A DNA stretch of 64,000 nt from Rahnella inusitata. Lineage in GTDB: Bacteria > Pseudomonadota > Gammaproteobacteria > Enterobacterales > Enterobacteriaceae. The notes beneath the pieces were generated by a model, which saw only the letters and a list, made by a program, of their open reading frames with translations, made no database searches and was not told the DNA's origin. The stretch covers positions 1-64,000 of the forward strand of contig NZ_JYDE01000042.1 in assembly GCF_003263515.1 (NCBI RefSeq), read 5' to 3'. Positions 1-64,000 of the stretch are shown piece after piece; position 1 is the first letter of the stretch; each line of letters starts with the position of its first letter. A program made the translations under genes and the position numbers.

Positions 1-562
1 CGGCAGCAGCGGCTTTTTTCTGTGCATCAGCCTGGGCTTTGGCGGCTTCTTTCGCCGCATCGGCTTTAGCCTGAACGGCAGCTTCTTTCGCTGCTTCCGC
101 TTTGGCTTGCGCCGCAGCCGCTTCTGCTTGTTTCTGTTGTTCTTTGGCCTGCTCAGCGGCTTGTTCAGCCTGTTTCTGCTGCTGGGCCTGTTCCTGAGCC
201 TGCTGCTTCGCATCCTGCTGCGCTTGCAGACGCTCTTTCTCTAACTCTTTCAGGCGCTGTTGTTCTGCCGCCTGCTTCTGCTGTAATTCTTCAGCCTGTT
301 GCTCTGATTTTTTCTGACGTGCTGCTGCAGCACGTTGGGAATCAGCCTGTTGCTGCTGTTGACGGTTGTACTGATCGACCACTGCACTGGGATCGACCAT
401 TACCGCGGAGATATCACTACCGCCACCGCCGCCACTCATGCTGGTATCTTCGTCCAGCGATCCCAAAATCAGCAGGCCTATAATGATGATATGCAGAACG
501 ACCGAAACAATAACGGCGCGTTTGAGCTTATCGTTTTGTTCAGTTGCAGTTGCCTTTACCAA
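1..562 (-). CDS. tolA: TolA, Tol-Pal envelope-spanning protein (partial, C-terminus outside window)
   Basis: TolA links the inner-membrane TolQR motor to Pal and TolB at the outer membrane and is needed for envelope constriction at division. Only about 187 N-terminal codons are present. The start read here is TTG at 562 (LVKATATEQNDKLKRAV), with a GGGA eight bases upstream; E. coli has the same place and a similar VKATEQNDKLKRA sequence. A single membrane segment (about residues 15-35) is followed by a Gly-rich linker (SGGGGGSD) and then a long Gln/Ala/Lys/Glu-rich region typical of TolA domain II, expected to be helical. The C-terminal domain III is missing because the window begins inside the gene. 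Last gene of ybgC-tolQ-tolR-tolA as far as visible; the gap to tolR is 114 bases. Confidence 0.93.
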   Translation of the reverse strand, partial: MVKATATEQNDKLKRAVIVSVVLHIIIIGLLILGSLDEDTSMSGGGGGSDISAVMVDPSAVVDQYNRQQQQQADSQRAAAARQKKSEQQAEELQQKQAAEQQRLKELEKERLQAQQDAKQQAQEQAQQQKQAEQAAEQAKEQQKQAEAAAAQAKAEAAKEAAVQAKADAAKEAAKAQADAQKKAAAA

Positions 563-676
563 AATAGATTTCCCAAGACAGGATTACCAAAACCCGGATC
601 CCTTCAGTGCCTGTCGTTCTCTTTTAACAAGGCAGGGAAAGCCGGGTTTCAAATAAGTGTTACAAATTACCTATCC

Positions 677-1108
677 TTAGATAGGTTGTGTCATCAATCC
701 GACAGATTTCACACCGGCCTGATGCAACATATTCAGCGCCTTGATGATTTCATCATAAGGCACATCTTTTGCACCGCCGATCAGAAAGACCGTCTTCGGA
801 TTGGCCTGAATACGGCTGGTCGCTTCTGCGATAACCTGCTGTTCAGGCAACTGTTCCATACGCTGATGATCCACCACAATGGTGTACTGACCGACGCCTG
901 AGACTTCAACAATCACTGGCGGGTTATCATCGCTGGATACCGCTTTGGAATCCGTCGCGTCAGGCAGATCTACTTCCACGCTCTGAGTAATAATCGGTGC
1001 TGTTGCCATAAAAATCAGTAACAGAACCAGCAGTACGTCCAGCAGCGGAACAATGTTGATCTCCGACTTACCTTCGCGACGGTTACGACGACCTCGTGAA
1101 CGAGCCAT
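677..1108 (-). CDS. tolR: TolR, Tol-Pal motor stator subunit
   Basis: 143-residue ExbD/TolR-family protein, the usual TolR length. With TolQ it uses the proton gradient to energise TolA. A basic N-terminus (MARSRGRRNRR) precedes one membrane helix at about residues 18-38 that carries the proton-pathway aspartate in the motif NIVPLLDVLLVLL; the rest is periplasmic and ends in the conserved region SVGLMTQPI. It lies 11 bases after tolQ and clearly shares its transcript. Confidence 0.97.
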   Translation of the reverse strand: MARSRGRRNRREGKSEINIVPLLDVLLVLLLIFMATAPIITQSVEVDLPDATDSKAVSSDDNPPVIVEVSGVGQYTIVVDHQRMEQLPEQQVIAEATSRIQANPKTVFLIGGAKDVPYDEIIKALNMLHQAGVKSVGLMTQPI

Positions 1109-1119
1109 ACTCTCCCCCT

Positions 1120-1809
1120 TTAGTTACTGCTGGTTTCGCGAGAGAAAGCCTGACGGTGCAGGATGGCCGTAAATTCTTCCATGAAGTTATCGTAGTTTTG
1201 CTCAAGCTTGTTCACGCGCTGGTTGAGGCGGTTATACGCCATAACCGCAGGGATAGCAGCAAACAAACCGATCGCAGTAGCAATCAGTGCTTCTGCAATA
1301 CCCGGTGCAACCATTTGCAGGGTAGCCTGTTTCACAGAACCTAAGCCGATAAAGGCGTGCATGATGCCCCAGACCGTACCAAACAGACCGATGTACGGGC
1401 TGATGGAACCGACAGTGCCGAGGAATGGAATGTGCATTTCAAGGGATTCGAGTTCACGGTTAAAAGAAATACGCATCGCACGCGAAGAACCTTCAATCAC
1501 AGATTCAGGTGCATGGCTGTTGGCACGATGAAGACGTGCAAACTCTTTAAAACCGGAATGGAAGATTTGCTCTGCCCCGCTCAGGGTTTCGCGACGGCCC
1601 TGGCTTTCCTGATACAAACGGGAAAGCTCAATACCGGACCAGAATTTATCTTCAAACGCTTCTGCCTCACGGGTGGCGGCATTCAGCACTTTCGTACGTT
1701 GAATGATGATTGCCCAAGACGCGACAGAGAAGCACACCAGGATAAGCATAATCAGCTTAACCAGGATGCTGGCCTTTAAAAATAAATCAAGCATGTTCAT
1801 GTCAGTCAC
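1120..1809 (-). CDS. tolQ: TolQ, Tol-Pal motor channel subunit
   Basis: 229-residue MotA/TolQ/ExbB-family proton channel protein, nearly identical in sequence to E. coli TolQ. Three membrane helices are visible (about 15-38, 135-160 and 170-195); the conserved loop [20 protein letters not shown] lies before and in the second helix. It forms the pentameric stator with TolR. The ATG overlaps the ybgC stop by four bases (ATGA), which implies translational coupling. Confidence 0.98.
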
Positions 1810-2210
1810 TGCTTAAACTCCGCGACAATAGACTTAGGAAGCGCTCGTGGCTTCATTTGGTGTGGATCAATGCACGCAATTAACACTTCCGCAGAACTCA
1901 GAAGGTTTCCTTGCGAATCAAGAATTCGTTGTGCAAAAGTAAGAGAAGCTCCGCGAATGGACGTAATCTCACTCTGGACATCCAGCATGTCATCTAGACG
2001 AGCTGGTGCAAAGTATTCGACCGTCATGCGGCGGACAGCAAAAGCGACGTGTTCGCCCAGCAACTGTTGCTGGTGAAAATTGCGTTGGCGCAACATCTCT
2101 GTGCGAGCCCTTTCATAAAAGGCGACGTATCGAGCGTGGTAGACCACGCCTCCCGCGTCTGTGTCTTCATAGTAGACACGAACCGGCCATCGGAACAACG
2201 AATTACTCAC
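1806..2210 (-). CDS. ybgC: YbgC, acyl-CoA thioesterase of the Tol-Pal operon
   Basis: 134-residue hotdog-fold thioesterase, exactly the E. coli length when the GTG at 2210 is used (preceded by GGGA at six bases); a longer in-frame ATG at 2252 would add 14 non-conserved residues and is less likely. The 4HBT family signature [16 protein letters not shown] is present with the catalytic aspartate at residue 18. In E. coli the enzyme hydrolyses short acyl-CoAs and associates with phospholipid-synthesis enzymes; its exact role beside tol is unsettled. First gene of the Tol operon. Confidence 0.96.
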
Positions 2211-2297
2211 TGTACATCCCGTAATGCAATTTGACGGCACTACTATACTCAAGAGGGCTGGGGTTGGGAATGGGTTGCATTGATGTATTGAAAATAA

Positions 2298-2320
2298 TTA
2301 TGGGCCAGAACGGCCCATAA
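2298..2320 (-). terminator. Candidate terminator of cydABX-ybgE
   Basis: Perfect 9-bp stem (TTATGGGCC / GGCCCATAA, loop AGAAC). Read on the minus strand it is followed by TTATTTTC, a weak U tract. It lies 29 bases after the ybgE stop and before the ybgC start, so it probably separates the cyd operon from the Tol operon. Confidence 0.6.
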
Positions 2321-2348
2321 GATTTTGAATGTAAATCTGTGTATTTAT

Positions 2349-2642
2349 TCAGCTAAAAAAGTATAGAAGACCAGCAGCTAAGGCAATCATAGCGAGCAAC
2401 GGGCAAAAGAATGCTTTCCAAATCGACTTATGCGGGCGGAATCCCAGACCGTGGATCACGCCAGCACACACCGCCCAAATCAGAATGATCCCATGCCACA
2501 CTTCCAGCTGACTGGTCGACGAGGCAAACATACCCGGTTTCCAGAACACACAGCCGGCAAGAACCAGCGACATCACCAGTGAAAGGGCCCGCAAGGGGCC
2601 CTTATCGGTGAGGGCGTAAATCTTATCCGCGATCACACTCAT
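2349..2642 (-). CDS. ybgE: YbgE, cyd operon membrane protein
   Basis: 97-residue protein of the YbgE family with about three hydrophobic segments (roughly 18-36, 48-66 and 77-96) and the conserved stretch WAVCAGVIHGLGFRPHK. The family is encoded almost only behind cytochrome bd genes; a direct function in the oxidase has not been settled. Its ATG overlaps the cydX stop by one base (TAATG), so translation is probably coupled. Confidence 0.95.
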   Translation of the reverse strand: MSVIADKIYALTDKGPLRALSLVMSLVLAGCVFWKPGMFASSTSQLEVWHGIILIWAVCAGVIHGLGFRPHKSIWKAFFCPLLAMIALAAGLLYFFS

Positions 2643-2755
2643 TACTTCTCTTCTTTGGCAGCTTTATTGGCTTCGCTGTGCTCAAACGCCAGCGCGGTAA
2701 TGATACCAAACGAGCAAGCCAGTAAGGTGCCGAGGATCCAGGCAAAATACCACAT
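2642..2755 (-). CDS. cydX: CydX, small subunit of cytochrome bd-I
   Basis: A 37-residue ORF starting MWYFAWILGTLLACSFGI, essentially the E. coli CydX sequence and the same length. A single membrane helix fills residues 3-24, followed by a short charged tail ending KAAKEEK. CydX is required for stable, active CydAB and for the heme b595/d environment. The gene begins 10 bases after cydB with AAGGAG upstream and ends overlapping ybgE. Confidence 0.97.
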   Translation of the reverse strand: MWYFAWILGTLLACSFGIITALAFEHSEANKAAKEEK

Positions 2756-2765
2756 GGTGTTCTCC

Positions 2766-3905
2766 TTAATACAACGAATGCTTGTTGTTCTCGATGTAGT
2801 TTTTATCGAGGCGACCGAACATCTTGTAATACGCCCATGAGGTGTAAATCAGGATGAGTGGCACAAAGATACAGGCTACAACGGTCATCACTCTCAGCGT
2901 CAGCAGTGTGGAGGTCGCATCCCACATGGTCAGGCTGGCATTCGGCTCAGTAATGGACGGCATCACGAACGGGAACATGGTGATACCGGCAGTCAGGATC
3001 ACACAGGCGATAGTCAGTGAGTTACTGATAAACGCCAGTGCGCCCTTGTTGATGCGTGAGAACAGAATGGTCAGCAGCGGCAGAATAACGCCGAGCGCAG
3101 GGATAGCCCACAGGCCCGGTGTTTTATTGAAGTTAGCCAGCCAGGCGCCCGCTTCGTGAGATACCGTTTTGCGCAGAGGATTCGACGGGCCCGCGTGATC
3201 CATCACTGAAGTCACGGTGAAGCCATCAATCCCTTTGACTAACCAGATACCGGCAAGCAGGAAGCACACCATCATCACCAGCGCGGAAATCTGGGATGCC
3301 GCACGGGTACGCAGATGCAGTTCACCCACGGTACGCATTTGCAGATAGGTTGCGCCCTGCGTGATAAGCATGGTCAGGCTGACCAGACCGGCGAGAATGC
3401 CGTACGGGTTCAGCAGCTGCAACAGGTTGCCGGTGTAGAAGAGACGCAGATCGTTATCAATGTGGAACGGAACGCCCAACAACAGGTTACCGAATGCCAC
3501 GCCGAACACTAATGCCGGCACGAAGCTCCCGATGAAGATGCCCCAGTCCCACATGCCACGCCAGCGTGCGCTATCGACTTTTGAACGATAGTCAAAACCG
3601 AGCGGACGGAAGAATAAGGCGCACAGCACCAGCACCATCGCGGCGTAGAAACCGGAGAATGCCGCGGCGTAGACCATCGGCCAGGCAGCGAACAGCGCGC
3701 CGCCGGCGGTGATGAGCCAGACCTGGTTACCGTCCCAGTGCGGGGCGATGGCGTTGATCATTACCCGGCGGTCGGTATCGGTTTTGCCGATAATACGCAC
3801 CAGAATGCCTACGCCCATATCGAATCCATCGGTGACTGCGAAGCCGATAAACAGCACGCCAATCAGCACCCACCAGATGAACCTTAGCGATTCATAATCA
3901 AACAT
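2766..3905 (-). CDS. cydB: Cytochrome bd-I ubiquinol oxidase subunit II
   Basis: 379 residues, the same length as E. coli CydB. A polytopic protein with 8-9 predicted membrane helices; the N-terminal MFDYESLRFIWWVLIGVLF and the motif FDMGVGIL are family signatures. CydB scaffolds CydA and carries a quinone in known structures. It sits 14 bases after cydA and 10 bases before cydX, in one operon. Confidence 0.98.
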   Translation of the reverse strand: MFDYESLRFIWWVLIGVLFIGFAVTDGFDMGVGILVRIIGKTDTDRRVMINAIAPHWDGNQVWLITAGGALFAAWPMVYAAAFSGFYAAMVLVLCALFFRPLGFDYRSKVDSARWRGMWDWGIFIGSFVPALVFGVAFGNLLLGVPFHIDNDLRLFYTGNLLQLLNPYGILAGLVSLTMLITQGATYLQMRTVGELHLRTRAASQISALVMMVCFLLAGIWLVKGIDGFTVTSVMDHAGPSNPLRKTVSHEAGAWLANFNKTPGLWAIPALGVILPLLTILFSRINKGALAFISNSLTIACVILTAGITMFPFVMPSITEPNASLTMWDATSTLLTLRVMTVVACIFVPLILIYTSWAYYKMFGRLDKNYIENNKHSLY

Positions 3906-3919
3906 ATTTGGACTCCCTT

Positions 3920-5488
3920 TTACCGAGTTTGCTCAAGTGGCGCTGGAGTTTGTTCAAAGTGATAGCGACCTGTTTTCAGGCTGCTTGGGCCCAGGCGTGC
4001 ATATTTGAACATCAGGAACATCTCAGCGATCAGGAACAGGGTGTACAGGCCGCAGATCAGAATCATCGACGTCAGTACATCACCTACCGTCAGTGAAGAG
4101 TGCGCAACCGCAGTCGGTAGCACTTCACCAATCGCCCAAGGCTGACGACCGTATTCCGCCACAAACCAGCCCGCTTCCACAGCAATCCACGGTAATGGCA
4201 GGCCGAGGAACACCGCGCGGTGCAGCCAGCGTTTCTGACCAATCTTGCCACGGATCACCGCGAAGAAGGACAGACCGATCAGCACTAACATCAGGATGCC
4301 GCAAGCAACCATGATACGGAATGCGAAATACAACGGCAGAACGCGAGGAATAGAATCTTTGGTGGCTTTCTGGATTTGTGCATCACTCGCATCAGCCGGG
4401 TTATCGGTATAGCGTTTGAGCAACATACCGTAGCCCAGATCCTGCTTGGCGCTTTCGAAATCGCTGCGTACTTTCGGGTCAGTGTTACCTGAACGCAGTT
4501 CTTCCAGCAGGGTGTACGCTTTCATCCCGTTGCGGATACGCACTTCGTGTTGCGCCATCAGGTCTTTCAGACCGGTGACCGGCGTATCAACCGAGCGCGT
4601 TGCGATGAGCCCCAGCAGGTATGGAATCTGAATAGAATATTCGTTTTCCATTTTGTCCTGATTCGGCATGCCGAACAGCGTGAAGCTGGCTGGTGCAGGT
4701 TGGGTATCCCACTCGGCTTCAATGGCAGCCAGTTTCGTTTTCTGTACGTCACCCATTTCGTAACCGGACTCATCACCCAGCACGATAACGGAAAGTACAG
4801 CCGCCAGACCGAAACTTGCGGCGATAGCGAATGAACGCTTCGCGAAACCGATGTCACGGCCTTTAAGCAGGTAATAAGAGCTGATGGCCAGAATGAACAT
4901 CGCGCCAGTCACATAACCGGATGCCACGGTGTGAACGAATTTAACCTGCGCAACCGGGTTCAGAACCAGCTCAGAGAAGCTGACCATTTCCATGCGCATG
5001 GTTTCGTAGTTGAAGGTTGATGCAATCGGGTTCTGCATCCAGCCGTTCGCCACCAGGATCCACAATGCTGATAAGTTCGACCCGAGGGCAACGAACCAGG
5101 TCACCGTCATATGCTGAACTTTAGACAGACGATCCCAACCAAAGAAGAACAGGCCGACTAATGTGGATTCAAGGAAGAACGCCATTAAACCTTCAATCGC
5201 CAGAGGCGCACCGAAGATATCACCGACGTAATGTGAGAAATATGACCAGTTGGTCCCGAACTGGAATTCCATGGTTAAACCGGTGGCGACACCAAGTGCA
5301 AAGTTAATTGCAAAAAGTTTGCCCCAGAATTTGGTCATATCTTTATAGATTTGTTTGCCCGAAAGCACATAAACCGTTTCCATAATTGCCAGTAAAAACG
5401 CCATACCCAGCGTTAATGGGACAAATAGGAAATGGTACATGGCTGTTAAAGCAAACTGTAAACGCGACAGTTCAACGATATCAAACAT
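3920..5488 (-). CDS. cydA: Cytochrome bd-I ubiquinol oxidase subunit I
   Basis: Oxidises quinol and reduces oxygen at high affinity using hemes b558, b595 and d, without proton pumping. The ATG at 5488 gives 522 residues ([14 protein letters not shown]), the E. coli length; an in-frame ATG at 5521 would add 11 non-conserved residues. His19 (b595 ligand), the FFLEST glutamate helix, and the long Q-loop motif [13 protein letters not shown] are visible. First gene of cydABX-ybgE, with AAGGGG before the start. Confidence 0.98.
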
Positions 5489-6121
5489 CTTGACCCCTTG
5501 CTCCTCGGAGGAAGACCCCAACTTGCGATCTCTGACGAATCGGTCACCCGGAACGCCTCATGACTACCAGAATTCAAATCAAATGTGTGCAGAACAGAAA
5601 TGTCTGCGATATGACGGAGTAAGACCGGCTCGCAGGCACTCTGATACCCGACAAAAAACCGACCTTTCAGCCTCGAACAGGGCTTTGCGGACAGGAAAAA
5701 TTTCGGGAAAAGTAAACATACAAAATACTGATGTTACAGGGCTGATATGTTACGCCACTAATTCCACACAATAAATAGGTTTTTTAGTGACCCAAAGCGG
5801 ATTTACGCATACAGGTCAATTAGCGCTCAGATCTGCCTCATCGGGTGAAATTGATCTGACGCAATTTAAGCCCATCTCATTGTTTATTTCTATATAAGAT
5901 ACCGCAAATTCCAAAAAAATATTTCCGGATGTTACTGATGGGTTTCAATACACTTTAATGATGACTTTATTGTTAATTAATTGTGTTTATATGGTTGGCA
6001 ATAATACTCATCCAGCTACTTTAAAATCCCTATTTATTAACTTTCCATTCCCAGTGAACCTATCGTGCGTTGTTAATAAATATGACTTAAATCGGTTATT
6101 GTTAAACATTATAGCAGCAAT
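5489..6121. other. Intergenic region upstream of cydA
   Basis: About 630 bases, AT-rich towards 6121, with no convincing gene. In E. coli the mng genes occupy this place; here they are absent. The sequence TTGATCTGACGCAA at 5851-5864 resembles an FNR site (TTGAT-N4-ATCAA) with about seven of ten positions matching, which would suit oxygen control of cydA. This assignment is weak. The ORF at 5958-6143 is very AT-rich, lacks a ribosome site and has no recognisable product. Confidence 0.4.
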
Positions 6122-6145
6122 AAAAAAGGTCACCCGAAGGTGACC
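6122..6145 (-). terminator. Intrinsic terminator of the sdh-suc operon
   Basis: Perfect stem GGTCACC / GGTGACC with a TTCG tetraloop (minus strand) followed by six T residues. It lies 62 bases after the sucD stop and closes the sdhCDAB-sucABCD transcript. Confidence 0.93.
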
Positions 6146-6206
6146 AACATGTCGAATCTTTGTCGCTTTCAACCCGCCAGAATTTTTCTGGCAGGCGATG
6201 TCGTAC
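6122..6206 (-). ncRNA. Candidate 3'-UTR sRNA of sucD (SdhX/RybD position)
   Basis: In E. coli the 3' end of the sdh-suc mRNA is processed into the small RNA SdhX (RybD). The equivalent 85 bases here hold two hairpins on the minus strand: GCCAGAA/TTCTGGC (6176-6182 with 6186-6192, three-base loop) and the terminator stem at 6128-6145, with a single-stranded linker between. The position and shape fit; sequence identity to SdhX was not checked. Confidence 0.45.
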
Positions 6207-7079
6207 TTACTGTGGCAGCAGTGATTTTACTGCTTCACCGATATCAGCCAGGCTGCGAACGGTTTTTACACCGGCCGCTTCCAGCGCAGCAAATTTATCA
6301 TCTGCAGTGCCTTTACCACCGGCAATGATGGCGCCAGCGTGGCCCATACGTTTGCCTTTCGGCGCAGTCACACCAGCGATATAACCTACAACCGGTTTGG
6401 TCACGTGTGCTTTGATATAAGCTGCTGCTTCTTCTTCCGCATTACCACCGATCTCACCGATCATCACGATCACTTCAGTCTGCGGATCTTCCTGGAACAG
6501 CTTCAGAATATCGATGAAGTTAGAACCCGGGATCGGGTCACCGCCGATACCGACGCAGGTGGACTGGCCGTAACCGTAATCAGTCGTCTGCTTAACGGCT
6601 TCATAAGTCAATGTACCGGAGCGGGAAACGATGCCCACTTTGCCCGGCAGGTGAATGTGGCCCGGCATGATGCCGATTTTGCATTCGCCCGGTGTGATCA
6701 CGCCCGGGCAGTTTGGCCCGATCATGACCGCATCGCTTTGGTCGAGCTTCATCTTCACAACCAGCATATCCAGCGTCGGGATGCCTTCGGTAATACAGAT
6801 GATAAGCTTGATACCCGCATCCAGCGCTTCCAGAATGGAATCTTTGCAGAACGGTGCCGGAACATAAATCACAGACGCGGTGGCGCCGGTGGTTTCTACC
6901 GCTTCACGCACGGTGTTAAATACTGGCAGACCCAGATGTTCGGTGCCGCCTTTACCCGGCGTCACGCCGCCGACCATTTTTGTGCCATAAGCGATGGCTT
7001 GTTCGGAGTGGAAAGTCCCCTGGCTACCGGTGAAACCCTGGCAGATAACTTTGGTGTTCTTGTTGATTAAAATCGACAT
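6207..7079 (-). CDS. sucD: Succinyl-CoA synthetase alpha subunit
   Basis: 290 residues against 289 in E. coli. The N-terminal CoA-binding Rossmann domain ([17 protein letters not shown]) is followed by the ligase domain; the phosphohistidine lies in [18 protein letters not shown]. With SucC it converts succinyl-CoA, ADP and phosphate to succinate, CoA and ATP. Its ATG overlaps the sucC stop (TAATG). Last gene of the operon. Confidence 0.98.
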
Positions 7080-8245
7080 TATTTCCCCTCCACTGCCGCG
7101 ACAACTTGTTGAGCCGCATTCGTCAGGCTGGTCGCTGCAATGATGTTCAAACCGCTGTCCGCCAGTTTTTTGGCACCCAGCTCGGCATTGTTACCTTCAA
7201 GACGCACCACAACCGGCACGCTGACGCCCACTTCTTCCACCGCACCGATGATACCGTCGGCGATCAGGTCGCAACGAACGATACCGCCGAAGATGTTAAC
7301 GAAGACGGCTTTCACTTTTTCATCCGAAAGAATGATTTTGAAAGCTTCGGTCACGCGTTCTTTAGTCGCACCGCCGCCCACGTCGAGGAAGTTAGCCGGT
7401 TCGCCACCGTGCAGTTTCACGATGTCCATAGTGCCCATTGCCAGACCGGCACCGTTCACCATGCAACCGATGTTGCCGTCGAGCGCCACGTAGTTCAATT
7501 CCCACTGTGCAGCCTGAGCTTCGCGGGCATCTTCCTGACTGTGGTCACGCATTTCGCGCAGTTCTGGCTGACGGAACAAGGCGTTACCGTCCGCGCCCAG
7601 TTTGCCATCAAGGCAAATCAGGTCACCGGCGGTGGTCACCACCAGCGGGTTGATTTCGATCAGCGCCAGATCGCGCTCAAGGAAGATGTTCGCCAGACCC
7701 ATGAAGATCTTAGTGAACTGCTGAACCTGCTTACCGGTCAGACCCAGTTTGAAGGCCAGTTCGCGGCCCTGATACGGCTGCGGACCAGCCAGCGGATCCA
7801 GTGCCACTTTGTGGATCAGGTGCGGGGTTTCTTCCGCCACTTTTTCAATTTCCACGCCGCCTTCAGTAGACGCCATGAACACCACGCGACGGGAGCTGCG
7901 ATCGACTACCGCGCCGAGGTACAATTCTTTATCAATGTCAGTCGCCGCTTCAACCAGGATCTGGTTAACCGGCTGGCCCTGTGCGTCTGTCTGGTAAGTC
8001 ACCAGACGTTTGCCCAGCCAATGTTCAGCGAAAGCACGAATTTCTTCTTTGCTTTTCACCACTTTCACGCCGCCCGCTTTACCGCGACCACCGGCATGAA
8101 CCTGACATTTCACCACCCACGGACCGGCACCGATTTTCGATGCAGCCTCTTCCGCTTCACGCGGGGTGGAACAGGCGAAGCCTGATGGTGCTGGCAGGCC
8201 GTAGCGCAGGAAAAGCTGTTTCGCCTGATACTCATGTAAATTCAT
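7079..8245 (-). CDS. sucC: Succinyl-CoA synthetase beta subunit
   Basis: 388 residues, the E. coli length. The N-terminal ATP-grasp domain starts [20 protein letters not shown] and includes the Gly-rich loop [12 protein letters not shown]; the C-terminal half has the [12 protein letters not shown] region that contacts SucD. It follows sucB after a 100-base gap that holds a strong hairpin (8284-8309) and is coupled to sucD. Confidence 0.98.
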
Positions 8246-8283
8246 GATGTTCTATCCATTCTTATTCAGTAGGAGGGCTTTAT

Positions 8284-8309
8284 CAGTGGCACAGCGAACC
8301 GTGCCACTG
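8284..8309 (-). other. Hairpin between sucB and sucC
   Basis: Perfect inverted repeat CAGTGGCAC / GTGCCACTG with an 8-base loop. No T run follows on either strand, so it is more likely an mRNA stability or processing element than a terminator. It could set different amounts of sucAB and sucCD message. Confidence 0.5.
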
Positions 8310-8345
8310 AGGGTCGAGATCTCTTTTACTTACGGCAACCGGGGA

Positions 8346-9578
8346 CTAAACGTCCAACAGCAGACGAGCCGGATCTTCCAGCATCTCTTTAATGGTCACC
8401 AGGAAGCCGACCGATTCGCGGCCATCAACCAGACGGTGGTCGTAGGACAGTGCCAGATACATCATTGGCAAGATCACGACCTGACCATTCACTGCCATCG
8501 GACGATCTTTAATGGCGTGCATGCCGAGGATCGCGCTCTGCGGTGGGTTGATAATCGGAGTAGACATCAGGGAGCCAAAGACGCCGCCGTTGGTCACAGT
8601 AAAGTTACCGCCGGTCAGTTCTTCAACTTTCAATTTGCCGTCACGGCCTTTGATCGCCAGCTCTTTGATTTTCTTCTCGATATCCGCCATGCCCAGCGTA
8701 TCCACATCACGCAGAACCGGGGTCACCAGGCCACGTGGCGTTGAAACGGCAATGCTGACGTCGAAGTAGTTATGGTAAACCACATCTTCGCCATCAATGG
8801 AGGCGTTCACTTCCGGATAGCGTTTCAGCGCTTCAACCACGGCTTTCAGATAGAAAGACATGAAGCCCAGACGCACACCGTGACGTTTTTCGAAACCATC
8901 ACCGTACTGCTTACGCAGATCCATGATTGGCTTCATATTGATTTCGTTAAAGGTGGTCAGCATCGCAGTGCTGTTCTTGGCTTCCAGCAGACGCTCGGCA
9001 ACGCGTTTACGCAGACGGGTCATCGGTACGCGTTTTTCGCTGCGTGAACCCAGAGCCGGTGCCGGTGTTTCGCTGGCAGCAGGCGCTGAAGCAGGTGCGG
9101 TTGCAGGTTTCGCATCTTTGGCTTTCGCCAGGTGTTGCTCTACGTCTTCACGGGTCAGACGACCGCCCACACCGCTGCCTTTAATGGCGTTGGCATCAAG
9201 AGAATGTTCTGCAATCAGGCGGCGGATCGCCGGGCTGAGGGCGTCGCTGCTCTCTTCTTCCAGCGCAGCTGTGTGGCGTGCCGCAGGAGTCGCTTCTTTA
9301 TCGGAGCTTTTCTCAGTGCTTGGCTTACCAGAGCTGTTACCCGGACGAATGCGCGCCAGAATCTGACGGGAAATCACCGTTGCGCCTTCGTCTTCGATGA
9401 TGCTGTCCAGAATACCGGCTTCGCTCGCCGGCACTTCCAGAACCACTTTATCGGTTTCGATTTCTACCAGTACATCGTCACGCTCAACACTGTCGCCCGG
9501 CTTTTTGTGCCAGGTGGCAACCGTCGCATCCGCAACGGATTCAGGAAGGTCAGGGACCAGAATATCTACGCTACTCAT
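8346..9578 (-). CDS. sucB: 2-oxoglutarate dehydrogenase E2, dihydrolipoyl succinyltransferase
   Basis: 410 residues from the ATG at 9578 ([14 protein letters not shown]). Domains in order: lipoyl domain (about 1-80) with the lipoylated lysine in [11 protein letters not shown]; an Ala/Pro-rich linker; E1/E3-binding domain (about 112-148, [21 protein letters not shown]); a second linker; catalytic domain from about 175 with the histidine motif [13 protein letters not shown]. It transfers the succinyl group to CoA. It follows sucA by 46 bases. Confidence 0.98.
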
Positions 9579-9624
9579 TATCAATCCTTCTTATGTTCCA
9601 TATGGTTAACTGACACCAACGCGG

Positions 9625-12432
9625 TTATTTAACGTTCAGCGCATCGTTAACCAGATCTTGCTGTTGCTTCTGGTGAACGGACATGTAGCCGACTGCCGGA
9701 GAGGCAGAGGCCGGGCGTCCTGCGTAACGTAAAGAAGCCCCGAAAGGAATCACTTCACGGAAATTGTGTTGGCTGCAGTACCATGCGCCCTGATTCAGCG
9801 GCTCTTCCTGACACCAGACGAAATCATGAACGTGCGCGTATTGTTCCAGCACTTCCTGAATGGCCTTGTGCGGGAACGGATACAGCTGTTCGATACGGAC
9901 GATCGCGACGTCGGTTTTTTCGTTCTTACGACGCTGTTCCAGCAGATCATAGTAGACCTTACCTGAACACATCACGACGCGCTTAACCTGTTTCGGATCC
10001 AGTTCGTCCACTTCACCAATGGCCGGCAGGAAGCTGCCGTTGGCCAGTTCGTCCAGCGTGGAAACCGCCAGCGGATGACGCAACAGAGACTTCGGTGACA
10101 TCACGATCAGCGGACGACGCATACCGCGCAGCGCCTGACGACGGATCATGTGATAAACCTGCGCCGGGGTAGACGGGATACATACCTGCATGTTTTGCTC
10201 AGCGCAAAGTTGCAGATAGCGTTCCAGACGCGCGGAGGAGTGCTCCGGCCCCTGCCCTTCGTAGCCGTGCGGCAGCAGCATCACCAGACCACACATGCGG
10301 CCCCATTTTTGCTCGCCGGAGCTGATGAACTGGTCGATGACCACCTGAGCACCGTTGGCGAAATCGCCGAACTGCGCTTCCCAGATAGTCAGCGTACGCG
10401 GTTCAGCCGTGGCATAACCGTATTCAAACGCCAGCACCGCTTCTTCGGAAAGCACGGAGTCCCAGACGTTGAATTCGCCCTGGCTGTTGTGAATATTCGA
10501 CAGCGGCACATACACAGAACCGTTTTTCTGGTTGTGGATCACCGCGTGACGGTGGAAGAAGGTTCCGCGACCGGTATCTTCACCGGACAGACGGATAGGA
10601 ATACCTTCGTCGACCAGCGTGGCGTAAGCCAGATTTTCGGCACCGCCCCAGTCAAACTTCTTGTTCCCTTCAGCCATCTCGTTACGGTCGCCATAAATCT
10701 TGGCCACGCGGGACTGCATTTCGATAGCGTCCGGTACATGGCTGACGCGACGCGCCAGCTCCTGCAGACGTTTGAACTCCACCTTATTCGGGTAAGCTTC
10801 GTCCCACTCGTGGTTCAGATACGGTGACCAGGTGAACGTGTGCATGTCATTTTGACGCCACTCTTCCACCACACACTCACCGGCATCCAGCGCATCGCGG
10901 TACAGATTGACCATTTCGGTCGCATCTTCCAGGCTGGCAACGTTCTGCTCAGTCAGAATGTCTGCATAGATTTTGCGCGGTGTCGGGTGTTTCTTGATCT
11001 TGTTGTACATCAGTGGCTGCGTTGCGCTTGGCTCATCGGCTTCGTTATGGCCGTGGCGACGGTAGCAAACCAGATCAATCATGACATCGCGTTTAAAAGT
11101 ATTGCGGAAATCCAGCGCCAGACGGGTCACGAAAGCGACAGCTTCCGGGTCATCCGCATTGACGTGGAAAATCGGCGCCTGCACCATTTTCGCGATATCG
11201 GTACAATAATCGGTAGAACGCGCATCTTTCGGGTTCGAGGTGGTGAAGCCCACCTGGTTATTAATGACGATACGCACAGTACCGCCCACTTCATAACCGC
11301 GCGCCAGCGACATGTTCAGTGTTTCCTGAACCACGCCCTGACCGGTAATCGCCGCGTCACCGTGAATGGTGATTGGCAGAACCATGTTGCTGCGCGCTTC
11401 GTCCAGACGGTCGCGACGAGCACGGACAGAACCGATGACGACCGGGCTGACGATTTCCAAATGCGACGGGTTAAACGCCAGCGCCAGGTGAACCATACCG
11501 CCTTCGGTTTCCACATCAGACGAATAGCCCATGTGGTATTTCACGTCACCGGTGCCCAGGTGTTCTTTATGTTTGCCGGAGAATTCGTCAAACAGATCCT
11601 GAGGTTTTTTACCCAGCACGTTGATCAACACGTTCAGACGACCACGGTGCGCCATACCCAGCACCACTTCACGCGTTCCATTTTTGCCCGCGTGACGGAT
11701 CATGTCTTTCAGCATCGGAACCAGCGCATCGCCACCTTCCAGGGAGAAGCGTTTAGCTCCCGGGAATTTCGCGCCCAGATAACGTTCCAGACCTTCTGCT
11801 GCGGTCAGCTCTTTCAGGAACGTTTTCTTTTCTTCATTGGTGAAGTTTGCACGACCGACCACGGATTCGACACGCTGCTGGATCCAGCGTTTCTCTTCGG
11901 TGTTGGTGATGTGCATGTATTCCACACCGATGGAGCCGCAATAGGTCTGCTTCAGGGCTTTATACAGCTCGCCGAGCTGCATGGTTTCTTTGCCGATGGC
12001 AAAAGAACCGACGTTGAAGGTTTCCTGGAAATCAGCTTCGGTCAGATGGTGGAACGCAGGGTCAAGATCGGGCACATCGTCCAGTTTCCACAGGCCGAGG
12101 GGATCAAGGTTCGCGTTCTGATGGCCACGGAAGCGGAAGGCGTTGATTAACTGCAACACCTTAACTTGCTTGGCATCCGTTTCAGGATCGCTGATGGAGG
12201 AGTTATAACGTGACGCATCTTTCGCCAGACGGCGGAAGTAGTCCCGTGTTTGAGAATGGAGTTGCTCTGGTTTCACACCCACTGTTGGTAGCTGTTTAAA
12301 AATCGAACGCCAGCTATCGTCAACGGAACCAGGATCGGTTAAGTAGTCTTCATAGAGTTGTTCTATGTAAGACTGGTTCGCACCCGCCAGATAGGAGGAA
12401 TCCAGCCAGGCCTTCATTGCGCCGTTCTGCAT
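9625..12432 (-). CDS. sucA: 2-oxoglutarate dehydrogenase E1
   Basis: 935 residues (933 in E. coli), starting MQNGAMKAWLDSSYLAGANQ with AAGGGATC upstream. The thiamine-diphosphate enzyme decarboxylates 2-oxoglutarate and passes the succinyl group to SucB. Visible family motifs include LGMAHRGRLNVLINVLGKK, the TPP/Mg region GDAAITGQGVVQETLNM and RRHGHNEADEPSATQP. A 429-base gap separates it from sdhB and may contain a secondary promoter, as known in E. coli. Confidence 0.98.
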   Translation of the reverse strand: MQNGAMKAWLDSSYLAGANQSYIEQLYEDYLTDPGSVDDSWRSIFKQLPTVGVKPEQLHSQTRDYFRRLAKDASRYNSSISDPETDAKQVKVLQLINAFRFRGHQNANLDPLGLWKLDDVPDLDPAFHHLTEADFQETFNVGSFAIGKETMQLGELYKALKQTYCGSIGVEYMHITNTEEKRWIQQRVESVVGRANFTNEEKKTFLKELTAAEGLERYLGAKFPGAKRFSLEGGDALVPMLKDMIRHAGKNGTREVVLGMAHRGRLNVLINVLGKKPQDLFDEFSGKHKEHLGTGDVKYHMGYSSDVETEGGMVHLALAFNPSHLEIVSPVVIGSVRARRDRLDEARSNMVLPITIHGDAAITGQGVVQETLNMSLARGYEVGGTVRIVINNQVGFTTSNPKDARSTDYCTDIAKMVQAPIFHVNADDPEAVAFVTRLALDFRNTFKRDVMIDLVCYRRHGHNEADEPSATQPLMYNKIKKHPTPRKIYADILTEQNVASLEDATEMVNLYRDALDAGECVVEEWRQNDMHTFTWSPYLNHEWDEAYPNKVEFKRLQELARRVSHVPDAIEMQSRVAKIYGDRNEMAEGNKKFDWGGAENLAYATLVDEGIPIRLSGEDTGRGTFFHRHAVIHNQKNGSVYVPLSNIHNSQGEFNVWDSVLSEEAVLAFEYGYATAEPRTLTIWEAQFGDFANGAQVVIDQFISSGEQKWGRMCGLVMLLPHGYEGQGPEHSSARLERYLQLCAEQNMQVCIPSTPAQVYHMIRRQALRGMRRPLIVMSPKSLLRHPLAVSTLDELANGSFLPAIGEVDELDPKQVKRVVMCSGKVYYDLLEQRRKNEKTDVAIVRIEQLYPFPHKAIQEVLEQYAHVHDFVWCQEEPLNQGAWYCSQHNFREVIPFGASLRYAGRPASASPAVGYMSVHQKQQQDLVNDALNVK

Positions 12433-12861
12433 CGTGATCCCTTAAGCTTTGAAGCTTTAGTTTTCGCCGTGGTTAATAATAATGACCGTGATACACCGCG
12501 GTAAAACGGTTTTCCTTACTAAAACAGTTCGTTGGTTGAGCGTTTGGCTCTTCAAGGAACCTTCAAAAATCCGCCATGCGCGTGACTGACTTTTGAAGTT
12601 GCCCTGCTTATCTTTCTCCCCCTGGCGACACCTTGTATGCCACTTATCTGTAAAAACAGCTGAAACTGATGTCCCTGATTTTTACCCAACTATCTTACTC
12701 CAGTCAGGCGCAACTTTGTTGCACTTGTTGCTACTTTGTTATTAAAAATTTACTTATTTGCTATCAGCGCCTCAGTTAGCACATTTGTAACTATTGTAAG
12801 TAGCGCTTATGAGTAAATAACAGCGGGAACCTGAGTTCCCGCTGTGGCATGGCTTATCTTG
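12433..12861. other. Intergenic region between sdhB and sucA
   Basis: No gene seen. Next to sdhB is the hairpin described at 12821-12844. A second inverted repeat, CTTCAAAA (12561-12568) with TTTTGAAG (12591-12598), lies nearer sucA. The corresponding E. coli gap holds the internal suc promoter; I cannot assign its boxes here with confidence. Confidence 0.5.
12821..12844 (-). terminator. Hairpin after sdhB, possible partial terminator or attenuator
   Basis: Perfect 10-bp stem CAGCGGGAAC / GTTCCCGCTG with a 4-base loop, 17 bases past the sdhB stop. Minus-strand sequence after it is TTATTTACT, a poor U tract, so read-through into sucA is expected. It may lower suc relative to sdh expression. 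Confidence 0.55.
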
Positions 12862-13578
12862 TCAGGCACCGCGTTGTAGCAGCATCGATTTGATATGCCC
12901 GATAGCTTTGGTCGGATTTAGCCCTTTCGGACACACACTCACACAGTTCATGATGCTGTGGCAGCGGAATACGCTGAAAGCATCATTCAGATCGTCGAGA
13001 CGCGGTTGTGTTTCGGTATCGCGGCTGTCGATCAGGAAACGGTAAGCGGCCAGAAGACCTGCCGGACCGACAAACTTGTCCGGGTTCCACCAGAAGGACG
13101 GGCACGACGTCGAGCAACAGGCGCAGAGAATACATTCGTACAATCCGTCGAGTTTTTCGCGTTCTTCCGGCATTTGCAAATGCTCACGCGCCGGAGGATT
13201 TTTCCCATCATTCAACAAGTAAGGCTTAATCTTCTCATACTGCTTATAGAATTGCCCCATGTCCACTACAAGGTCGCGCACAACCGGTAACCCAGGTAAC
13301 GGACGGATAACAATCTTCTTGCTGCCATGACGTAACGTCGAGACCGGCGTGATACAGGCCAGACCGTTTTTCCCGTTCATGTTCAGACCGTCTGAACCAC
13401 AAACGCCTTCACGGCAAGAGCGGCGGAAGGCCAGCGTCGGATCCTGCTCTTTCAGCAAAATCAGCGCATCAAGCAACATCATGTCGCGCCCTTCCTGGGC
13501 TTCCAGCACATAGTCTTTCATGTACGGGACGTCATCGACGTCCGGGTTATAGCGATAAATCGAAAATTCGAGTTTCAT
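12862..13578 (-). CDS. sdhB: Succinate dehydrogenase iron-sulfur subunit
   Basis: 238 residues, the E. coli length. The N-terminal ferredoxin domain carries the [2Fe-2S] cysteines in CREGVCGSDGLNMNGKNGLA; the C-terminal domain carries [4Fe-4S] and [3Fe-4S] ligands in CILCACCSTSCPSFWW and CHSIMNCVSVCPKGLNP. It relays electrons from FAD in SdhA to ubiquinone at SdhCD. It starts 19 bases after sdhA. Confidence 0.98.
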   Translation of the reverse strand: MKLEFSIYRYNPDVDDVPYMKDYVLEAQEGRDMMLLDALILLKEQDPTLAFRRSCREGVCGSDGLNMNGKNGLACITPVSTLRHGSKKIVIRPLPGLPVVRDLVVDMGQFYKQYEKIKPYLLNDGKNPPAREHLQMPEEREKLDGLYECILCACCSTSCPSFWWNPDKFVGPAGLLAAYRFLIDSRDTETQPRLDDLNDAFSVFRCHSIMNCVSVCPKGLNPTKAIGHIKSMLLQRGA

Positions 13579-13597
13579 ATTCTGTCTCCGCTACGCC

Positions 13598-15364
13598 CTA
13601 GTAAGTACGCGCTTTCGGCGGGAACGCCGCGCGAAGCTTAGGCTGCATGTTCACCTCACGGCGGGTCATGCTTTCGGTTTCCGGCTGATACAGCGTGTGG
13701 CACAACCAGTTCGCATCATCACGATCCGGGAAGTCAAAGCGGCTGTGAGCGCCACGGCTTTCGGTGCGGTAGTTTGCGGAGACAGCCGTCGAGAACGCGG
13801 TTTCCATCAGGTTATCCAGCTCCAGACATTCCACGCGCTGAGTGTTGAACTCCGTCGAGGTATCGTCCAGACGGGCCGTTTTCAGACGTTCGCGGATCAC
13901 TTTCAGCTGTTCCAGACCTTCAGCCATCGCATCGCCTTCGCGGAATACCGAGAAGTTGTTCTGCATACAGGCTTGCAAGTCTTTGCGGATAGCCACCGGA
14001 TCTTCACCGGAACGGGTATTGTTCCAGCGATTGAGACGCTCAAGAGACACATCAATGTCGTCCTGAGAGGCTTCACGGCTGTCGCCCTGCTCATTGATAG
14101 ATTCCTGCAAGTGCATACCGGCAGCGCGACCAAACACCACCAGATCCAGCAGCGAGTTGCCACCGAGGCGGTTGGCACCGTGAACGGAAACACAGGCAAT
14201 TTCGCCGACCGCGAACAGCCCTGGGATCACCACGTCTTCGCCCTTCTCGTTCACACGCAGTGCCTGACCGGTCACTTTGGTCGGAATACCGCCCATCATG
14301 TAATGGCAGGTTGGCAGAACAGGGATCGGCTCTTTGATGGGATCCACGTGGGCAAAGGTGCGGGAGAGTTCGAGAATGCCCGGCAGGCGGGATTCCAGCA
14401 CTTCACGACCCAGATGATCGAGTTTCAGTTTTACGTGCGGGCCCCACGGACCTTCGCAGCCACGGCCTTCACGGATTTCGATCATGATGGAACGAGCCAC
14501 CACGTCACGACCCGCAAGGTCTTTGGCATTCGGCGCATAACGTTCCATGAAACGTTCGCCGTCTTTATTGAGCAAATAACCGCCTTCACCACGGCAGCCT
14601 TCTGTGACCAGAACGCCCGCACCGGCGATACCGGTCGGGTGGAATTGCCACATTTCCATATCCTGCACTGGCACGCCAGCGCGCAGCGCCATACCCACAC
14701 CGTCGCCGGTATTGATGTGTGCGTTAGTGGTGGACTGGTAAATACGGCCTGCACCGCCGGTTGCCAGCACGGTCGCTTTGGCTTTGAAGTAGACCACTTC
14801 ACCAGTTTCGATGCAGATAGCCGTACAGCCGACGATCGCGCCGTCCTGATTCTTCACTAAATCCAGTGAATACCATTCGGAGAAAATCGTGGTGCCGTTT
14901 TTCAGGTTTTGCTGATACAGCGTGTGCAGCAATGCGTGGCCGGTACGGTCAGCGGCTGCTGCTGTGCGGGCCGCCTGCTCGCCGCCGAAGTTCTTCGACT
15001 GGCCACCAAACGGACGCTGATAAATACGGCCATCTTCAAGACGGGAGAAAGGCAGACCCATGTGTTCGAGTTCCAGAATCGCTTCCGGCCCGGTTTTACA
15101 CATATATTCAATGGCGTCCTGATCACCGATGTAGTCGGAACCTTTTACGGTGTCGTACATATGCCATTCCCAGTCATCCTCATGGGTGTTGCCCAGCGCG
15201 ACGGTAATACCGCCCTGCGCTGACACCGTATGGGAGCGGGTCGGGAAGACTTTGGAAATCAGGGCACAGGTCTGGCCCGTTTGTGAAATCTGTAATGCTG
15301 CACGCATACCGGCGCCACCTGCACCGATCACTACAGCATCAAACTCTCTGACTGGCAGATTCAT
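13598..15364 (-). CDS. sdhA: Succinate dehydrogenase flavoprotein subunit
   Basis: 588 residues, the E. coli length. The dinucleotide fold [14 protein letters not shown] is at residues 11-24 and the covalent FAD histidine is His45 ([10 protein letters not shown]). The active-site region [20 protein letters not shown] and the C-terminal [15 protein letters not shown] are intact. It oxidises succinate to fumarate. Three bases separate it from sdhD. Confidence 0.98.
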
Positions 15365-15367
15365 TTA

Positions 15368-15715
15368 CTACGCTCCCCAAACAACAATTGTTCCGTAAAG
15401 TAGGTAAACCACTAACGTGACGACGATGGCCAGTTGCAGCACCAGTCGAACAGCTACCGGTTTGACATAGTCCGTTAACACCTGCCACATGCCGATCCAC
15501 GCATGAATCAAAATCGACAGCAGCGCCAGCAGTGTGAATACTTTGGTGATGGAGGAAGCGAAGAAGCCATGCCAGACATCAAACGTCAGTTCCTGGGCCA
15601 GAACCACGAAGCCCAGAATATAAAGGATGTACAGGGTGAGAATAATTGCGGAAGCACGAAGTAACAGCCAGTCGTGCACACCATTGCGCCCTAATGCAGA
15701 AACATTGCTTACCAT
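15368..15715 (-). CDS. sdhD: Succinate dehydrogenase membrane anchor SdhD
   Basis: 115 residues with three membrane helices (about 16-37, 59-80 and 90-112). The heme b ligand His71 (SILIHAWIG) and the quinone-site Tyr83 (TDY) match E. coli positions. It overlaps the end of sdhC by seven bases. Confidence 0.97.
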
Positions 15716-16098
15716 ACGAGGACTCCAGCCAGAATTGACAGCACGACGGTCAGACCGATTGCCACCTGGGCAGAACGGGTACCGGCAGCCAAACTCTCTT
15801 CGATATAGCCAAAATCCATCAGCAAGTGGCGGATGCCACCGCAGACGTGATAGGCCAGCGCAGTGAGTATTCCCCAGAAGATGAATTTGACGAAGAAGCT
15901 ATTCATGATGGCAGCCGCTTGCGCAAACCCTTCAGGAGAAGAGAGTGACAGGCCTAGCAGCCAGAGGAGGATACCGACGGCGACGAAGGTTATTACGCCA
16001 GAGACTCGGTGTAAGATGGACGCTATCGCAGTAACGGGAAACCGGATCGTTTGCAGATCCAGATTGACAGGTCTTTGTTTTTTCACGGTTTTGCCCAC
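15709..16098 (-). CDS. sdhC: Succinate dehydrogenase cytochrome b556 subunit
   Basis: 129 residues, the E. coli length, from GTG at 16098; an in-frame stop lies just upstream, so no longer start is possible. Three membrane helices. Quinone-site Ser27 and Arg31 and the heme ligand His84 are conserved. The residues after His84 are CGG where E. coli has VVV, a small oddity next to the heme. First gene of the sdh-suc operon, divergent from gltA. Confidence 0.96.
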
Positions 16099-16855
16099 AC
16101 AGCTCTTATTATTTTACTTCCTCCGGTCTGGAGCAGTGTCAGACAGCATTAAGACTGTAAGCCTTCATCCCTCGCGCTCAAACAACGACATCCAATGTGC
16201 TTAAACGGCGCGTGATGCATTTTCTCAGTTTTTACGTTTGGGAAACGCGAAATGCTCAGAAAATAACGCTGGGTGCTCCTACTTCAGGGTTTGCCCGGAG
16301 ACCTCGTCGAAGTATAGGTTGATCACATTCTTATTACAATTGCCCTACAAATGCTTTATTCACATTTCTGCGAAACAGTGAGTTAGCTCCCAAATTCAAT
16401 AAATCGCACAAAATAAATTATCGAGTTTGACATTTGATCAACATTTCCATTACATATGAATCATCCCTATAGGACTGTGATACTGAGCACATACCGGCTT
16501 TACCCTCACGCACCAAAAAGGGGAAAGTATTAAGAGAATCAGTGGATCACACAATCGTAAGACGGGGTCTTCCCTGTCGGGCCAAGTTATGCAAAAGTGG
16601 TGATTGTGTAAATCCTCAACCTCTTCATTGGTACTGAGCGACAGAACAGTAATGATTTACCGAATCTTTAACAACGATGAAACGCCGCTTGTTTGTCACA
16701 GAGCAGTCTGAGACTGCAATTCGACTCAGCTCTACGTTCCCTTCCGATACGATCGCAGAGTTAAGGCTGATAATAATAATGACCTTACAAGGCGTCGCTT
16801 CCAGGCATTTCTGTTGTTATCGATTTTTAAAAATAAGGCGCTAAGGAGACTGTAA
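16099..16855. promoter_or_regulatory. Divergent sdhC / gltA control region
   Basis: About 757 bases without a gene, matching the long shared control region of E. coli, where ArcA and CRP act. For gltA a plus-strand sigma-70 candidate is TTGACA (16427-16432), 18 bases, TACATA (16451-16456), which would give a leader of roughly 390 bases. I did not assign sdhC boxes. The gltA ribosome site is AAGGAG about eight bases before its ATG. Confidence 0.55.
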
Positions 16856-18139
16856 ATGGCTGATAAGAAAGCGACACTTACCCTACAAGGTCACGACCCG
16901 ATTGAACTGGATGTGCTGTCCGGCACGCTGGGCCAGGATGAAATTGATATCCGCACCCTCGGTTCAAAAGGCCTTTTTACCTATGATCCCGGTTTCACGT
17001 CTACTGCATCCTGCGAATCCAAAATCACCTACATTGATGGTGAAGAAGGCATTCTGCTGCACCGCGGTTTCCCGATTGATCAGCTGGCGCAAGAGTCTAA
17101 CTTCCTGGAAGTGAGCTACCTGCTGCTGAACGGCGAAACCCCGACACCGAAGCAATTCGAAGAATTCAAAACCAATGTGACCCGTCACACTATGGTGCAC
17201 GAGCAGATCACCCGTCTGTTCCACGGTTTCCGTCGTGACTCTCACCCGATGGCCGTCCTGTGCGGCGTGACCGGCGCGCTGGCCGCGTTCTATCACGACT
17301 CCATTGACGTCGAAAACGAACGTCACCGCGAAATCGCCGCTTACCGTCTGCTGTCCAAAATGCCGACCGTTGCCGCGATGTGCTACAAATATTCTATCGG
17401 CCAGCCGTTCGTGTATCCGCGCAACGACCTATCCTATGCTGGCAACTTCCTGCACATGATGTTCTCCACCCCGTGTGAAGAATACAAAGTGAACCCGATT
17501 CTGGAACGTGCAATGGACCGAATTTTGATCCTGCACGCCGACCACGAACAAAACGCCTCAACGTCAACAGTGCGTACCGCTGGCTCAAGTGGCGCTAACC
17601 CGTTCGCCTGTATCGCTGCAGGTATCGCCTCACTGTGGGGACCGGCTCACGGCGGTGCCAACGAAGCCGCGTTGAAAATGCTGGAAGAAATCAGCAGCGT
17701 GGATCACATCCCTGAGTTCGTTAAACGCGCAAAAGATAAAAATGATTCGTTCCGCCTGATGGGCTTTGGTCACCGTGTTTATAAAAACTATGACCCGCGC
17801 GCCACCGTAATGCGTGAAACCTGTCATGAAGTGCTTAAAGAGCTGGATCTGAAAGATAACCTGCTGGAAGTGGCGATGGAGCTCGAGAACATCGCGCTGA
17901 ATGATCCGTACTTCATCGAGAAGAAACTGTATCCGAACGTCGATTTCTACTCCGGCATCATCCTGAAAGCGATGGGCATTCCGTCTTCCATGTTTACCGT
18001 TATCTTTGCGATGGCGCGTACCGTGGGCTGGATTGCACACTGGAGCGAAATGCACCAGGACGGCATTAAAATCGCCCGCCCTCGTCAGCTCTACACCGGC
18101 TACGACAAACGTGATTTCCATTCTCAGCTGAAAAAATAA
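16856..18139 (+). CDS. gltA: Citrate synthase
   Basis: 427 residues, the E. coli length; condenses acetyl-CoA and oxaloacetate into citrate. It is the large hexameric, NADH-sensitive type, with the N-terminal extension ([20 protein letters not shown]). Active-site segments are intact: [14 protein letters not shown] and [14 protein letters not shown] with their histidines, and the aspartate in [10 protein letters not shown]. It is followed by a strong terminator at 18165. Confidence 0.98.
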
Positions 18140-18164
18140 TCTCTTCTTTTTTCACTATAATCCA

Positions 18165-18196
18165 AAGCGCCAGCATTTATGCTGGCGCTTTTATTT
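18165..18196 (+). terminator. Intrinsic terminator of gltA
   Basis: 10-bp stem AAGCGCCAGC / GCTGGCGCTT, loop ATTTAT, then TTATTT. It lies 25 bases after gltA; on the minus strand it could also serve the convergent DUF1996 gene, since A residues precede the stem only weakly. Confidence 0.88.
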
Positions 18197-18212
18197 ACGA
18201 CTGTTTCAGCAA

Positions 18213-19658
18213 TTATTGGTATTGTTGTTCCTGTGCACCGTAGATCGTCAATTGTGAAGGGTAATGTTCATTTTCCCTAGCACTGAACGTATATATATCC
18301 CCTTTTTTCTTCGAGTCACCACTGAGGCAAAATGCGATTTCCGTTTGCCCTTGCTGCTGCGCCTGTTTCACTATACTGGTCACATCAATATCACGATACC
18401 TCTGTGCTTCATCAAGATATAACCCTGCATAGGATTTATAGTTACACACCGGCCTGGTATTCCATGTCACACTCTTTTCGTCCCAGTCAGTTGTCGTCGG
18501 ATAAATATAAATCATCTGCGCGCCGGTTGATGTACTTCTTCCGCCAAAAAGATGCACGTTATATTTAAATAAGGCTAACTGTGAGTCCGGATAGTTAGTA
18601 GGTAGTGCGGGGATTTTAAATTTCAACAATGTGATTTTTTCATCATTACCCGCTTCCGCAGAATTTGAGGTATCACCCTGAACTAACAACTGCTGACTGT
18701 CGCCAAAGTTTTTATCACTCTCCTCTTTATTACTGACATAAGTATCAGCGCTGGTATCAAGATAGGTATATGGCATATAGCTTGTACAATCATAGTTATT
18801 ATTCATGCAGCGTTCTGTCATGAATTTTGCAGCATCAGGTGCCCAGCCATTAATAAAATCACCATGCGCGGTATAGAGTGTCCCCCATTGATCAATACGC
18901 TTTTCCCCTTCCATGATCGGATCCAGAGATAACTGAACCGTTCTCAAATCCAGAGAGGTAGCGCCTGGAAACTGATAGGCAATATTCATGTTAACGGTAG
19001 GAATATGTTTGGGGTAGTCAGCCGGGCAGACGCCGTTATCATCTGAATACACGGCATTCGGTTTGCGGGGGGAGCCTGACGGTTTTGCCGCGATATTCTT
19101 ACCATCCCAGCAGTTGGGAAATTGAATGCCGATATTAAATTGCAGAGTGCTGCCGTCTGCAGGCTGTTTACATGTACGCTGGTCACTTTGGCTGTAACCC
19201 GTACCGTCATTACATAAAAAACTAATACGCGGGTTTTGTGTAGTACCTTTATGGTCACCGGCTAAAAGCTGTAAACCCGCCGGGAACGGTATTAACGGAT
19301 TTGCTTTACTGCCCGCAGTTTGATAATACGTCTTCTGATAGAGTGGTCGCACTTCTGTGCCATCAGGTAATCTTAATGAGGGTGCCCAATAAGCTGAGGA
19401 ATCGGCTAAATCGGTACAGGTTGTGGCAGGTTTATTTTGTAGTGTTTCATATGTTGTGGATGCGTCCGTAGACGTATTACCAAAAAAATCATGCCACATC
19501 GCGTGATTAGGCATACCAAACATTAAAATAGCGTCATCACCTAAAGTGTGGTGATAAGCGCACTGAACGCTGGTCTGATAATCATCAGCCTGCGCCATAA
19601 AGGGTACGATACCTGTACAACAAAGAGAGACAAATAAGCCTGCTTTGTATTTATTCAT
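18213..19658 (-). CDS. Secreted DUF1996 protein with C-terminal DNRLRE (CBM96-like) domain
   Basis: 481 residues from ATG 19658 (GAGG seven bases upstream; a start at 19682 would add eight residues before the signal). Residues 1-26 are a Sec signal peptide (MNKYKAGLFVSLCCTGIVPF...AQA). Residues about 30-300 match DUF1996 by pattern: HAMWHDFFGN, the YWAPSLRLPDGT region, PFPAGLQLLAGD, FPNCWDG, CPADYPKHIP and AHGDFINGW. Residues about 305-480 match the DNRLRE/CBM96 beta-sandwich: DTSADTYVS, LLKFKIPALP, W-x5-VTWNTRPVC, DIDVTSIV and FSARE. About ten cysteines suggest disulfides in the periplasm or outside. DUF1996 is best known from fungi and soil bacteria and has no firm function; polysaccharide binding or cleavage is inference. 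Codon use looks more AT-rich than neighbouring genes, and no homologue sits at this place in E. coli, so gain by transfer is plausible. Confidence 0.82.
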   Translation of the reverse strand: MNKYKAGLFVSLCCTGIVPFMAQADDYQTSVQCAYHHTLGDDAILMFGMPNHAMWHDFFGNTSTDASTTYETLQNKPATTCTDLADSSAYWAPSLRLPDGTEVRPLYQKTYYQTAGSKANPLIPFPAGLQLLAGDHKGTTQNPRISFLCNDGTGYSQSDQRTCKQPADGSTLQFNIGIQFPNCWDGKNIAAKPSGSPRKPNAVYSDDNGVCPADYPKHIPTVNMNIAYQFPGATSLDLRTVQLSLDPIMEGEKRIDQWGTLYTAHGDFINGWAPDAAKFMTERCMNNNYDCTSYMPYTYLDTSADTYVSNKEESDKNFGDSQQLLVQGDTSNSAEAGNDEKITLLKFKIPALPTNYPDSQLALFKYNVHLFGGRSTSTGAQMIYIYPTTTDWDEKSVTWNTRPVCNYKSYAGLYLDEAQRYRDIDVTSIVKQAQQQGQTEIAFCLSGDSKKKGDIYTFSARENEHYPSQLTIYGAQEQQYQ

Positions 19659-19809
19659 GGGAAACCTCGCCAGTAAAATCAATTATTACACCTATTGCAA
19701 ACTTACCTGCAATTTAAAAAGCATATAATAAGCACTGGCGTTAATACGCCTGAAATATGCACACAAATATCATTTCTTATAATTTTTATTAATCATAAAA
19801 ATAACTCAC

Positions 19810-20604
19810 TTACACCTGACACACCGGGCACCAGAAAAATGGCCGCGATGACACGCTGCTTTTGACGATGGGGTCGCCGCAACGCTCGCAGGGTTTGCCC
19901 GTGCGGCCAAAAACCTTAAACCGGAACAACGCGCCGTGATGCACATTTTCATCCATAGTGCCGCGCGTGGCGTAGGATAATCGCGCCACAGACAAACAGG
20001 CATCGGCCAGCGCATCCAGCTCTGTTTCGTTCAACTCTTTCGGCTTGTGTTCCGGCAGCAGTTTCGCCAGCCAGAGAATCTCTGCCCGCAGATAGTTTCC
20101 AAGACCAGCAAGAAACGCCTGATTGAGCAACATACCACCCAGTTGCCGGTTACGGAATTTAGGCGAGAGTAACCGCTCACGTACCTGCGCGACCGTCAGC
20201 GTTTCGTCCAGCACATCCGGGCCGATACGTTGCAGGAACGGATGATTTTCTATTTCCGCCGTATCATAAATCCCGATTTCAGACGCGCTGTACAACAGGA
20301 TCGCCGCATCGGTAGTCTGCAACTGCACCCGCAGCGAACGTTTGGTTTCTTTCGGTGTTTCACCGCCCTTCACTACCCGCCAGACGCCATAAAGTTGATT
20401 GTGGCTGTAAAGCGTCAGGCCGTTGGAGAAGTGGGTCAGCAGTGCTTTACCGCGCGTTTCAATCGCCGTGATTTTCGTACCACGCAGAGCCGACTGGTAA
20501 GGTTTCAATGAGGGGAAAGCAAACCAGACATCCGTGAGCGGTTTATTGACGACCGCGCGCACCAGTAAATCGGCCGCGCGGCGAATTTCAGGACCTTCAG
20601 GCAT
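19810..20604 (-). CDS. nei: Endonuclease VIII (DNA glycosylase/AP lyase)
   Basis: 264 residues (263 in E. coli). The N-terminal PEGPEIRR supplies the catalytic Pro2 and Glu3; the C-terminal zinc finger is CERCGDPI-x-FFWCPVC. It removes oxidised pyrimidines from DNA. Its ATG overlaps the pcp stop (TGATG), making it the last gene of pxpB-pxpC-pxpA-pcp-nei. In E. coli nei likewise follows pxpA. Confidence 0.97.
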
Positions 20605-21254
20605 CAGTGAGTCGCACCCTCGGCAATTCGCAGATCCTGCTCAGTATGCAGGGCAATGGCGATAGTCAGTTCAAGAGCATTGAGCACAGTGTGTACTGAC
20701 ATACTTGGCTCGCCGGGATGTTTCGCGGCTTGTTCAGGCAGATAAGGAATATGGATAAAGCCGCCTTTCACCACGCTGCACGAAGGATGTGCCAGCCGGT
20801 GCATCAGCCCGTACATCACGTGATTGCACACATAAGTGCCCGCCGTTTGCGACACTGACGCCGGAATACCCGATTCGCGCAAGCCGTTCACGATGGTTTT
20901 GATCGGCAGCGAAGAAAAATAGGCCGCCGGGCCGTCGGCAACAATAGGTGCATCCACCGGCTCATTGCCCTCGTTATCTGGGATCCGCGCATCATCAATA
21001 TTGATTGCCACACGCTCAACGCTGAAATCACTGCGCCCGCCAGCCTGACCGACGCACAGCACCATTTCCGGATGCACTTCATCAATCGCCGCATTCAGCG
21101 CGTCAATCGCTTTACCAAACACGCAAGGCAGCTGCCGCACTACAATCTGCGCGCCCGACAGTTCCAGATCACCCAGTAATTTCACCACTTCCCACGACGG
21201 ATTGACACGCTCGCCGCCAAACGGGTCGAAACCGGTCACTAAGACTTTACGCAT
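20604..21254 (-). CDS. pcp: Pyrrolidone-carboxylate peptidase
   Basis: 216-residue peptidase of family C15. The start [19 protein letters not shown] is the family hallmark; catalytic Glu (FSVERVAIN), Cys ([10 protein letters not shown]) and His (GFIHIPYLP) are present. It cleaves N-terminal 5-oxoproline from peptides in the cytoplasm. It lies 55 bases after pxpA and overlaps nei. E. coli has no pcp here; placing it with the 5-oxoprolinase genes makes a release-and-hydrolyse pathway in one operon. Confidence 0.96.
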
Positions 21255-21309
21255 GATAGATCCTTGTTGTAGGGCAAGACTGATATCTCATCTGTTAGCT
21301 ATGAGGTAA

Positions 21310-22044
21310 TTATGATCGGATTTCAATCCCCTGCTCACCAAATGCCTCGCGCAGTTTTTTGGCAAATGTCAGGGCGTGCTCACCGTCACCATGCAGGCAG
21401 ACGGTATCGGCCTGAACCGGAACCCAGACGCCTTCGCGACTGAGCACTTTTTGTTGTTGCACCATCGCCAGTGTCTGTTCCAGCGCCTGTTCATCGGTGT
21501 CGATCATTGCATCGGGCTGACTGCGCGGTACCAGCGAACCGTTGCTCAAATAGCGGCGGTCAGCAAACACTTCCTGCCGCGTTGCCAGCCCGTACCGCTC
21601 ACCGGCGCGGATAAGCTCGCTGCCCGCCAGACCCACCAGACGCAGCGTCGGGTCGACGTCGCAGACTGCGCGGGCAATAGCGTCAGCCAATTGCGTATCG
21701 GTCGCCGCCTGGTTATACAACATCCCGTGCGGCTTGACGTGCACCATCTTTGCGCCTTCGGCACGGGTGATGGCCGCCAGTGCGCCGAGCTGATAGACCA
21801 CCTGCGCATAAACGGTTTCCGGCGGCAACTGCATGGCGGTACGACCGAAGTTTTCGCGATCGGGAAAACTCGGGTGCGCGCCAATCGCCACGTCATACTT
21901 CAGCGCCCAGCGCACTGATTGCTGCATCGTCTGCGCGTCTCCGGCGTGAAAGCCGCAGGCGATATTGGCGGAACTGACCAGTTGCAACAGCGCCTCGTCA
22001 TTGGCACAGCCTTCACCGAGATCGGCGTTGAGATCAACGCTCAT
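21310..22044 (-). CDS. pxpA: 5-oxoprolinase subunit A
   Basis: 244 residues of the LamB/YcsF family from ATG 22044, as in E. coli ([20 protein letters not shown]). With PxpB and PxpC it hydrolyses 5-oxoproline to glutamate using ATP. Conserved stretches [35 protein letters not shown] and [11 protein letters not shown] are all present. It overlaps pxpC by 11 bases. Confidence 0.96.
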
Positions 22045-22963
22045 ACAGCCCCCGCTTGATCTGTTCAATAAACAGTGATTGCTCCCGCAAAGCTTTCTGC
22101 GCCTCCTCCAGCGTACATTTCACGAAATGCACCGGTTCCCCCAGGCGGATTTGCGCCAGATTGTAGAGATCGGCTTCGATCACGCAGGCAATACGCGGAT
22201 AACCGCCGGTGGTCTGGGCATCGGCCATCAATACAATCGGCTGACCGCCGTGCGGCACCTGCACCACGCCCGGTAACAGGCCATGAGAAAGCATCTCGCG
22301 GTCGGTTTCCCGTTTCAGCGCGTGGCCGTGCAGGCGATAACCCATGCGGTTACTTTGCGGGCTCAGTTGCCACGACGCACGCCAGAAGGCATCACGCGCT
22401 TCGGCGCTGAACTCCTGATACTCCGGCCCCGGTATGGCGCGGATACGATTACCAAACAGCAGTTGTTTGATGCCGCCTGCGCTTTTTGGCATATGGAAAC
22501 TGTCACCGGTGGGCAACACATCGCCGTCCTGAAGCGGACGCCCGTTGTAACCGCCGAATTTTGCTTTCAGATCGGTGCTGCGCGAGCCCATCACTTCGGG
22601 CACGTCGATCCCGCCAGAAATCGCCAGATAACTGCGCATTCCTCGCGTCGGTGTTTTCATGGTGAGCACCTGACCCGGCTTCACGGCGTAGCGCCATCCG
22701 GTCCAGACATCTTTGCCGTCGAGTTGCGCGTGGCATCCTGCGCCGGTCAGCGCCATCCAGCCTTCGCGATGAAACTCGGCGCTGAACTGCCCGAGAGTAA
22801 TCTCCAGCCCGGCGGCGTTCTCATCATTGCCGGCCAGCAGATTGGCGATGCGCAAAGCTGGCGCATCCAGCGCGCCGGAATGGCTGACCCCCTGCTGGCG
22901 GTAACCGTTGCGGCCTAAATCCTGCACCGTCGTAAACATCCCTGCGCGTAAAACCTTCAGCAT
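22034..22963 (-). CDS. pxpC: 5-oxoprolinase subunit C
   Basis: 309-residue KipA/AHS2 (biotin-dependent carboxylase-like) family protein. It starts [20 protein letters not shown] and holds the family motifs [17 protein letters not shown] and [18 protein letters not shown]. It is a subunit of the ATP-dependent 5-oxoprolinase. It overlaps pxpB by 7 and pxpA by 11 bases, so the three are translated together. Confidence 0.95.
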
Positions 22964-23622
22964 ACGCCCTCCTTCTGTGGCACAAAGCGCACGTGGTCAC
23001 CGGGTAATAATAAGGTCGGGGATGAACGCGTGGGATCAAACATCGCCAGCGGCGTCTGCCCGATCAGCTGCCAGCCGCCGGGTGTGGCCAGCGGATAGAT
23101 ACCGGTCTGGCTACCGCCGATGCCAACGGAACCCGCGGGTACGGAAAGCCGCGGTTCACCATGGCGTGGCATAGCCAGTTGCTCCGGCATTCCGCCGAGG
23201 TACGGGAAGCCGGGCTGGAAACCGAGGAAATAGACGGTGTAATCGATACCCGAATGGCATCCGACCACCTCACGTGGCGTCATCCCCGTATGGCGGGCGA
23301 CGCTCTCCAGATCCGGCCCCTGCTCACCGCCGTAGATAACCGGGATTTCAATCAGTCGGGAAACCGGTTCAATGGCTTCGCTCTCTTCCCACCAGGTTTG
23401 CAGGCGCTCAATTGCGTCCAGCGCGGAGCTTTGCGCATCGGTGAGTAAGACCGTCAGATTATTCATACCGGGAATGACTTCGCGAACGCCGGGATAGGCC
23501 GCGCGATCCTGTAAACGTTGGGTCAGACCCCAGATCCGCTGCTGGCTGGCCAGCGTCACAGGCGGTTCCAGTTCCAGCACTACCGCGCGTTCACCCAGCA
23601 GGTAACATCGTGCTCGTTGCAC
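22957..23622 (-). CDS. pxpB: 5-oxoprolinase subunit B
   Basis: 221-residue KipI/AHS1 family protein starting with GTG at 23622 (AGGAG nine bases upstream). The motif [19 protein letters not shown] and the [18 protein letters not shown] loop are diagnostic. First gene of the operon. A 25-bp perfect palindrome at 23653-23677 lies about 31 bases upstream and may be its operator. Confidence 0.95.
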
Positions 23623-23652
23623 TCAGACACTCCTCAAAGAAGGGTTGTGGAT

Positions 23653-23677
23653 CATTGAGTTATTCATGAACTCAATG
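23653..23677. promoter_or_regulatory. Palindrome in the pxpB / MFS divergent promoter region
   Basis: Perfect 9-bp arms CATTGAGTT and AACTCAATG with a 7-base spacer. It sits 31 bases upstream of pxpB and 184 bases upstream of the divergent transporter. The form is that of an operator for a dimeric regulator; the regulator is not in this window and is unknown. Confidence 0.5.
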
Positions 23678-23860
23678 TCCCGATAAGGGTATGTAGATTA
23701 AGGGTAGTTATGCGGGAAAGCGACAGAGGATGTCAACTTGTCAAAGACGACCAAAGGGCGGCGAAGGTTTCGCCCATCGCCCGCACCTGCTACTCTCAGA
23801 GGTGTTGCAGTTTTTTAGCGTTTGGATAACGCAGTATTTACAAAATGAAAGGGACAGCCC

Positions 23861-25300
23861 GTGAGAAAACCTTTAGCACTCTTTTTTCCGCTTTATACCA
23901 CCACATTACTGATGCTGCTCGGTTCCGGCCTGCTCACCACTTACATTTCCCTGCGACTGTCGGCGATACACGTCAGCGGCGCGATGATCGGGGCGATTAT
24001 CGCCGCCAACTACATCGGGCTGGTGATCGGCGGTAAAGTCGGCCATATCCTGATCGCCCGCGTCGGCCACATTCGCGCCTACGTCTCCTGCTCCGGCATC
24101 ATTACCGCCGCCGTTCTGGGGCACGGCCTGACTGATATTATTCCCGTCTGGGTGGTGCTCCGGCTGATCATCGGTCTGTGCATGATGGTGCAATACATGG
24201 TGCTGGAAAGCTGGCTGAACGATCAGGCCGAGGCCAATCAGCGCGGCGTGGTTTTCGGATTTTACATGGTGGCGTCATACCTCGGGATGTCGCTCGGTCA
24301 GGTCGTTTTGATGCTCGACAGCGGCCTTGGCGTCAGTACGCTCATCATGATCGCGCTGTGTTTCGCGCTCTGCCTGGTCCCCATCGCGCTGACGACGCGT
24401 ACCAACGTTGGCCATATGTCCCCGGCGCCGATGGAGCTTAAATTCTTTATCGGTGCAATCCCTAAGGTGCTGGCGATAACGCTGGTCATCGGCATGGTGG
24501 TCGGTTCTTTTTACGGGATGGCGCCGATTTACACCAGCCAGCAATCGCTGACCACTCAGCAAACCGGTCTGTTTATGGCGATGGCGATCTTCGCCGGGCT
24601 GCTGGCGCAGTTTCCGCTGAGCTGGCTGTCAGATCGCTATAACCGAAACATGCTGATGCGCATCAACGCGATCCTGCTGGCGGTCGCCGCCCTGCCGCTG
24701 GCGTTGCTCACGCATATTTCTTTCCCCGTGCTGCTCGGCATCGGTTTTGTCGTCAGCCTGATGCAGTTCACGCTGTATCCGCTGGTGGTCGCACTCGCCA
24801 ATGACATGATTGAACCGGAGCGCCGCGTCTCGCTTTCCGCCTGTCTGCTGATGGCGTTTGGCGTCGGTGCCTGTATCGGTCCGCTGGCGGTGGGTGCGCT
24901 GATGGAACCGCTCGGTGGCAATATTCTGTATGCCTTTTTCGCCCTGTGCGGAGCGGCAATCGTTGCGCTCAGCCGGACCTCGGCGAAAGAAGAAGAAACG
25001 GTGATGGCAGTCGATGCGCCTCTGCCGCACATCGCTATGCCGGACAGTCTGAGCAGTTCACCGCTGTCGCCTGCACTGAACCCGGCCTTTGACGAGCAAA
25101 TGATTCAGGAAACGATGCCTGCGCCAGAAAACGTCACAGAACCGGCGGTAGAAGAAAGCGAAGTGACAGAAGAAGAGGAAGAAAGCCCGTATCCGCCGCA
25201 GGGTGCAGACCCCGAAGTGGATACCGGCTTGCAGCGGGCATTTACATTGCTTGAAGACAGCGTGCCGGAAGAAAGCTCAGATAAGACGTTACAAAAGTGA
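23861..25300 (+). CDS. MFS transporter, YcaD-like, with acidic C-terminal tail
   Basis: 479 residues from GTG 23861 (AAGGGA upstream). Twelve membrane segments fill residues about 7-385, and the pattern VVLRLIIGLCMMVQYMVLES and WLSDRYNRNMLMR is that of the YcaD/UhpC-like MFS branch. The last 95 residues are hydrophilic and rich in Glu, Pro and Ser (EVTEEEEESPYPPQ), unlike E. coli YcaD, which ends after the last helix. Substrate unknown. It is divergent from pxpB and convergent with ybgI. Its place between ybgI and pxpB is not that of E. coli. Confidence 0.85.
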   Translation: MRKPLALFFPLYTTTLLMLLGSGLLTTYISLRLSAIHVSGAMIGAIIAANYIGLVIGGKVGHILIARVGHIRAYVSCSGIITAAVLGHGLTDIIPVWVVLRLIIGLCMMVQYMVLESWLNDQAEANQRGVVFGFYMVASYLGMSLGQVVLMLDSGLGVSTLIMIALCFALCLVPIALTTRTNVGHMSPAPMELKFFIGAIPKVLAITLVIGMVVGSFYGMAPIYTSQQSLTTQQTGLFMAMAIFAGLLAQFPLSWLSDRYNRNMLMRINAILLAVAALPLALLTHISFPVLLGIGFVVSLMQFTLYPLVVALANDMIEPERRVSLSACLLMAFGVGACIGPLAVGALMEPLGGNILYAFFALCGAAIVALSRTSAKEEETVMAVDAPLPHIAMPDSLSSSPLSPALNPAFDEQMIQETMPAPENVTEPAVEESEVTEEEEESPYPPQGADPEVDTGLQRAFTLLEDSVPEESSDKTLQK

Positions 25301-25318
25301 GGGGCGTCATCGTTGCAG

Positions 25319-25402
25319 CCCTTGTGGATTCGGACAGTGCGCAGGGACAGGAGCATACTTACTGTACGCGACTGTCAGGAGCACTGCCCGGATTCAACAG
25401 GG
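25319..25402. repeat. Imperfect palindromic intergenic element
   Basis: 84 bases between the convergent MFS gene and ybgI. The 22-base ends (25319-25340 and 25381-25402) are inverted copies with 17 of 22 positions alike, and the inner arms GACAG (25346-25350) and CTGTC (25372-25376) extend the stem. It resembles small palindromic repeats scattered in enterobacterial genomes. It may act as a bidirectional transcription stop, though no T run is seen. Confidence 0.55.
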
Positions 25403-25416
25403 TAAATAAGATGGCC

Positions 25417-26160
25417 CTAAGCCGGGTTATCGATGTCGATGAACATCACATCTAACCCATGCTCTGACTCAAGCCATTCGCCTAAAGCTTTCACGCCATA
25501 ACGTTCGGTGGCGTGATGGCCAGCGGCATAGAAATGCAGCCCCATTTCGCGGGCGATGTGGATAGTTTGCTCTGAGACTTCGCCGCTGATGAATGCATCC
25601 ACGCCAAACTCTGCCGCCTGCTGAATGAAGCCCTGACCGCCGCCGGAGCACCAGGCGATGCGACGAATTTCTTCCGGCCCGCCTTGCGCGCTGTGCAGCA
25701 CTTTGCGATCTAAAATCACTTCAATTCGCTGACGTAATTCTTCGCCGGATAACGGCTTTTCGAGCTCGCCGTAAGGCACCAGCGGCATGACTTCCCCCTG
25801 TACAGCAATGCCAAATAACTCGGCAAGCTGCGCGTTGTTACCGAGAACAGGGTGCGCATCGAGCGGTAAATGGTAGCCATACAAATTGATATCATTCACC
25901 AGCAGGGCTTTTAGCCGGTTGCGCTTCATGCCACGAACAACCGCCGGTTCGTTCTTCCAGAAGTAACCGTGATGCACCAAAATTGCGTCAGCTTCGACGG
26001 CAATCGCGGCATCCAGCAGATCCTGAGAGGCGGTCACCCCGGTGACCACGCGCTGCACATTACGACGCCCCTCGACCTGCAGGCCGTTAGGCGCGTAATC
26101 ATGGAAATTAGTGACATCCAGTTTCTGGTTTATCAGGGCTTCAAGCTGGAGATTATTCAT
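25417..26160 (-). CDS. ybgI: YbgI, Nif3-family dinuclear metal protein
   Basis: 247 residues, the E. coli length. The Nif3-like fold is recognised from YAPNGLQVEG, ILVHHGYFW and the C-terminal YAAGHHATERYG, whose His/Glu/Asp residues bind two metal ions in the E. coli structure. E. coli YbgI is a toroidal hexamer linked to radiation resistance; its reaction is not established. It follows the phosphodiesterase gene by 24 bases on the same strand. Confidence 0.94.
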   Translation of the reverse strand: MNNLQLEALINQKLDVTNFHDYAPNGLQVEGRRNVQRVVTGVTASQDLLDAAIAVEADAILVHHGYFWKNEPAVVRGMKRNRLKALLVNDINLYGYHLPLDAHPVLGNNAQLAELFGIAVQGEVMPLVPYGELEKPLSGEELRQRIEVILDRKVLHSAQGGPEEIRRIAWCSGGGQGFIQQAAEFGVDAFISGEVSEQTIHIAREMGLHFYAAGHHATERYGVKALGEWLESEHGLDVMFIDIDNPA

Positions 26161-26184
26161 GGTTATTCCCGGTAGAATGGCTTA

Positions 26185-27165
26185 TCAAAACGTTAATTTA
26201 TCACCCTGCTGCATCCGCACAAACTTCACGCCCAAATTATTGCCTTTCTCCAGCTGCTGCATGATCTCTTTTTCGGGGTCCGCACCGGCTTTCAGGCTGG
26301 GTTTCACGTGGCTGATGATCACCGTCAGGTCTTTCAGCGCCCCTTCACCACCGGCGTATTGTTGCAAATTGCCAAGCTCTTTCAGCAGCCAGTGCGGCGT
26401 GAGATGGCCGAACAGTTTGCTGTCGGGTACGTCATCGGGATAAGAGGTTTCGATGATAAGCCCCTTCAGGCGTTTTGCTTTGATTTCATCGCCGAGCACG
26501 CGCCAGACGGCGTCGAGATTTTTTGATTTCTCGACCTCATCCGGGCCGGTATCGCCAAAGAAGGCGAAGGACTGATTATTGCGGCTGACCAGAATCATGC
26601 TCGAAGGCGTACCGCCGTGGCTGAGCGGGTAAATGCGGCCATCGAGACCGGTAAGGCCAAGGGAGAATCGCTGATCCGGACGCTGTAAGTTCAGGCGATA
26701 AGTGCCGATACGCAGGCCGCTGCCTGAATCGGTAAAGTTCGGCCAGACGCGGCCATTGAAGTAATGCTGACGCAGCGTGCCGATGGTGTCGGCGGTGCCA
26801 TAAATCGGTTTTTTGGTGTCTTCGGGCGAGCTGATGATCAGCCCGGCCAGATGGTCGAGATGACCGTGGCTGATAAAGTAGCCGCCGATCAGGTTGCGAA
26901 ATACCGCGCCCTGCCCAGTGTTGGGGGCGGCATTTTCAGTCGTCACTTCGGGGAAACTGCCTTTCTCCAGCCCTTTACGGATGCCCGGCAATACGGAACC
27001 GGCGTCCAGCCCGAGATACAGTTTTTGATCGTCACTGCGCACCAGATATGACGTCAGATTTCCTTCCTCAACGCCACCGTTGACACCCAGTGCGACCACA
27101 TCAAAGGCCGCCACGGCCTGGCTCGCCCAGCACGCCAGCATCAGCGCCAGCAGGTGTTTTTTCAT
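26185..27165 (-). CDS. Class II 3',5'-cyclic-nucleotide phosphodiesterase, secreted (CpdP-like)
   Basis: 326 residues from ATG 27165 (AGGAG upstream). A Sec signal peptide covers about residues 1-19 (KKHLLALMLACWASQAVA). The sequence HGHLDHLAGLIISSP fits the PROSITE class II cyclic-nucleotide phosphodiesterase pattern exactly, and this metallo-beta-lactamase-type motif binds two metals. Further metal-site candidates are SHGGTPSS, FFGDTGPDE and IISHVKPS. The known relatives are yeast PDE1 and Vibrio fischeri CpdP, a periplasmic cAMP phosphodiesterase. Export suggests use of external cAMP/cGMP as a phosphate or nucleoside source. It sits 35 bases after phr; in E. coli the peptide transporter dtpD is here instead. 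Confidence 0.88.
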   Translation of the reverse strand: MKKHLLALMLACWASQAVAAFDVVALGVNGGVEEGNLTSYLVRSDDQKLYLGLDAGSVLPGIRKGLEKGSFPEVTTENAAPNTGQGAVFRNLIGGYFISHGHLDHLAGLIISSPEDTKKPIYGTADTIGTLRQHYFNGRVWPNFTDSGSGLRIGTYRLNLQRPDQRFSLGLTGLDGRIYPLSHGGTPSSMILVSRNNQSFAFFGDTGPDEVEKSKNLDAVWRVLGDEIKAKRLKGLIIETSYPDDVPDSKLFGHLTPHWLLKELGNLQQYAGGEGALKDLTVIISHVKPSLKAGADPEKEIMQQLEKGNNLGVKFVRMQQGDKLTF

Positions 27166-27200
27166 CACATCGCTCCTTGTCGTGGTGATTAGCAAAAAGG

Positions 27201-28631
27201 TCAGTCTGACCGGTTTTTTGCCGCCTCAAACGCCGCAAGCGTGTCTTTGCGTGCCCTTGCGTGATCAATGATCGGCAACGGGTAGTCTAGCACGCGATGC
27301 TGTTTTTCCGCCCAGCGATGCGGTGTGTGTATGTCTTTTTCCGGCACGTCCGACAGTTCAGGGATCCAGGCCTTGATAAATCGTCCCGCTTTGTCAAAGC
27401 GTTCGCCCTGCGTTGTCGGATTGAAAATGCGGAAATACGGTGCGGCGTCGGTCCCTGTCGACGCGCCCCACTGCCAGCCGCCGTTGTTGGCGGCCAGATC
27501 GCCGTCGAGCAACTGCGACATAAAATAGCGTTCGCCTTCGCGCCAGTTGATCAGCAAATCCTTCACCAGAAAACTGGCGACGATCATGCGCAGACGGTTG
27601 TGCATCCAGCCGGTGGCGTTGAGCTGGCGCATCGCCGCATCGACTATCGGATAGCCTGTTTTCCCCTCTTTCCACGCCTGTAACTCTTCCGGCGCGTGCC
27701 GCCAGTGCACGCCGTCGGTCCAGCCGACAAACGGCTGATGTTTGCAGAGTTTCGGCCATGCGACGATCAGGTGCCGGTAAAACTCGCGCCAGATTAGCTC
27801 GTTCAACCAGCCAAACGCGCCGCCGTCAGTTCTGTCGAGCACGTCAGGGCATTCGGTGCGCAGCCGGTTGAAACACTGACGTGGCGAAAGCACGCCAATC
27901 GCCAGATAGGGCGAGAGCGAACTGGTGCCATCAACGGCGGGTAAATCGCGCTGCTGAAGATAATCCTGCACCTGCTCACGGCAAAAACTGCGCAACTGAT
28001 TGCGCGCCGCGTCTTCGCCGACAGCAAAATTCTCGTCGATGTTTTCCAGCGGATAATCGAACGGCATCAGCTTATGCATCACCGTTTTCTGCCCATGCTC
28101 TCGCGCTTTTGGTGCGGGCAGGGAGCGGCTGTCGGATTCCGTCAGGCGGGATAAAAAGGCACGACGAAACGGCGTGTAGACTTTGTACATCTCGTTATTG
28201 CCGGTGGTAACCGATCCCGGTGGCAGCAGCAGGCTGTCGTCAAATGCGTGGCATAAAACGTCCGCGCCGACGGCTTTTTCCAGCGCGTCATCGCGCAGAC
28301 GCTCATTGATTTCATACTGTTTATTGTAAAAAATCGCATCCACCGTTTCCGTTTCGCAGAAACCTTTCATCCAGTTCACACTTGCCGCGAAGTCATCACA
28401 CTGATGGTAATGCAGCGGGATCCCGCGTTCCGCCAGAGAATGTTGTAGCGACTGAAGATGCTGATAAATAAACGCCGCCTGACGCGGTGCCATTTCATGC
28501 TGTTTCCACTGTTCAGGCGTGGCGATAAAGAGAGCGATCACCCGCGCCTGCGGATCCTCACAGGCGGCGTGCAGCGCGCGGTTGTCGGTAATACGTAAGT
28601 CATTGCGAAACCAGACTAAATGCGTGGTCAT
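27201..28631 (-). CDS. phrB: Deoxyribodipyrimidine photolyase
   Basis: 476 residues (472 in E. coli) from ATG 28631 (MTTHLVWFRNDLRITDNRAL); longer in-frame starts would run into ybgA. N-terminal alpha/beta antenna domain (1-130) and C-terminal FAD domain with TSSLSPYLAIGVLS, the WREFYRHL helix and NNGGWQWGASTGTDAAPYFRIFNP. It repairs cyclobutane pyrimidine dimers using light. It starts 10 bases after ybgA. Confidence 0.97.
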   Translation of the reverse strand: MTTHLVWFRNDLRITDNRALHAACEDPQARVIALFIATPEQWKQHEMAPRQAAFIYQHLQSLQHSLAERGIPLHYHQCDDFAASVNWMKGFCETETVDAIFYNKQYEINERLRDDALEKAVGADVLCHAFDDSLLLPPGSVTTGNNEMYKVYTPFRRAFLSRLTESDSRSLPAPKAREHGQKTVMHKLMPFDYPLENIDENFAVGEDAARNQLRSFCREQVQDYLQQRDLPAVDGTSSLSPYLAIGVLSPRQCFNRLRTECPDVLDRTDGGAFGWLNELIWREFYRHLIVAWPKLCKHQPFVGWTDGVHWRHAPEELQAWKEGKTGYPIVDAAMRQLNATGWMHNRLRMIVASFLVKDLLINWREGERYFMSQLLDGDLAANNGGWQWGASTGTDAAPYFRIFNPTTQGERFDKAGRFIKAWIPELSDVPEKDIHTPHRWAEKQHRVLDYPLPIIDHARARKDTLAAFEAAKNRSD

Positions 28632-28641
28632 AACATTCCCT

Positions 28642-29595
28642 TTAGTGTCCGTAACGCAAGCGCAGAGCTTCCGGGTAGGGCTCGAAATATCGCTGATCGG
28701 CCAGATACGCATCCGGGTATTCGGACATGTAATGTTTGAGCAACGTGATTGGGGCCAGAAGCGGCTGCATTCCCTGACGATAGCGGTCGATAAGCCCCGC
28801 CAGTTCCTGACGCTGTGCAGAAGTGAGCTGTTTACGGAAATAGCCCTGCACATGCATCAGCACATTGGTGTGATTACGTCGGGTGGCTTTGTGATTAAGC
28901 AGAGTCATCAGCCGCTGGCGATATTCGACGAAATAATCTTCCAGCGATGTCCATTCGGCCATCGCGGCGACAAAACGCCCCAGTTCCCGGTATGCCGGCT
29001 GCGAATGCGCCAGTAAAGAGAGTTTGTAACGGCTGTGGAACGCCATCAGTTTGCCGCGTGTCAGGCCGCTTTCACGCAGCTGATTCAGCTCGAAAAGGGT
29101 AAATACGCGCTCGACAAAATTCTCGCGAATGACCGGATCGTTCAGCCGCCCGTCTTCTTCCACGGGCAGCCATGGATGCTGTTTCATCAGCTCGGCGGTA
29201 TAGATACCCACGCCACTCTTCTTGGCATCTTTGCCGTTGGCGCTGTAAACCCGCACGCGTTCCATGCCGCAGCTCGGAGATTTGGCGCAGACGATATAAC
29301 CACAAAGCTGCGTTAACGGCGCGACGCGCTTTTCAGCGTAGCTCTGCATTTTTTCAGTGATATCGATGGTTTCATCATTGCTGAAGCGCATCGCGACGCC
29401 TTCGTCCATTCTGACCAGCCGCAATGCCGGGCGCGGTGTTGGCAGTCCGATAGCCATTTCCGGACAGATCGGTTCGAAGCGAACATAAGGCGCCAGCTGC
29501 TCTACGGCAAAGGCGTACCGCTTGTGGCCGCCATCGAAGCGGACTTTGTCGCCCAGCAGGCATGCGCTGATGCCGATAGGGATTGTTTTTGTCAT
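28642..29595 (-). CDS. ybgA: YbgA, DUF523-DUF1722 fusion protein
   Basis: 317 residues. DUF523 fills about 1-150 (IGISACLLGDKVRFDGGHKR, CAKSPSCGMERVRVY with conserved cysteines); DUF1722 fills about 190-305 (LMAFHSRYKLSLLAHS, HTNVLMHVQGYFRKQL). E. coli YbgA has only the DUF1722 half. The pair ybgA-phr is kept together in many gammaproteobacteria, hinting at a role in light or DNA-damage response; the reaction is unknown. Confidence 0.93.
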   Translation of the reverse strand: MTKTIPIGISACLLGDKVRFDGGHKRYAFAVEQLAPYVRFEPICPEMAIGLPTPRPALRLVRMDEGVAMRFSNDETIDITEKMQSYAEKRVAPLTQLCGYIVCAKSPSCGMERVRVYSANGKDAKKSGVGIYTAELMKQHPWLPVEEDGRLNDPVIRENFVERVFTLFELNQLRESGLTRGKLMAFHSRYKLSLLAHSQPAYRELGRFVAAMAEWTSLEDYFVEYRQRLMTLLNHKATRRNHTNVLMHVQGYFRKQLTSAQRQELAGLIDRYRQGMQPLLAPITLLKHYMSEYPDAYLADQRYFEPYPEALRLRYGH

Positions 29596-29662
29596 TGTCA
29601 GCTCCCGACGTTGAAGTGAAAAAAGGGAGTGTCAGTGATTCATCACTCTCATGTATTACTCA

Positions 29663-29694
29663 GTATAAGTTATACATAAAAATAATGTTGTACA
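29663..29694 (-). promoter_or_regulatory. Candidate operator/promoter of ybgA-phr
   Basis: On the minus strand TGTACAAC (29694-29687) and TGTATAAC (29676-29669) are near-direct repeats 18 bases apart. The second is part of the perfect palindrome GTATAAGTTATAC (29663-29675), which also contains TATACT as a possible -10. Such boxes recall MerR-type light regulators (LitR/CarH/BluR) that control phr genes in other bacteria; this is inference only. Confidence 0.4.
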
Positions 29695-29712
29695 GGTTTT
29701 CCGAAAGGGCAA

Positions 29713-29742
29713 TAAAAAACCCCGTCTGGAGGACGGGGTTTA
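29713..29742 (-). terminator. Intrinsic terminator of ybfA
   Basis: 8-bp GC stem ACCCCGTC / GACGGGGT with a short loop; on the minus strand it is followed by TTTTTTATTG. It lies about 36 bases after the ybfA stop and ahead of ybgA. Confidence 0.9.
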
Positions 29743-29777
29743 AAAAGGCTGTGTGTTAAATCGATTCAGTTCACAAA

Positions 29778-29993
29778 TCAGTAGAAATCTTGTGTTGCCA
29801 TTTCAGCATGTGCCAACCAGACCGGTTTATCGCTGGTCTTCATCCAGACGCGGTGTAAATAGCTGTAAAAACGGGCGCGATCGGCGCGGAACAGCATGAC
29901 CGGTAAGGCGAGAAGACCGGCGGCCAGCACAAAAGCGCGGCGGGCCAAAATACGGGTCATGGTGTAAGGCGTGTAATCAGACGTAGCTTTCAT
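29778..29993 (-). CDS. ybfA: YbfA, small membrane-associated protein
   Basis: 71 residues from ATG 29993, preceded by a clear AGGAG at seven bases; a longer ORF to 30080 has no support. One hydrophobic segment (about 16-33, [15 protein letters not shown]) is followed by the conserved tail [22 protein letters not shown], which ends TQDFY much as E. coli YbfA ends TGDFY. Function unknown. As in E. coli it is divergent from kdpF and so shares the kdp control region. Confidence 0.93.
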
Positions 29994-30192
29994 CGCGTTG
30001 CTCCTGTGAAATTTGGAAAGTTTATGGAAACTGGAAGTTGTGAAAAATTTTACGGCAATTGCTGAAATTTTACCACTCATCTGACCACTTTAAAGTGTAA
30101 ATTTTCGCCATTTTCCACCTGACGGTGTAATTGAGTTACAAAATGGTTAACTAAATACGGCGATAAGGTTTCTTTTTAGTTTTTTATTTGCG

Positions 30193-30215
30193 CATTTTTA
30201 TACTTTCTTTACACC
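30193..30215 (+). promoter_or_regulatory. Candidate KdpE operator upstream of kdpFABC
   Basis: ATTTTTATACTTTCTTTACA at 30194-30213 closely resembles the T-rich KdpE binding site of the E. coli kdp promoter (TTTATACTTTTTTTACA). It lies about 85 bases before the kdpF start. Confidence 0.7.
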
Positions 30216-30297
30216 GAAGCCCCCTTTCTTTTCAGGATCTTTGCCCGCGTTTTCTTATTCTCCTCCCAACATAAAAACACACCTGTGGAGGTGGATT

Positions 30298-30387
30298 GTG
30301 ACTGTTGGCGTAATCTGCGGCGCATTGCTGGTTCTTCTGCTGCTCGGCTATCTGGTTTATGCCTTGCTGAATGCGGAGGATTTTTAA
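30298..30387 (+). CDS. kdpF: KdpF, small stabilising subunit of the Kdp potassium ATPase
   Basis: 29-residue membrane peptide (MTVGVICGALLVLLLLGYLV...) starting with GTG after a GGAGG. One helix spans almost its whole length and the end ALLNAEDF matches E. coli KdpF. The stop codon is directly followed by the kdpA ATG. Confidence 0.95.
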   Translation: MTVGVICGALLVLLLLGYLVYALLNAEDF

Positions 30388-32076
30388 ATGGCCGCAACCG
30401 GATTCTTACTGATTGCCAGTTTTATGCTGGTGCTTTTGCTGCTGGCAAAACCACTGGGTAACTTTATTGCTCAACTTATTGAAGGACAGCCTGGCGCATT
30501 TTTGCAGCGCGTAGAAAACGGGGTATTACGCACATCTGGCAGCAGCGATGCTGAAATGAACTGGTGGCAGTACGCGCTGGCGATCATGGTGTTCAACATT
30601 CTGGGGATTATCGTGCTGATGGCCATGCTGATGGCTCAGGGCGCGTTGCCGATGAACCCGCAGCATTTTGGCGGATTGTCGTGGGATCTGGCGTTTAACA
30701 CCGCCGTCAGTTTCGTCACCAATACCAACTGGCAGGCCTACAGCGGCGAAAGCACGCTGAGCTATCTGAGCCAGATGGTCGGTTTGACCGTTCAAAACTT
30801 CCTGTCGGCTGCGACCGGTATCGCCGTGGCGTTTGCCCTGATCCGCGCCTTTGCGCGCCCTTCTGCGCAAACCATCGGTAACGCCTGGACGGATTTATGG
30901 CGCATCACGGTGTATTTGCTGCTGCCGGTGGCCTTCCTGCTGGCACTGTTCTTCGTAAGTCAGGGCGTGATTCAGAATTTCGAAGCTTATCAGCACATCA
31001 CCACGCTGGAAGGTATGCAACAAACGTTGCCTATGGGGCCGGTGGCGTCGCAGGAAGCGATCAAAATGCTGGGCACCAACGGCGGTGGCTTCTTCGGCGC
31101 TAACTCGGCGCATCCGTTTGAAAACCCGACAGCGCTGACCAACATGGTGCAGATGCTGGCGATCTTCATCATCCCTTGCGCCCTGTGCTTTGCGTTCGGT
31201 CGCGTGGTTGGTGACAACCGTCAGGGCAACGCACTGGTGTGGGCGATGTCGGTGATTTTTGTGGTGTCGGTGGTGGTGGTGATGTACGCCGAATTGCAGG
31301 GTAACCCGCACTTCACGGCGCTCGGGGCCAGCAGCAACATCAATATGGAAGGCAAGGAGAGTCGCTTCGGCATTCTCGCCTCAAGCCTGTATGCGGTGGT
31401 GACGACGGCAGCCTCCTGTGGCGCGGTCAACGCGATGCACGACTCCTTCACCGCGCTCGGTGGAATGGTGCCGATGTGGCTGATGCAGATTGGTGAAGTG
31501 GTATTCGGCGGCGTGGGTTCAGGCCTGTACGGCATGTTGCTGTTCGTTCTGCTGACGGTGTTTATCGCCGGGCTGATGATTGGCCGCACGCCGGAATATC
31601 TCGGCAAGAAAATCGACGTTTATGACATGAAGATGACTGCGCTAGCGATCCTGGTCACTCCTACGCTGGTACTGCTCGGCACCGCGCTGGCGCTGGTCAC
31701 CGATGCAGGTCGCGCGGGTATTCTTAACCCCGGCGCGCACGGTTTTAGCGAAGTGTTGTATGCGGTCTCTTCTGCCGCCAACAACAACGGCAGCGCGTTC
31801 GCCGGGCTCAGCGTCAACACGCCGTTCTACAACCTGTTGCTGGCGTTCTGCATGTTCTTTGGCCGCTTTGGCGTGATCCTGCCGGTGCTGGCGATTGCCG
31901 GTTCGCTGGTGGCGAAAAAACGTCAGCAGGCAGGCAACGGCACGCTGCCGACCTCCGGTCCGCTGTTTATCGGCCTGCTGGTCGGGACCGTACTGTTAGT
32001 CGGTGCGCTGACCTTTATTCCGGCGCTGGCGCTGGGGCCGGTCGCGGAACATCTGCAGGTCTGGTCAGCACAATAA
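30388..32076 (+). CDS. kdpA: KdpA, potassium-channel-like subunit
   Basis: 562 residues (557 in E. coli), about ten membrane helices. Four selectivity-filter-like loops of the potassium transporter superfamily can be seen, including [48 protein letters not shown] and [14 protein letters not shown]. It takes potassium from the periplasm in the KdpFABC pump. Confidence 0.98.
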
Positions 32077-32119
32077 TGCTGCGTAATTCGTTGAATTAAT
32101 GAATATAGAGATTAATAAA

Positions 32120-34186
32120 ATGACTCGTAAACAACGTGCGCTGTTTGAACCACGCCTGATCCGCACTGCCCTGTGGGATGCGGCAAAAAAGCTGGATCCA
32201 CGCGTTCAGTGGCGCAATCCGGTAATGTTCGTGGTGTATCTGGGCAGTATTCTGACCACGGTTATCTGGCTGGCGATCCTGATGCATCGCACCGACGGCA
32301 GCGCCGCCTTTACCGGCAGCGTGTCGCTGTGGCTGTGGTTCACCGTGCTGTTTGCCAACTTTGCCGAAGCCCTGGCGGAAGGCCGCAGTAAGGCGCAGGC
32401 GCAGAGCCTGAAAGGCGTGCAGAAAACCAGCTGGGCGAAGAAAATTTATGAACCGCGCCCGGATTCGCCGGTGATTAAAGTCGCGGCGGACGAGCTGCGT
32501 AAAGGCGATATGGTGCTGATCGAAGCCGGGGATACCGTGCCGTGCGACGGTGAAGTGCTGGTCGGCGGCGCGTCGGTGGATGAAAGTGCGATCACCGGCG
32601 AATCTGCGCCGGTTATCCGCGAATCCGGCGGCGACTTCTCCTCGGTGACCGGCGGGACGCGCGTGCTCTCCGACTGGCTGGTGGTGCAATGTTCCGCCAA
32701 CCCCGGCGACACTTTCCTCGACCGCATGATTGCCATGGTTGAAGGCGCAAAACGTCGCAAAACACCCAATGAAGTGGCGCTGACTATTTTGCTGGTCGCC
32801 CTGACGCTGGTCTTCGTGCTGGCAACCGCCACGCTTTATCCGTTCTCGCTGTTTAGTGTGGACGCCAGTCATGCCGGTATTCCTGTCACCGTGACCGTGC
32901 TGGTCGCGCTGCTGGTATGCCTGATCCCGACCACCATTGGCGGTTTACTGTCGGCTATCGGCGTGGCGGGAATGAGCCGCATGCTGGAAGCCAACGTGAT
33001 TGCCACCAGCGGCCGTGCGGTGGAAGCCGCCGGTGACGTGGATGTGTTGTTGCTGGATAAAACCGGCACCATCACGCTGGGTAACCGCCAGGCATCGCAG
33101 TTCCTGCCCGCCCCTCAGGTGACGGAACAGGAACTGGCCGATGCCGCGCAGTTATCTTCGCTGGCCGATGAAACGCCGGAAGGCCGCAGTATCGTGGTGC
33201 TGGCAAAACAGCGCTTTAATCTGCGCGAACGCGACATTCATTCGCTCAATGCCACCTTCGTCCCTTTCTCGGCACAAACCCGTATGAGCGGCGTGAACGT
33301 CGGCGACCGCAATATCCGTAAAGGCGCGGTAGACGCTATCCGTCGTCATGTGGAATCCAACGGCGGCACGTTCCCGAAAGCCGTCGACGGGCTGGTGGAA
33401 ACCGTCGCGCGTAAAGGCGGTACGCCGCTGGTGGTGGCCGAAGGCGCGAAAGTGCTGGGTGTGGTCGAACTGAAAGACATTGTTAAAGGCGGCATCAAGG
33501 AACGTTTCGCCGAGCTGCGCAAGATGGGCATCAAAACGGTAATGATCACCGGCGATAACCGTCTGACCGCAGCAGCCATTGCCGCCGAAGCGGGCGTCGA
33601 TGACTTTCTGGCCGAAGCGACGCCGGAAGCCAAACTGGCGCTGATCCGCCAGTACCAGTCGGAAGGCCGTCTGGTGGCCATGACTGGCGACGGCACCAAC
33701 GACGCCCCGGCGCTGGCACAGGCTGACGTGGCGGTGGCGATGAACTCCGGTACTCAGGCTGCGAAAGAAGCCGGGAACATGGTGGATCTGGATTCCAACC
33801 CGACCAAGCTGATTGAAGTGGTGCACATCGGTAAACAGATGCTGATGACCCGCGGCTCGCTGACCACGTTCAGTATCGCCAACGACGTCGCCAAGTATTT
33901 TGCCATCATTCCGGCGGCGTTCGCGGCAACTTATCCGCAGCTGAATGCCCTGAACGTGATGCACCTGACCTCACCGTCTTCGGCCATCATGTCGGCAGTT
34001 ATTTTCAACGCCCTGGTGATTGTGTTCCTGATCCCGCTGGCGCTGAAAGGCGTGAGCTATAAAGCCATGAGCGCCGCATCGCTGTTGCGCCGTAACCTGT
34101 GGATTTATGGCGTGGGCGGTCTGCTGGTGCCGTTTGTTGGTATCAAGCTTATCGACATGATCCTGACCGTTTTACACCTGAGCTGA
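32120..34186 (+). CDS. kdpB: KdpB, P-type ATPase subunit of the potassium pump
   Basis: 688 residues from ATG 32120 ([13 protein letters not shown], the E. coli-type start with AGAG upstream); an in-frame ATG at 32099 would add seven residues and has no ribosome site. P-type ATPase features: actuator loop [12 protein letters not shown], phosphorylation motif [12 protein letters not shown], hinge [16 protein letters not shown], and seven membrane helices. It powers potassium uptake at low external concentration. Confidence 0.97.
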
Positions 34187-34207
34187 TTGATTAAAAGGAA
34201 GACCATT

Positions 34208-34801
34208 ATGTCTGTTACACGTATTGCGTATGTTCGCCCGGCTCTGGTGATGACCGTTCTGCTGACGCTGGCCACCGGCGTGGCCTATCCCCTGCTGACC
34301 ACCGGCGTTTCCGAACTGGTGTTCAGCTCGCAGGCACGGGGTTCACTCATCAATGGCAGCAGCGACAAAGTGATCGGATCGGAGCTTATCGGGCAGAATT
34401 TTACCCGCAACGAGTACTTCTGGGGCCGTCCGTCAGTCACGTCCGATTCGCCGTATAACCCGATGGCGTCAGCGGGCAGCAATCTGGCGGCCAGTAATCC
34501 GGCGCTGGATCAGGCGGTGAAAGACCGTATCGCGGCGCTGCGTAAAGCCAACCCGCAAAGCTCCGCCACGGTACCTGTCGATTTGGTCACTGCCAGCGGC
34601 AGCGGGCTGGATCCGCAGATATCCGTGGAAGCGGCGCAATGGCAGGGGCAGCGCATTGCCACCGCCCGCGGGTTGCCACTGGCGCAAGTGAATAAATTGA
34701 TTGATGATAATACATCATCACCGCTGATAGGTTACCTCGGCCCGACGGTGGTCAACGTGCTGAAACTCAATCAGGCGCTGGATAAACTGAAAGCCAACTA
34801 A
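34208..34801 (+). CDS. kdpC: KdpC, potassium ATPase accessory subunit
   Basis: 197 residues from ATG 34208 (AAAAGGAAG upstream). One N-terminal membrane helix (about 9-31) and a periplasmic domain with the conserved GSELIGQNFTRNEYFWGRPS and LAQVNKLIDDNT segments. It supports assembly and potassium affinity of KdpFAB. Confidence 0.97.
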   Translation: MSVTRIAYVRPALVMTVLLTLATGVAYPLLTTGVSELVFSSQARGSLINGSSDKVIGSELIGQNFTRNEYFWGRPSVTSDSPYNPMASAGSNLAASNPALDQAVKDRIAALRKANPQSSATVPVDLVTASGSGLDPQISVEAAQWQGQRIATARGLPLAQVNKLIDDNTSSPLIGYLGPTVVNVLKLNQALDKLKAN

Positions 34802-34815
34802 TGTAGCCAAAATAA

Positions 34816-34841
34816 TTCGGGTCGCAGGAAAGCGGCCCGAA
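34816..34841 (+). other. Hairpin between kdpC and kdpD
   Basis: TTCGGGTCGC (34816-34825) pairs with GCGGCCCGAA (34832-34841) over 10 bp including one G-U pair, loop AGGAAA. No T run follows. It ends six bases before the kdpD ribosome site, so it could mark a processing site separating the pump mRNA from the regulator mRNA. Confidence 0.45.
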
Positions 34842-34855
34842 GTATGAAGGATAAT

Positions 34856-37555
34856 ATGACAGAAGATAACCGCCCCGACCCTGACAGCTTACTGGCGCTC
34901 GCCAATGAGAAGCCGCGCGGGCAACTGAAGGTCTTTTTCGGCGCCTGCGCAGGCGTCGGGAAAACATACGCCATGTTGCAGGAAGCGCAGAGGTTGCGCG
35001 CCACCGGTCTCGATGTGCTGGTCGGTGTGGTGGAAACCCACGGGCGGCAGGAAACGCAGGCTCTGTTGCCGGGGCTGACGCTGTTGCCACCCAAACGCAT
35101 TCACCATCGCGGACGTCAGGTGCAGGAGTTTGACCTCGACGCCGCGCTGGCCCGCCGCCCTGCCCTGATCCTGATGGACGAACTGGCGCACAGCAACGCC
35201 GCCGGTTCGCGCCATCCTAAGCGCTGGCAGGATATTGAAGAATTACTCAATGCAGGTATCGACGTTTTTACCACCGTAAACGTTCAGCATCTGGAAAGCC
35301 TGAACGACGTGGTCAGCGGCGTGACCGGCATTATCATTCGTGAAACCGTTCCCGATCGTCTGTTTGATGATGCCAGCGAAGTGGTGCTGGTGGATTTACC
35401 CCCCGACTCCCTGCGTCAGCGCCTGAAAGAAGGCAAAGTCTATATTCCCGGTCAGGCCGAACGCGCCATCGAGCACTTTTTCCGCAAAGGCAATCTGATT
35501 GCCCTGCGCGAACTTTCCCTGCGCCGCACCGCCGATCGCGTTGACGATCAGATGCGGGAATACCGCGACGATCAGGGCGTCAACCGCGTCTGGCACACCC
35601 GTGATGCGCTGTTGTTATGCATCGGGCATGGCGGCGGCAACGAAAAACTGGTGCGCGTCGCATCGCGTCTGGCGGCGCGCCTCGGCTGTGTCTGGCACGC
35701 TGTTTATGTCGAAACACCGCGTCTGCACCGGTTACCGGAAGGCCAGCGCCGCGCGATTTTACATTCACTGAAACTGGCGCAGGAATTGGGCGCTGAAACT
35801 GCCACGCTTTCCGAGCCGCACGAAGAACAGGCGATTTTGCGCTATGCCCGCGAACATCGCCTGGGCAAAATCATGATGGGCCGCCGGCGTGAAAAACGCT
35901 GGAAACCCGGCGGCAGCTTTGCCGACAAGCTGGCGGATATCGGCCCGGATCTCGACCTGATTATCGTCGGGCTGGAAGATTCCCCTGCCACGCCGGTACG
36001 TAAAGAGCAGGATTCACGTACGTTTGCCGACCGGTTCAGCCGCCAGCTGTGGGGCTGTTCGCTGGCCGTCGCGCTGTGTGCACTGATCACCGTGCTGTCA
36101 CAGTGGCTCATCCCGGCCTTCGATCAGGCCAACCTGGTGATGGTGTATCTGCTCGGCGTGGTGATCGTCGCACTTTTTTATGGCCGCTGGCCGTCCGTAC
36201 TGGCGGCGGTGATTAACGTCGTCAGTTTTGACTTATTCTTCGTGCAGCCGCGCGGCTCGCTCGCCGTCACCGACGCGCAGTATCTGGTGACTTTCGGCGT
36301 GATGCTGCTGGTCGGTATTCTGATCGGGAATCTCACCGCCGGTGTACGTTATCAGGCGCGTATCGCCCGCCACCGCGAAAAACGCGCACAACATCTGTAT
36401 GAGATGTCGAAAAGCCTCAGTCAGGCGCTGACGCCGGAAGCCATCGCGCAAACCAGCCGCCACTTTATCTCCTCCAGCCTGCACGCCAAAACCGCCATTC
36501 TGCTGCCGCAGGAAAATGGCGAACTGGCGCAGCCTGCCGGAGAAGTCACGTCGATTGTCGTAGACGACGCCATCGCGCGCTGGAGTTTTGATAAGAAACT
36601 GCCCGCCGGTGCGGGCACTGATACCCTGCCCGGCGTGCCGTATCAGTTACTGCCGCTGGTGGCGTCCGGGGGATCCTGCGGGCTGCTGGCGGTGGAGCCC
36701 ACCAATATTCGCCAGCTCTTGGTGCCGGAACAGCAGCGTTTGTTGCAGACCTTTACCGTGCTTATCGCCAATGCCCTCGACCGCCTGCATCTGGCTGCAC
36801 GTGCGGAATCTGCACGGCTGGAAACCGAGCGCGAGCAGCTGCGCAACTCACTGCTTTCGGCCCTCTCTCACGATTTACGCACGCCGCTCACCGTTCTGTT
36901 CGGACAGGCGGAAATCCTGACGCTGGATCTGGCATCGGAAGGCTCGAAGCACGCACCGCAGGCCAGCCAGATCCGCCAGCAGGTGCTGAGCACTACACGG
37001 CTGGTGAACAATTTACTGGATATGGCGCGTATTCAGTCGGGCGGGTTTAATCTGCGCAAAGAGTGGCAGTCGGTTGAAGAGATCACCGGCAGCGCGTTAC
37101 GGATGCTGGAACCGGTGCTGGCGAACGACAATATCAAAATCGATTTACCGCCAGAAATGGTGCTGGTGAACTGCGATGCCAGCCTGATCGAGCGGGTGCT
37201 GATCAATCTGCTGGAGAACGCTCATAAATACGCTGGGATCGGCGCAACCATCGGTATCAAAGCCACGCCGCTGGAGGAATGGCTGGAGATCGAAGTCTGG
37301 GATAACGGCCCCGGCATTGGGGCGGGAACCGAGCAAAAAATCTTTGAGAAATTCGCACGCGGGAATAAAGAATCGGCCATTCCGGGCGTGGGGTTGGGAT
37401 TAGCCATTTGTCGTGCCATTATTGAGGTGCACGACGGACGGATCTGGGCAGAAAACGGCCCGAACGGCGGTGCGCGTTTCCGTTTCAGGCTGCCGCTGGA
37501 AGCTTTGCCTGATATGGAGAATGACATGGAAAAAGACATCGGCGAGGCCCCGTGA
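34856..37555 (+). CDS. kdpD: KdpD, sensor kinase for potassium limitation
   Basis: 899 residues from ATG 34856 (AAGGA just upstream); ATG 34844 is an alternative. Domains in order: N-terminal KdpD domain with Walker A FGACAGVGKTYAML; Usp-like domain (about 245-365); four membrane helices (about 395-495); GAF-like region (about 520-650); HisKA with phospho-acceptor His in SHDLRTPLTVLFGQ; HATPase_c with NLLENAHKYAG and GVGLGLAICRAI. It phosphorylates KdpE. Confidence 0.98.
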   Translation: MTEDNRPDPDSLLALANEKPRGQLKVFFGACAGVGKTYAMLQEAQRLRATGLDVLVGVVETHGRQETQALLPGLTLLPPKRIHHRGRQVQEFDLDAALARRPALILMDELAHSNAAGSRHPKRWQDIEELLNAGIDVFTTVNVQHLESLNDVVSGVTGIIIRETVPDRLFDDASEVVLVDLPPDSLRQRLKEGKVYIPGQAERAIEHFFRKGNLIALRELSLRRTADRVDDQMREYRDDQGVNRVWHTRDALLLCIGHGGGNEKLVRVASRLAARLGCVWHAVYVETPRLHRLPEGQRRAILHSLKLAQELGAETATLSEPHEEQAILRYAREHRLGKIMMGRRREKRWKPGGSFADKLADIGPDLDLIIVGLEDSPATPVRKEQDSRTFADRFSRQLWGCSLAVALCALITVLSQWLIPAFDQANLVMVYLLGVVIVALFYGRWPSVLAAVINVVSFDLFFVQPRGSLAVTDAQYLVTFGVMLLVGILIGNLTAGVRYQARIARHREKRAQHLYEMSKSLSQALTPEAIAQTSRHFISSSLHAKTAILLPQENGELAQPAGEVTSIVVDDAIARWSFDKKLPAGAGTDTLPGVPYQLLPLVASGGSCGLLAVEPTNIRQLLVPEQQRLLQTFTVLIANALDRLHLAARAESARLETEREQLRNSLLSALSHDLRTPLTVLFGQAEILTLDLASEGSKHAPQASQIRQQVLSTTRLVNNLLDMARIQSGGFNLRKEWQSVEEITGSALRMLEPVLANDNIKIDLPPEMVLVNCDASLIERVLINLLENAHKYAGIGATIGIKATPLEEWLEIEVWDNGPGIGAGTEQKIFEKFARGNKESAIPGVGLGLAICRAIIEVHDGRIWAENGPNGGARFRFRLPLEALPDMENDMEKDIGEAP

Positions 37556-38241
37556 CCGCATCCCACATCAATATTTTGATTGTTGAAGACGAAAAAGAAA
37601 TCCGCCGCTTTGTGCGCACAGCGCTGGAAGCGGAAGGCTTACGGGTGTTTGAAAGTGAAACATTGCAGCGCGGGCTGATTGAGGCCGGCACGCGAAAACC
37701 GGATCTGATTATTCTCGATCTCGGTTTACCGGACGGTGACGGCCTGACCTATATTCGCGATTTGCGCCACTGGAGCGCCATCCCGATCATTGTGTTGTCC
37801 GCACGCACCCGCGAAGAAGACAAGATTGCCGCGCTGGATGCCGGTGCCGATGATTTTCTCACCAAGCCGTTTGGCGTCGGTGAACTGCTGGCGCGTGTTC
37901 GCGTGGCGCTGCGCCGTCAGGCAAACAGCTCGCAGGAAAGCCCGCTGGTGACGTTTTCCGATGTGACTGTCGATCTGATCAACCGCCGCGTTCAGCGTAA
38001 CGGTGAAGATTGTCATCTGACGCCGATCGAGTTTCGCCTGCTGGCCGAGTTGCTGGCAAACAGCGGCAAAGTCATTACTCAGCGTCAGTTATTGAGCCAC
38101 GTTTGGGGCCCGAATTACGTCGAACACAGCCATTATCTGCGCATCTACATGGGGCATTTACGCCAGAAACTGGAGGCCGACGCCACCCGTCCGCGTCATC
38201 TACTGACGGAAACCGGCGTGGGCTATCGCTTTATGCCGTAG
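37552..38241 (+). CDS. kdpE: KdpE, OmpR-family response regulator
   Basis: 229 residues from GTG 37552, overlapping the kdpD stop by four bases (GTGA). Receiver domain 1-120 with the acidic pair near residue 12, the phospho-acceptor Asp in LIILDLGLPDGDGL and the Lys in FLTKPFG; winged-helix DNA-binding domain 130-225. Activates kdpFABC. Its 3' end overlaps the convergent PadR gene by 11 bases. Confidence 0.98.
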   Translation: MTASHINILIVEDEKEIRRFVRTALEAEGLRVFESETLQRGLIEAGTRKPDLIILDLGLPDGDGLTYIRDLRHWSAIPIIVLSARTREEDKIAALDAGADDFLTKPFGVGELLARVRVALRRQANSSQESPLVTFSDVTVDLINRRVQRNGEDCHLTPIEFRLLAELLANSGKVITQRQLLSHVWGPNYVEHSHYLRIYMGHLRQKLEADATRPRHLLTETGVGYRFMP

Positions 38242-38962
38242 GGGCTTCGGGTGCGTCATTGTCGGTTTTAACGGGCGCAAATTCCGCTTCAATACTTTCT
38301 GCCGCCTGCTGCAAAATCGCGCTCACGCGCAGTACCTGCTCCGGTGTTAAATCATCACGCATCATGTTGCCGCGCAGTGCATGTTTCAGGCGATGCATGG
38401 TCTCATGAATGCCTTCCGCCAGATTGTTTTCCTTCGGTCGGGTAGCTCCGGCCAGACGGGCAAAGATCACGTCCACCGCATCCTGATGCTGCGCCAGTTC
38501 GGTTTTACCGGCTTCGGTTAACTGATAGCTTTTGCGACCATTTCCGGTGGCCACGGCTTCCAGAAAATCTTGTTCTTCCAGCAGGGTCAGCGTCGGATAA
38601 ATCACCCCCGGACTTGGCACATACAGGCCAGAAGAAGCTTCTTCGATGGCTTTGATCAGCTCATACCCGTGACTCGGTTTCTTGGCCACCAGCGCCAGCA
38701 GAACGCGGCGTAAATCACCATGCTCGAACAGACGATGCACACCGCGTTCGCCGCGAGGACCGCCCCGGCGACCTTCGCCACGACCACCGCGACGCGCACG
38801 CCCTTCTTCTCCATGCTCTTCACCGCGATGACGTCCGTCACGGCGCAATGCATGACGTTCGCTGTGACCGCTCATGTCTGATTCATGACGGCAATGGCCG
38901 CGGTGCCCTTCTTCCCTGCTTGTGTGACCGCGATGACGGCCTTCAAACATTTTGCTAAACAT
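38231..38962 (-). CDS. PadR-family repressor with His-rich N-terminal extension (YqjI-like)
   Basis: 243 residues. Residues 1-75 are a low-complexity His/Arg/Gly/Glu segment (about ten histidines among the first 45, one cysteine in GHCRHE); residues about 80-160 are the PadR winged helix (LVAKKPSHGYELIKAIEEAS, YVPSPGVIYPTLTLLEEQ); the rest is helical, for dimerisation. E. coli YqjI has the same plan: a metal-binding His/Cys-rich head before PadR, responding to nickel and regulating a ferric reductase. Here cysteines are almost lacking, so metal choice may differ. A perfect palindrome just upstream suggests autorepression. No yqjH neighbour is present. Confidence 0.85.
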   Translation of the reverse strand: MFSKMFEGRHRGHTSREEGHRGHCRHESDMSGHSERHALRRDGRHRGEEHGEEGRARRGGRGEGRRGGPRGERGVHRLFEHGDLRRVLLALVAKKPSHGYELIKAIEEASSGLYVPSPGVIYPTLTLLEEQDFLEAVATGNGRKSYQLTEAGKTELAQHQDAVDVIFARLAGATRPKENNLAEGIHETMHRLKHALRGNMMRDDLTPEQVLRVSAILQQAAESIEAEFAPVKTDNDAPEAPTA

Positions 38963-38975
38963 ATTTTATGTCCTA

Positions 38976-39009
38976 TTTAGATATATCGAATTATTTCGAT
39001 ATATCTAAA
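38976..39009 (-). promoter_or_regulatory. Operator palindrome of the PadR gene
   Basis: Exact 15-bp arms TTTAGATATATCGAA and TTCGATATATCTAAA around TTAT, beginning 14 bases before the PadR start codon. A third copy of the half-site, TTTAGATATATC, lies at 39049-39060. Placement over the translation start region suits autorepression by the PadR protein; I infer the match of protein to site from adjacency. Confidence 0.75.
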
Positions 39010-39085
39010 CTAGATCGAATTTTAAGATATGGCAAGCGGGAAGACGCATTTAGATATATCTTTTTTGTTTCCTAAATCGCAGACA

Positions 39086-39114
39086 AAAAAAAGCGCTGAG
39101 TAATCAGCGCTTTT
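39086..39114 (-). terminator. Intrinsic terminator of pgm
   Basis: AAGCGCTGA / TCAGCGCTT stem with GTAA loop; on the minus strand eight T residues follow. It lies about 23 bases past the pgm stop. Confidence 0.92.
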
Positions 39115-39134
39115 GATGAGATGAAGAAACCGGC

Positions 39135-40778
39135 TTATTTTGCGTCGGCGAGCACTTTGCTGACGATTTCTACGGCTTCTTTCTCGATTTGCTCACGATG
39201 TTCTGCACCAAGGAAGCTTTCACAATAGATTTTGTAGGCTTCTTCTGTACCGGACGGACGTGCCGCGAACCAGCCGTTTTTGGTCATCACTTTCAGACCG
39301 CCGATCGATGCGCCGTTACCCGGTGCATTGGTCAGACGGGCGGTGATCGGGTCACCGGCCAGCGTGTCGGCTTTCACCTGCTCAGGGGAAAGTTTAGACA
39401 GCGCGGCTTTCTGAGCGTGAGTCGCAGGCGCCTGGATGCGGTTGTAGCTTGGCGCACCAAAGCGGGCGGCCAGTTCGTTGTAATGTTCCTGCGGATTCTT
39501 GCCGGTCACTGCGGTAATTTCCGCGGCCAGCAGGCACATGATGATGCCGTCTTTGTCGGTCGACCACGGTGTACCGTCGAAACGCAGGAAAGAAGCCCCT
39601 GCACTTTCTTCGCCACCAAAACCGAAGCTGCCGTCAAACAGACCATCAACGAACCATTTGAAACCGACCGGTACTTCAACCAGTTTACGCCCCAAATCTT
39701 CGACAACGCGGTCAATCATTGCGCTTGAAACCAGCGTTTTACCGACGGCGACGTCTTTGCCCCACTGCGGACGATGCTGGAACAGATACTGAATCGCCAC
39801 GGCCAGATAATGGTTAGGGTTCATCAGACCAGCAGGCGTCACGATACCGTGGCGGTCGTAGTCAGGGTCATTGGCAAAGGCCAGATCGAATTTATCACGC
39901 AGCGCCAGCAAACCGGCCATTGCGGATTCAGACGAGCAGTCCATGCGGATCACGCCGTCGTGGTCGAGATGCATGAAACGGAAAGTCTGATCGACGTGAT
40001 CGTTTACCAGCGTCAGATCCAGTTTGTAATGCTCAGCGATACGCTTCCAGTATTCGATACCGGAGCCACCGAGCGGATCCACACCCAGCTTCAGACCGGC
40101 TTTCTGAATCGCGGCCATGTCGACGATTTCGGTCAGGCCTTCGATAAACGGCTGAACCAAATCCTGTTCGACCAGATGACCGCTTTTCCACGCCTGATCC
40201 AGAGACTGACGCTTCACGCCGGAAAGCTTCGCGGCCAGCAGAGCGTTGGCACGTTTCTCGATAACCGACGTCAGATTGGTATCTGCCGGGCCGCCGTTGG
40301 TCGGGTTATATTTGATGCCGCCATCTTCCGGTGGGTTGTGCGACGGGGTAATGACGATGCCATCAGCCAGTGCGCCACCCTTGCGGTTGTGAGTCAGGAT
40401 AGCGTGAGACACCGCCGGAGTTGGGGTGAAACCGTTGTTTTCCTGCACGATGACGTCAACGCCGTTGGCCGTCAGCACTTCCAGCACAGAGATAAATGCC
40501 GGTTCGGACAATGCATGGGTATCTTTCCCCACGTAGCACGGACCGGTAGTGCCCTGCTCTTTGCGCACTTCGGCAATCGCCTGAGCAATCGCCAGAATGT
40601 GCGCTTCATTAAAGCTGTGACGCAACGAACTACCGCGATGGCCGGAGGTCCCGAATTTCACCGCATGCGCGGTATTTTGTGGGTCCGGTTGCAGAACGTA
40701 ATATTGTGACGTTAACTGCGCCACATTGATCAAATCGCTTTGCTGAGCAGGTTGCCCTGCACGGGGGTGATTAGCCAC
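39135..40778 (-). CDS. pgm: Phosphoglucomutase (alpha-D-glucose)
   Basis: 547 residues (546 in E. coli). The phosphoserine motif is [11 protein letters not shown]; the metal loop DPDYDRHG, sugar-binding [10 protein letters not shown] and phosphate-binding [10 protein letters not shown] are present. It interconverts glucose 1- and 6-phosphate for glycogen, UDP-glucose and trehalose metabolism. It is 24 bases after seqA, the same operon as in E. coli. Confidence 0.98.
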
Positions 40779-40802
40779 TGGCGCTTCTCCCTGACGCTGA
40801 AA

Positions 40803-41351
40803 TTAGAGGGTGCCGCACACTTTGTCAGTCAGTTCCGCCGGGAACTGCATGAGCTGCATGATGTGTTCGATCATGCTGCGTTTGCGACCTGTGTTGGTAT
40901 TCGTGATAACCCAATACGGCGTTCCTGGAACGTGTTTAGGCTTGGTATGGATGCCGTTTTGCAGCAGTGTTTGCTGGTCACCGGCAAAATAAGTGCGCGT
41001 GCGGCCGGTCAAAGAGTCGGTCGCAGCAGCAAATTCTTTCGCGTTCAGGCTGTACAAGGTCGACAGAATCAGCATAAAGCGATTCACCGCCTTGGTCTGC
41101 TCGGCGTATTCATCGGAAAGCAGCAGTTCGCGAACGGCGCGGACTTTATCACGCGACGTCGGTGCCGCAACGGCAGCCGGTTTTTCCTGAACGACTGTGC
41201 CCGGAATGTTAGCCGCTGGCGCGGCAGGAGCGGTCTGACCGGCAGTAAACTTCAACATACGGCGCAAAATATCAGACGCACTTTCACCGATAGCTTGTGT
41301 GTGGCTGGCAATGTAGCGGTAGAGTTCTTCGTCAACCTCAATAGTTTTCAT
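40803..41351 (-). CDS. seqA: SeqA, negative regulator of replication initiation
   Basis: 182 residues (181 in E. coli). N-terminal multimerisation domain (MKTIEVDEELYRYIASHTQ) to about 35, a Pro/Ala linker, and the C-terminal domain that binds hemimethylated GATC pairs, with TGRTRTYFAGDQ and the contact residues in WVITNTNTGRKRSM. It sequesters oriC and organises new DNA. Divergent from ybfF. Confidence 0.98.
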   Translation of the reverse strand: MKTIEVDEELYRYIASHTQAIGESASDILRRMLKFTAGQTAPAAPAANIPGTVVQEKPAAVAAPTSRDKVRAVRELLLSDEYAEQTKAVNRFMLILSTLYSLNAKEFAAATDSLTGRTRTYFAGDQQTLLQNGIHTKPKHVPGTPYWVITNTNTGRKRSMIEHIMQLMQFPAELTDKVCGTL

Positions 41352-41601
41352 CTTTATCCAGTACTGTTTTTCTACTTAATTTGTTCAAAAGGATTATACA
41401 AATTTCTACGCGTTTACAAACAGGGAATCGTGCCGCGAAGCAAAAAGCAGAATTATTACCTTTCGCTGCATGCTGGCCCCGGCCTGTTCTTCTCCACGTA
41501 GTAAAATCCCGCTCAGGCATCTGGCAGAAAACTTTCTGTTTTAAAAATTATCCGCCACTCATGATAACCTAATGAGATTGTTTATCTGTATGAACTTCGC
41601 C

Positions 41602-42378
41602 ATGAAATTACATTATCGCCTGCAAGAACCTGAAGTCTCTGGCAGCACAGCCCTGCCGGTTTTGTTAATCCACGGTTTGTTCGGAACCCTCGATAATCTG
41701 GGGGTTCTGGCCCGCGACCTGAAACAAGAGCATAGAGTGTTGCAGGTAGATTTGCGTAATCACGGCCAGTCCGGGCGCTCGCAAGAGATGTCCTACGCCG
41801 CGATGGCGCAGGATTTGGTGGAAACGTTAGAAGAAGTCGGTTTCCAAAAAATCATCGTTATCGGCCACTCCATGGGCGGAAAAGCCGCGATGGCGCTGAC
41901 GGCGCTTATCCCGGATCGCATCGAAAAGCTGATCGCCATTGATATCGCCCCTGTGGATTATCACACCCGCCGCCACGACGAAATTTTTGCTGCGATCAAT
42001 GCCGTGACCGCCGCCGGTGCGCGCGATCGCACGTCCGCCACCGCCTCCATGCAAGAGCATATAAAGGAAGACGGCGTGATCCAGTTTCTGCTGAAATCAT
42101 TCCAGCAGGGAGAATGGCGTTTCAACGTGCCGGTTTTGATGAGTGAATACGAAACGATTATCGGCTGGGAGAACGTGCCCGCGTGGGATCACCCGGCGTT
42201 ATTCATTCGCGGCGGCCTGTCGCCGTATGTGCAGGACGCCTACCGTGAAGATATCGCCCGCCAGTTCCCACAGGCAAAAGCCTATGTGGTCGCCGGAACC
42301 GGTCACTGGGTTCACGCGGAAAAACCTGACGCCGTACTGCGCGCTGTGCATCGATTCATCGATTCGCCTGAGGTTTAA
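41602..42378 (+). CDS. ybfF: YbfF, alpha/beta-hydrolase esterase
   Basis: 258 residues from ATG 41602 (MKLHYRLQEP), the start that aligns with E. coli YbfF; ATG 41590 and 41572 are in frame and cannot be excluded, as none has a strong ribosome site. The oxyanion region LIHGLFGTLDNLG, nucleophile elbow IGHSMGGKAA and catalytic histidine GTGHWVHAEKP are present. E. coli YbfF hydrolyses short acyl esters including acyl-CoAs. Confidence 0.92.
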   Translation: MKLHYRLQEPEVSGSTALPVLLIHGLFGTLDNLGVLARDLKQEHRVLQVDLRNHGQSGRSQEMSYAAMAQDLVETLEEVGFQKIIVIGHSMGGKAAMALTALIPDRIEKLIAIDIAPVDYHTRRHDEIFAAINAVTAAGARDRTSATASMQEHIKEDGVIQFLLKSFQQGEWRFNVPVLMSEYETIIGWENVPAWDHPALFIRGGLSPYVQDAYREDIARQFPQAKAYVVAGTGHWVHAEKPDAVLRAVHRFIDSPEV

Positions 42379-42633
42379 CATCCTGGGGATAAATTGTGCA
42401 AAAAGTCTGCACAACTTCAGAAGTTATCATGAAATCAGGGCAATCAGGCGTTGTGAACTCCTGGCGCGCTAGGGTATGATTGCGCGCTATAATTTTGCCG
42501 CCCCGTTTCGCTCAGGTTGAGTGGCGGGGGGTGAATTGGGTCAGGGTTTCTTAGCCCGTAATGTGTGAAACGCTCGTCAGGAATCGGCTTGCCGTTTTCC
42601 GATGTAAAAACTTCCCTGGTTGTACCGCTACCT

Positions 42634-42915
42634 ATGGCAAAAGAACAACTGGATCGCACGACGATTGATCTGTTCGCAGATGACCGCCGTCCGGGGCGTC
42701 CAAAAACTAATCCGCTATCCCGTGATGAACAGCTCAGGATCAACAAGCGCAACCAGTTACGCCGCGATAAAGCGAGCGGTCTGCGTCGCGTCGAGCTGAA
42801 AATGAACGCCGATGCTGTTGATACACTCAATAAGCTGGCAGAAGAACGCAATATCAGTCGTAGCGAATTGATTGAAGAGATGCTGCTGGCGCATCTTAAC
42901 GGTCATGAAGGCTGA
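42634..42915 (+). CDS. ybfE: YbfE, LexA-regulated CopG-like small protein
   Basis: 93 residues from ATG 42634 (MAKEQLDRTTIDLFADDRRP), matching E. coli YbfE over most of its length. The C-terminal part KRVELKMN-type strand followed by two helices (NISRSELIEEMLLAHL) looks like a ribbon-helix-helix domain. E. coli ybfE is in the LexA regulon, but I saw no good SOS box (CTGT-N8-ACAG) upstream here. A terminator follows. Confidence 0.92.
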   Translation: MAKEQLDRTTIDLFADDRRPGRPKTNPLSRDEQLRINKRNQLRRDKASGLRRVELKMNADAVDTLNKLAEERNISRSELIEEMLLAHLNGHEG

Positions 42916-42919
42916 TTGA

Positions 42920-42956
42920 AAACGGGTAACCTTCTCAGGCTACCCGTTTGTTTTTT
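42920..42956 (+). terminator. Intrinsic terminator of ybfE
   Basis: AAACGGGTA (42920-42928) pairs with TACCCGTTT (42941-42949), then GTTTTTT. Five bases after the ybfE stop. Confidence 0.88.
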
Positions 42957-42994
42957 CTCTTTATACTGCTCAATATTTTACTTCACTGCATCAC

Positions 42995-44659
42995 TCAGAA
43001 CGTTTCCCAGTTTTCCGAACTTTTCGCAGAAATCATTCCCGTATCAGGCCGTAATAACGGCGCAGAAATCATCCCCGCAGGTTTTGACCCGACGCGCGTA
43101 ACGTTGTCTCGCAGTTTGAACGTCGCAACGGCGTTATTGAGCAACGCGGCCTGCTCTTCCAGAGAAACGGCGGCCTGAGATGCCTGTTCCACCAGCGAGG
43201 CGTTTTGCTGTGTAACGCTGTCCATCTGCGTGACGGCTACGGCTACCTGACTGATACCTTTGCTTTGCTCATCGGACGCAGACGCGATTTCCGCCATGAT
43301 ATCGGTGACATGCGTAATCGAACGCACCACTTCGTCCATGGTCTGCCCCGCGTTTTCCACCAGTTTGGATCCGCTATCAACGCGGGAAACCGATTCACTG
43401 ATAAGCTGCTCAATCTCTTTCGCTGCCTGCGCACTGCGCTGTGCCAGATTGCGCACTTCGCTGGCGACGACGGCAAATCCGCGCCCCTGTTCGCCTGCGC
43501 GTGCGGCTTCTACCGCGGCATTCAGCGCCAGAATGTTAGTCTGGAAAGCGATGCTGTTGATGACGGACGTTATCTCAGCAATCTTTTTCGAACTGCCGGA
43601 AATATCTTTCATGGTGCTGACAACGTCGGCCACAATGTTACCGCCTTTGCGGGCGGTGCCGGACGCTTCAATCACCAGCTGGCTGGCGTGATGGGCGTTG
43701 TCGGCGTTGTGTTTCACCGTTGCGGTCAGTTCTTCCATGCTGGCCGCCGTTTCTTCCAGCGCCGAGGCCTGCTCTTCCGTACGCGAAGAGAGATCGTTAT
43801 TACCGGCAGAAATCTCAGAAGCCCCCTGATAGATGTTGTTGGTACAGTTGCGGATGGTTTGCACCGTGTTTACCAGACTGGCCTGCATGATGTTGAGTAA
43901 CGGGATCAGCTTACCGGCACAGTTTTTACCAAACTCTTCCATGTGATTTGTCAGGTCACCGCTGGCAATCAGTGCAAACTGATCGCGGATCTTATCCAGC
44001 GGTTTCACCAGCGCCATCACCAGATAACGATCGGTCAGCAGTAAAATTATCAGGCCGATAATAAATGCGGTGATCTGAATCACTTTGCTGACGTAGGTCA
44101 GGTGGTTAGATTCCGTTTGTGCCGTGCTGAAATCCACCGCAATCTGGTTGCTGACTTTTTGCATTGCCGCGCCAAAATCACGGCTCAGTGGCGGAACGGT
44201 GGCGTTCGCTAACTGATTGTACACATCGATATTTTTGCTGCTGGCAGCCTCAAACAACGGGGTGACACCCTGGGCAACGAGACTCTCCCAGCTGGCAAGC
44301 AACTCCTGAACTGCAGATTCTTCCAGGCCCGGATGTGCCGCGGCTTTAAATCCCGCCAGAGCCTGAGTCAGGCCATCGAGAGACTGTTTTGCGGTATCAA
44401 AAATTTCCGGCCCTTTGGTCGGATCGGCCTGAAGCTGCGAGACGGCTCGGCTCAAGCGGGTGACGGTGCGAAAATACTGATCATTTCCTTTGCTGATCAG
44501 CGCCATATTGTTGACGAGTTCGGAACTGTTCCTGGTGTTTTGGGTCAGTGTGTTAAGCGAGTTGACGGTGTAAAGCGATACACCGGCCCACATGACGCAA
44601 AAAACGCCAAGAATGATTAATAAAGCGGTCCTGATGGTAATGTTTTTCAAAAACTGCAC
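42995..44659 (-). CDS. Methyl-accepting chemotaxis protein with NWETF tail
   Basis: 554 residues from GTG 44659, with GAGAGG eight bases upstream (ATG 44680 is an alternative). First membrane helix about 7-28, periplasmic four-helix-type sensor domain about 29-182 (TarH-like, [20 protein letters not shown]), second helix about 184-206, HAMP domain about 208-262, and signalling hairpin with the invariant tip [20 protein letters not shown]. The C-terminus SSENWETF* carries the CheR/CheB docking pentapeptide, as in Tar and Tsr. Ligand unknown. It interrupts the E. coli order ybfE-fldA. A FliA-type promoter lies upstream. Confidence 0.95.
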
Positions 44660-44816
44660 GATATGCCTCTCTCGAAACATGACTGTTTCTGGTCTGAGGA
44701 TTGAGGGGGATGCGGAGAATCAAGACACGTAACCAGCGGACGGGTGCCTCTGGACATGTTTGAACACCTCTCCGGGCATCGATTTCTTTATTATGTTGAG
44801 ATTGCTCTCGCATCAT

Positions 44817-44843
44817 CTATCGGCTGGACGTGCTTAAACTTAA
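44817..44843 (-). promoter_or_regulatory. Candidate sigma-28 (FliA) promoter of the chemoreceptor gene
   Basis: On the minus strand TTAAGTTT, 11 bases, GCCGATAG. Consensus is TAAAGTTT-N11-GCCGATAA, so each box matches seven of eight with exact spacing. It lies about 160 bases before the gene start and places the receptor in the flagellar late class. Confidence 0.78.
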
Positions 44844-44874
44844 GGAGTGTGTCGGATTATTTCTTCACTTTGCT

Positions 44875-44901
44875 TTTAACCTCAATAACTTTGAGGTTAA
44901 A
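44875..44901. promoter_or_regulatory. Perfect 11-bp-arm palindrome between chemoreceptor and fldA
   Basis: TTTAACCTCAA and TTGAGGTTAAA around TAACT. It lies 32 bases upstream of the FliA-type promoter and 178 bases before fldA. No T tract follows in either direction, so an operator is likelier than a terminator. Regulator unknown. Confidence 0.45.
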
Positions 44902-45078
44902 GACAGACTTTCAAAAGACACGAAGGCGATAACACTTAAAAAGTTTGGCCGATAAACTTATTCGTCAGTTAAGAAGGCGAGCGGAAGCATATTCTCCGCC
45001 CCGCGAGTTTGCTATTATCAGCGTTATTATTGCCTGCAATGCAGGGCTTATCATTGAGAACAAGAGGTTAGACATCTT

Positions 45079-45606
45079 ATGGCCGTAGTAGGAATCTTCT
45101 TTGGATCCGATACAGGTAACACCGAAAACATCGCAAAAATGATCCAGAAACAACTGGGTAAAGATGTTGCTGAGGTGCATGACATTGCGAAGAGCAGCAA
45201 AGAGGATCTGGAAAAATTCGATATCTTGCTGATCGGTATTCCAACCTGGTATTACGGTGAAGCCCAGTGTGACTGGGATGACTTCTTCCCAAGCCTGGAA
45301 GAGATCGACTTCGAAGGTAAGCTGGTTGCGCTGTTTGGCTGTGGCGATCAGGAAGACTATGCAGAATATTTCTGTGACGCACTGGGCACCGTGCGCGACA
45401 TCATTGAGCCACGCGGCGCGGTGATTGTGGGTCACTGGCCAACAGAAGGCTATCATTTCGAAGCCTCTAAAGGTCTGGCCGATGATAAACACTTCATCGG
45501 ACTGGCGATTGACGAAGACCGTCAGCCTGAATTAACCAATGAGCGCGTTGATGCGTGGGTTAAGCAAATTACAGAAGAATTAAGCCTTTCAGAAATTATT
45601 GGCTAA
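45079..45606 (+). CDS. fldA: Flavodoxin 1
   Basis: 175 residues, near-identical to E. coli FldA. The FMN phosphate loop is GSDTGNTE (residues 9-16), and the isoalloxazine contacts lie in PTWYYGEAQCDWDDF and FGCGDQEDYAEYFCDALG. It passes electrons from flavodoxin reductase to radical-SAM and other enzymes; it is essential in E. coli. The fldA-fur pair is conserved. Confidence 0.98.
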   Translation: MAVVGIFFGSDTGNTENIAKMIQKQLGKDVAEVHDIAKSSKEDLEKFDILLIGIPTWYYGEAQCDWDDFFPSLEEIDFEGKLVALFGCGDQEDYAEYFCDALGTVRDIIEPRGAVIVGHWPTEGYHFEASKGLADDKHFIGLAIDEDRQPELTNERVDAWVKQITEELSLSEIIG

Positions 45607-45920
45607 AAACCCTGTTGGCCCTGAGGATTTATTCTACAATTGAAGGGCCAAACTATTACTGAAATTAACAATTTAGCCACAACAAAATTGTTACTTTCAG
45701 TAGTATCAAGGTACACTGAGTTCATCTGTTTTTTCTATCGATCAAGTCGTTGCATTCTCTGATGTGACCGGCATTTAGTGATCTTTATTAACAGGCAATC
45801 GTTTAGGGGATCGGCACACTTCCGTTAAACGAAGGATCCTAAACGAACAATTTTGTGCCGCTGATGCCACAGGCTCCATGCCTCAACTTGATTAGCACAT
45901 AGTAACAGGACTGAATCCGC
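45607..45920 (+). promoter_or_regulatory. fldA-fur intergenic region and fur leader
   Basis: 314 bases. After fldA there is an inverted repeat TTGGCCCT (45615-45622) / AGGGCCAA (45644-45651) with a 21-base loop. In the fur leader CGTTTAGG (45800-45807) can pair either with TAAACG (45826-45831, six bases) or with CCTAAACG (45838-45845), two exclusive hairpins. In E. coli a leader ORF (uof) couples to fur; here a short ORF GTG 45855 / ATG 45864 to TAG 45902 is the only candidate and is not convincing. Confidence 0.45.
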
Positions 45921-46376
45921 ATGACTGACAACAACACCGCACTGAAGAAAGCCGGCTTAAAAGTCACGCTTCCGCGCCTTAAAATCCTGGAAGTGCTGCA
46001 AGCGCCGGAAGGTCATCACGTGAGTGCGGAAGATCTGTACAAACAACTGATTGATATGGGTGAAGAGATTGGTCTGGCGACGGTTTACCGTGTTCTGAAC
46101 CAGTTTGATGACGCCGGTATCGTAACGCGTCATAACTTCGAAGGCGGCAAATCCGTATTCGAACTGACCCAGCAACATCACCATGACCACCTGATCTGTT
46201 TAGATTGTGGCCGCGTGATTGAATTCCGCGACGAATATATCGAAGGTCGTCAGCGTGAAATCGCTAAGAAACATGGTATCAAACTGACCAACCACAGCCT
46301 GTACTTGTACGGCCACTGTGAAGCAGGCGATTGCCGCGAAGATGATTCTTTGCACAATGATAAACCCGCGCAGTAA
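45921..46376 (+). CDS. fur: Ferric uptake regulator
   Basis: 151 residues (148 in E. coli). Winged-helix DNA-binding domain 1-83 (GLKVTLPRLKILEVLQ, IGLATVYRVLNQFDDAG); dimerisation domain with metal sites HHHDHLICLDCG and the second Cys pair CEAGDC near the end. It represses iron-uptake genes when loaded with Fe(II). Confidence 0.98.
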   Translation: MTDNNTALKKAGLKVTLPRLKILEVLQAPEGHHVSAEDLYKQLIDMGEEIGLATVYRVLNQFDDAGIVTRHNFEGGKSVFELTQQHHHDHLICLDCGRVIEFRDEYIEGRQREIAKKHGIKLTNHSLYLYGHCEAGDCREDDSLHNDKPAQ

Positions 46377-46420
46377 TCTGCCCGGTTCGGCGAAGTTGCC
46401 GTTAACGTAAAGCCTTAACT

Positions 46421-46444
46421 AACCGCTGAAAAGCGGTTTTTTTT
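46421..46444 (+). terminator. Intrinsic terminator of fur
   Basis: AACCGCT / AGCGGTT stem with GAAA tetraloop followed by eight T residues, 45 bases past the fur stop. Confidence 0.93.
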
Positions 46445-46469
46445 GGCCTGAGCGCTGAACATCAGATAT

Positions 46470-46503
46470 AAAAAACCCCGGAGAACCGGGGTTTCGTTTT
46501 TTT
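46470..46503. terminator. Bidirectional terminator between fur and chiQ
   Basis: AAACCCCGG / CCGGGGTTT stem, loop AGAA; A tract before and TCGTTTTTTT after. On the minus strand the stem is followed by TTTTTTAT, so it chiefly ends chiPQ and backs up the fur terminator. Confidence 0.9.
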
Positions 46504-46678
46504 AGCCTCAGGCGGTTTCGCTTAAAGCTTATCGGTCACCGGCTCTGCGCGGCGAAAGCCTGCACCCTCGGCAGAGGCTGGGCGTATCCAGACATCACCG
46601 GTAATTTGCGGTTTTGGCGTATCATCATAATGATGCCAGTGCGTTGAGTCTGAATTTTTTCCATCTCCAACCTCATCC

Positions 46679-47026
46679 TTAATTCGTGGGTTTAGGTGAA
46701 TTATTCGCTCTGATTTCCTGCCAGATTTTGCCGCAGTCGTCGGCGTAAGCCTGGCCGTCCCCGGTTTTACGCGCGGTAAGGCAGCGCTGGTAATCCACCA
46801 CGCGCACTGTTTCCTGTTCGGCAAATTGCTTGTGCGCTTTTTCCTGTTTCAGGACGTCAAGAACCGTCTGGCACGAGGCTATTTTGTCCGGCGATCCTTC
46901 CGCCTTGTTGATACAGACGCTGTAGGCATCACGCAATTTGGTGTCTTCTTTTTGCGCCGTTGTCGGAGCACAGCCTGCAAGGAAAACGGAAGTAACAACG
47001 ATCATTAGTAATTTATTCATCGACAT
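46679..47026 (-). CDS. chiQ: ChiQ, chitoporin-associated outer-membrane lipoprotein
   Basis: 115 residues from ATG 47026 (GAGG five bases upstream). Lipoprotein signal MSMNKLLMIVVTSVFLAGC with the lipobox LAGC; the mature part KLRDAYSVCINKAEG and KQEKAHKQFAEQETVRV matches the YbfN/ChiQ family. It begins seven bases after chiP and belongs to the chitin-oligosaccharide uptake operon; its molecular role is not established. Confidence 0.93.
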   Translation of the reverse strand: MSMNKLLMIVVTSVFLAGCAPTTAQKEDTKLRDAYSVCINKAEGSPDKIASCQTVLDVLKQEKAHKQFAEQETVRVVDYQRCLTARKTGDGQAYADDCGKIWQEIRANNSPKPTN

Positions 47027-47033
47027 GGCGACC

Positions 47034-48497
47034 TCAGAAAATAGTGAATGGAGCGATAACGATGAATTTGACGTCTTTTTCATCCTGGAAGATGTTGCCG
47101 TAACCACCGCCCCAGCTCGGGATATCCGAATGGTTGTCGTACTGGGTGTAATGCAGTTTGAACAGCGTGCCTTTGGCGCGGCCTTCCTGAATGGTGTACA
47201 GCGCGTCCAGACTCCAGGCGCTCTCTTTCAGGCGCTGGCTCTGGTCATAAGCCGCATTGGTGCTTGGCTTGGCGTCCCATGCGTAAACGTAAGAACCGCC
47301 CACCGCGAAGCCCGGCAGATCCCATTTCGCCAGATCGTATAACACCCCGGCATAGACCGCTTTTTCACCGTTGGCGTTGAAGTCAGAACGGTTATCCCAC
47401 CACACGTCAAGACGACCGTTAGATGAGGAATAAGTCGGTGTCATACGCTGCAGGAAATACCCCTGATTCCCTTCTGCCTTGACCATCGTCCCTTCAAGAC
47501 GCCAGTTGAACTGGCCTGTGGTGTAGCCGAATGTCAGTGCCTGCAACCAGGCGAGACCGTCATACAAACTGTTCGGATCGTTCTTGTCGCTGATGCGGTC
47601 TTCCGCACCGTAGAACTGGTAGCTGGTGGTCAGCGGATTGCCCAGCAGATCGACCTTATAGGACGCTTTGGCAAAGTACTGATCGACGTAGCTTTCCGCT
47701 TCGCCATAGGCCGCTTCGAGGACGAAATCATTTTTAAAATCATATTTCGCGCCGAGGGAATGAATGTAGGAGACACCGGTTTTCTTGTCATTCTGGCGGA
47801 AATCATCCATTTCCAGATGCCACGGCGATTTGTATTCGTCCGCCCACATGTAAGAGAAACTCAGCTCGCCCGGTTCGCCGAAATCATGTTTATAACCGGC
47901 TTCCGCGCCGCGATAGGTGCCCGGCATGAAGCTCCAGTGCGGAGCGATCAGCGTCTGCCCGGTAGGCTGGATGTAACCCGCATGTCCCCAGAAACCGCCA
48001 TATTTAAATTTACCCGCGGCTTTGTACAGGCTGACCCCGCCCTTATCGCCGGAGTAATCTTCGTCGTAGGCGTGGTTTTTGGAAGAGAACGCGATTTCGT
48101 TCGGGTGCCCGCTGTCGCTGGCTTCAGCCAGCTCAATCGCAGTAAAAGCTGCGACGTCGATACCGAACATATCCCACGCATAACCGGAGGAGAAATCCAG
48201 ATTCAGGTTGGCGGTGGAGTGAGAAAGGTTAGTGGCATATTTATCGTAATCAGGGTTGTTGACCGTAACTTTCGAGCCATCAGGTCGGGTTTCTTCTTTA
48301 GTCTTATTCAGATCTTTGCGATCACGCTCGCGCTGCCAGTAATAAACTCCGCCAGTCAGCGTGGAATCATCAATAAAGCCTTCCGCTCTGACTTCCTGAG
48401 AAAAAGTCATTCCGCCACCCAGTAAGGTGCCAGCCAGAGTGTACATCACAGGTTTCAGATAAGCCGATCCCCTGCCCCGGTTAAGGTGCTTGTGCAT
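47034..48497 (-). CDS. chiP: ChiP, chitooligosaccharide-specific outer-membrane porin
   Basis: 487 residues of the OprD family. A long signal sequence ends near EVRAEG; the mature protein starts [23 protein letters not shown] as in E. coli ChiP and ends with the C-terminal Phe needed for barrel assembly (VIAPFTIF). A loop of about 20 residues near [19 protein letters not shown] is longer than in E. coli. It admits chitobiose and longer oligomers. Upstream NagC-like box suggests GlcNAc induction. Confidence 0.97.
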
Positions 48498-48868
48498 AGA
48501 AATTCCTCATTTTGACTAAAAAAGATGGTGCAAAACCCAAACGGGTATTAAAAGCGGCCGCCAGAGGCGTAACCGTAAAAAGCAGGTTAAGAGTATTTTT
48601 CGCGACGCGAATTATCAATGAGTAATTAATCATTGTTCTCTGAAGTATGACAAAGTGCACATAAAGATGAAAAAGTGTAACAGAAACGACTCAGGAGGGA
48701 TTAAACAGCCAAAAAACACTAAATAACCAGAATTTCAGAGAGTTAAAATAAATAACCACATACTTTACACGTTTCAGCATTCATAAAGTGGTTAAATCAG
48801 GGAGCTAAAAAGTGACCATCAAAAACACATTAATTCGCGATGAAAATCAAACACACCATTTTCCAGAC
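48498..48868. other. Control region upstream of chiP
   Basis: About 370 bases between chiP and the glnS terminator, AT-rich, no gene seen. It holds the NagC-like box (48594-48616) and, directly next to it, the inverted repeat CAATGA (48616-48621) / TCATTG (48630-48635) around an AT-rich centre. Confidence 0.6.
48594..48616 (-). promoter_or_regulatory. NagC-like operator of chiPQ
   Basis: The core TTCGCGACGCGAA (48599-48611) is a perfect palindrome about one base, flanked by T-rich and A/T-rich sequence, the form of NagC/Mlc boxes. It is about 100 bases before chiP; chiPQ is a known NagC target in E. coli. Confidence 0.65.
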
Positions 48869-48895
48869 ATAAAAAAACGCAGCCGAAGCTGCGTT
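48869..48895 (-). terminator. Intrinsic terminator of glnS
   Basis: AACGCAGC / GCTGCGTT stem with TTCG tetraloop (minus strand) followed by TTTTT, 22 bases past the glnS stop. Confidence 0.92.
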
Positions 48896-48916
48896 GAGTC
48901 AGACGTGATATTTCAG

Positions 48917-50587
48917 TCAGGCGACGGGTTTGCTTTCCCAGGTGTCGCGAAGGCCGACGGTGCGGTTGAACACCAGATGCTCAGCACTTGAATAGCGGCT
49001 GTCGGCACAGAAGTAACCTTCACGTTCGAACTGCACACTGACTTCTGCCTGAGCAGCGGCCAGAGACGGCTCAACGAAGCCCTGAGCAATCACCAGAGAT
49101 TCCGGGTTGATGGTGGTCAGGAAATCTTCAGCCTGGCCAGGGTTCGCAACGCTGAACAGACGGTCATACAGGCGAAATTCTGCCGGTTTACCTTCAGAAG
49201 CAGAAACCCAGTGAATCACGCCTTTCACCTTACGGCCATCTGCGGGATCTTTGCTCAGCGTATCGATATCGTAAGAACAGAAGATGGTGGTGATATTCCC
49301 TTCCGCGTCTTTCTCGATGTGTTCCGCTTTGATCACATACGCATTGCGCAGGCGAACTTCTTTGCCCAGCACCAGACGTTTGTACTGTTTGTTCGCTTCT
49401 TCGCGGAAATCAGCCTGATCGATGTAAATCTCACGGGTGAACGGCACTTCGCGGGTACCCATTTCCGGCTTGCTCGGATGATTCGGCATTTTCACCATTT
49501 GCACGTCATCACCGGTGAAGTTCTCAATGACCACTTTAACCGGGTTAATAACGGCCATGGCGCGCGGTGCGTTTTCGTTCAGATCGTCACGAATACAGGA
49601 TTCCAGCGCCATCATTTCAACGTTGTTGTCCTGCTTGGTCACGCCGATACGACGGCAGAATTCGCGGATAGACGCAGCGGTATAACCACGGCGACGCAGA
49701 CCGGAAACAGTCGGCATACGCGGATCGTCCCAACCTTCTACAATCTTATCCGTCACCAGCAGGTTCAGCTTACGCTTGGACATGATGGAGTATTCAAGAT
49801 TCAGACGGGAGAACTCATACTGACGCGGATGGCATGGAATAGTGATGTTATCCAGTACCCAGTCGTACAGACGGCGGTTGTCCTGGAATTCCAGCGTACA
49901 CAGTGAATGTGTGATTCCTTCCAGCGCATCGGAAATGCAGTGAGTGAAATCGTACATCGGGTAGATGCACCATTTTGTGCCAGTCTGATGATGTTCGGCA
50001 AACTTAATACGGTAGATGACCGGATCGCGCATCACGAAGAATGGCGACGCCATATCGATTTTGGCACGCAGGCAAGCGGCACCTTCGGCGAATTCACCGT
50101 TACGCATTTTTTCGAACAGCGCGATATTTTCTTCCACACTGCGATCGCGATACGGGCTGTTTTTGCCCGGTGCGGTCAGCGAACCACGGTATTCGCGAAT
50201 TTGATCGGGAGACAGTTCGTCAACGTACGCCAGACCTTTGTTGATTAGCTCCAGCGCGTATGCGTGCAGTTGATCGAAATAGTCTGAGGAGTAGTGAATA
50301 TCACCGCTCCAGTCGAAGCCCAGCCACTGGACGTCGTGTTTGATCGACTCAACGAATTCGATGTCTTCTTTTGCCGGGTTAGTATCGTCAAAACGCAGAT
50401 TGCACTGACCCTGGTAGTCTTGCGCAATGCCGAAATTCAGGCAGATAGACTTCGCATGGCCGATATGCAAATAGCCATTAGGCTCAGGCGGGAAACGGGT
50501 GTGAACGGTATTGTGTTTCCCGGTCGCCAGATCTTCATCAATAATCTGACGGATAAAATTTGTTGGGCGGGCTTCAGCCTCACTCAT
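48917..50587 (-). CDS. glnS: Glutaminyl-tRNA synthetase
   Basis: 556 residues (554 in E. coli), class I synthetase. The HIGH motif is [16 protein letters not shown] and the KMSKS-type motif is [12 protein letters not shown]; the C-terminal half is the anticodon-binding beta-barrel pair. It charges tRNA-Gln; two tRNA-Gln genes lie 9 kb away in this window. Confidence 0.98.
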
Positions 50588-50717
50588 TGTGCAATTCCTC
50601 TACGCAACATTGACTCTACGGATAACCGCTTATGTTCCAACAAGCCACGTCGGGAAACAACCGTTAGTTGCATAAAATCGTGGTTATCCCTTTACGGGCT
50701 GTCCGAAAACAATAAAA

Positions 50718-50745
50718 AACGGGAAGAGATCGCTCTCTTCCCGTT
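50718..50745 (-). terminator. Intrinsic terminator of nagE
   Basis: 12-bp perfect stem AACGGGAAGAGA / TCTCTTCCCGTT, 4-base loop, then TTTTTTATTG on the minus strand; 55 bases after nagE. Confidence 0.93.
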
Positions 50746-50800
50746 CTGACTGTCTTTACTAAACAGTGTTTACTTAAACCTTATCACTCAGACAAAAAGA

Positions 50801-52753
50801 TTATTTGCCCTGGATATCGAACAGTTTAGTCTGTCCGGCCACCACGGAACCGCTCGCCAGAGAAACAACACCGGTGTAATCATCGATATTGCTGACCACA
50901 ACCGGGCTTATCATTGAGCGCGCGTTGGCGTTCAGATAATCCAGATCCAGTTCCAGAACAGGCTGACCGGCAGTCACTGTCGCACCCTCTTCGACCAGGC
51001 GGGTAAAGCCCTTACCATTAAGCGTGACGGTATCAATCCCCATGTGAACCACCACTTCAGCACCAGAAACGGTTTCCAGGCAGAAAGCATGATTGGTATT
51101 GAAGATTTTAACGATAGTACCCGCAGCAGGCGAGACTACGGTTTTACCGGTCGGGCGGATCGCAACGCCGTCACCGACAGCTTTGCTGGCGAAGGCTTCA
51201 TCAGGTACTTGATCCAGCGCCACAACATCACCCGTTACCGGAGACACCAGCGTTTCCACCACGGTTTTCAACGTGTTTGGCACAGCCTGTGGAGCAGCTT
51301 TAGTGGTCACTACCGGCGCAGCCGTTGCCACACCTGCGGCAACCGGGCCACGTGCAATCACTTTCTTCATAGCATCTGCCAGAGATTCGGCTTTTGCACC
51401 AACGATAACCTGAATGCTTTGTTTATTCAGACGAACGATACCGGATGCGCCAAGACGTTTACACGCTGCGTCATCCACGGTGCCGGCATCTTTCACGTTC
51501 AGACGCAGACGGGTAATACAGGCATCAATGCCTTTGAAGTTGTCAGACCCACCCAGTGCACCAATGTAGCTCAGCGCCAGCTGGTTCAGGCCTTCTTCTG
51601 TATTGCTGTTCGCTTCCGGCGCGCCCATGTTTTCAATGTCGTCTTCACGACCCGGCGTTTTCAGGTTGAACATGCGGATAATCACGCTGAACAGAACGAA
51701 GTAGATGATGAAGAACACAACGCCCATCACCAGTAACATCCAGACGTTTTTACTTGCCGCTGGCAGGTTGTACATCAACGCGTAGTCGATGGCACCCGCA
51801 GAGAAGGAGAAGCCTGCGTGAATACCCAGAGCCGTTGCGACGTACAGGCTGATCCCGGTCAGGATGGCGTGCACTAAATAGAGCAGCGGAGCGAGGAACA
51901 TGAACAGGAATTCTAATGGCTCGGTCACACCAGTCAGGAACGCGGTCACTGCTACGGAAACCAACATACCCCCGACCAATGGACGACGTTCTTTAGGCGC
52001 TGCGAAATACATGGCAAATGCCGCACCAGGCAGACCGAACATCATGATTGGGAAGAAGCCGGACATGAACATCCCCGCCGTGCCGTCACCCGCGTAGAAG
52101 CGGTTGATGTCACCGTGGAACACAGTACCGGCAGCATTGGTGAAATCACCAATCTGGAACCATGCGATGGTGTTCAGAACCTGATGCAGACCGGTTGGGA
52201 TCAACAGACGGTTTACGAAACCGAAGATGCCCGCACCGAATGCGCCAGCGCCCACGATCCACTCACCACCGGCGCGGATTGCATCCTGCACCGGAGGCCA
52301 GATGTAACCAAAGATAGCGGCAAGAACCAGACAGAAGAAGCCGGTTGCGATAGGAACGAAACGTTTCCCACCGAAGAAGCTCAGGAAGTCAGGCAGTTTA
52401 ATATCAGACCAGCGGTTGTAGACCATACCGCCGACCAGACCGGTGATGATACCCGCCAGAACACCCATATTAACGGCCGGGTTGATGGTGATCATCGCTT
52501 TGGTCAGGATGAAGTAACCGATACCGCCGGCTAAAGCAGCCGCACCTGCGTTGTCTTTAGACCAGCTCGACGCCACACCGATAGCGAAGATTAATGCGAG
52601 GTTATCGAAAATCCCGCCACCGGCTTGCGCGATGAAAGGCATGTTAAGAAGATCAGGCTGTCCGAAGCGCAGCAATAACGCAGCGACCGGTAGTACGGCT
52701 ATAGGCAGCTGTAGCGCTCTGCCTAAACGCTGAAAGAATCCAAGAATATTCAC
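50801..52753 (-). CDS. nagE: GlcNAc-specific PTS transporter, EIICBA
   Basis: 650 residues (648 in E. coli) from GTG 52753 with AGGGGGA upstream. IIC membrane domain 1-370; IIB domain about 390-470 with phospho-Cys in DACITRLRLNVKD; IIA domain about 500-650 with phospho-His in VVHMGIDTVTLNGKGF. It imports and phosphorylates N-acetylglucosamine. Divergent from nagBACD with the NagC and CRP sites between. Confidence 0.98.
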   Translation of the reverse strand: MNILGFFQRLGRALQLPIAVLPVAALLLRFGQPDLLNMPFIAQAGGGIFDNLALIFAIGVASSWSKDNAGAAALAGGIGYFILTKAMITINPAVNMGVLAGIITGLVGGMVYNRWSDIKLPDFLSFFGGKRFVPIATGFFCLVLAAIFGYIWPPVQDAIRAGGEWIVGAGAFGAGIFGFVNRLLIPTGLHQVLNTIAWFQIGDFTNAAGTVFHGDINRFYAGDGTAGMFMSGFFPIMMFGLPGAAFAMYFAAPKERRPLVGGMLVSVAVTAFLTGVTEPLEFLFMFLAPLLYLVHAILTGISLYVATALGIHAGFSFSAGAIDYALMYNLPAASKNVWMLLVMGVVFFIIYFVLFSVIIRMFNLKTPGREDDIENMGAPEANSNTEEGLNQLALSYIGALGGSDNFKGIDACITRLRLNVKDAGTVDDAACKRLGASGIVRLNKQSIQVIVGAKAESLADAMKKVIARGPVAAGVATAAPVVTTKAAPQAVPNTLKTVVETLVSPVTGDVVALDQVPDEAFASKAVGDGVAIRPTGKTVVSPAAGTIVKIFNTNHAFCLETVSGAEVVVHMGIDTVTLNGKGFTRLVEEGATVTAGQPVLELDLDYLNANARSMISPVVVSNIDDYTGVVSLASGSVVAGQTKLFDIQGK

Positions 52754-52865
52754 ATTTCCCCCTATCCGCCGTCAGGCGAATCACCTAAGTAGTTTAATTA
52801 GTATGGTTACTACCTTTACTCTTTACTGTTCCGATTTAACCGACTGCACTGCGAGTGTAAAAAGA

Positions 52866-52886
52866 TTATTTCGTATCGCAAATTAA
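52866..52886 (-). promoter_or_regulatory. NagC-like operator of nagE
   Basis: TTATTTCG (52866-52873) and GCAAATTAA (52878-52886) form an imperfect palindrome about ATC, the shape of E. coli NagC boxes, 113 bases before nagE. Confidence 0.65.
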
Positions 52887-52898
52887 AACCTCTCTTTT

Positions 52899-52914
52899 TG
52901 TGATAATTGTCACC
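52899..52914. promoter_or_regulatory. CRP site in the nag divergent promoter
   Basis: TGTGATAATTGTCACC matches TGTGA-N6-TCACA at nine of ten positions. It is embedded in a longer palindrome, CTCTTTTTG (52892-52900) / CAAAAAGAG (52914-52922). Confidence 0.8.
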
Positions 52915-53147
52915 AAAAAGAGGTGATAACATGCCATCAGACTGGTCAACACACAAAACTTATTTTATTATTAAAAAAATCTAGACGGTATTGTGCCAGC
53001 CATAAACTTTCACGGTGGTTTACGCTTAACAAGACCGCCTTTGAACCGAAGAACTTTGCTTGAGCTTTGTCTACGTATATCCGAAGTCATCCGTTGCGAC
53101 TAAGGGTATAAACAGTATATTCAATATTCTGAAACTAGAGGTACGTG

Positions 53148-53948
53148 ATGAGACTGATTCCTTTAAACACCACCACTGAAGTTGGCAAATGGGCTGCACG
53201 ACATATCGTTGAACGCATCAATGCCTTCAAACCGACTGCCGAACGTCCTTTCATTCTGGGCCTTCCTACCGGTGGCACCCCGCTTGAAGCTTACAAACAC
53301 CTTATCGCCATGCATAAAGCAGGCCAGGTTAGCTTCAAAAACGTCGTGACCTTTAACATGGATGAATATGTTGGCCTGCCACAGGAACACCCTGAGAGCT
53401 ATCATACCTTCATGTACAAAAACTTCTTTGATCACGTTGATATCCCAAGCGAAAATATCAACCTGCTGAATGGTAATGCGCCAGATATCGACGAAGAATG
53501 TCGCCAGTACGAAGCAAAAATTAAATCCTACGGCAAAATTAACCTGTTTATGGGTGGCGTGGGTAACGACGGTCACATTGCTTTCAATGAACCCGCTTCT
53601 TCGCTGGCTTCCCGTACGCGTATCAAAACGCTGACGCACGAAACCCGTATCGCGAACTCCCGTTTCTTCGACAACGATGTGTCTCAGGTGCCAAAATACG
53701 CCCTGACCGTTGGCGTGGGTACGCTGCTGGATGCAGAAGAAGTGATGATTCTGGTTACCGGTCACGCGAAAGCGCAGGCTCTGGAAGCGGCAGTTGAAGG
53801 CAACATTAACCACATGTGGACCATCAGCTGTCTGCAACTGCACGCTAAAGCCGTGATGGTGTGTGACGAACCGTCCACCATGGAACTGAAAGTCAAAACT
53901 GTGAAATATTTCCGCGAGTTAGAAGCGGAAAACATGAAGAATCTTTAA
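53148..53948 (+). CDS. nagB: Glucosamine-6-phosphate deaminase
   Basis: 266 residues, the E. coli length, from ATG 53148 (GTG 53145 is adjacent). Active-site segments: [24 protein letters not shown] (catalytic Asp) and [18 protein letters not shown] (His and Glu). It makes fructose-6-phosphate and ammonia; in E. coli it is activated by GlcNAc-6-phosphate. First gene of nagBACD. Confidence 0.98.
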
Positions 53949-53967
53949 TTTAAAATTATGCCCAAAG

Positions 53968-54066
53968 CCAGTCACGCTACGTCAAGGCGGCACGAAGCAA
54001 ATCTCCGGGAGCTTACGCAAGTCAGTGACCGGAGTGAGGCAGCCAACGCAGCAGCAGCGTGACTGG
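53968..54066. repeat. Nested palindromic intergenic element in the nagB-nagA gap
   Basis: Outer arms CCAGTCACGCT (53968-53978) and AGCGTGACTGG (54056-54066) are exact 11-bp inverted copies; inner arms CTCCGG (54003-54008) and CCGGAG (54029-54034) enclose GAGCTTACGCAAGTCAGTGA. The 99-base unit makes the nagB-nagA gap 145 bases rather than about 60 in E. coli. It resembles, from memory, a small repeat common in Serratia and Yersinia genomes. It would fold in the operon mRNA. Confidence 0.65.
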
Positions 54067-54093
54067 AGAAGGGCGAACGTACTAGGGGGCATG

Positions 54094-55233
54094 ATGTACG
54101 CATTAATTAATGGTCGGATTTATACCGGTCACGACGTTCTGGATAACCACGCGGTGGTGATTGCCGATGGCAAAATCGAACGTGTTTGTCCGGTCAGCGA
54201 ACTGCCGGCAAATGTGGAAACCCGCAGTCTGGACGGTGCCATTCTTGCCCCCGGATTTATCGATCTGCAACTGAACGGTTGCGGTGGCGTGCAGTTTAAC
54301 GATTCTCTGGAAGCTATTTCCGTAGAAACGTTAGAAATCATGCAGAAAGCCAATGAAAAATCCGGCTGTACCAGTTTCCTGCCGACGCTGATCACCTGTA
54401 GCGATGACTACATGAAACACGGTATCAGCGTCATGCGCACCTATCTGGAAAAATATCCTAATCAGGCGCTGGGTCTGCACCTCGAAGGGCCGTACCTGAG
54501 CCCGGTGAAAAAAGGCACCCACAATCCGGCCTTTATCCGCCTGCCGGACAGCGCGATGATTGATTTCCTGTGTGCCAACGCTGAGGTGATTACCCAACTC
54601 ACCCTCGCGCCCGAGCAGGTCGATGCAAAATACATTCGCCAGCTGCGTGATGCAGGCATTGTGGTGTCAGCGGGTCATTCCAACTCAACCTATGAGCAGG
54701 CGCGCGCAGGTTTTGCCGCCGGGATCTCGTTTGCTACGCACCTTTATAATGCAATGCCTGCCATTACCGGCCGCCAGCCTGGCCTGATTGGTGCAATTTT
54801 CGATACACCAGAAGTCTATACCGGCGTTATCGCCGACGGGCTGCACGTGGATTGGGCAAATATCCGCAACGCGAAAAAACTGAAAGGCGACAAGCTGGTG
54901 CTGGTCACTGACGCCACAGCGCCTGCCGGGGCAAATATTGATGAGTTCATTTTTGCCGGTAAAACAATATACTACCGTGATGGACTCTGTGTGGACGAAA
55001 ACGGAACACTGAGCGGCTCAGCGCTGACCATGATCGAAGCGGTACAAAACAGTGTCGAACATGTCGGAATCGCTCTGGATGAAACGCTGCGTATGGCATC
55101 GCTTTATCCGGCACGCGCGATTGGTTTCGATGACCGCTTAGGCAGCATCGAAGCAGGTAAAGTCGCCAACCTCACCGCGTTCACTCATGATTTTAAAATC
55201 ACAAAAACTATCGTTAACGGTGACGAAGTTTAA
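54094..55233 (+). CDS. nagA: N-acetylglucosamine-6-phosphate deacetylase
   Basis: 379 residues (382 in E. coli) from ATG 54094 with AGGGGG upstream; ATG 54091 is possible, and the longer ORF from 54025 would translate the repeat element. Amidohydrolase fold: metal and substrate residues in [38 protein letters not shown] and the catalytic Asp in [10 protein letters not shown]. It removes acetate to give GlcN-6-phosphate. Confidence 0.97.
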
Positions 55234-55253
55234 TTGAGCGGATAAAAGTATTG

Positions 55254-56477
55254 ATGACAACTGGCGGACAGCAGGCACAAATCGGCAACGTTGATCTGGT
55301 TAAGCAGTTAAACGGCGCGGCGGTTTACCGCCTGATTGATCAACAGGGGCCCATTTCGCGCATTCAGATTGCCGACGTGAGCCAGCTCGCGCCCGCCAGT
55401 GTTACCAAAATTACCCGACAGTTACTTGAGCGCGGCCTGATTAAAGAGGTGGAGCAACAGGCGTCCACCGGGGGCCGTCGCGCAATTTCAATCATCACCG
55501 AAGCCCGCCCCTTTCATACCATTGCTGTGCGCCTGGGTCGCCATGATGCGACCATCACGCTCTATGATCTGAGCGCCAAATCACTGGCCGAACAACATTA
55601 CGCCCTGCCGGAACGCACTCAGGAAACGCTGGAGAACGCGCTGTTTGAGTCGATCGCGCAATTTATCGAGCTGAACCAACGCAAAATTCGCGAGCTGATT
55701 GCCATTTCCGTCATCCTTCCTGGCTTAGTTGATCCGAATAAAGGCATCGTTCGCTACATGCCGCACATCAGCGTGGGTGCGTGGAAATTAGTGGATGCAC
55801 TGGAAGCCCGGTTCAAAGTGACCAGTTTTGTCGGCCACGATATCCGCAGTCTGGCTCTCGCCGAGCACTACTTCGGTGCAACCCGCGACTGTCAGGACTC
55901 TATTTTGGTTCGTTTACATCGCGGAACCGGTGCCGGGATTATCGTTAACGGACAGATATTCCTCGGCAGTAACGGCAACGTCGGTGAGATCGGACACATT
56001 CAGATAGACCCGTTGGGCGAGCGCTGCCATTGCGGGAATTTCGGTTGTCTGGAAACCGTTGCCGCTAATGCCGCCATTGAAAACCGCGTGCGTCATCTGC
56101 TGACCCAGGGCTATGCCAGCAAGCTCAGCCTCAATGACTGTTCGATTACCGCCATTTGCAAAGCGGCGAACCGCCATGATGCGCTGGCCACGGAAGTCAT
56201 CGACCATGTCGGGCGTCAGTTAGGCAAAGCGGTATCTATAGCCATCAACCTGTTTAATCCGCAGAAAGTGGTGATCGCCGGTGAAATTACCGAGGCCGAT
56301 AAAGTGCTGCTGCCTGCCATCCAGAACTGTATTAATGCTCAGGTGCTAAAAGATTTTCGCCGTAATTTGCCGGTGGTGACCTCGGAACTGAACCATCAGT
56401 CGGCGATTGGCGCCTTTGCGCTGGTTAAACGCGCGATGCTCAATGGCGTTCTTTTACAGCGTCTGCTGGAAAATTAA
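55254..56477 (+). CDS. nagC: NagC, GlcNAc-responsive ROK repressor
   Basis: 407 residues (406 in E. coli). N-terminal winged helix 1-85 (GPISRIQIADVSQLAPASVTK), then ROK sugar-kinase-like domain with GHDIRSLALAEHYFGA, RGTGAGIIVNGQIF and the structural zinc site CHCGNFGCLE. GlcNAc-6-phosphate relieves repression of nag and chiPQ. It starts 20 bases after nagA. Confidence 0.98.
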   Translation: MTTGGQQAQIGNVDLVKQLNGAAVYRLIDQQGPISRIQIADVSQLAPASVTKITRQLLERGLIKEVEQQASTGGRRAISIITEARPFHTIAVRLGRHDATITLYDLSAKSLAEQHYALPERTQETLENALFESIAQFIELNQRKIRELIAISVILPGLVDPNKGIVRYMPHISVGAWKLVDALEARFKVTSFVGHDIRSLALAEHYFGATRDCQDSILVRLHRGTGAGIIVNGQIFLGSNGNVGEIGHIQIDPLGERCHCGNFGCLETVAANAAIENRVRHLLTQGYASKLSLNDCSITAICKAANRHDALATEVIDHVGRQLGKAVSIAINLFNPQKVVIAGEITEADKVLLPAIQNCINAQVLKDFRRNLPVVTSELNHQSAIGAFALVKRAMLNGVLLQRLLEN

Positions 56478-56534
56478 GACGTGCTATAGTCTTTGGCTGC
56501 CAGAAATGGAGCTGGAAAAGTGGGTTTATAAATC

Positions 56535-57287
56535 ATGACGATTAAGAATGTAATCTGTGACATTGATGGCGTGCTGTTGCACGACAACACCGCGGTACCC
56601 GGCGCAGACAAGTTTCTCGCCCGTATTCAGGAACAGGGAATGCCTTTGGTCATTCTCACCAACTACCCTTCCCAGACCGCGCAAGATTTGGCAAACCGCT
56701 TCAGCGCGGCGGGTTTGGATGTGCCGGAAAGCGCCTTCTTTACATCGGCAATGGCCACCGCTGATTTTCTCAAACGTCAGGAAGGCAAGAAAGCCTACGT
56801 CGTTGGCGAAGGTGCGCTGATCCACGAATTATATAAAGCCGGTTTCACCATTACCGACATCAATCCTGACTTTGTGATTGTTGGCGAGACCCGATCTTAT
56901 AACTGGGACATGATCCATAAAGCGGCGTTCTTCGTTGCCAACGGTGCACGCTTTATCGCGACGAATCCCGATAACCACGGCCACGGATTTACCCCGGCCT
57001 GTGGTGCGCTGTGTGCCCCTATCGAAAAAATCACTGGCCGCAAACCGTTTTATGTCGGTAAACCGAGCCCGTGGATCATCCGCTCAGCCCTCAATAAAAT
57101 GCAGGCGCATTCCGATGGCACGGTAATTGTCGGCGACAATTTGCGTACTGATATTTTGGCCGGTTTTCAGGCGGGTTTAGAAACAATCCTGGTGCTGTCC
57201 GGCGTTTCCACGCTGAACGATATCGAGGGGATGCCTTTCCGCCCGACGTGGATTTATCCGTCGGTTGCCGATATCGACATCATTTAA
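56535..57287 (+). CDS. umpH: NagD/UmpH, UMP phosphatase
   Basis: 250 residues, HAD superfamily type IIA, the E. coli length. Motif I VICDIDGVLLHDN, motif II LTNYPSQT, lysine in YVGKPSPWII and motif III VIVGDNLRTDILAG. E. coli UmpH (NagD) dephosphorylates UMP and other nucleotides and keeps its place in the nag operon for unclear reasons. Last gene before the terminator. Confidence 0.97.
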   Translation: MTIKNVICDIDGVLLHDNTAVPGADKFLARIQEQGMPLVILTNYPSQTAQDLANRFSAAGLDVPESAFFTSAMATADFLKRQEGKKAYVVGEGALIHELYKAGFTITDINPDFVIVGETRSYNWDMIHKAAFFVANGARFIATNPDNHGHGFTPACGALCAPIEKITGRKPFYVGKPSPWIIRSALNKMQAHSDGTVIVGDNLRTDILAGFQAGLETILVLSGVSTLNDIEGMPFRPTWIYPSVADIDII

Positions 57288-57307
57288 CGTCGTCTGTTAA
57301 GTCTTTG

Positions 57308-57345
57308 AAAACGAGCCAGGACGTCTGTTCTGGCTCGTTTTTTTT
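57308..57345 (+). terminator. Intrinsic terminator of nagBACD
   Basis: 12-bp stem AAAACGAGCCAG / CTGGCTCGTTTT with a 10-base loop, ending in eight T residues. Confidence 0.94.
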
Positions 57346-57635
57346 CGTCTTGTTGATTGTTTTATATCCACTTTCCTGATTTTTTGCCGCCCTCTCAATT
57401 TTTCGCGATATAAATGACGATTCATTAATAATATGACCATTAAACTGAGAATTCGCTAAAGATCTGCACCCCTCAACATACTATTTCTCAGAAGAGTGTT
57501 AAACCGCTTGCACAGCATGGGGGTTTTGACGCATTTTCATAGTCAGCAACGCAACATCGCCAGACTAAAACAGAAAGAACGGCAACGTTGACCCTCATAA
57601 AAATGACAGCCAGAGAAAGTTAGGGAGAAAGACTT
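57346..57635 (+). other. Upstream region of asnB
   Basis: 290 bases, AT-rich, no gene seen. A ribosome site (GGGAG) precedes asnB. I could not assign promoter boxes confidently. Confidence 0.5.
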
Positions 57636-59300
57636 ATGTGTTCAATTTTCGGTGTGCTCGATATTAAAACTGACTCCGTCGAGCTGCGCAAAAAAGCGCT
57701 GGAACTTTCGCGCCTGATGCGCCACCGCGGACCAGACTGGTCCGGCGTATTTGCCAGCGATAAAGCGATTTTGTCGCACGAACGTCTGTCGATTGTCGAC
57801 GTCAACAACGGCGCACAGCCGCTGTACAACGCAGCACACACCCACGTTCTGGCCGTTAACGGCGAAATCTACAACCACCAGGCACTGCGCGCTGAATTGG
57901 GCGACAAGTACGAATTCCAGACCGCGTCTGACTGCGAAGTCATCCTGGCGCTGTATCAGGAAAAAGGTCACGACTTCCTCGATGAACTGCAAGGCATGTT
58001 CGCCTTCATTCTGTATGACACGGAAAAAGATGCATACCTGATTGGCCGTGACCACCTGGGCATCATCCCGCTTTACATGGGTTACGACGAACACGGCAAC
58101 ATGTATGTGGCTTCTGAAATGAAAGCGCTGGTGCCGGTTTGCCGCACCATCAAAGAATTCCCGGCAGGCAGCTATCTGTGGAGTCAGGACGGCGAAATCC
58201 GCGAATATTACCATCGCGACTGGTTCGATTATGACAACGTCAAAGACAATGTCACGGATGCCAAAGCGCTGAAAGACGCGCTGGAAGAGTCCGTAAAAAG
58301 CCACCTGATGTCCGACGTGCCTTACGGTGTACTGCTCTCCGGTGGTCTGGATTCCTCGGTGATTTCTGCGATCACCAAGAAATTTGCCGGTCGCCGCATT
58401 GAAGATAAAGATCAAAGCGAAGCCTGGTGGCCGCAGCTGCACTCCTTTGCCGTCGGTCTGGAAGGTTCTCCGGATTTGCGCGCTGCACAGGAAGTCGCCA
58501 CGCATTTGGGCACCGTGCACCATGAAATTCATTTCACCGTGCAGGAAGGTCTGGATGCTATCCGCGATGTTATCTATCACATCGAAACGTATGACGTGAC
58601 CACTATTCGTGCCTCAACGCCGATGTATCTGATGTCACGTAAAATTAAAGCAATGGGCATCAAAATGGTGTTGTCCGGCGAAGGTGCCGATGAAGTGCTG
58701 GGCGGTTACCTGTACTTCCATAAAGCGCCAAACGCCAAAGAATTCCATGAAGAAACCGTGCGTAAACTGCTGGCTCTGCATATGTATGACTGCGCGCGCG
58801 CTAACAAAGCGATGTCTGCATGGGGTGTGGAAGCACGCGTACCGTTCCTGGATAAAAAATTCCTCGACGTGGCTATGCGCCTGAACCCGAAAGACAAAAT
58901 GTGTGGCAACGGCAAGATGGAAAAACATATCCTGCGTGAATGTTTCGAGTCTTATTTACCGCACAGCGTCGCATGGCGTCAGAAAGAACAATTCTCCGAC
59001 GGCGTGGGCTACAGCTGGATTGATACGTTAAAAGAAGTGGCCTCTCAGCAGATCACCGATCAACAGCTTGAAACGGCGCATTTCCGTTTCCCGTACAACA
59101 CGCCAACGTCCAAAGAAGGCTACTTATACCGTACGATCTTCGAAGAACTGTTCCCGGTACCCAGCGCCGCAGAATGCGTCCCTGGCGGTCCTTCAGTGGC
59201 CTGTTCTTCGGCGAAAGCGATTGAGTGGGATGAAGCGTTCAAAAACATGGACGACCCTTCTGGCCGTGCAGTCGGCGTTCATCAGTCCGCCTATAAATAA
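57636..59300 (+). CDS. asnB: Asparagine synthetase B, glutamine-hydrolysing
   Basis: 554 residues, the E. coli length. After Met removal Cys2 (MCSIFGVLDI) is the glutaminase nucleophile; the N-terminal class II amidotransferase domain runs to about 205 (LSHERLSIVD, VNGEIYNHQ), then the synthetase domain with the PP-loop LLSGGLDSSVISA. It makes asparagine from aspartate with ATP and glutamine. Confidence 0.98.
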   Translation: MCSIFGVLDIKTDSVELRKKALELSRLMRHRGPDWSGVFASDKAILSHERLSIVDVNNGAQPLYNAAHTHVLAVNGEIYNHQALRAELGDKYEFQTASDCEVILALYQEKGHDFLDELQGMFAFILYDTEKDAYLIGRDHLGIIPLYMGYDEHGNMYVASEMKALVPVCRTIKEFPAGSYLWSQDGEIREYYHRDWFDYDNVKDNVTDAKALKDALEESVKSHLMSDVPYGVLLSGGLDSSVISAITKKFAGRRIEDKDQSEAWWPQLHSFAVGLEGSPDLRAAQEVATHLGTVHHEIHFTVQEGLDAIRDVIYHIETYDVTTIRASTPMYLMSRKIKAMGIKMVLSGEGADEVLGGYLYFHKAPNAKEFHEETVRKLLALHMYDCARANKAMSAWGVEARVPFLDKKFLDVAMRLNPKDKMCGNGKMEKHILRECFESYLPHSVAWRQKEQFSDGVGYSWIDTLKEVASQQITDQQLETAHFRFPYNTPTSKEGYLYRTIFEELFPVPSAAECVPGGPSVACSSAKAIEWDEAFKNMDDPSGRAVGVHQSAYK

Positions 59301-59329
59301 CCGATTGTCGGGTTAATCTCCTCCTTATA

Positions 59330-59357
59330 AATGGGCCTCTTGCGGCCCATTTTTTTA
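59330..59357 (+). terminator. Intrinsic terminator of asnB
   Basis: AATGGGCC / GGCCCATT stem, loop TCTTGC, followed by TTTTTT; 30 bases past the asnB stop. Confidence 0.92.
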
Positions 59358-59460
59358 TGGGTAAAGGCAGTAAAAATAATGTCTTTTGCCCAATTAATCA
59401 CCAGAGTGGTCATAACCCAGACAAATGGACGCTATCAGGGCTTTTTCTCCAAAAAAGGTG

Positions 59461-59498
59461 TTGACGCAAAACGGTCATATACGCATAATGCGCCCCGC
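59461..59498 (+). promoter_or_regulatory. tRNA operon promoter with GC-rich discriminator
   Basis: TTGACG (59461-59466), 17 bases, CATAAT (59484-59489), then GCGCCCCGC. The GC-rich discriminator is the usual sign of ppGpp (stringent) control of stable RNA promoters. Transcription would start near 59496, about 33 bases before the first tRNA. Confidence 0.82.
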
Positions 59499-59528
59499 AA
59501 CGCCGATGAAGGTAGCGCGAAAAAAGAT

Positions 59529-59605
59529 GGCTACGTAGCTCAGTTGGTTAGAGCACATCACTCATAATGATGGGGTCACAGGTTCGAATCCCGTCGTAGC
59601 CACCA
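59529..59605 (+). tRNA. tRNA-Met (CAT), elongator
   Basis: 77 bases with encoded CCA, identical by eye to E. coli metT/metU. Acceptor arms GGCTACG / CGTAGCC; anticodon CAT in loop CTCATAA. Not the initiator, which starts CGCGGGG. First gene of the cluster. Confidence 0.97.
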
Positions 59606-59612
59606 TCTTTTT

Positions 59613-59697
59613 GCGGGAGTGGCGAAATTGGTAGACGCACTAGATTTAGGTTCTAGCGCCGCAAGGTGTGCGAGTTCAAGTCTCGCCTCCCGCACCA
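59613..59697 (+). tRNA. tRNA-Leu (TAG)
   Basis: 85 bases with a long variable arm (GCCGCAAGGTGTGC) and encoded CCA; anticodon TAG at 59647-59649. Corresponds to E. coli leuW in the same cluster, with a compensated base-pair change in the anticodon stem. Confidence 0.97.
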
Positions 59698-59720
59698 TTT
59701 CCAGACATCGGCAGCACAGT

Positions 59721-59795
59721 TGGGGTATCGCCAAGCGGTAAGGCACTGGTTTTTGATACCAGCATTCCCTGGTTCGAATCCAGGTACCCCAGCCA
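59721..59795 (+). tRNA. tRNA-Gln (TTG)
   Basis: 75 bases, acceptor TGGGGTA / TACCCCA then GCCA; anticodon TTG at 59753-59755. Corresponds to E. coli glnU/glnW. Confidence 0.97.
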
Positions 59796-59886
59796 TACTT
59801 CTCTCTTTTAATTGGTAAGCACTTGAAATTTATTATTAAGTTAGTTAAATTAGTGCTTGAAGTTTTGAAGTAAATCAGTAAAATTT

Positions 59887-59963
59887 GGCTACGTAGCTCA
59901 GCTGGTTAGAGCACATCACTCATAATGATGGGGTCACAGGTTCAAATCCCGTCGTAGCCACCA
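59887..59963 (+). tRNA. tRNA-Met (CAT), second elongator copy
   Basis: 77 bases; differs from the copy at 59529 at a D-loop base (GCTGG for GTTGG) and a T-loop base (TTCAAAT for TTCGAAT). Anticodon CAT. Confidence 0.97.
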
Positions 59964-60015
59964 TTTTACAACTACGCGTTTTAAGCAGGTTGTAGAAAGA
60001 AGTAAGAAACACCAT

Positions 60016-60090
60016 TGGGGTGTCGCCAAGCGGTAAGGCTCTGGTTTCTGATACCAGCATACCCAGGTTCGAATCCTGGCACCCCAGCCA
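60016..60090 (+). tRNA. tRNA-Gln (CTG)
   Basis: 75 bases, acceptor TGGGGTG / CACCCCA then GCCA; anticodon CTG at 60048-60050. Corresponds to E. coli glnV/glnX. Last tRNA, followed by a terminator seven bases on. Confidence 0.97.
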
Positions 60091-60096
60091 CATTAG

Positions 60097-60123
60097 AAAG
60101 GCCCGAATTTATTCGGGCCTTTT
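60097..60123 (+). terminator. Intrinsic terminator of the tRNA operon
   Basis: 11-bp stem AAAGGCCCGAA / TTCGGGCCTTT with TTTA loop and trailing T residues. Confidence 0.92.
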
Positions 60124-60150
60124 GCTTTTCTGCGATTTAAAGACAGATTC

Positions 60151-60186
60151 AAAAAGGCTGATCGTTTTTCAACGTCAGCCTTTTTT
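60151..60186. terminator. Bidirectional terminator between tRNA operon and ubiF
   Basis: AAAAAGGCTGA (60151-60161) / TCAGCCTTTTT (60175-60185); inner CGTT/AACG extends the stem. T tracts appear on both strands; on the minus strand it lies three bases past the ubiF stop. Confidence 0.88.
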
Positions 60187-60188
60187 CA

Positions 60189-61373
60189 TTAAATCCCAAG
60201 TGCGTATTTCAGTGCTCTGGTTTTCAAACCTCCAGCGCGCTCAGCAGTCATCAGTGCCAGATTACGCAACACTTTTACCGGTGCTAAATCATTGCTGAAA
60301 GCGGTATAAAACAAGTCCATCCCGCTTTGCATCATCAAATTATCCAGACGGCGCTGGCGCTGATAGCGCAGCAACACGCGCTCGCTGCTCCACGCTTCAC
60401 CGCTTTCACGCGCTTTTTCCAGCACCGACAGCAACGCTTCGACATCGCGATAACCGAGATTTACGCCCTGTCCGGCCAGCGGATTAATGGTGTGTGCTGC
60501 ATCCCCCACCAGCGCCAGTCCCGGTAAAACATAACGCTGCGCATGACGGCGAACCAGTGGGAAAGCGCCCGAGGACAATGCCGTGACCTTCCCAAGTCGT
60601 GCCGGGAATGCCTGCATGACTTCGGTGGTCAACTGTTTCATGTTCAGCGTTTGCAGATATCGGATACGCTGCGGACTGTCGTACCAGACCAGCGATGCCT
60701 GATGGCCAAACAGCGGCAGAAATGCACGCGGGCCTGAAGGGAAAAATTGCTGCCAGGTGACATCCTGATCCGGAGTTTCGGTTTCAACGTTAATCAGCAT
60801 ACAGTTCTGGCGGTATTGCCAGCCATCCACGCCGATCCCTGCCAGCTGGCGCACCAGCGAATTCGCACCATCGGCGGCAACCACCAGCTGCGTGTGCAGC
60901 AGTTCACCCGTCGTTAGCTGAAGCGACCAGGTTTTGTCGTCATGCTGTAAAAGATGGCGCAGTTTGGCCGGACAAAAGCGGGTCAGATTTGAGAAGCCAT
61001 CAAATTGTTGCCACAGCGCACGCTGAAGAACACGGTTCTCGACCATGAATCCCAATTCAGGCAGCCCGAGTGATTGCGCATCAAACTTTACTTCGGAGCC
61101 ATCGACCTCCCAGGTTTCAAGCCGGCGATATGGCACAGAGCGCATTTGCTCGACTGAAGGCCATGCACCCAGTTTCTTAAGGAAACGCACCGACGCGCAG
61201 CCAATAGCAGAAATTCTTAAATCAGCGGGCGCTGACGGGTCAAAGACGGCAGGCTCTTCATTTTCGATTAATGCCACCTGAAGCCCCTGCTGCGCAAGGC
61301 CCAGAGCCGCAGCGGCGCCCACCATGCCACCGCCGACGATCACTGCATCAAATAACTTCTCAGAATTATTCAT
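60189..61373 (-). CDS. ubiF: UbiF, 3-demethoxyubiquinol 3-hydroxylase
   Basis: 394 residues (391 in E. coli), UbiH/COQ6 family FAD monooxygenase. N-terminal FAD fold VIVGGGMVGAAAALGLAQQG, middle motif VVAADGANSLVRQLAGI, and second FAD motif LVGDAAHTINPLAGQGVNLG. It makes the last aerobic ring hydroxylation of ubiquinone. It lies between the tRNAs and miaB as in E. coli, divergent from miaB. Confidence 0.97.
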   Translation of the reverse strand: MNNSEKLFDAVIVGGGMVGAAAALGLAQQGLQVALIENEEPAVFDPSAPADLRISAIGCASVRFLKKLGAWPSVEQMRSVPYRRLETWEVDGSEVKFDAQSLGLPELGFMVENRVLQRALWQQFDGFSNLTRFCPAKLRHLLQHDDKTWSLQLTTGELLHTQLVVAADGANSLVRQLAGIGVDGWQYRQNCMLINVETETPDQDVTWQQFFPSGPRAFLPLFGHQASLVWYDSPQRIRYLQTLNMKQLTTEVMQAFPARLGKVTALSSGAFPLVRRHAQRYVLPGLALVGDAAHTINPLAGQGVNLGYRDVEALLSVLEKARESGEAWSSERVLLRYQRQRRLDNLMMQSGMDLFYTAFSNDLAPVKVLRNLALMTAERAGGLKTRALKYALGI

Positions 61374-61565
61374 TTTATTCCGGCTTTTTATTCAGTTCAT
61401 TAAACAAAGTGTACCGGATTTTTGAGTCAGCATCAGGACCTAAGCTGCTTTCCTGCGCTGGTCACCACCGGAGTGAGGGTTTACAATAGTGCTTCTGAAT
61501 TGCGCTCTGCGCTGCGGCATTGCCAAACACCCGTATTTTCCTTTGTTTTGAGTACTGACACGCTG

Positions 61566-62990
61566 ATGACTAAAAAACTGCACATAAAAACCTGGGGCTG
61601 CCAGATGAATGAATATGATTCATCTAAAATGGCTGACCTTCTCGAAAGCACCCACGGTTACCAGCTCACAGATAATGCCGAAGAGGCTGATATCCTTCTG
61701 CTGAATACCTGTTCAATCAGGGAAAAAGCACAGGAGAAAGTTTTCAGCCTGCTGGGACACTGGAAGTTACTCAAAAAGAAAAACCCGGACGTGATTATTG
61801 GCGTAGGCGGCTGCGTGGCATCGCAGGAAGGCGAATTACTGCGCAAACGTGCGCCGTGCGTAGATATCGTCTTTGGTCCGCAAACCTTGCACCGCCTGCC
61901 GGAAATGGTGAACCACGTGCGCGGCACGCATAGCCCGGTGGTAGACATCAGCTTTCCGGAAATTGAAAAATTCGACCGTCTGCCGGAACCTCGCGCCGAT
62001 GGTCCGACAGCGTTCGTCTCGATCATGGAAGGCTGCAATAAGTATTGCAGCTTCTGCGTAGTGCCCTACACCCGTGGCGAAGAAGTCAGCCGCCCGTGTG
62101 ATGACGTTCTGTTTGAAGTCGCTCAGCTGGCGGCACAGGGCGTGCGTGAGGTAAACCTGCTCGGCCAGAATGTGAACGCCTATCGCGGCGAAGCCTTTGA
62201 AGGGGGCATTTGCACATTTGCTGAGTTGCTGCGTCTGGTGGCCACGATTGACGGCATTGACCGCATCCGCTTCACCACCAGCCACCCGGTTGAATTTACT
62301 GACGATATTATCGAAGTCTATAAAGACACACCTGAAGTGGTCAGCTTCCTGCACCTGCCTATTCAAAGCGGTTCGGATCGTATTTTAACGATGATGAAGC
62401 GTCCGCATACGGTGCTGGAATACAAATCGACTATTCGCAAATTACGCGCCGCGCGTCCTGATATCCATTTCAGCTCTGACTTCATCATCGGTTTCCCCGG
62501 CGAAACCAACGACGATTTCGAACGCACGATGGACTTGATTGCACAGGTGAATTACGACGTCAGTTTCAGTTTCATCTATTCCCCACGTCCGGGCACACCG
62601 GCGGCGGATATGGTGGATGACGTCGGAATGGATGAGAAGAAACAGCGTCTGGCGCTGTTACAGGAGCGGATCACGCAACAAGTGATGCGTTTTAGCCGCG
62701 CCACGCTGGGCACCGTTCAGCGCATTCTTGTCGAAGGCACCTCGCGAAAAGATATTATGGAACTGACCGGCCGCACCGAGTGTAACCGCGTGGTCAATTT
62801 CGAAGGCACGCCGGACATGATTGGCAAATTTGTCGATGTGGAAATCGTCGATGTCTATACCAACTCATTGCGTGGCGTGGTGGTGCGTACCGAAGAGCAA
62901 ATGGCGCTGCGCCTGCATGAGTCTCCGCAGTCAGTCATCGCCCGCACCCGTAAAGAGAATGAATTAGGCGTTGGAATGTATCAACCCTGA
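61566..62990 (+). CDS. miaB: MiaB, tRNA-2-methylthio-N6-isopentenyladenosine synthase
   Basis: 474 residues, the E. coli length, from ATG 61566 ([19 protein letters not shown]); the ORF stays open to 61422, but those 48 residues are not conserved. N-terminal UPF0004 domain with three Cys for the second cluster ([17 protein letters not shown]), radical-SAM motif CNKYCSFC, then a TRAM domain near the C-terminus. It adds the methylthio group to A37 of tRNAs. Confidence 0.97.
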
Positions 62991-63020
62991 GCCATCACGA
63001 CGATGTATGGCAGCACATTC

Positions 63021-63046
63021 ACAGGGCGCTTCGGCGTCCTGTTTCT
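63021..63046 (+). terminator. Candidate terminator of miaB
   Basis: ACAGGGCGC / GCGTCCTGT stem with one G-U pair and TTCG loop, then TTTCT; 31 bases after miaB. Moderate strength. Confidence 0.65.
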
Positions 63047-63252
63047 ATTGAGAATTTGTGCAGTGCTAAGTCCTTCAGGGTTTAATTTTCCGAGAAAGGC
63101 CGCATATCCGGATGAAGGTGCCTGCAACTGTCACCGCAGCGCAGCATATTTTGCCAAGGGCATGTATTATTAACTCAGGTATGGTGAACGGCTGAAAGCA
63201 GTGTGCAGCCGGGTAACATCGCAACAGGTCCAGAGTGGCCCAGAGGAATAGT

Positions 63253-64000
63253 TTGAACGTTGTAACACAAGAGATTTTACTGGAGCCCGAAGACAATCAG
63301 CGCCTGCTGAGCCTGTGCGGGCCGTTTGATGACAACATCAAACAACTGGAACGCCGGTTGGGCGTTGAAATCAACCGTCGTGATAACGCATTTAAACTGG
63401 TCGGCAAAAGTCTGGCCGTCGCCGCTGCCGCCGACATCCTGCGTGACTTATACGTAGACACTGCGCCGGTGCGCGGTGAGACGCAGGACATCAATCCCGA
63501 AAAAATCCATCTGGCGATTAAAGAAAGCCGGGTGCTGGAACAAACTGCTGAAAGCGTACCGGATTACGGTAAATCGGTCATCATCAAGACCAAACGTGGC
63601 ATGGTTAAGCCGCGCACGCCAAATCAGGCGCAGTACATCGCCAATATTTTCGATCATGACATCACTTTCGGCATTGGGCCTGCGGGTACGGGTAAAACCT
63701 ATCTGGCGGTAGCCGCTGCCGTAGATGCACTGGAACGTCAGGAAGTACGTCGTATTCTGCTGACCCGCCCTGCGGTGGAAGCCGGTGAAAAACTCGGCTT
63801 CCTGCCGGGCGATCTCAGCCAGAAAGTAGACCCGTATCTCCGCCCGCTCTATGACGCCCTGTTCGAAATGCTTGGCTTCGAGAAGGTAGAAAAGCTGATT
63901 GAGCGCAACGTAATTGAAGTCGCACCGCTGGCCTACATGCGCGGGCGAACGCTCAATGACGCTTTTATCATTCTTGATGAAAGCCAGAACACCTCTATCG
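63253..64000 (+). CDS. ybeZ: YbeZ (PhoH-like ATPase), partial
   Basis: 249 codons of about 350 lie in the window; the 3' end is outside. TTG start at 63253 with GAGGA upstream gives MNVVTQEILLEPEDNQRLLSL, matching E. coli YbeZ. Walker A is GPAGTGKTYLA and Walker B lies in DAFIILDESQN. YbeZ belongs to the PhoH family and works with the rRNA endonuclease YbeY, encoded next in E. coli, in ribosome maturation and heat resistance. I found no clear heat-shock promoter in the 262-base gap after miaB. Confidence 0.97.
   Translation, partial: MNVVTQEILLEPEDNQRLLSLCGPFDDNIKQLERRLGVEINRRDNAFKLVGKSLAVAAAADILRDLYVDTAPVRGETQDINPEKIHLAIKESRVLEQTAESVPDYGKSVIIKTKRGMVKPRTPNQAQYIANIFDHDITFGIGPAGTGKTYLAVAAAVDALERQEVRRILLTRPAVEAGEKLGFLPGDLSQKVDPYLRPLYDALFEMLGFEKVEKLIERNVIEVAPLAYMRGRTLNDAFIILDESQNTSI

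Follow-up and report, generated by a model that had tools for sequence, protein, structure and literature searches.

Introduction

DUF1996 proteins have been described from fungi, among them VLP1-3 and Wsc1I of Beauveria bassiana. In the available part of one report, 14 fungal proteins carry DUF1996 as their sole domain and have no signal peptide, the three that were studied are vacuolar, and the published formula of the domain contains HxH (HxHxxxG) and D-X4-P (PMC4738358). The same excerpt states that deletion of three DUF1996 genes in Beauveria raised the sensitivity to cell-wall stress and to several metal ions, with copper sensitivity unchanged (PMC4738358). Wsc1I joins DUF1996 to a WSC domain (PMC9148135), a WSC lectin serves as a beta-glucan probe (PMC9252488), and fungal DUF1996 domains often occur together with CBM1, CBM6 or WSC, from which a link to polysaccharide degradation was suggested (PMC7679414)—each as given in the accessible portions of these papers. 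On the bacterial side, the obtainable text of PMC1360685 lists STM4309, from island 4305 of Salmonella Typhimurium, as a ‘putative periplasmic or exported protein’ that was weakly detected by RT-PCR. Within the partial texts available, our literature search found no study of a bacterial DUF1996 protein, and it returned no paper that treats both DUF1996 and laminarin.

Here we analyse a Rahnella inusitata protein that joins DUF1996 to a carbohydrate-binding module of family 96 (CBM96, also DNRLRE), encoded in a 64,000-nucleotide stretch of contig NZ_JYDE01000042.1 (hereafter, the window). Compared with fungal VLP1-3 and Wsc1I, the window protein keeps the motifs DxSxYWxP, CP and the tail HxDxxxGW, whereas it has Met for the first His of HxH, lacks the proline of D-X4-P, bears Asn for His201 and has gained H136; in addition, it is bacterial, carries CBM96 at its C-terminus in place of WSC or CBM1, and begins with a Sec signal (recognised by eye). 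Its Salmonella counterparts are ~50% identical, one of them (L057) with both domains; the neighbours of STM4309, however, are rtsAB and a DMSO-reductase-like operon rather than gltA and nei. With an actinomycete gene cluster encoding GH55, GH158, DUF1996 and GH3 (see below) the protein has the DUF1996 domain in common; unlike the window protein, the DUF1996 protein of that cluster has His at position 54 (H-type), shows no CBM96 match and is encoded beside beta-1,3-glucanases.

Results

A two-domain protein with an export signal is encoded between gltA and nei

The gene occupies 18213..19658 on the minus strand, from an ATG at 19658 to a stop codon at 18213-18215, and encodes 481 amino acids, as supported by its open reading frame and by Pfam and NCBIfam matches. 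A Shine-Dalgarno-like GAGG (19665..19668, minus strand) lies 6 bases before the ATG, and an alternative, TTG-started form of the gene begins at 19682. As originally predicted, the gene is placed between gltA (16856..18139, plus strand) and nei (19810..20604, minus strand), the left and right borders of what we refer to as the slot. The 151 bp between gene start and nei (19659..19809, minus strand) are AT-rich (GC 29.8%), and a consensus promoter and terminator scan listed no sigma-70-like promoter in this region. On the other side, an inverted repeat whose ends are rich in A and T, respectively (18164..18191, no strand assigned), was found as a self-match and may serve as a terminator common to the converging gltA and DUF1996 genes; it is absent from the listing of the same scan and, by eye, is unlike the repeat of genomes in which the site is empty.

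Both domains were recovered by profile search, far above the curated cut-offs. The DUF1996 domain (PF09362; residues 42-272; 18843..19535, minus strand) matched Pfam at 125.1 bits (cut-off 27; E 6e-36) over model positions 1-237 of 237, and the CBM96 (residues 297-472; 18243..18770, minus strand) matched PF24517 at 138.1 bits (cut-off 26; E 3e-40) and the NCBIfam DNRLRE_dom model at 78.9 bits (cut-off 34), an assignment to which the fold comparison below also points. All segments by which the original prediction had recognised the two domains (HDFFGN, FPNCWDG, HGDFINGW, VTWNTRP, and FSARE) are present in the protein, the third of them being the form in which it carries the HxDxxxGW tail of canonical H-type DUF1996.

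Residues 1-24 (MNKYKAGLFVSLCCTGIVPFMAQA; 19587..19658, minus strand) read by eye as a Sec signal peptide, with a basic start, a hydrophobic core, and AQA-DD. Ten cysteines follow the signal, eight of them within residues 25-295, as would be expected in an oxidising compartment. From these features, we infer Sec export of the protein. Support for the earlier description of the protein as secreted extends as far as the export signal: the pseudopilin family PF08334—the one marker family of type II secretion (T2SS) searched—gave no match in the genome (G000). A link between the gene and T2SS was rejected more generally, as this marker occurs in 9 of 29 carrier genomes and 61 of 266 others (Fisher p 0.36). 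Since the own genome has no match and carriers are not enriched, we take the periplasm as the default location.

The C-terminal half has a CBM96 fold and the DUF1996 half lacks a detected solved relative

The full-length structure model (pLDDT 74.8) matched solved carbohydrate-binding modules in its C-terminal part. In VIA-align, it matched the chondroitinase CBM 8wab_B at Z 19.4 (169 residues, 2.8 Å) and the CBM of the alginate lyase Dp0100 (7vbo) at Z 16.7; structure prediction thus bears out a CBM96 beta-sandwich with the same fold as these two modules. In the available text on 7vbo, six basic groove residues (Lys10, 22, 25, 27, and 31, and Arg36) are needed for alginate binding (PMC9971899). 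Two of these six align with a basic residue in the window protein (K311 for Lys10, a Lys for Arg36), in a weak alignment (E 0.0023) from which the 7vbo numbering offset of 16 was itself inferred. Because the basic groove is mostly not kept, the ligand of the window CBM96 is probably not alginate.

Modelled alone (residues 25-295, 42 sequences), the DUF1996 half reached a pLDDT of 92.1 and a pTM of 0.90. The best Foldseek match in the PDB had an E of 0.014, short of the 0.001 threshold, which by itself does not prove a new fold, and VIA-align placed one of 991 chains at a Z of at least 2 (Z 2.1). BFVD gave no match at E 0.001, and a profile search of PDB sequences returned only an antibody, at E 0.036. 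A copper-monooxygenase reading was considered and rejected: peptidylglycine hydroxylating monooxygenase matched the full-length model weakly and is absent from the best 50 matches of the domain model.

CBM96-fused DUF1996 proteins form a single clade with replaced histidines

In 80 non-redundant DUF1996 domains (reduced from 96, under 95% identity), position 54 is Met in 48 and His in 32, a split by which we define M-type (M in 48/48) and H-type (H in 32/32) proteins. This census is not a random sample, the window protein having led to most of the M-type rows. Left out of it were L001, L030, L052, L060, L065, L066, L086, L087, L090, L091, L093, L125, and all later actinobacterial loci—copies of rows already included, fragments, broken genes, or loci fetched later; L038, L046, L047, L050, and L052, without a full-length match, were dropped from row set A1, and L052, L108, and L122 from row set A3. 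The window protein is M-type: its motif AMWHDFFGN (residues 53-61; 19476..19502, minus strand) reads M54-x-H56, with Met in place of the first His of HxH and the second His kept. H56 and H265 are present in 80/80 domains and D267 in 79/80, the latter two residues forming the H265-x-D267 part of the tail motif (18858..18866, minus strand). Two further positions set the M-type apart: H136 (19251..19253, minus strand), found in 48/48 M-type domains and not among the H-type positions conserved in 90%, and N201 (19056..19058, minus strand), Asn in 47/48 M-type domains where 31/32 H-type domains have His.

A tree built without columns 54, 136, and 201 had one branch that separated 30 M-type from 32 H-type rows, at under 85% identity (SH-aLRT 100). 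That the M-type remains one clade with the three columns removed argues that M54, H136, and N201 trace back to a single historical event rather than to repeated co-change. The fusion follows the same line: CBM96 was found in all 37 M-type proteins scanned, with L058 at 22 bits, below the cut-off of 26, and in none of the 28 H-type proteins scanned (of 32; L082, L111, L121, and L123 were left out). Hence, the proteins fused to CBM96 make up a single clade, marked by the replacement of near-invariant DUF1996 histidines, and this grouping is new.

Acquisition of the gene at an exchangeable slot is well supported

The original prediction placed the gene on an AT-rich stretch, and its composition is indeed deviant. 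Measured on the TTG-started form against 43 window ORFs of at least 150 amino acids (the DUF1996 gene counted among them), its GC is 43.8% versus a mean of 54.4% (sd 3.6) and its GC3 is 41.3% versus 61.6% (sd 6.1), the lowest of the 43. Among the ten ORFs listed, its GC is also the lowest, and its synonymous-codon divergence of 0.229 is raised, though not the highest (0.270 for 335-898). Elsewhere in the window, the ORF at 45079-45603 has the second lowest GC3 (0.51) and is possibly another acquired gene.

The slot itself is variable. Across 14 Rahnella genomes, it holds this gene in three, is an empty gltA-nei gap of 60-63 bp in eight, and contains an autotransporter-like gene in three, which argues that the slot exchanges surface-protein cargo. 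The autotransporter-like gene of G303 (L094:2362-5547; 1061 amino acids)—the one scanned by Pfam—matches an autochaperone and a beta-domain, and those of G302 (L095) and G255 (L096) are 77% and 63% identical to it. With eight of 14 sites empty, uniform ancestral presence was rejected.

A metagenome-assembled genome (MAG) of another genus carries the gene at the same gltA-nei site, bringing the copies compared to four. These are 70-80% identical, whereas nei, gltA, and pxpB of the same genomes are 82-99% identical. For five of the six pairs, the dS of the gene was computable and amounted to 1.5-3.5, within each pair exceeding the values of its neighbours nei, gltA, and pxpB and, wherever available, of pcp (0.47-1.41 over all pairs); as NG86 estimates are near saturation here, only the direction of this difference is trusted. 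The corresponding dN of 0.12-0.20 indicates a protein under constraint, i.e., purifying selection. Fast adaptive change as the source of the 70% identity at a common site was rejected on the same figures, dN/dS being far below 1 and dS above that of the neighbours. Furthermore, the R. ecdela copy groups with that of the other-genus MAG (SH-aLRT 97 in one tree, 99 in another), but by identity its gltA, nei, and pxpB stand closer to R. rivi—a conflict between the tree of the gene and the identities of its neighbours, not between two trees.

Taken together, low GC, empty sites, alternative slot cargo, excess dS, and the conflict of tree and identities render acquisition of the gene well supported, in agreement with the initial suspicion. 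The excess dS, the tree conflict, and the low GC further point to subsequent allele exchange, which probably proceeded through the conserved flanks.

DUF1996-CBM96 genes are patchily distributed and occupy several positions

Matches turned up in 29 of the 295 family genomes sampled (one of them, G108, with only fragments) and in six of 14 of the genus, a patchy spread rather than uniform presence across the order. In wider samples, DUF1996 was found in 9/398 genomes of the phylum and in 38/246 actinobacterial genomes (the phylum of G688). The initial description of DUF1996 as reported mostly from fungi and soil bacteria proved too narrow, as the fused form extends across Enterobacterales and M-type members reach Cupriavidus, while CBM96-less forms occur in viral contigs.

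The R. inusitata genome encodes a paralogue 48% identical to the window protein (L097:8107-9531, G000:C17) in a xylose locus, between a GPH symporter and alpha-xylosidase gene pair and xylR; xylA lies beyond and, by eye, so do sugar ABC transporter genes beyond xylR. This xylR-side position is common to two other Rahnella genomes (G302 and G303) and one of another genus (G169), and broken copies occupy it in G024 and G173; in G302, ORFs that by eye resemble transposases lie between alpha-xylosidase and the copy. A third position, nfuA-malQ, is found in G302, G303, and G173 (L104-L106), with the flanks in G173 identified by models. Each insertion position corresponds to one side of a branch in the gene tree. 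A comparison of 29 loci turned up no neighbour that M-type genes of different genera have in common. In E. coli, a distant blastn search of 5426 genomes, which misses DNA under ~65% identity, gave no match to the Salmonella-type gene.

DUF1996 is also encoded at 18 IMG/VR loci (L107-L124) and in one phage genome (MW202423.1, locus L126), which was submitted as the complete genome of a siphovirus. All non-redundant viral domains belong to the H-type; some of the proteins have long N-terminal extensions, and that of L124 has LysM. In PHROGs, the only match of the window protein was to its CBM region. Four further phage-collection matches (AFYI01000007.1, AGRM01000005.1, OR851644.1, and OR845674.1) look like host DNA filed as phage, the host-like records being 500 kb Salmonella contigs and records of 1.6-1.8 kb.

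One actinomycete DUF1996 subfamily adjoins beta-1,3-glucanase genes

Among seven actinobacterial plasmid loci inspected, two from Streptomyces (L129 and L130) encode ‘discoidin’ proteins beside DUF1996. One such neighbour matches GH158, a beta-1,3-glucanase family (PDB 9oro, E 3e-29); the other is a GH55 protein, at 1036 bits to PDB 4pew. In the available part of its description, PDB 4pew/4tz1 is SacteLam55A, an exo-beta-1,3-glucosidase (PMC10637969). Both families are present beside DUF1996 at these two of the seven plasmid loci, and L130:191-8323 encodes GH55, GH158, DUF1996, and GH3 in this order on one strand.

The glucanase idea arose from these two plasmid loci and was then tested on 20 fetched loci, hand-picked from 14 genomes. 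GH158 adjoins DUF1996 at five of the 20 (L172, L173, L174, L175, and L177), four of which also have GH55, and GH3 joins the cluster at L130 and L173. None of 16 control regions, from ten of the 14 genomes and including two of the five positive ones, contained GH55, GH158, or GH3. The five positive loci encode proteins 57-81% identical to the Streptomyces protein and thus represent one H-type subfamily; the other 15 (24-43% identity, or no match at that cut-off) are without GH55 and GH158, as are five of the seven plasmid loci. At L169, the match was confined to the sugar-binding part of the GH158-like protein; the control L200 matched 116 residues of an arabinofuranosidase query at 37%.

A parallel Pfam tally found F5/8-type C domains in 6/117 neighbour proteins versus at most 1/104 control proteins—at most one, as the family is absent from the first 25 families listed for the controls—and is weak by itself (Fisher p 0.02 with a control count of 0, or 0.08 with 1). 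Its genes came from a purpose-written script, which missed the DUF1996 gene of L179, and 4/108 long control proteins were left out. The claim of a glucanase link is therefore carried by the GH55/GH158 test. The actinomycete GH55-GH158-DUF1996(-GH3) cluster, one member of which has no assigned function, likely serves beta-1,3-glucan degradation. A separate observation concerns a Pseudonocardia plasmid (L131:1111-9943), in which DUF1996 is fused to DUF4142 within a cluster that also encodes cupredoxin, CopC, CopD, and a ferredoxin reductase and may thus be linked to copper.

Discussion

Membership of the window protein in the DUF1996 and CBM96 families is ordinary; the novelty lies in the M-type subfamily, in a domain model that found no match, and in the glucanase neighbourhood of certain relatives. 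With middling confidence, we interpret the gene as single-gene, horizontally exchanged cargo for a two-domain protein that is exported by Sec, probably contains disulfide bonds, and acts on polysaccharide. The C-terminal beta-sandwich would hold a polysaccharide chain and the DUF1996 half would act on it through a putative His/Asp cluster (H37, D42, M54, H56, H136, D185, N201, H265, and D267), with H56, H265, and D267 as the presumptive core and M54, H136, and N201 as the set peculiar to the M-type. That these residues form one site, that the site is catalytic, and what its substrate would be are read from conservation and relatives; likewise, action on polysaccharide is suggested by the CBM96 fold match and, by analogy, by the glucanase-adjacent DUF1996 of one actinomycete subfamily. 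As that subfamily is tied to beta-1,3-glucan breakdown, beta-glucan or a similar plant, fungal, or microbial wall glycan would be the first candidate substrate. The location of the paralogue between an alpha-xylosidase gene and xylR counts in favour of a polysaccharide role. Counting against it are the lack of a catalytic precedent, of a solved fold relative in our searches, of the T2SS marker, and of a neighbour cluster common to the M-type, as do the 14 fungal proteins whose sole domain is DUF1996 and which have no signal peptide (PMC4738358, in its available part). Moreover, with two conserved histidines replaced, the function of the M-type protein may differ from that of its glucanase-linked H-type relatives.

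A bolder form of this interpretation is possible, and we advance it tentatively: DUF1996 may be a new class of enzyme or auxiliary activity on beta-1,3-glucan, with a fold so far unseen among solved structures, within which the M-type of enterobacteria and beta-proteobacteria would have switched ligands (H54/H201 to M54/N201, with a new H136), gained CBM96, altered its chemistry or substrate, and spread as slot cargo.

Alternatively, the protein would be exported as a lectin or adhesion protein without catalysis, its two halves doing no more than bind glycans, and the slot would carry surface-interaction cargo. The replacement of two near-invariant histidines in the M-type speaks for this role. 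CBM96 is a binding module, and, next to the autotransporter-like gene in three of the 14 Rahnella genomes, the slot harbours abrB and a fimbrial protein in the ten E. coli rows listed. However, H56, H265, and D267 are near-universal across several phyla and viral contigs, which is unusual for a pure lectin, and we noticed no anchor; overall, we consider a purely binding role rather unlikely.

The His/Asp-rich conserved set, to which the M-type adds Met, further invites comparison with metal sites. A periplasmic or surface protein for metal or stress handling, as proposed for fungal DUF1996, would be in line with the cell-wall-stress and metal-ion sensitivity of the Beauveria deletions, as far as the available text of PMC4738358 goes, and with the copper-related neighbours of the Pseudonocardia DUF1996. 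The same excerpt reports unchanged copper sensitivity, though (PMC4738358), the fungal cell-wall phenotypes are compatible with a glycan role too, and a glycan role is the better match for the CBM96 fusion and for the glucanase genes beside relatives, making metal handling improbable. Equally doubtful is a weapon-like, e.g., antifungal, factor. Such a role would account for the exchange of alleles of a low-GC single gene, without a constant partner, at one fixed slot and accord with the glucanase neighbours of some relatives, but the slot between gltA and nei holds no gene for immunity or secretion, and no toxin family is among the Pfam and NCBIfam matches.

The conserved GH55/GH158 gene order narrows the earlier suggestion from fungi (PMC7679414, in its available part) to one cheaply testable substrate class. 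This matters for a domain that occurs in fungi, actinobacteria, Proteobacteria, and viral contigs and to which the literature found assigns no activity. With a confident model and no solved relative detected, the DUF1996 domain is a worthwhile target for crystallography, and the natural His-to-Met and His-to-Asn replacements single out the residues of interest. For Rahnella, the gltA-nei slot—empty, or filled with a DUF1996 or an autotransporter gene in sister species—offers a tractable example of cargo exchange.
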